DNA of 20,802 nt from a virus. Of this stretch, positions 1 through 20,802 are shown in pieces. The stretch spans positions 1 through 20,802 of IMG/VR virus record IMGVR_UViG_3300044641_003383; one strand, 5' to 3'. Numbering within the stretch: position 1 is the stretch's first letter; each line of letters begins with the position of its first letter. Both the position numbers and the translations under genes were made by a program. A model generated the notes under the pieces. That model was not told the origin of the DNA. It saw only the letters and a program-made list of their open reading frames with translations, and did no database searches.

Positions 1-606
1 CTCCTGCTGGGTGAATGGGATAATTAAATGATCCGTCATTTGTTTGATTTTTGTTTGGTTTGCGTTTGAGTAGTCGTTTACTTTTAACCCCTTAAAATAC
101 TTTAATCTTATATCCACATAATCCTTTGCCCATTTGTAAAAGTTCACATAATCTTTGAACGGACTGAATGAGCTAATGTAAAACTGGTGAAATATCTGGG
201 AGTAGCTTTCCGGCGTAGGCGTGCCGCTCAAATAGATAATCGGTTTGCCTTTACATAATTCTTTCAGCTTTTTAACCCTTTGCGCTGGGCGGGGATATTG
301 AGATAACCCCTGACTTTCATCACAGATCACAATATCAAAAGGCTGCTCGATCTTATGAATATTCTCGTAATTCGTTACAATAATATCCGCTTTCAATCCT
401 AACTGCTTATGATCTTCCAATATGCCGCTAATTACTTTTTTCTTTGTCAGGAATAGAATAACCTCCGCCCCCACCTTTTCAGCGGTTAATAAAGCCGTGA
501 CGGTCTTACCGCAACGTACCTGCATGGCTAAGTAAACCAATCCATATTTGCGGATGATGTCGGCGGCTTTGTCGCTTATTGATATTTGGTAGGGGCGGGG
601 TTGCAT
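1..606 (-). CDS. SF2 DNA helicase, N-terminal part (cut by window edge)
   Basis: ATP-dependent DNA helicase or translocase of superfamily 2, presumably for phage replication or recombination. The 202 residues present are the first RecA-like domain: an RPYQ motif at residues 4-7, a Walker A variant MQVRCGKT at 28-35, an NYEN segment near 79-82, a DEAH-type box CDES at 95-98, and motif III SGTPTP at 127-132. Such motifs are known from SNF2-like and type III restriction-like phage helicases; which subfamily this is cannot be settled without the missing C-terminal half (motifs IV-VI). The ATG at 604-606 starts only one base from the upstream gene's stop, so the two are probably co-transcribed. 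The frame is open to the left edge. Confidence 0.88.
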   Translation of the reverse strand, partial: MQPRPYQISISDKAADIIRKYGLVYLAMQVRCGKTVTALLTAEKVGAEVILFLTKKKVISGILEDHKQLGLKADIIVTNYENIHKIEQPFDIVICDESQGLSQYPRPAQRVKKLKELCKGKPIIYLSGTPTPESYSQIFHQFYISSFSPFKDYVNFYKWAKDYVDIRLKYFKGLKVNDYSNANQTKIKQMTDHLIIPFTQQE

Positions 607-607
607 A

Positions 608-922
608 TTATTCAGGTATTATAAAATCTGATGTAACTTTTTCACCTCTATGTATTATTTCAAAACCCAACCTTTCCATCTCTTCAAGGTTTTTTTGAAA
701 TCTTATTGCTTTTTCTATCAAATATTTTTTTGTATAGTTTTTATTAAAGTCACGTTCAATAAACATTTCAAACAAATATCCTATACTATCGGTGCATCTT
801 TCTATAACGGAAAACCATCCGTATGAATTTTTTTCAATCATGTGTAATCCATAATGATTATGGTGAAATGCACCTTGCTCGGTATTATATTCTAATATAA
901 AATATTTTAAATCTCTTTTCAT
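608..922 (-). CDS. hypothetical protein, 104 aa
   Basis: I do not recognise this family. It is a soluble-looking 104-residue protein rich in aromatic and charged residues, with a predicted helical stretch around residues 60-85 and no cysteine cluster or membrane segment. The ATG at 920-922 is used, and its stop lies one base before the helicase start, as expected in a compact phage operon. Its DNA is more AT-rich than the flanking helicase and SSB-like genes, a common trait of recently acquired accessory genes. Function unknown. Confidence 0.65.
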   Translation of the reverse strand: MKRDLKYFILEYNTEQGAFHHNHYGLHMIEKNSYGWFSVIERCTDSIGYLFEMFIERDFNKNYTKKYLIEKAIRFQKNLEEMERLGFEIIHRGEKVTSDFIIPE

Positions 923-933
923 ATTTTAGTTTT

Positions 934-1254
934 TTATGATATTAAATGTTCTTTTATTCGCAAGGCATTTTTATATGCATCTTCATAATTTTTAAACTCA
1001 TGAAGATAATAAATGTAATGGCAACTGCTGAACCTATTATCAAGTAAAAAAGCAATGCAACTAAAGGAATGAAAAACATAAATTGATTGACAACTTTTAT
1101 GACCACCAGCATCTATTCTTAATAAAAAAACCTTATCCCTTGAATCAATAATTGTATCCATTAAAAAAGCTAATCTTTTCTTCCGATTTTTAAAAATTTT
1201 ACCGGGATTTTCATCGCCTTCATGTAGTTTAAAATAATGTAAAATATGATCCAT
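934..1254 (-). CDS. hypothetical protein, 106 aa
   Basis: Unknown small protein. The open frame reaches 1284 through a GTG codon, but I choose the ATG at 1252-1254 (protein begins MDHILHYF) because the upstream extension is short, A/T-rich and directly abuts a hairpin. The protein has a basic stretch near residues 20-31 (NRKKRLAF), three cysteines and an aromatic C-terminal half; no catalytic motif is visible. It is AT-rich like the next gene downstream, from which it is separated by 11 bases. The two may be an accessory pair inserted between the SSB-like gene and the helicase; that is inference. Confidence 0.6.
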   Translation of the reverse strand: MDHILHYFKLHEGDENPGKIFKNRKKRLAFLMDTIIDSRDKVFLLRIDAGGHKSCQSIYVFHSFSCIAFLLDNRFSSCHYIYYLHEFKNYEDAYKNALRIKEHLIS

Positions 1255-1285
1255 TTGATTTTTTTTAAGTTTGTTAAAAATCACC

Positions 1286-1344
1286 CCCCGCCCTCTTAAA
1301 GATTCCTAACTTACTGACCGTTGTAAGGTTAATAATCAGCGGGG
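1286..1344 (-). terminator. Long imperfect intergenic hairpin, possible terminator of the SSB operon
   Basis: The gap between the SSB-like gene and the next leftward gene holds a long inverted repeat. The outer arms are CCCCGC at 1286-1291 and GCGGGG at 1339-1344. The inner arms are about 1301-1314 and 1323-1337, matching except for two mismatched bases and one bulge, with a loop of about eight bases. On the minus strand the GC-rich arm is followed by a short T tract. This suits a rho-independent terminator, but the stem is longer than usual, so a regulatory RNA or attenuator is also possible. Confidence 0.5.
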
Positions 1345-1362
1345 AGTGAATAAGGTTACAGA

Positions 1363-1899
1363 TTAAAACGGAGCATCCTCCTCGATGGCTGGTTTCTCAG
1401 TTTTAACAATGTTTGTCCAGAACTTCTCAAAGAACTCGAGCTGCTTACTGTTGTCGTAAACATATTGCCCTTTTACCTTTACCTTTTCTAATTCAGGTAG
1501 TTCACCCTGATTGTCCTTTGACCATTTCCACTTGAGCGCCTTGCCGTTCTGATTAACGAAGATCGTGGTTTGCGGTTTGCCGTTGTCGCCCGTTTTGCTG
1601 TTCGCGATCAGCTTCACCTCCTGACTTACGTCAGCATTCGCGATACTGTTCGTTAGCCCGCGGAAGTAGCCTGAGTCGGTGCGCACCTGTACAAGGTACT
1701 TAGTTCCCGCGTCTTCCAAAGTCAAAAGCAGCTTTCTGAATTTACTACCCTGATATTCGTCATCTTCAAAACGAACATCTTTAATAACCCCGCTAACTGA
1801 GTCGAAAAGCTCAATGTCGCCATTGGCGTTTTTGCGGGCAAATTTGCCCTGCTTCATGTTTAGGTAGGTAATCCCTCCCGATGTATTGGATAAGCCCAT
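1363..1899 (-). CDS. Single-stranded DNA-binding-like protein
   Basis: Probably the phage SSB, which coats single-stranded DNA at the fork and recruits partners. The 178-residue protein is beta-rich, as expected of an OB fold, and its C-terminus is acidic and ends EEDAPF, close to the DDIPF-like tip by which SSB proteins bind other replication proteins. The segment YLVQVRTDSGYFRGL and the basic-aromatic run KALKWKW are candidate nucleic-acid-contacting strands. The frame can be extended 60 bases upstream to a TTG at 1957-1959, but that would overlap the preceding gene; the ATG at 1897-1899 leaves a clean 31-base gap. It lies with the nuclease and helicase genes, which supports the role. An unrelated phage OB-fold protein remains possible. 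Confidence 0.62.
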   Translation of the reverse strand: MGLSNTSGGITYLNMKQGKFARKNANGDIELFDSVSGVIKDVRFEDDEYQGSKFRKLLLTLEDAGTKYLVQVRTDSGYFRGLTNSIANADVSQEVKLIANSKTGDNGKPQTTIFVNQNGKALKWKWSKDNQGELPELEKVKVKGQYVYDNSKQLEFFEKFWTNIVKTEKPAIEEDAPF

Positions 1900-1930
1900 A
1901 ATTAAGCCGGGTGACCGTAGCCCGGTGCGG

Positions 1931-2227
1931 TTAAAAGTTTCCTGAGATATTATCCTCAATGATTTGTTTTACTTCAGCTTCAAAGGCATCATAACAAGCG
2001 TCTGAATCAGTAGCGATCATGATCGTATTGTTTTCCCTTATCGTGTAAAGGTGCCGCGCCCACTCGATATTTTTAACCTCTAAAATAGTTTCGCCTTCAT
2101 CAAACTCACGGCTACCCATATACTCATAACTACCAATGCCAGTATTTATGTAGTTACATTCAGCTGTCAACTTTACATTGATAGTATCAAATCCTATCTC
2201 AACTGGGAATATTATGCTTACTTTCAT
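1931..2227 (-). CDS. hypothetical protein, 98 aa
   Basis: A 98-residue acidic protein of unknown family, beginning MKVSIIFPVEIGFDTINVKLTAE. It has alternating beta-type segments and an acidic helical C-terminus (AFEAEVKQIIEDN). The ATG at 2225-2227 lies within the end of the upstream 63-residue gene, a 29-base overlap. It sits between the exonuclease and SSB-like genes, so a recombination or replication accessory role is plausible, but no motif shows it. Confidence 0.68.
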   Translation of the reverse strand: MKVSIIFPVEIGFDTINVKLTAECNYINTGIGSYEYMGSREFDEGETILEVKNIEWARHLYTIRENNTIMIATDSDACYDAFEAEVKQIIEDNISGNF

Positions 2228-2390
2228 TGATAAATTTTTGTATTAGGTTTTCAATATCCTCTGATTTTTTTTGGATCTTTTCTTTAATATCTTCAAAAGT
2301 GGAACCGTATTTAATATCGATCAAAAGGTTTTGTAAAAATGAATTATGCTCGATAATCACTTTTAAAAGATCGTAGGTTTTATTTTCCAT
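2199..2390 (-). CDS. hypothetical small helical protein, 63 aa
   Basis: Short, charged, mostly helical protein (residues 30-55 are Lys/Glu/Ile rich and could form a coiled coil). It starts with ATG at 2388-2390, inside the last codons of the exonuclease gene (11-base overlap), and overlaps the next gene by 29 bases. That tight packing argues that it is translated. Function unknown; a small partner of the neighbouring nuclease would be a guess. Confidence 0.6.
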   Translation of the reverse strand: MENKTYDLLKVIIEHNSFLQNLLIDIKYGSTFEDIKEKIQKKSEDIENLIQKFINESKHNIPS

Positions 2391-3117
2391 ACTTATGAGA
2401 TATTTGATAAGTTAATGATTTTGGTTTGCTCGTTGCGTTCTCTGCCGCCCAAAGGTTATGCGTAGCTTTGAATAACTCCAGCTCCTTATCCGTATCGTCT
2501 TTTGTTATAAGCTGCCAACCGATCCCCTGAATATCTCCTTTCTTACCCTCCGTGCGGGTTTTGGCATTAAGCCATAAGATACCTACTTTGTCCACTGGGT
2601 TGTATCCTTCTTTCTCAGTTAATAGGGAACGATACGCAGCCAATTGCAGCCAATAGGATGGATAGATAGCGTTTGAGGTTTTTATGTCAATCAATATCTT
2701 TTCGCCGTTCATATCAATGATCCTATCAATCGTACCCGCATAGCCTAATTTCTTACTGATAATATTCATCTCAATCGATTCGGTTACAAATTGGAACCGG
2801 TTGCGGAACTCAACATACCTTTCAAACATTGCCCACTCATTGAGCTTGTACTCGATTTGCCCCTGTGGGTTTACTAAATTCACCTCATAACCCGCATCAT
2901 AAAACTCAGTGAGTTTGTGAACGACTGATCCCCGCCGCCCGGCTTCATCTCGGATCTCGTCCGCGTCTTTGCCGTTTTCTTTTAGCCAGTTGTAATAGGC
3001 TGCGCCTTTTGGGTAGCATTCTAAAATAGTTGTTACGGATGGAACGAATCCGCCGTCCTCTGTGGAATAAAAACGGCTGTCGAGGAATGTCAGCTGTTTG
3101 TTGTTGATTTGATACAT
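2380..3117 (-). CDS. RecB/Cas4-like PD-(D/E)XK exonuclease
   Basis: A 245-residue nuclease of the PD-(D/E)XK superfamily, likely a 5'-3' exonuclease for phage recombination or DNA processing. Visible motifs in order: SVTTIL near residues 27-32, GSVVHKL at 63-69 with His67, GYAGTIDRI at 125-133 with metal-binding Asp131, LIDIKTS at 142-148 giving the D-x-K pair Asp144 and Lys146, and the QLAAY motif IV at 158-162. The length and motif spacing suit stand-alone phage nucleases rather than full RecB. It is the first gene of the leftward operon, about 90 bases from the divergent rightward gene. The ATG at 3115-3117 is preceded by a plausible Bacteroidetes-type promoter. Confidence 0.9.
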   Translation of the reverse strand: MYQINNKQLTFLDSRFYSTEDGGFVPSVTTILECYPKGAAYYNWLKENGKDADEIRDEAGRRGSVVHKLTEFYDAGYEVNLVNPQGQIEYKLNEWAMFERYVEFRNRFQFVTESIEMNIISKKLGYAGTIDRIIDMNGEKILIDIKTSNAIYPSYWLQLAAYRSLLTEKEGYNPVDKVGILWLNAKTRTEGKKGDIQGIGWQLITKDDTDKELELFKATHNLWAAENATSKPKSLTYQISHKYGK

Positions 3118-3145
3118 GATAAGCTCGTTTAGTTAAATAATAATG

Positions 3146-3177
3146 CAATATTAAAAAGAATATTTTTAATAAACAAA
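3146..3177 (-). promoter_or_regulatory. Possible leftward promoter for the exonuclease operon
   Basis: On the minus strand a TTTG (3177-3174) is followed after 20 bases by TAATATTG (3153-3146), which fits the Bacteroidetes pattern of a TTTG-type -33 element and a TAnnTTTG -7 element with one mismatch. It lies about 30 bases before the exonuclease ATG, in a region of nearly pure A/T. Chance matches are easy in such sequence, so confidence is limited. Confidence 0.4.
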
Positions 3178-3185
3178 TATTTTTT

Positions 3186-3193
3186 TATCTTTG
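3186..3193 (+). promoter_or_regulatory. Rightward promoter, -7 element TATCTTTG
   Basis: TATCTTTG is a perfect match to the Bacteroidetes -7 consensus TAnnTTTG, 15 bases before the ATG of the 46-residue gene, so transcription would start close to that ATG. No clear TTTG -33 element is seen about 20 bases upstream, where the sequence is A/T only. It would drive the chain of overlapping genes that includes the primase-helicase. With the opposing leftward element it forms a compact divergent control region (3118-3208). Confidence 0.55.
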
Positions 3194-3208
3194 TAAAAAA
3201 TAAATATT

Positions 3209-3349
3209 ATGGACAAAAAGAAACCACGCGGGCGGCAGCCCCTTCCGGAAGGAGAAAAGAAACTAAAAGTTTTATTCTTTATTAAAGAAAAAAATCATGG
3301 CAAATTTATTAAGGAGATCACTCCAATCGTTAAAAAATACTCGTTATGA
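3209..3349 (+). CDS. Small basic protein, 46 aa, AT-hook-like N-terminus
   Basis: A short gene supported by its position: the ATG at 3209 follows a consensus promoter, and the stop TGA at 3347-3349 overlaps the next gene's ATG as ATGA. The protein opens MDKKKPRGRQPLPEGEKKLK. The PRGR core resembles an AT-hook, which binds the minor groove of AT-rich DNA, and the rest (VLFFIKEKNHGKFIKEITPIV) could form a strand plus helix as in tiny ribbon-helix-helix proteins. Small proteins of this composition are common at the head of Bacteroidetes phage or mobile-element operons. Acting as a local DNA-binding regulator is inference. Confidence 0.65.
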   Translation: MDKKKPRGRQPLPEGEKKLKVLFFIKEKNHGKFIKEITPIVKKYSL

Positions 3350-3570
3350 ATTTGATTAATGAAAATGATATTATAATAGATTCAGATACCGGGGAAATGT
3401 TTTTTGATTTAAATAGTTTGCCAAAATCTATTCAATTAAATAAATCTACATTTATAAATAATTGCAGACAATTTATTGAATCGCATTTAGCTTACGTAAA
3501 TACTTATAAAAAATCAAATATTAAAATTCCTTATTTAAATAGATTAATAGAATTAAAAAATTTATTATGA
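3346..3570 (+). CDS. hypothetical protein, 74 aa
   Basis: Unknown 74-residue protein, very AT-rich at DNA level. It has an acidic N-terminus (NENDIIIDSDTGEMFFDL) and a helical, Lys-rich C-terminal half (NTYKKSNIKIPYLNRLIELKNLL). The ATG overlaps the preceding stop and the TGA overlaps the next start, both as ATGA, so it is translationally coupled in a series of early genes. No motif suggests a function. Confidence 0.65.
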   Translation: MNLINENDIIIDSDTGEMFFDLNSLPKSIQLNKSTFINNCRQFIESHLAYVNTYKKSNIKIPYLNRLIELKNLL

Positions 3571-3881
3571 ATTCAATATTAAAACAAAATGTACTTACTT
3601 ATAAAGTGCAAATGACTGGAGAATATTTATACTGCAATAGATTTGAAAATAAAAAAAATGAATATCTTATAGGTAGGTTTGAAAAAGATGACGAATCTTT
3701 TTATTTTTTTGAACACGAAGTAATTCAATCTTTTAAATGCGAATACACAAAAACAATTCTTGAAAGCAGAAAACTTTACTCAAGATATGCGATAGTAAAG
3801 AATGAACTTAATAAGGATATAAAACTATCCAAAAATGTAATGTATAAAATCTCAGGCAATAAAATCGAACCATTAATATGA
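3567..3881 (+). CDS. hypothetical protein, 104 aa
   Basis: Unknown 104-residue protein, AT-rich, mixed alpha/beta composition with many Tyr, Phe and Lys residues; no recognisable motif or membrane segment. It is linked at both ends by ATGA overlaps to the 74-residue gene before it and the primase-helicase gene after it, so all three should be expressed together. Its base composition is lower in GC than the primase that follows, which may mean a separate origin. Confidence 0.65.
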   Translation: MNSILKQNVLTYKVQMTGEYLYCNRFENKKNEYLIGRFEKDDESFYFFEHEVIQSFKCEYTKTILESRKLYSRYAIVKNELNKDIKLSKNVMYKISGNKIEPLI

Positions 3882-6358
3882 ATATTTACGAATACCTTGA
3901 GCAAGGGGAGATTATCGACAAAGCATCCTACATAGCAGCGCAGGAGCTTATCGGTGTGGGGCACCATGTTATCCCACTTGACAAAGGGGAAAAGCGCCCA
4001 ACATCCAATATCAAAAAGATAAATGATATTATAAAGCATCCCATCAATCTGCAAAACGTGCAGTATTATTTTGATAGGGATTGTGATATAGGTATCATGC
4101 TGCAACGTGGCATGGAAGTGATTGATATTGATGAAAAGAACAGTAAAGGCATAACTAAAAAGATACTCAACACGATCGAACAGGGATGGCCGGAACTTTA
4201 CCAAAAATTGGTAATATGTACCACGCCGACCGGCGGCGCGCATATAGAGTATTTTGCAGAAAAGGTAGGCGGTGATCCGGTGCTGGCACGCGTGGAAGCG
4301 TCACCCCACCCGCTTACAGTTATCGAGCGTATTGATGAAACGAATAAGCAATACATTAAGACCGCCCCCTCCGCCGGGTATTTTTACATACAAGGCAATC
4401 CCTGCGAACTGCCAAAGCTCGATATGGAAGAGCGCGGCTGGCTTATGGCCGTAATGAAATCCTACGATCAAACCCCCGTATATGAAGTAAAGAAAAAAGA
4501 TATTGTACGTGAGGATAGCCCGTGGAAAGTATTTAATACGCAAAAGAACTGGCGTTATATCTTAGACGAACTGACGGAAAGAAATTGGAAGATTGTAATG
4601 GAGCTGAATGATCGCGTAGTTGTAAAGCGTCCAGATGCAACCTCCCGCCACTCAGGAAGCATATTTAAAGACAGTAACGTACTTTATTTATTCTCTACAG
4701 GTAGCGAACTGGATGCCGGTAAAGGTTACACGCCTTTTGGTATTTACGCTCACTTTTATCATGATGGCAATATCCACAATGCATCTAAGCAATTAGCATC
4801 CGAAGGCATCGGGATTAACATAACCGATGAAGGGCAGTTCTGGAAAAAAGAACATAAGCGCATAAAAATAAAGTACACTGAACTGGCAGCATGGCTTGAG
4901 TCTATTGGTTATTATTTTTATGATAATCAACTGGTGCAAGTTATCCACAATAAAGTCCGCATTGCAGAAATACCCGACCTTATAAAAGCCTTCCTTAATG
5001 AAGTGGAGCCGGATATTTTAGATGATATGATTGAAAAGGTGCCGGTAATATTTAAGGAAAGCGGTGGTTTAATGCAGGGACTTTTAACAAACCTAACCCG
5101 CGAATTTGTACGCGATACCAAAAATGAAACATGGTTTTTCTTTACCAACTGCGCCGTAAAGGTTACCAATGAATCATGTGAGCCGATCCTTTACAATGAA
5201 ATAAACGGCTTGGTTTGGGAAGAGAATATTATTAAAAGAAGATATGAGCCGACCGAATATAAAGGCTGTGACGCTGAACGGTTTATAAATATTTTAGGAG
5301 GCAATGACGTTGAGCAGCTTAATCAGATAATAGGTTACAACCTAAGCCGATACAAAGATCCGCTTATATCAAAATCTACGGTAATAATGGAAGACGTATC
5401 CGCTGAATCAGAGGGCGAAAGTCAGGGGCGATCCGGTAAGGGTGTACTGGTTAAATTCATAAAGGAGTTTAGAAAGACCAGCTACATAAACGGGAAGACC
5501 ATGAATTTTAGCGATACCTTTTTATGGCAGTCCGTTCAAATGGATACTAATCTAATCTTTATTGATGATGTGGAAAAGTCTTTCAGGTTCACAAAGTTAT
5601 TCAGTCAGATAACTGAAGGGATTGAAATTAACGCAAAGAATAAGGCAAAGATTATCATACCTTATGAAACATCTCCTAAGATCATTATAACCTCAAATTA
5701 TGCCGTTGGTGAGATGGATGAAAGTACATACGACAGGAAATTTGAGTTCCCTGTTGTGAAGCGATTTACTTCAAATTACAAGCCAATTGATGAATTTGGC
5801 AGGGCGTTCTTTATTGATTGGGATGTTGCAGAATGGTGTCGGTTTGACAACTTTATGATTTCATGTGCTCAAAGATATTTAATGTTGGCAGATCGTGGTA
5901 AAATTACGGTAAGGACTTCAAACTCAATAGACCGGAACCTTATCAATGATACCGACAAAGCCTTTGTTGAATGGATGGATGATCAGTTGCAGAATAACTT
6001 TTTTAAGTTCGCTCCGGATATGCTTAAAAACGATCGGGTAATGATCGGGGGCAAATTGGTAACAAACGCAATAAACGTAAAACAATACAAAGAGGCGGCA
6101 CATAATCCAGATTATTACATTGTTGAATCAAAACAGAAGGTACTTGAATTCATACATAAGGAGTGCAATAATAACAAAATAACTCAAACGATGCTTACGA
6201 AATGGATTAAGAAATGGGCGCAGGTTAGGGATGTGGAAGTAGATTTAAGCTATAAAAAAAGCAATGATTCAGGGCGGTTTTATCGGTTTATTTCATGGCC
6301 TGATCAGAAAAATGACATCCCAGAAAGTAATCAAAATTTTACGGAAGATTATTTTTAA
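3878..6358 (+). CDS. Primase-polymerase / SF3 helicase replication protein
   Basis: Bifunctional replication initiator that primes and unwinds DNA. The N-terminal archaeo-eukaryotic primase (AEP/PrimPol) domain shows the catalytic pair in EVIDIDEKNS (Asp83 and Asp85) and the sxH-type motif TPTGGAHIEYF with His122. The central part carries an SF3-type ATPase: Walker A-like GRSGKGVLV near residues 517-525, Walker B LIFIDDVEKS near 558-567, and motif C KIIITSNYAV near 601-610. A C-terminal region of about 130 residues looks like a winged-helix tail. One oddity is that the residue after GK is Gly, not Ser or Thr. The ATG overlaps the upstream stop. At 826 residues it has the length usual for primase-helicase fusions of phages and plasmids. 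Confidence 0.9.
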   Translation: MNIYEYLEQGEIIDKASYIAAQELIGVGHHVIPLDKGEKRPTSNIKKINDIIKHPINLQNVQYYFDRDCDIGIMLQRGMEVIDIDEKNSKGITKKILNTIEQGWPELYQKLVICTTPTGGAHIEYFAEKVGGDPVLARVEASPHPLTVIERIDETNKQYIKTAPSAGYFYIQGNPCELPKLDMEERGWLMAVMKSYDQTPVYEVKKKDIVREDSPWKVFNTQKNWRYILDELTERNWKIVMELNDRVVVKRPDATSRHSGSIFKDSNVLYLFSTGSELDAGKGYTPFGIYAHFYHDGNIHNASKQLASEGIGINITDEGQFWKKEHKRIKIKYTELAAWLESIGYYFYDNQLVQVIHNKVRIAEIPDLIKAFLNEVEPDILDDMIEKVPVIFKESGGLMQGLLTNLTREFVRDTKNETWFFFTNCAVKVTNESCEPILYNEINGLVWEENIIKRRYEPTEYKGCDAERFINILGGNDVEQLNQIIGYNLSRYKDPLISKSTVIMEDVSAESEGESQGRSGKGVLVKFIKEFRKTSYINGKTMNFSDTFLWQSVQMDTNLIFIDDVEKSFRFTKLFSQITEGIEINAKNKAKIIIPYETSPKIIITSNYAVGEMDESTYDRKFEFPVVKRFTSNYKPIDEFGRAFFIDWDVAEWCRFDNFMISCAQRYLMLADRGKITVRTSNSIDRNLINDTDKAFVEWMDDQLQNNFFKFAPDMLKNDRVMIGGKLVTNAINVKQYKEAAHNPDYYIVESKQKVLEFIHKECNNNKITQTMLTKWIKKWAQVRDVEVDLSYKKSNDSGRFYRFISWPDQKNDIPESNQNFTEDYF

Positions 6359-6367
6359 AATGTCGGA

Positions 6368-6646
6368 AGTAGGAAAAATAGGGCAAAAATCGAATGTTGG
6401 AAAAATTGTCATTTCCGATATTCCTAATTTTAAAACTATGCTAAAAAAAGTTAGTAGGAATACCATAAGCATTGATAATCAATGGTGTTATATCTTTATT
6501 CCTATTTTCCTACTTTATTTTACTTATAAAAATAAATAAATAAAAATATATATAATAATAGGGTGCTATATAATATATATATAAGTAGGCAAAAAAATGG
6601 GGGAAAATGGGAAATGAAGCAAAAAATAAGTAAAAGTACTTAGAAA
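6368..6646 (+). other. AT-rich repeat region, candidate replication origin
   Basis: Directly after the primase-helicase stop lies about 280 bases of low-GC DNA with repeated short motifs. AGTAGG occurs at 6368-6373, 6453-6458 and 6584-6589, and inverted as CCTACT at 6509-6514. The first and inverted copies belong to a longer pair: AGTAGGAAAAATAGG (6368-6382) against CCTATTTTCCTACT (6501-6514), complementary except for one extra A. TTTTACTTAT (about 6519-6528) is repeated inverted as ATAAGTAAAA near 6627-6636. Between them (6540-6583) is an almost pure A/T segment. Iterons beside an AT-rich unwinding stretch and an initiator gene are what an origin would look like; a structured RNA or regulatory region is the alternative. 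Confidence 0.4.
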
Positions 6647-6889
6647 ATGGAAAAACAATGCAGAACTTGTATTTTTTGGATGATGGCAGCGGAAAGGACA
6701 AAAAGTCTGGCCGAGGGGGTGCATTACAAAACAATGTTAGGTTATTGCCGTAACCCGGTTGTGATGGATCAGGTTTTTAATGTTAGCAAAGGCGAAGAAA
6801 ATATCCTATTTTTAAACCATAAAAACATTGAGTTTGATGAAAACTTCGGATGCATACACCAAAAACCAAATTCTAACAAGCCTTTTTAA
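6647..6889 (+). CDS. Small four-cysteine protein, probable zinc-binding
   Basis: An 80-residue protein with a CxxCxFW opening (Cys5, Cys8), a GYCRNP motif (Cys34) and a late FGCIHQ motif (Cys69, His71). This arrangement recurs in small phage proteins thought to bind zinc; the function is not known. The ATG at 6647 follows the AT-rich repeat region. Its 3' end overlaps the sigma-like gene by 53 bases in another frame, so the two are probably coupled. Confidence 0.7.
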   Translation: MEKQCRTCIFWMMAAERTKSLAEGVHYKTMLGYCRNPVVMDQVFNVSKGEENILFLNHKNIEFDENFGCIHQKPNSNKPF

Positions 6890-7550
6890 AAGCCGTGAAC
6901 TTGATGAAATGCTGAACAAGTTCGATGCAGGTGCAGGTAATGAAGATTTGAAATCTGAATTATTTTTGGTACTTTGCAATCAGCCTGAAGCCAAAATCAT
7001 TGAATTGAATGGAAATAAGCAGCTTATGTACTTTGCTACCGGCATAGTGCAAAAGATGATATTTCAGAAGGGGAAGTTTTACAGGACTTATAGAAGAGTT
7101 ACTAATGAATTTAATAATAATATTGAAATAGAAGAAGAGGAGTATAATAGGGATAAAGATATTATGTTAAATAGAGTTGAGGTTAGTCTTGAATCTGATT
7201 TGCACTGGGTGGAGCGGGCAATGGTATCTTTGTATTTAGATAAGGGCAGCATGACTAAAATAAGCGAAGACGTTAAGATGCCTTTTAAGCAGGTGCAAAA
7301 GATTATGAAAGCAGCAAGGACAAAGATCGACAATGCAATAAACGGGAAGACCGTAGGTAATTACGTGGTGGCGAGTATGGATATTGTTTTCGACATAAAT
7401 GAATCCGTATGTCCAGATAATATCAATGACATTCTGGAAGAGGCTTGGGAGTATATTAATTACCGGGTAACGGGAACTAAAGTACCTTCCAATGCCATTG
7501 ACAATTATATCAAAGAGATCAAACCAATTAAACTAAAACGGATAATATGA
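6837..7550 (+). CDS. Sigma-70-like HTH regulator
   Basis: A 237-residue protein resembling small sigma-factor-like proteins of Bacteroidetes phages. Residues 37-90 (DLKSELFLVL...FATGIVQKMI...FYRTYRR) look like a helical sigma region 2, and residues 124-167 like region 4: WVERAMVSLYLDKGSMTKISEDV followed by the recognition-helix-like segment KQVQKIMKAARTKID. A TTG start at 6828 is possible, but the ATG at 6837 is preferred. It lies just upstream of the terminase and structural genes, so it may direct late transcription. The family call rests on pattern rather than alignment; a terminase-like or other HTH protein cannot be excluded. Confidence 0.55.
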   Translation: MKTSDAYTKNQILTSLFKSRELDEMLNKFDAGAGNEDLKSELFLVLCNQPEAKIIELNGNKQLMYFATGIVQKMIFQKGKFYRTYRRVTNEFNNNIEIEEEEYNRDKDIMLNRVEVSLESDLHWVERAMVSLYLDKGSMTKISEDVKMPFKQVQKIMKAARTKIDNAINGKTVGNYVVASMDIVFDINESVCPDNINDILEEAWEYINYRVTGTKVPSNAIDNYIKEIKPIKLKRII

Positions 7551-7780
7551 TTTTAATCATTCCAATTACAGCATGCTTGTTTTCTTTTTATTTCATTGAG
7601 GTACTAAGAGTACCTGAAAGGTGGCCGAAAATATTATACCGAAAACCTTTCAACTGCAATCTTTGTCTATCTTTTTGGGTGGCTTTGCTTTTATGGTTGG
7701 TGCCTCCTATCTTTGTCAAAGTATTATTCACAGGCTTTGCCGCATCAATCCTATCAGTATGGGGAACAAAGAAATCATAA
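7547..7780 (+). CDS. Small membrane protein with CxxC motif
   Basis: A 77-residue integral membrane protein. Residues 1-20 form a first hydrophobic helix, and residues 40-70 hold a second, around the motif FNCNLCLSFWVALLLWLV. The CxxC next to a membrane helix resembles DUF1360-like small phage membrane proteins, whose function is unknown. The ATG overlaps the sigma-like gene stop (ATGA) and its end overlaps the acyltransferase start by 22 bases. With the sugar- and acyl-modifying enzymes next to it, a role at the host envelope is possible. Confidence 0.65.
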   Translation: MILIIPITACLFSFYFIEVLRVPERWPKILYRKPFNCNLCLSFWVALLLWLVPPIFVKVLFTGFAASILSVWGTKKS

Positions 7781-8268
7781 TCCATCCAACTGCTATTATC
7801 TACGATAACGTGATTATTGAGCATGGCGTGTTTATCGGGCCATATTGTGTGATAGGTTCGGAACCTGAATGGAAAGGAAAGGAGGGCGAAGGTAAGGGGG
7901 TTATAATCAGATCTGGCACAAGGCTTACAGGATTTGTTACAATAGATAGTGGAGCGGAAGGCGTTACATATATCGGGGAGAATTGTTACATCATGAAGCA
8001 TACCTATATTGCGCACGATGTTACCTTAAAAGATAACGTGACCATATCGGCTGGCGTTAGTATTGGCGGTTTGTGTACAATAGGACAAAATACAAATATC
8101 GGAATGAATGCAGCTATTCATCAAAAGGTAAAAGTACCGGAGGGCTGCATGATCGGGATGGGCGCTGTGATTACAAAAAGAACTGAGATGGAAAGGTTTT
8201 GTAAATACGCGGGTGTACCTGCTAAATTTATAGGATACAATGACAGGCATAATATTTCTAAATTATAA
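7759..8268 (+). CDS. LpxA-like hexapeptide-repeat acyltransferase
   Basis: A 169-residue left-handed beta-helix acyltransferase. Hexapeptide-type repeats run from IHPTAIIYDNVIIEHG (residues 8-23) to about residue 139. The segment HTYIAHDVTLKDNVTI (81-96) followed by IGMNAAIHQ (114-122) matches the LpxA/LpxD pattern in which a histidine of an AHD motif (here His86) is the catalytic base for transfer of an acyl group from ACP or CoA to a sugar. It lacks the helical C-terminal domain of full LpxA (about 260 residues), so the substrate may be another amino- or hydroxy-sugar. The frame extends upstream to 7621, but that part is inside the membrane-protein gene; the ATG at 7759 is chosen. It overlaps the glycosyltransferase gene by 29 bases, suggesting that they act together. 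Confidence 0.83.
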   Translation: MGNKEIIIHPTAIIYDNVIIEHGVFIGPYCVIGSEPEWKGKEGEGKGVIIRSGTRLTGFVTIDSGAEGVTYIGENCYIMKHTYIAHDVTLKDNVTISAGVSIGGLCTIGQNTNIGMNAAIHQKVKVPEGCMIGMGAVITKRTEMERFCKYAGVPAKFIGYNDRHNISKL

Positions 8269-8911
8269 GCGCAAAGACTATTCAATAAACGTATTGCACT
8301 CTATTAAGCAAATAGGATGCGAATATGAATTATTAGAGGTTGAAATGTTTGGCATTGCGGCGGCTATCAATTACGGCTTTAAATATTTCTTTGAAGAGAA
8401 AGGATATAATAACGTGGCTATTTGTGCAAACGATATTATGATGCCAGCGGGGTGGCTTGATGCTATGGTTACGGCGGCGGATGCGATACCTGAAACGGGA
8501 ACGAGTGCTATTTATTGCGTGGAGCATTTACCTCCTGTTCAAAACATAAACGGCGTTAATGTGCATCCAGCGTGGGGTGTTTTTGGGTGTAGCTTAGTAA
8601 CTAAAAAAGCATTCGATACGATAGGATATTTCAATACTGATCAGGATCCATACGGAATGCAGGATAGTGATTATTCGTATAGGTTACATAAAGCAGGGTT
8701 TTTGAATTATTACATACATGGCATGAACTCTACCCATGTAGGGGCGGATGTTGGCAATGGCTCTGAATATCGTAAAATGAAAGACGAAGGTTTAAATAAG
8801 GCGGGGGCAATTTATGGTAAGTGGTGCCGTATTTATGATGAAGGAAAAGTTTACTTACCTTATGAGCAAGAGAATTATATTATCGAAATGAATCAGTATC
8901 ATGAACAATAA
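8240..8911 (+). CDS. Glycosyltransferase, GT-A fold, family 2-like
   Basis: A 223-residue enzyme predicted to transfer a sugar from a nucleotide donor. The N-terminus GIIFLNYKRKDYSINVLHSI is the usual first strand and helix of GT2 enzymes. The metal-binding DxD position is represented by CANDIMMP (Asn65, Asp66), and the acceptor-side motif by DPYGMQDSDYSYRLHKAGF (136-154), the counterpart of the ED-type catalytic motif. It is short for GT2 and has no membrane helix, so it is cytoplasmic. It overlaps the acyltransferase by 29 bases and the next gene by 11 bases. Targets could be host surface glycans or virion proteins. Confidence 0.8.
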   Translation: MTGIIFLNYKRKDYSINVLHSIKQIGCEYELLEVEMFGIAAAINYGFKYFFEEKGYNNVAICANDIMMPAGWLDAMVTAADAIPETGTSAIYCVEHLPPVQNINGVNVHPAWGVFGCSLVTKKAFDTIGYFNTDQDPYGMQDSDYSYRLHKAGFLNYYIHGMNSTHVGADVGNGSEYRKMKDEGLNKAGAIYGKWCRIYDEGKVYLPYEQENYIIEMNQYHEQ

Positions 8912-9107
8912 ACAAACATTCATAAAGTACGAAAATGAGTGGATGACCGTCCGTTCAGGGTTTCTAAGAGATTTGACAATGGAATGTAAAAACGAGGTTG
9001 AGCGTATTTACAAAGAAGAGATTGATGTTAACTGGCTTCCGAATAAATGGTGCAAAGCCTGTTATTACGATGCCATTAGAAGATTAATTATTAAATTTGG
9101 GTTATAA
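8901..9107 (+). CDS. hypothetical protein, 68 aa
   Basis: A 68-residue protein with a highly charged helical middle and the distinctive end NKWCKACYYDAIRRLI, which has a CxxC pair. Similar short proteins occur before terminase genes in phages, but I know no function. The ATG lies within the end of the glycosyltransferase gene and the stop overlaps the next start (TAATG). Confidence 0.65.
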   Translation: MNNKQTFIKYENEWMTVRSGFLRDLTMECKNEVERIYKEEIDVNWLPNKWCKACYYDAIRRLIIKFGL

Positions 9108-9295
9108 TGCCATTACCGAATAAGAACGAAACGAAAGATGATTATCTTCAACGCTGCATGGGAAGTAGTGAAATGCAGAAGTACGATCCAGAGCAGCGCT
9201 ATGCCGTTTGTAATTCGTATTGGAAAGAAGAGAAGTTGAGGAATATATTTAGTAAAGAAGCAAAAACGATATTTGATAATGTCAAACGAGTATAG
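9107..9295 (+). CDS. Small phage protein, 62 aa
   Basis: A 62-residue protein with the pattern MPLPNKNETKDDYLQRCM followed by DPEQRYAVCNSYW. This two-part Cys motif is a recognisable short module often found in or near phage prohead and portal genes, in forms such as FxxRCM...QRxAVC. Its role is unknown; the paired cysteines could bind metal or interact with a packaging or head protein. It starts at the last base of the preceding stop and overlaps the terminase small subunit gene by 17 bases. Confidence 0.68.
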   Translation: MPLPNKNETKDDYLQRCMGSSEMQKYDPEQRYAVCNSYWKEEKLRNIFSKEAKTIFDNVKRV

Positions 9296-9734
9296 AGATA
9301 TTGATAAAGAACAGCTTATTAAATTAGCTGAAGATTATGTAGATGAATGCTTATCTAATCAAAAGGAGGCACCAACTGCAAAAGGAGCTGTTGTATTTAA
9401 AGAAAGGAATTTGCCTACAATTAAGTATTTTGTAATGCAATGGCTTAAAAAACAAGACTTTAGTTTTTATACAAGGCAATATTTTTATGATGCTTTGAAA
9501 GATGAAATGCATCCATTATCTGACACATTAAAAAAGATAAGAGAATATTTTGATTCAGTTGCTGAAGATATTGTAGCGAATGAGGGCAAAGGAATTTTTT
9601 ACGCAAAGAATAGACTTGGCATGACTGATAAAGTAGATTCACGAACCGATAATACAAACAAAATAACCGTTGAATATGTTAGTGCGGCTCCCGGAACTTC
9701 ACACGAACCAGAAGAAGATAAGGCAGGAGGCTAA
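9279..9734 (+). CDS. Terminase small subunit
   Basis: DNA-recognition subunit of the packaging motor. The 151-residue protein is helical and contains the motif GKGIFYAKNRLGMTDKVD (about residues 108-125), characteristic of a group of phage small terminases, with an N-terminal helical region likely to hold the DNA-binding helices. A TTG at 9273 could extend it, but the ATG at 9279 is used here. The end overlaps the large subunit gene by 59 bases, supporting the assignment. Confidence 0.82.
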   Translation: MSNEYRDIDKEQLIKLAEDYVDECLSNQKEAPTAKGAVVFKERNLPTIKYFVMQWLKKQDFSFYTRQYFYDALKDEMHPLSDTLKKIREYFDSVAEDIVANEGKGIFYAKNRLGMTDKVDSRTDNTNKITVEYVSAAPGTSHEPEEDKAGG

Positions 9735-10839
9735 ACGCTTTAACGTCCTCGACTGCGGCCGTAGGTGGGGCAAGTCAAAGTTGAGCGTTAATCTTTTGGT
9801 TGAGGGGGCATTGGAGGGCTATCCTGTGGGTTATTTTGCACCCCAATATAAATTATTGGAAGGCACGTTTAAGGAATGCCATAATGCCTTAGAACAGGTT
9901 ATAAAGCGAAAGCATGATCAACAATTTATTGAATTGGTTACGGGCGGGATTATTGAGTTTTGGAGTTTGGATAACCCGAACGCTGGCAGATCACGAAAAT
10001 ATAAGGTGGCGATTGTGGACGAGGCGGCATTTGTGAAAGACCTTTGGGAAGCTTGGACACAATCGATACGCCCGACGCTTACCGACCTGAAGGGTGGGGC
10101 GTGGTTTATGAGTACGCCGAAAGGGAAGAACGATTTTTACAAGCTCTGGATGCGCGGGCAAACGGGGGAAGAGGGGTGGGCAAGCTGGCAGATGCCGACA
10201 AGCACGAACCCTTTTATTGATATAGCGGAGATTTATTCCGCTGAAAAGGATTTGCCTGCTTTGGCATTTAAGCAGGAGTACCTTGCGGAGTTTAACGACA
10301 ACGTGGCGAATCCCTTCGGCTTCCAATTTATTAAGCAATGCACGATGCCTATGAGTACGGAGCCGCCTGTTTGCTTTGGTGTGGATCTTGCGAAATCATT
10401 TGACTGGACGGTGATTATTGGATTAGACAGATTTGGGCAGGTGAGCTATTTAGAGCGCTTTCAAAAGGACTGGAATATAACAAAGCAGATAGTAACGCAA
10501 CTACCGAAGGCACCGATTAAAGTGGATAGTACGGGCGTTGGGGATCCGATTGTTGAGGATCTGCAAAGGCAGCGGCCGAATGTGTTTGGGTTTAAATATT
10601 CCGCAAGCTCAAAGCAACAGTTAATGGAGGGTTTGCAATCAGCCATCCATCAAAGGAAGGTCGGCTTCCCGGAAGGGGTTATAACAAAGGAGCTTGAGAG
10701 CTTTGAGTATGAATACACGCGAACAGGGGTTAGGTTTAACGCACCAACGGGGATGCATGATGACTGCGTGAATGCTTTGGCGTTGGCATGGGCGCAGTTT
10801 ATGGAAAGGAAGCACGATGTAAAATACGTTTTTATATGA
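9676..10839 (+). CDS. terL: Terminase large subunit (packaging ATPase/nuclease)
   Basis: Packages DNA into the prohead and cuts concatemers. The 387-residue protein has Walker A GRRWGKS at 28-34, Walker B VAIVDEA at 111-117 (Asp115, Glu116), and the coupling motif STPKG at 146-150. The C-terminal RNase H-like nuclease shows FGVDLAK (Asp237), KVDSTGVGD (Asp284) and GMHDDCVNAL (Asp362 or Asp363). The start is ambiguous because of the overlap with the small subunit gene; the ATG at 9676 puts the Walker A at the expected position, and the TTG at 9670 would add only two residues. The length is short but normal for siphoviruses of this group. The stop overlaps the next ATG. Confidence 0.95.
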   Translation: MLVRLPELHTNQKKIRQEAKRFNVLDCGRRWGKSKLSVNLLVEGALEGYPVGYFAPQYKLLEGTFKECHNALEQVIKRKHDQQFIELVTGGIIEFWSLDNPNAGRSRKYKVAIVDEAAFVKDLWEAWTQSIRPTLTDLKGGAWFMSTPKGKNDFYKLWMRGQTGEEGWASWQMPTSTNPFIDIAEIYSAEKDLPALAFKQEYLAEFNDNVANPFGFQFIKQCTMPMSTEPPVCFGVDLAKSFDWTVIIGLDRFGQVSYLERFQKDWNITKQIVTQLPKAPIKVDSTGVGDPIVEDLQRQRPNVFGFKYSASSKQQLMEGLQSAIHQRKVGFPEGVITKELESFEYEYTRTGVRFNAPTGMHDDCVNALALAWAQFMERKHDVKYVFI

Positions 10840-11453
10840 CATGGAATGATTTAACGGTGGGGCAATATCAGAGGATATACCCAATTATTACAAGCGATTT
10901 AAGCGACGAAAAGAAACTGCAACAGATTGTATTTGATTTGGAGGGTAAGGATTGCACGGCGGCAGATCTGGAGCGCAAAATGGGTGAATATGCTTTTTTA
11001 TCTCAGATGGATATTAAGCCTAAAGCAATGAAGCGGTTTAATGTTGGCGGCAGGTGGTATCGGTTTAATTACGACATAGAGAAAATGCCAGCGGCAAGGT
11101 ACGTAGAGATAAAGACATTTATGGGCGGTGAATTTGTCAATAACATGCACATGATCATGGCCTCTGCTGTTGTCCCAATAAAGCGCAAATGGTTTAGGTT
11201 TGTGGATACTAAGTACGAATCTGATAATCATAGCTTTTATGCTAATGATATGCAGGATGCTAATTTTATTGACTGTTATAATTCACTGGTTTTTTTTTAT
11301 CTAAGATTAGCTCCTTTGACAAAAAATTTCCTTCCCTTTATGAGGAAAAGCCAAAAGATGAAGAAGGCAATGAAGAAAGCGGAGGAGATACTTTTACAAA
11401 GTATTACGGATGGATATTCGCCACAGAGAAGGTGGCAGAGCTTGAGCGCATAA
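10836..11453 (+). CDS. Tail assembly chaperone-like protein, zero-frame product
   Basis: A 205-residue protein beginning MTWNDLTVGQYQRIYPI, a type found in Bacteroidetes phages and thought to be a tail assembly chaperone; the middle (residues about 70-150) holds GGRWYRFNYDIEKMPAARYVE, the hydrophobic IMASAVVPIKRK and YNSLVFFYLRL. The ATG at 10836 overlaps the terminase stop, so the upstream extension to 10788 is rejected. A run of nine T's at 11290-11298 gives the in-frame heptamer T TTT TTT. After it the zero frame continues for about 50 residues, while the -1 frame is open to 11578 and also looks coding. A fused longer product of about 247 residues is therefore likely. The exact role is inferred from this pattern. 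Confidence 0.72.
   Translation: MTWNDLTVGQYQRIYPIITSDLSDEKKLQQIVFDLEGKDCTAADLERKMGEYAFLSQMDIKPKAMKRFNVGGRWYRFNYDIEKMPAARYVEIKTFMGGEFVNNMHMIMASAVVPIKRKWFRFVDTKYESDNHSFYANDMQDANFIDCYNSLVFFYLRLAPLTKNFLPFMRKSQKMKKAMKKAEEILLQSITDGYSPQRRWQSLSA
11290..11298 (+). promoter_or_regulatory. Slippery T9 run, candidate programmed frameshift site
   Basis: Nine consecutive T's. Read in the zero frame they give GTT TTT TTT TAT, containing the X XXY YYZ heptamer T TTT TTT. No strong stem-loop is evident in the following 40 bases, so slippage may depend on the homopolymer alone, by ribosome slipping or transcriptional slippage. Confidence 0.6.
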
Positions 11454-11578
11454 CATTGGAACAGGCTTACGACATAAGCACTTTACAATATTTGAATGAT
11501 TTGGTTTACATAAATGAAAAGCAAAAGAATGAAAAGCGCATGATGGACGAGCTGAATAATAAATATAAAATAAAATAG
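11291..11578 (+). CDS. -1 frame extension of the chaperone (probable frameshift product)
   Basis: From the T run onward the -1 frame encodes an acidic linker (residues like EEKPKDEEGNEES) followed by TKYYGWIFATEKVAELERIT and ITLEQAYDISTLQYLNDLVY, a well-formed helical protein with normal codon choice. The frame is open only from 11282, after a TAA at 11279-11281, and has no ATG until near its end, so it cannot easily be translated by itself. A -1 slip at T TTT TTT (11291-11297) would join it to the first 154 residues of the upstream frame, giving about 247 residues, like the G/GT pair of lambda. A homopolymer sequencing error is the main alternative. The stop lies shortly before a terminator. 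Confidence 0.68.
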   Translation, partial: FFLSKISSFDKKFPSLYEEKPKDEEGNEESGGDTFTKYYGWIFATEKVAELERITLEQAYDISTLQYLNDLVYINEKQKNEKRMMDELNNKYKIK

Positions 11579-11605
11579 GTTGGTTTATACATGGCAAACA
11601 TTTAT

Positions 11606-11641
11606 CCCCCCGCTTATTATTAGGCAGGGGTTTTGTTTTTT
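11606..11641 (+). terminator. Rho-independent terminator
   Basis: A C-rich arm (11606-11613) pairs with GGCAGGGG (11623-11630) across a ten-base A/T-rich loop, with one bulged A, followed by TTTTGTTTTTT. It lies 28 bases after the stop of the -1 frame extension and just before the gp10-like gene, so it would mark the end of the packaging transcript or an antitermination point in the late operon. Confidence 0.65.
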
Positions 11642-11655
11642 AGGTATTTAAGTAT

Positions 11656-12288
11656 ATGGCAGATGCTTTATCAGGGTTAGGTGAAACAAAGAGTGGGTTT
11701 GAGCCGCTTGATTTAAGCGCTATTGAAAAGGTTTTGTTTGAATACGCTGCGGAGTTTCAGAAAATGGCTTCAAGGCAGCTAAGGCGTGCCAACAAAATAA
11801 GCACAGGTAAGCTTGAGGATTCGATTAGTTTTGAGGTAACTGAAACGGATGCAGGTTTTGAATTAGCCTTAAAAGTATTAGATTACTATAAATTCGTCGA
11901 TCAAGGTGTTAGGGGTGCTGGGGCAAATAGTAAAAACAAAACTTCTCCGTATAAGTACCGAGATAAGATGCCTCCTATAAAGGAGATTCTTAAATGGATA
12001 AAACAAAAGGGGTCATTAAAGGCAAGTGCTGAAGATCAAAAGCGTGGTTTAAGTAAAGCGCAAAAATCAAGTAGAGCCTTAAGGGCAACAGCAAAAAAGT
12101 TAAAACCTAAAACTTTGGCTTTCCTTATAGCTCGTAAGATACAGCAGCGTGGTTTGCCTTACACTGGTTTTTGGGAGCGCAGTTTTGAGAAAACATTTAA
12201 AGGATTGGATGTTAAATTGGCGGAGGTGACTGGTTTGAATATTAGAACTAATTTTGATGAATTAATTAAAGAAATAAAAAGTAGATAA
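11656..12288 (+). CDS. HK97 gp10-like neck/tail completion protein
   Basis: A 210-residue protein with the features of the HK97 gp10 family, which joins head and tail: a helical N-terminus with the segment RQLRRANKISTGKLEDSISF (about residues 41-60), a beta segment LKVLDYYKFVDQGVRG (72-87), PPIKEILKWIKQKG (about 106-119) and the region AFLIARKIQQRGLPYTGFW (about 155-173) near the end. In gp10-like proteins a YxxFVDxGTxxxGxxP-type region and a C-terminal helix are conserved, and the first half matches that pattern loosely. The Lys-rich stretch 118-152 is long. It starts 15 bases after the terminator T tract. Confidence 0.72.
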   Translation: MADALSGLGETKSGFEPLDLSAIEKVLFEYAAEFQKMASRQLRRANKISTGKLEDSISFEVTETDAGFELALKVLDYYKFVDQGVRGAGANSKNKTSPYKYRDKMPPIKEILKWIKQKGSLKASAEDQKRGLSKAQKSSRALRATAKKLKPKTLAFLIARKIQQRGLPYTGFWERSFEKTFKGLDVKLAEVTGLNIRTNFDELIKEIKSR

Positions 12289-13442
12289 TGGCAATCACTA
12301 TTAAAAGCGCCCCGCAGGCGTCAGGGTTTGTATCCGCAAATGAAGATGTCTGGCACGTGGTGGATAGCACCAATAAAAACGTAATAGGGTTTAAATACAT
12401 TTTTGATATTTACAAGGGAGCCAATCTACTTACACGAATAACCAACAGCCCTTATGGTGATGATGGGTACGGTGTTATAAACGTTGGTAATATTGTGAGA
12501 TCTGGATTTACTGTTGATACAATAGGGGATTTGAATTTAACTACTCCATATACAAGTGGAACGACCGTTATAAATCAAGGCACTGATTTTTGGTTTACAA
12601 ACTATGTGGTAAATTATGGTGAAATTTGTGGTGTTACTAATGCAGGAGTTCCAAATGTATTGGCGGATTTAGCGTCAGGAACGTACCGTGTTTATAATAC
12701 TTATAATAGACATCCTATTCATGGTTATTCACCTTCTGGAATGCCACTTATTTTAAGTAATAGACCGAATGAAAGTAATTTTTATGATGGTCAACCTGTT
12801 GTAATTAGCATAAACTCAGAGCCTTTGAAATTTTATGTAATAAGTGATTATGAATTTTATGTAAATAATACTTTGGCATTTGACAAACAACCCGAATCTG
12901 GGGTAGATTATTTTAGTTTAAACGGATTATCTGATGATTGTACTTTAACTATTAAATCAGATGATGTTTTAGATACTACAATTTATGGATCGAGAATATT
13001 AAAAAAACGCTGCTCGAAATACAAACCTTACACTTTGATTTTCCTGAACGCCTACGGCGCATGGGATAGCTTTACGTTTGTTAATGGCAATATTTTAACC
13101 GATAATGAAAAGAAGAGATTTGAACAAATGGAGTGGCGGTTGAATGGGTTTAACATGGTGAATAAAAACGGCAAGGTAAGATATGAGGGGATGCGAACAT
13201 ACGGAGGCGACTTTAAAACAAAGATGAAGCTGACAACGGATCTGCTAAGCACTGAGGAATATAAATGGCTGTTTGAGTTGATCGTTTCGCCTTTGGTTTA
13301 TTTGTGGGATAAGGATAGCAGCTTACTTCACCCGGTGCAAATAACGGATACGAATTACGAGATGAAGAACAGCCTGCAAAATAAAGCTGAAACGTTTGAC
13401 GTGAATATTGATGTTTACAAACAAAATACGCAATACCGATGA
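12288..13442 (+). CDS. Phage tail structural protein, 384 aa
   Basis: A virion protein of a type seen in Bacteroidetes siphophages, probably a tail or distal tail component. The N-terminal 70 residues (SAPQASGFVSANEDVWHVV, then IGFKYIFDIYKG) are beta-rich, and the C-terminus YKWLFELIVSPLVYLWD followed by HPVQITDTNYEMKN is the best-conserved-looking part. The middle (about residues 70-240, DNA about 12500-13000) is Gly/Asn/Tyr rich and AT-rich compared with both ends, suggesting a variable, exchangeable domain. It starts on the last base of the gp10-like stop (TAATG) and overlaps the next gene as ATGA. Its exact place in the tail is inferred. Confidence 0.65.
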   Translation: MAITIKSAPQASGFVSANEDVWHVVDSTNKNVIGFKYIFDIYKGANLLTRITNSPYGDDGYGVINVGNIVRSGFTVDTIGDLNLTTPYTSGTTVINQGTDFWFTNYVVNYGEICGVTNAGVPNVLADLASGTYRVYNTYNRHPIHGYSPSGMPLILSNRPNESNFYDGQPVVISINSEPLKFYVISDYEFYVNNTLAFDKQPESGVDYFSLNGLSDDCTLTIKSDDVLDTTIYGSRILKKRCSKYKPYTLIFLNAYGAWDSFTFVNGNILTDNEKKRFEQMEWRLNGFNMVNKNGKVRYEGMRTYGGDFKTKMKLTTDLLSTEEYKWLFELIVSPLVYLWDKDSSLLHPVQITDTNYEMKNSLQNKAETFDVNIDVYKQNTQYR

Positions 13443-15523
13443 TCTACGAACTTTTTTTAGAGGGTCAGCTGGCTGATATTCGTCAGGACTTAGGGATGCA
13501 GTTAAGCTATAATATTGACGATGTTAATAAGTACGGAAGCAGGGATACATCATTCAGCAAAACAATAGTTTTGCCCGGCACGGCAAAAAACAACAGGCTG
13601 CTGGGGTTTGTGGGTGAGCTTGGGAGTAATAACCTTTATGCACCCGGTGCCGCTAATATAGATGCTAATTTCAACGTGGCGCAAACCACGAAGGCGGAGT
13701 TAAGAGCTAACGGACTTTTGCTTTTAAAGGGCGTTTTTAGGCTTACAGGCATCATTCATGAGAGAGGGCATATTGAGTACGAGGGTAACCTGTTTGGAGA
13801 GCTTGGCGGGTTTATTGCGGCCATTGGTAGGGGTATGATTGAGGATTTGGATTTCAATGCTTATAATCATACGTACACGTGGGACAATATTGTGAACAGT
13901 TGGAATACAATAAACGGGTCAGGATATTATTACCCGCTTATTGATTATGGGACATATAGCAATCAAAAAATAAATTATGATTACAGAACCTTCCGCCCGG
14001 CGTTATATGTGAAAGAGTATATTGATAAGATTTTTGCACTCAGCGGATACACTTATGAAAGCAGTTTTTTTAATAGCGCTTTTTTTAAGAAGTTGATTAT
14101 TCCGGGTAACGCAAAGCAGTTAAAAGGCGAATTTAGTGATTTGTTAAGTGTTCAAAGCCAAATATCAAGAGGATTTTTTAATATAGTAGAAACGCGAGTA
14201 ACGATTGATTTTCCTACTGAATATTTAAAAAGAAGTTTTACAGGAAATGGTGATCCAAATTTTACTTATACAGGATCAAATACAACATTGAATTTAAGGT
14301 ATAGAATAACTGCTATTGGTGTATATGCCATTTTTTATCCAGCGTGTTTTGTGGATATTTATGTTTACAAAAACAATCAATTAATAAGAGGTTATCATTA
14401 TGATAATGGTAATACTAATGGTAATAATAGTTTAGATGAAGTACCATTTTCTATAACTATACAGGAGGATTTTAATATTGCTGCTAATACAAATGATACT
14501 TTTAGATTTGAATTTTTTTATGATGGTGTATATGGAAATAATATAAGTACATTTACTATAGAATATTTTCAAGTAAAATCTATCAATCCAATAACCACCG
14601 ATACTTTATTAAATGAAGATGTATTAATCAAATATGGCATACCAAAAAACATCCTACAAAAGGATTTTTTCACTTGGATCATGAAGATGTTTAATTTATA
14701 CATTACAGAGGATAAGGTAAGGGAAAAACATTTATTGATTGAGCCTTATGTAGATTATTACGATTTATCAGATCCCGAAGATTGGACGTACAAAGTAGCA
14801 AGGGATAAGCCGTGGAATATTAAGCCGATGGGGATGCTTACAGCCAGATTTTATGAATATAAATATAAAGATGACAATGATTTTTATAATGAAAATTTTA
14901 AAAAGAAATTCAATTTACCTTACGGATCAATTTTAGAAGATACGCGTTTTCAATTTGCTAAAGACAAACAAACTTTAGAGGTAGGGTTTTCTCCATCTGT
15001 ATTGGTGGAATATGAAGGGAGAGATAAAATAGTTAGCGCATTGTATAAAAAAACATCAGGTAATTCCGTCGATCAGGAAGAGCGGATGGATACTAATATC
15101 CGCATCATGATGGCAAAGAAAATGACGGGCGTTTCAAGTTGGAGTATTACAAATAACGGATCAGCATTAGGCTCACCATTAACGGCTTATGGCTACGCCG
15201 GACATTTTGATGATCCTAAGAATCCTACAAAGGATATTAATTTCGGGGCGTCTGCTGAGATCTATTTCGATCCGAATGTTTACCCTACTAATAATTTGTT
15301 TAATGACTATTGGAGCGGGTACATTGCAGAGATAGCGGATAAGGATAGTAAATTATTAAGCTGCCACGTTTATTTGAATGATCTGGACATTGCGCAATTA
15401 GATTTTAGCAAACCTGTATTTATTGATGGGGTGTTGTGGCGGATTAATAAGGTTATGGATTACGATGCAACGAGCGGCGAATTAACAAAAGTAGAACTAT
15501 TAAAAGTTATAAATAATGGCTAA
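13439..15523 (+). CDS. Large tail/baseplate structural protein, 694 aa
   Basis: A 694-residue virion protein. The N-terminus contains LSYNIDDVNKYGSRDTSFSK then TIVLPGTAKNNRLLGFVGEL, a pattern recurring in large structural proteins of Bacteroidetes phages, and about residues 380-440 contain DVLIKYGIPKNILQKDFFTW then KMFNLYITEDK, also typical of that group. The C-terminal part is a mixed beta domain ending LWRINKVMDYDATSGELTKVELLKVI. DNA between about 14150 and 14640 is clearly more AT-rich than the rest, as in a swapped domain. A baseplate hub or central tail fibre role is likely but not proven. It ends by overlapping the tape measure gene by eight bases. Confidence 0.68.
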   Translation: MIYELFLEGQLADIRQDLGMQLSYNIDDVNKYGSRDTSFSKTIVLPGTAKNNRLLGFVGELGSNNLYAPGAANIDANFNVAQTTKAELRANGLLLLKGVFRLTGIIHERGHIEYEGNLFGELGGFIAAIGRGMIEDLDFNAYNHTYTWDNIVNSWNTINGSGYYYPLIDYGTYSNQKINYDYRTFRPALYVKEYIDKIFALSGYTYESSFFNSAFFKKLIIPGNAKQLKGEFSDLLSVQSQISRGFFNIVETRVTIDFPTEYLKRSFTGNGDPNFTYTGSNTTLNLRYRITAIGVYAIFYPACFVDIYVYKNNQLIRGYHYDNGNTNGNNSLDEVPFSITIQEDFNIAANTNDTFRFEFFYDGVYGNNISTFTIEYFQVKSINPITTDTLLNEDVLIKYGIPKNILQKDFFTWIMKMFNLYITEDKVREKHLLIEPYVDYYDLSDPEDWTYKVARDKPWNIKPMGMLTARFYEYKYKDDNDFYNENFKKKFNLPYGSILEDTRFQFAKDKQTLEVGFSPSVLVEYEGRDKIVSALYKKTSGNSVDQEERMDTNIRIMMAKKMTGVSSWSITNNGSALGSPLTAYGYAGHFDDPKNPTKDINFGASAEIYFDPNVYPTNNLFNDYWSGYIAEIADKDSKLLSCHVYLNDLDIAQLDFSKPVFIDGVLWRINKVMDYDATSGELTKVELLKVINNG

Positions 15524-17561
15524 GCAGGAGATTCCTATTAAAATTACAGTTGACACAAAAGGCGCAGAGCAGGGTGTTGCTAATTTAAAAGTAACAATCG
15601 AGAATACCGAAAAGGCAGCGAAAGGTGCTGGCGAAGCGGCAAAGAAAAGCGCAGGATTTTTTGGTGGTCTTGGAGGTGCGATTAAGGCTTTGGGTATTGT
15701 ATCGGTTATTGCTGGGGCATTTGGAATATTAAAGGATGCTTTATTTAAGAATCAAAAGGTAGCGGATACGTTTGCAGCGGTTACGGGTACGATTGCATCA
15801 CTCATGACGCAATTGATTGATATTATAGGAGGCGTTATTGATAGAGTTAGTAAAAGCACGAATGGTTTTGATGCGTTGGGTAAAGTTATGAAGGGTCTGC
15901 TTACTCTTGCATTAACGCCTATTAAGGTTGTTTTTTTTGAAATTAAATTAGCTATACAATCTCTTCAACTGGCTTGGGAACAATCTGTTTTTGGAAAGGG
16001 AGATGAAGGTAGAATAAAACAATTGACTGAAGATATAAAGTCAACAACCAATAGTTTAATTGATACTGGGAAAAATGCTTTACAAGCTGGTAAAGACATT
16101 GTTAATAATTTTGGCGAAGCTGCTGCGTCTGTAGGTACTGCAATAAGCGGAATAGTCGAAGAGGGAAGTAAAATAAGTATATCTGGTACTTATAAACAGC
16201 AACAAGCTATTGTAAGTTTGCAAAATACGGCGAGACTTGCAGCTGCTGAATTAGAAGGACTGATTGAAAAATATGATAGGCAGGCGGAGCAACAAAGACA
16301 AATTAGAGATGATGAAACAAAAAGTATCGATGATAGGATAAAGGCAAATAATGAACTTGGCAAAATATTAGAGCAACAAAGGATTGCGCAATTAGCACAG
16401 GCCGCTAAGATTTTACAATCCGCTCAGGCACAATTAGCCGCTGATAAAAATAATCTTGATTTAAGAGAAGCTGAAATAAAAGCTAAAAATAACGTTGCAG
16501 CCGTTGAGGCACAAATAACAGGATTACAATCTGAGCAAAAAGTCAATGCCGTTGGTCTTGCAAAGATTAAAATAGAACTTGGAAAGCAGGAGCAACAGGC
16601 AACAAATCAAAGATTACTGAATGAGCAAAAGGCAACGGCAGAACTTATAAAAAATGAGAATGATAAGTTAGCCGCTAAAAAGAAAATATTTGAAGAAGAA
16701 AGCAAAATAGAGCTTGCAAGGTTGCAGGGTGTTGTTGATGCTGCAAATGTAGGAACCGAAGCACGTATTGCTGCCGAAATAGAATTAGCAAATAAGAAAT
16801 CAGAATTAGCCATACAAGGTCAGGCGTTAGATCGGCAAATACTTGAAACGGGATTAAATACACAGCTTGAGCAAATAAATAAGCAAAAGGAGATTTATCA
16901 GTTAGATTTTGATGCAAGGGCGCAATTCATAGAGCAGGAAAAAATGTTACTTGATCAACAACTTGCGAATAAGTTAATAACCGATCAGCAGTATTTGGAT
17001 GCAAAAATGAATATAACAGCTCAGGAGAATCAGCTTGAGATGGATAAATTGAATCAAAAGAAAGCTATTACAGATCAGATAATAGGATTGTTCGGAGCTG
17101 AAACAGATGTAGGGCGTGCTGCATTGGTTGTAAAGCAGATATTGGCGGCTCAAGAAATGATAATGGAGGCAAAGAAATCTATAACCTTTGCTAAAATTAA
17201 ATTTGCTGAAACTGGTGTCGCAATAAAGGCTGGTTCAGCTAAAACAGCAGCAATAGGGTTTCCGCAAAATATTCCTATGCTTATTGGGTATGGGTTACAG
17301 GCAGCGAGTATTATTATGGCAATAAAGCAGGCTATTTCTGGAATAGGTAAGGCAGCAGGAGGCGGTGTTGATACAGGTGGGATAAGTACAGCAGCTCCTG
17401 TTTCACCAACGCCTTCACCACAGGTGCAAGCCACTCAGGTAAACACGGCGGCGGTGAATCAGATGGGTAACAGAGCCACGAGGGCGTATGTATTAAATAG
17501 CGACATTCAGAACAACGATCAAAGAAACGCGTATATAAACAGGAACGCATCGATAGGATAA
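15516..17561 (+). CDS. Tail tape measure protein
   Basis: Sets tail length and is ejected with the DNA. The 681-residue protein starts AKQEIPIKITVDTKGAEQGV, a standard tape-measure opening, followed by hydrophobic segments around residues 45-75 and 85-150, and a long Gln/Lys/Glu-rich coiled coil from about 230 to 530. A second hydrophobic region at about 580-610 is followed by Pro/Thr-rich sequence. At roughly 0.15 nm per residue this predicts a tail near 100 nm, a siphovirus value. DNA around 15930-16200 is AT-richer. It follows the tail proteins instead of lying directly after a chaperone pair. Confidence 0.88.
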   Translation: MAKQEIPIKITVDTKGAEQGVANLKVTIENTEKAAKGAGEAAKKSAGFFGGLGGAIKALGIVSVIAGAFGILKDALFKNQKVADTFAAVTGTIASLMTQLIDIIGGVIDRVSKSTNGFDALGKVMKGLLTLALTPIKVVFFEIKLAIQSLQLAWEQSVFGKGDEGRIKQLTEDIKSTTNSLIDTGKNALQAGKDIVNNFGEAAASVGTAISGIVEEGSKISISGTYKQQQAIVSLQNTARLAAAELEGLIEKYDRQAEQQRQIRDDETKSIDDRIKANNELGKILEQQRIAQLAQAAKILQSAQAQLAADKNNLDLREAEIKAKNNVAAVEAQITGLQSEQKVNAVGLAKIKIELGKQEQQATNQRLLNEQKATAELIKNENDKLAAKKKIFEEESKIELARLQGVVDAANVGTEARIAAEIELANKKSELAIQGQALDRQILETGLNTQLEQINKQKEIYQLDFDARAQFIEQEKMLLDQQLANKLITDQQYLDAKMNITAQENQLEMDKLNQKKAITDQIIGLFGAETDVGRAALVVKQILAAQEMIMEAKKSITFAKIKFAETGVAIKAGSAKTAAIGFPQNIPMLIGYGLQAASIIMAIKQAISGIGKAAGGGVDTGGISTAAPVSPTPSPQVQATQVNTAAVNQMGNRATRAYVLNSDIQNNDQRNAYINRNASIG

Positions 17562-17577
17562 TATTAAATTTACAAAA

Positions 17578-18501
17578 ATGGAAAAAGGATTACCGGTATA
17601 TAAACTGACAATAAATGAGAATGTAGATAGCACTGTTGAGGTTGACGCGGTGGCGTTAGTGGACGTGCCCGCTATTGGCGTTGGGTTTTATGCTTTCAAT
17701 GAGCAGGAATTTGAAAGCTATACTGATTATCCTAAGCAGGCGAGTGAGAATGCAAAGGTGGCTTTGAGATGGGCTGAGGAAAATGGATGGGGTGATTGCG
17801 GCACGGCGGTAGGTAAGCAAAGAGCAAACCAATTGGCAAACGGTGAAGCGATAAGCCGTGACACGATTGCACGAATGGCAGCCTTTGAAAGGCATAGGCA
17901 AAACTCAGATAAGGAATTAGGCGACGGGTGCGGGCGGCTTATGTGGTTAGCGTGGGGAGGTGATGCGGGTGTTGAATGGGCACAGCGTAAACTTGAGCAA
18001 ATAGATAGGCAAAAGATGCAATCCTTTGCGGTGGTGAATGAAGAGGAGCGTTTTGTAGTTGGTGCGGCAATGATTCCGGACAAACCCATTTTCAGACGCG
18101 ATAAGGATGGAACGGAGTATTATGTTTTCTTTACAAAAGATACGATCCGGACTATTGCGGAAAAGTTTTATCGTAAAGGCTTCCAGAATAACGGGAACGA
18201 AATGCACGACAGCTCAAAGCCTGTGGATATGGTTTTCTTTCAATCGTGGATTGCAGATGAAAGTAAAGGCATACCTAAAATGAAGCAATTTGAAAGCCTC
18301 CCAGACGGCACATGGTTTTTAGGTGCTAAGGTTAATTCAGACGAAGCATGGGCAAAGGTGAAAGACGGTACCTTCAAAGGATTTAGCGTAGAGGGTATGT
18401 TTGATATGATGCCTATCAAAATGTCGATGAAGATGACAGAGGAAGCAGCCGCAAAGGTTGTAATTGATCAGTTAAAAGAACTTTTGCAAAATGTCCACTA
18501 A
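17578..18501 (+). CDS. XkdF-like prohead serine protease
   Basis: Capsid-maturation protease of the XkdF family. After an opening strand VYKLTINENVDSTVEVDAVA comes a separate module (residues about 50-142) with YPKQASENAKVALRWAEENG, then WGDCGTAVGKQRANQLANG, GCGRLMWLAWGGDAGVEWA and no catalytic residue of the protease. The protease core resumes at about 150 with VVGAAMIPDKPIFRRDKDGT. NEMHD (His210) and GFSVEGMF (Ser270) supply the likely catalytic pair. So the module is inserted between strands of the protease domain, as known in other phage prohead proteases. It overlaps the next gene by 11 bases and precedes the scaffold gene. Confidence 0.82.
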   Translation: MEKGLPVYKLTINENVDSTVEVDAVALVDVPAIGVGFYAFNEQEFESYTDYPKQASENAKVALRWAEENGWGDCGTAVGKQRANQLANGEAISRDTIARMAAFERHRQNSDKELGDGCGRLMWLAWGGDAGVEWAQRKLEQIDRQKMQSFAVVNEEERFVVGAAMIPDKPIFRRDKDGTEYYVFFTKDTIRTIAEKFYRKGFQNNGNEMHDSSKPVDMVFFQSWIADESKGIPKMKQFESLPDGTWFLGAKVNSDEAWAKVKDGTFKGFSVEGMFDMMPIKMSMKMTEEAAAKVVIDQLKELLQNVH

Positions 18502-18763
18502 TCTGCAACCCATCCCGCAGGGGCTAATAGGTGCGAAGCCTATTATTGATTTCATTGTTGAAACAGGCGGGGCTATGGAGCCGGGCGATACTGACTACCA
18601 AAATTTAGCTTTTATCTTTGCGCCGTCGGTATTTATTGATGGGCTTTTATTAACTTATGAGGTAAGAACAGATCGGAGGTATGTAAGTTTTAACGGATCC
18701 ACGCAAACGATAACAATAAACGGAGGCGTGAATGAAGGTGAGAACGTACAAATATTTTATTAA
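18491..18763 (+). CDS. Small beta-rich phage protein, 90 aa
   Basis: A 90-residue protein with a beta-rich composition: PIIDFIVETGG, LAFIFAPSVFIDGLLLTYEV, RYVSFNGSTQTITINGGV. There is no signal peptide or metal motif. Its place between the prohead protease and the scaffold-like gene suggests a minor head or decoration protein, but I cannot recognise a family. The ATG lies within the end of the protease gene. Confidence 0.62.
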   Translation: MSTNLQPIPQGLIGAKPIIDFIVETGGAMEPGDTDYQNLAFIFAPSVFIDGLLLTYEVRTDRRYVSFNGSTQTITINGGVNEGENVQIFY

Positions 18764-18787
18764 TCAAACCAAACCAAACAAATGAAA
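18760..18787 (+). repeat. 28-base leader repeat, copy 1
   Basis: Copy one of an exact 28-base direct repeat; the other is at 19077-19104. It spans the last bases before and the first codons of the 96-residue gene, contains the three-fold CAAAC run, and ends at ATGAAA. Both copies place the start codon at the same place within the repeat. Confidence 0.9.
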
Positions 18788-19072
18788 CACAAATTTGAAA
18801 ACGGGTGTATGTGGGAGGGCGGCGGCTTTGAAATAGAAACAAATTATGAGTGTTGTGAAAATGATGGAGGTGAGCCTTGTAAACATTGCCATTCTATTGA
18901 AATAGAAGAAAATAAAACTGTTTACGACAATTCAATTTATTATAAAAAAAAATGGATTTGCCCAAATGTTGTTATTGCTGTAAATGAAGGCGGGTTTAAT
19001 TCGACCGGAGTTTGTCTTGATTGTATAATAGAAGCGGCTCAAAGTTTAGAATTATTAACAACTTCAAAATAA
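18782..19072 (+). CDS. Cysteine-rich small protein, 96 aa
   Basis: A 96-residue protein with eight cysteines: Cys9, Cys24, Cys25, Cys33, Cys36, Cys60, Cys78 and Cys81, including two CxxC pairs (CKHC, CLDC) and a CC pair. Paired cysteines suggest one or two zinc sites. It is acidic overall, with no signal peptide. It lies between two exact copies of a 28-base leader, so it may be a cassette gene. AT-rich inside and isolated from neighbours in function; no family recognised. Confidence 0.62.
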   Translation: MKHKFENGCMWEGGGFEIETNYECCENDGGEPCKHCHSIEIEENKTVYDNSIYYKKKWICPNVVIAVNEGGFNSTGVCLDCIIEAAQSLELLTTSK

Positions 19073-19076
19073 ATAT

Positions 19077-19104
19077 TTAATCAAACCAAACCAAACAAAT
19101 GAAA
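19077..19104 (+). repeat. 28-base leader repeat, copy 2
   Basis: Second exact copy of the 28-base repeat at 18760-18787, preceding the glycosyltransferase gene. The two copies start 317 bases apart with the whole Cys-rich gene between them. Confidence 0.9.
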
Positions 19105-20094
19105 ATTTTAGTATTGACGCAATCCTTTAGCGGTTGCGGTTACCACAGATTGATGCTGCCAGTTTCTTTGATGCCAAAAGAAAAGGCACGAATTACCGAT
19201 GTTTTCCCCGAAGATTTTGATTATGACATAGTGAACATAAATAGGCTATGGCCTAAAGATGATCTTATTGAGCTACGCAAAAAGCATGGGTTTAAATTGG
19301 TAGTTGATGTAGATGACTTCTGGATTTTGGATAATTATCATTTGGACTTTGATACGTACAATAAATACAATGTCGATGGTCGTATTATAAAGCATTTGAA
19401 AGAAGCGGATCTGGTTACGTGTACCCATGAGCGGTTAGCGGAAAGGGTTTATTATCACAACAAAAACGTAGAGATTTTACCTAATGCAATCCCTTACGGT
19501 CAAAACCAATTTACAACGGAGCGCAATGCCTCCGATTTGGTGAGGCTGTTTTGGGCGGGCGGTATATCGCATGAAGAGGATTTAAAGATATTGCGCCCGG
19601 TCACAAAGCGGCTATTGAATAGTGATTTGAAGGATAAAATAAAAATGGTTGTCGGCGGATATTCAGATAGCAATATAACTGAGCAAACGATATGGAGGAA
19701 GATGGTCAGCTACTTTACAGCGGATGCGCTTTTGCCGAATATGGCTTATAGGGGTTTGCCGGTATTTGAGTATTATCAGATGTATTTAGAATCTGATATT
19801 AAATTGATCCCCCTTCGCAAAAGTACATTTAACGGATATAAATCTAACTTAAAGATATTGGAAGCGGCGGGTAAGGGTGTACCAGTTATTGTTTCAAAAG
19901 TGGATCCGTATTTAGGATTCCCGGAAGACGTGGTTTATTATGAGAATTGGGATAAGAATATCCGGGCGCTTGTAGAAGATAAGGATCTAAGGGAGGCAAA
20001 GGGTAGGGCGCTGTTTGAATACTGCAATAAGAATTATAACTTTGATGAAATCAATACCCGCCGAAAAGATTTGTTCAAAAGTTTGTGTTCATAG
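19099..20094 (+). CDS. Glycosyltransferase, GT-B fold, family 4-like
   Basis: A 331-residue GT-B glycosyltransferase. The N-terminal domain shows GCGYHRLMLP (12-21), where phage and bacterial GT4-like enzymes have their acceptor loop, plus LVVDVDDFW (68-75) and VTCTHERLAE (107-116). The C-terminal domain begins FWAGGISHEEDL (151-162) and holds the donor-site motif NGYKSNLKILEAAGKGVPVI near 243-263, an E-x7-E-like arrangement. EILPNAIPYG (125-134) is also typical. It sits between the Cys-rich gene and the scaffold gene inside the structural cluster and is followed by a terminator, so a role in glycosylating a virion protein or a host surface sugar is possible. It is soluble. Confidence 0.82.
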   Translation: MKILVLTQSFSGCGYHRLMLPVSLMPKEKARITDVFPEDFDYDIVNINRLWPKDDLIELRKKHGFKLVVDVDDFWILDNYHLDFDTYNKYNVDGRIIKHLKEADLVTCTHERLAERVYYHNKNVEILPNAIPYGQNQFTTERNASDLVRLFWAGGISHEEDLKILRPVTKRLLNSDLKDKIKMVVGGYSDSNITEQTIWRKMVSYFTADALLPNMAYRGLPVFEYYQMYLESDIKLIPLRKSTFNGYKSNLKILEAAGKGVPVIVSKVDPYLGFPEDVVYYENWDKNIRALVEDKDLREAKGRALFEYCNKNYNFDEINTRRKDLFKSLCS

Positions 20095-20115
20095 TTTAGT
20101 TTAGTGTTTTGATTT

Positions 20116-20144
20116 CCCCCTGCTTTTCAAAGTGGGGGTTTTTT
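20116..20144 (+). terminator. Rho-independent terminator after the glycosyltransferase
   Basis: CCCCC at 20116-20120 and GGGGG at 20134-20138 enclose a 13-base loop in which CTTTT and AAAG can also pair, followed by six T's. It is 21 bases after the glycosyltransferase stop. Confidence 0.75.
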
Positions 20145-20188
20145 ATATCTTATTTATTATCAATCACTTACAAAGCAAAATATCCATA

Positions 20189-20196
20189 AATATTTG
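20189..20196 (+). promoter_or_regulatory. Possible -7 element before the scaffold gene
   Basis: AATATTTG differs from TAnnTTTG only in its first base and lies 18 bases before the ATG at 20215, between the terminator and the scaffold-like gene. A fresh promoter for capsid genes here would make sense, since these need high expression, but the match is imperfect. Confidence 0.35.
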
Positions 20197-20214
20197 TTTT
20201 GGTATGTAATTGAT

Positions 20215-20793
20215 ATGAATCCGATCGAATTATTACAAAAAGTTAAAGCGCTGGTGTTTGAAGATCAAATGCCTGCTGCTCCTGCGGTTGAGCCTGAAGC
20301 TCCTGCAAAGAAAGAATTTGGCGGTTATATGCTTAAGGATGGCACAGAGGTTTACATTGATAAGTTAGAGGTTGGTGGTGTGGTTTCTGTTGAAAAGGAA
20401 ACTATGGCACCCGCTCCTGTTGGCGAGCATGAGCTTGCAGACGGCACCGTTATCGTAGTTGGTGAGGGTGGTGTTATCAGTGAAATCAAACCCGCTGCCG
20501 CTCCTGAAGCTGAAGCGCCTGCCGAAGCTGAAGACATGGGCAAAAAATACGAAGAGAAATTTTCTGCTTACGATGCTAAATTCTCAGCATTAGAAACAGA
20601 AAACGCAAACCTAAAAGCTGCTTTTGCTAAGTCTGAAGACGCTATTAAAGGGCTGTTTGAATTGGTTGAAAAGCTTGTAAAAGAGCCAACAACTGAGCCA
20701 ACTGAGCCTGTAAAAAGCGGTTTCAAATTCGGTAAGCAAACAGACAGCAAAGAAGAGAAATTAAATAATCTTTTTAACCTTTTTAAACAATAA
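20215..20793 (+). CDS. Capsid scaffold-like protein
   Basis: A 192-residue protein likely to be the prohead scaffold or a capsid assembly protein. It begins MNPIELLQKVKALVF, then has a Pro/Ala/Glu-rich linker, two related beta repeats (YMLKDGTEVYIDKLEVGGVV at about 38-57 and HELADGTVIVVGEGGVISEI at 72-91), a second Pro/Ala/Glu linker, a coiled coil at about 108-155, and an amphipathic C-terminal helix (LNNLFNLFKQ) as used by scaffolds to bind capsid. The frame extends upstream to a TTG at 20194; the ATG at 20215 gives a better start. It is followed after six bases by an ATG, probably the major capsid gene. Confidence 0.75.
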   Translation: MNPIELLQKVKALVFEDQMPAAPAVEPEAPAKKEFGGYMLKDGTEVYIDKLEVGGVVSVEKETMAPAPVGEHELADGTVIVVGEGGVISEIKPAAAPEAEAPAEAEDMGKKYEEKFSAYDAKFSALETENANLKAAFAKSEDAIKGLFELVEKLVKEPTTEPTEPVKSGFKFGKQTDSKEEKLNNLFNLFKQ

Positions 20794-20799
20794 ATAGAA

Positions 20800-20802
20800 A
20801 TG
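20800..20802 (+). CDS. Start codon of next gene (expected major capsid protein)
   Basis: The window ends in an ATG six bases after the scaffold stop. By gene order (protease, scaffold, then capsid) the next gene should be the major capsid protein, but no coding sequence is available to confirm it. Confidence 0.4.

Follow-up and report, generated by a model that had tools for sequence, protein, structure and literature searches.

Classical phage morons come with a promoter and a terminator of their own. Among sequences placed at gene starts, the Start-Associated Sequences (SAS) of cluster K mycobacteriophages are short, phage-specific elements just upstream of start codons; they measure 13 bp (GGGATAGGAGCCC), precede many genes per genome, show partial Shine-Dalgarno (SD) pairing, are conserved among these phages, with essentially no occurrence in host genomes, and have a proposed role in translation initiation (PMC3203893). 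In Flavobacterium johnsoniae, SD-independent initiation is favoured by adenines at -3, -6, -12 and -13 together with low structure (PMC6847099).

Here, we propose that a cysteine-rich (Cys-rich) gene was inserted by recombination at the ancestral leader of a phage glycosyltransferase (GT) gene, the leader acting as an SD-independent landing site for ribosomes. We consider this explanation as a whole likely, and within it we infer the recombination route, the translation role and the host phylum. The locus lies in the window, by which we mean the whole 20,802-nucleotide stretch analysed (IMG/VR record IMGVR_UViG_3300044641_003383, positions 1 to 20,802), and comprises the following features:

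18491..18763, + strand: 90-aa upstream gene with a conserved C-terminus (...NGGVNEGENVQIFY), its end abutting leader copy 1
18750..18781, + strand: leader copy 1, extended (AAATATTTTATTAATCAAACCAAACCAAACAA), at the position of the sole GT leader in relatives
18760..18787, + strand: 28-bp exact direct repeat, copy 1
18782..19072, + strand: Cys-rich ORF, 96 aa (CKHC ... C ... CLDC), of foreign composition
18782..19098, + strand: inserted unit of 317 bp (Cys-rich ORF plus second leader), its ends slidable within the repeat, absent in 32 relatives
19071..19098, + strand: leader copy 2, extended (AAATATTTAATCAAACCAAACCAAACAA), preceding the GT
19077..19104, + strand: 28-bp exact direct repeat, copy 2
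19099..20094, + strand: 331-aa GT (PHROG 7162, E 6e-63)
20117..20144, + strand: intrinsic-terminator-like hairpin and T run, 3' of the GT

The original prediction, that an identical 28-base leader precedes two consecutive genes, the second of them a glycosyltransferase, was verified in all its parts. The sequence TTAATCAAACCAAACCAAACAAATGAAA stands in both copies at a spacing of 317 bp, with three CAAAC units and a terminal ATGAAA that places the start codons at 18782 and 19099, and the PHROG match identifies the second product as a GT. No other exact direct repeat in the window reaches 20 bp. Chance can be ruled out as its origin, the longest exact repeat in 200 Markov-1 shuffles being 13-18 bp, and a 20-base core allowed up to 3 mismatches finds only these two sites in the window (expected 0.00). 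When one 4-base gap is allowed, the similarity of the copies reaches upstream through AAATATTT, about 10 bases beyond the 28-bp repeat; the copied element is therefore about 40 bp, slightly longer than originally stated.

To which of the two genes does the leader belong? With the GT as query, IMG/VR yielded 38 loci, of which L004-L036 without L019 form a set of 32 relatives, each including the start of the GT and at least 82% identical. Every one of the 32 has a single G-free, A/C-rich and CAA-rich leader directly 5' of the GT, and the Cys-rich gene and a second leader copy are absent from all of these related contigs; thus the leader belongs to the GT. It is absent from the more distant L037 and L038 (60%). 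Aligned with the relatives, the window stands apart by a clean insertion of 317 bp, and no relative carrying both the Cys-rich gene and the GT was found. The closest GTs, those of L004 (96%) and L005 (95%), lack the insertion, as do all more distant relatives, so that gain is the simplest reading. The earlier suggestion that the unit of leader and Cys-rich gene could be gained or lost is thus borne out as a gain by the window lineage, read from sequence comparison and known from one metagenome-derived virus record.

Since the insertion occurs in one record only and chimeras typically form at short repeats, a metagenome assembly artefact, joined chimerically at the shared leader, has to be weighed. 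We judge it highly improbable: the Cys-rich gene, a complete leader and the GT follow one another directly in one contig, the upstream join is in register, and a chimera would still require a real junction of Cys-rich gene and leader somewhere.

Two side observations concern individual loci. L019 (3014-4249) lacks the leader together with the terminal part of the 90-aa gene and GT codons 1-12, so that the 90-aa protein is fused in frame to the GT; this is either a true deletion or an artefact of assembly. L024 (3270-3318) and L040 (975-1023) contain an exact 25-bp direct repeat with a 24-bp spacing, the copies overlapping, apparently within a coiled-coil-like gene downstream of the GT.

Upstream of the leader, the relatives have the 90-aa gene (which then abuts the single GT leader), a protease gene or, in L020, a different 116-aa gene, and behind these differing genes it is unchanged. 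It would be possible to read this as a DNA element in the main, a short recombination 'linker' between modules that allows gene swaps before the GT. The element of about 40 bp (AAATATTT..TAAT..CAAACCAAACAAATG) does persist behind the 90-aa gene, the protease or the Cys-rich gene, with AAATATTT noncoding or read in different frames. However, AAATATTT is missing in L020 and L021, the 33 GT loci hold one insertion event only, and the element marks the GT start at a nearly fixed spacing and is G-free, as a translation leader would be. We hold a linker of this kind to be fairly unlikely. As to the 90-aa gene itself, its N-terminal half is variable and its C-terminal half strongly conserved (VFIDGLLLTY...RRYVS...NEGENVQIF) in the window (18491-18763) and in relatives, as would fit a structural protein in which one part can be exchanged. 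At the other end of the GT, a G+C hairpin followed by T is also found in relatives. A second glycosyltransferase-like gene of the window (8240-8911; PHROG 2456, E 9e-8) precedes the terminase region, and the phage thus has two sugar-transfer genes.

The Cys-rich gene is best read, from its sequence, as foreign and horizontally acquired, because its GC3 deviates (0.23 as against 0.40-0.44 in the three neighbouring genes examined) and its relatives sit only in unrelated phages with other leaders. The sole relatives found are in MW202573, where the homologue (51.7% over the matched stretch) adjoins a DNA adenine methyltransferase gene, and in L043, a viral contig of 140 kb (65%, again over the matched stretch). 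Their leaders are purine-rich and differ from the GT leader (TCACCAAAGAGGGTAATAAGAGGAATTTATG and TCACTTGGAGATAAAGTATG, respectively; the bases before the ATG are GAGGGTAATAAGAGGAATTT and TTGGAGATAAAGT). Weak matches to the Cys-rich gene within the GT phage family (E 0.02-0.7) were judged to be chance; most lie about 4 kb downstream of the GT, and those in L027 fall within a 629-aa ORF resembling a portal gene. The 96-aa product has 8 cysteines, and the CKHC, C60 and CLxC positions are invariant across the three homologues, which suggests a small metal-binding protein. A Pfam and PHROG search with the window protein gave no match, and a structure model (pLDDT 62) was uninformative as to fold, with no PDB match at E <= 0.001. 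No terminator-like site follows the gene, nearby promoter-like sites are not above chance, and no Bacteroidota-type promoter was found around it; with no promoter or terminator of its own detected, the gene is probably reliant on its operon and the borrowed leader.

How might the present arrangement have arisen? In the explanation we prefer, that of insertion at the GT leader, the ancestral state would be a G-free, CAA-rich translation leader of the late-operon GT in this phage family. The foreign Cys-rich gene would then have been inserted between the 90-aa gene and the GT through recombination at the leader, either by homology with an incoming segment of Cys-rich gene and leader or with duplication of the leader at insertion. 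The outcome would be one leader per gene, the Cys-rich ORF using the GT start signal and the GT keeping its own copy. Leader copy 1 occupies the place of the relatives' single leader, after the 90-aa gene, and copy 2 adjoins the GT, which is exactly the arrangement that recombination at the leader would give. The flank of copy 2 (ATAAATATTTAATC) recurs unchanged in part of the protease-direct clade (L026 among others), to which copy 2 is closer than copy 1. Judging from these flanks, the source of copy 2 may be another lineage instead of a tandem duplication, and ATAAATATTTAATC hints at homologous exchange with that other lineage. Neither an intermediate state nor a donor phage with the order Cys-rich gene, leader and GT was found.

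In light of the leader belonging to the GT, what might its role be? G is absent from the 19 nt before the GT ATG in 28 distinct sequences. In L021-L035 the last 12 nt of the leader are 92-100% identical to the window, and the synonymous third positions of the GT are only 50-59% identical. Other relatives have a shifted version (e.g. CAAATCAATCAACAAA), and the number of CAAAC units varies (3xCAAAC, 2xCAAAC, CAAATCAATCAAC). Of 153 starts in the phage family, 1% have an SD-like motif before them (3% when shuffled), as against 31% of 13 starts in MW202573. The leader is unstructured by prediction and has A at -6 in 33 of 33 GT leaders; in the window, C stands at -3, -12 and -13, three of the four favoured adenine positions. 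On this basis the leader probably acts as a putative unstructured, A-rich, SD-independent ribosome-landing site, of unproven initiation strength. The window leader is thus like the Kozak-like start regions of Bacteroidota described in F. johnsoniae in having no SD, in being A-rich and unstructured and in its A at -6, but unlike them in its C at -3, -12 and -13 (PMC6847099). The phage family itself consists of uncultivated tailed phages, probably of Bacteroidota, which we infer to be the host phylum; relatives of its primase are found mainly in phages of Cellulophaga, Polaribacter and Bacteroides, and also of Arthrobacter, at weak identity.

It had originally been suggested that the leader could give both genes a common translation signal in a host without reliance on SD pairing, and this holds in part. 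The low frequency of SD-like motifs and a G-free, predicted unstructured leader conserved before the GT speak for it; against it are the three C positions and the finding that the leader is private to the GT, standing before no other gene of the family (apart from the Cys-rich gene in the window). A general start signal of the phage is accordingly ruled out, with two copies in the window and one in each relative. The exact 20-mer has three matches in 84,980 cellular genomes, none of them Bacteroidota by record title, so that a leader common in Bacteroidota genomes is ruled out for the exact 20-mer. The frames after the three matches run for 2-15 codons to a stop, with no long ORFs.

This specificity to the GT within the family, and absence from gene starts in cellular genomes, would also suit a site bound by a regulator of phage or host origin (an sRNA or an RNA-binding protein), with the GT and, since the insertion, the Cys-rich gene under its control, and repeated CAAAC units would suit a single-strand-binding protein. 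Yet the number of units differs between relatives, and no candidate regulator or complementary RNA was found; we regard such a site as very unlikely.

Returning to the putative SD-independent leader, it resembles the SAS in being short, upstream of a start, conserved in the family and essentially absent from cellular genomes, and differs from them in being G-free, in having no SD and in serving one gene, or two after duplication (PMC3203893). The Cys-rich gene resembles phage morons and gene cassettes as a small foreign gene of deviant composition between conserved late genes in one family member: it is absent in 32 relatives with aligned flanks, and its GC3 deviates. Unlike classical morons, it has no detected promoter or terminator and uses a copy of its neighbour's leader. 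Thus, the Cys-rich gene is not a classical moron, and the locus is a new instance of the known insertion of gene cassettes and mosaicism in phages, with no new biological mechanism.

It is quite unlikely, in our estimation, that the G-free CAA-repeat GT leader is a portable start module, serving both as a seam for recombination and as a signal for SD-independent translation, by which incoming genes would be expressed on arrival in hosts unable to use their native SD leaders. What the locus does provide is a clear before-and-after case, in which an acquired gene that elsewhere has purine-rich, SD-like leaders now stands behind the native leader of an SD-independent lineage, and with it a testable idea of how foreign genes may become readable in SD-independent hosts.
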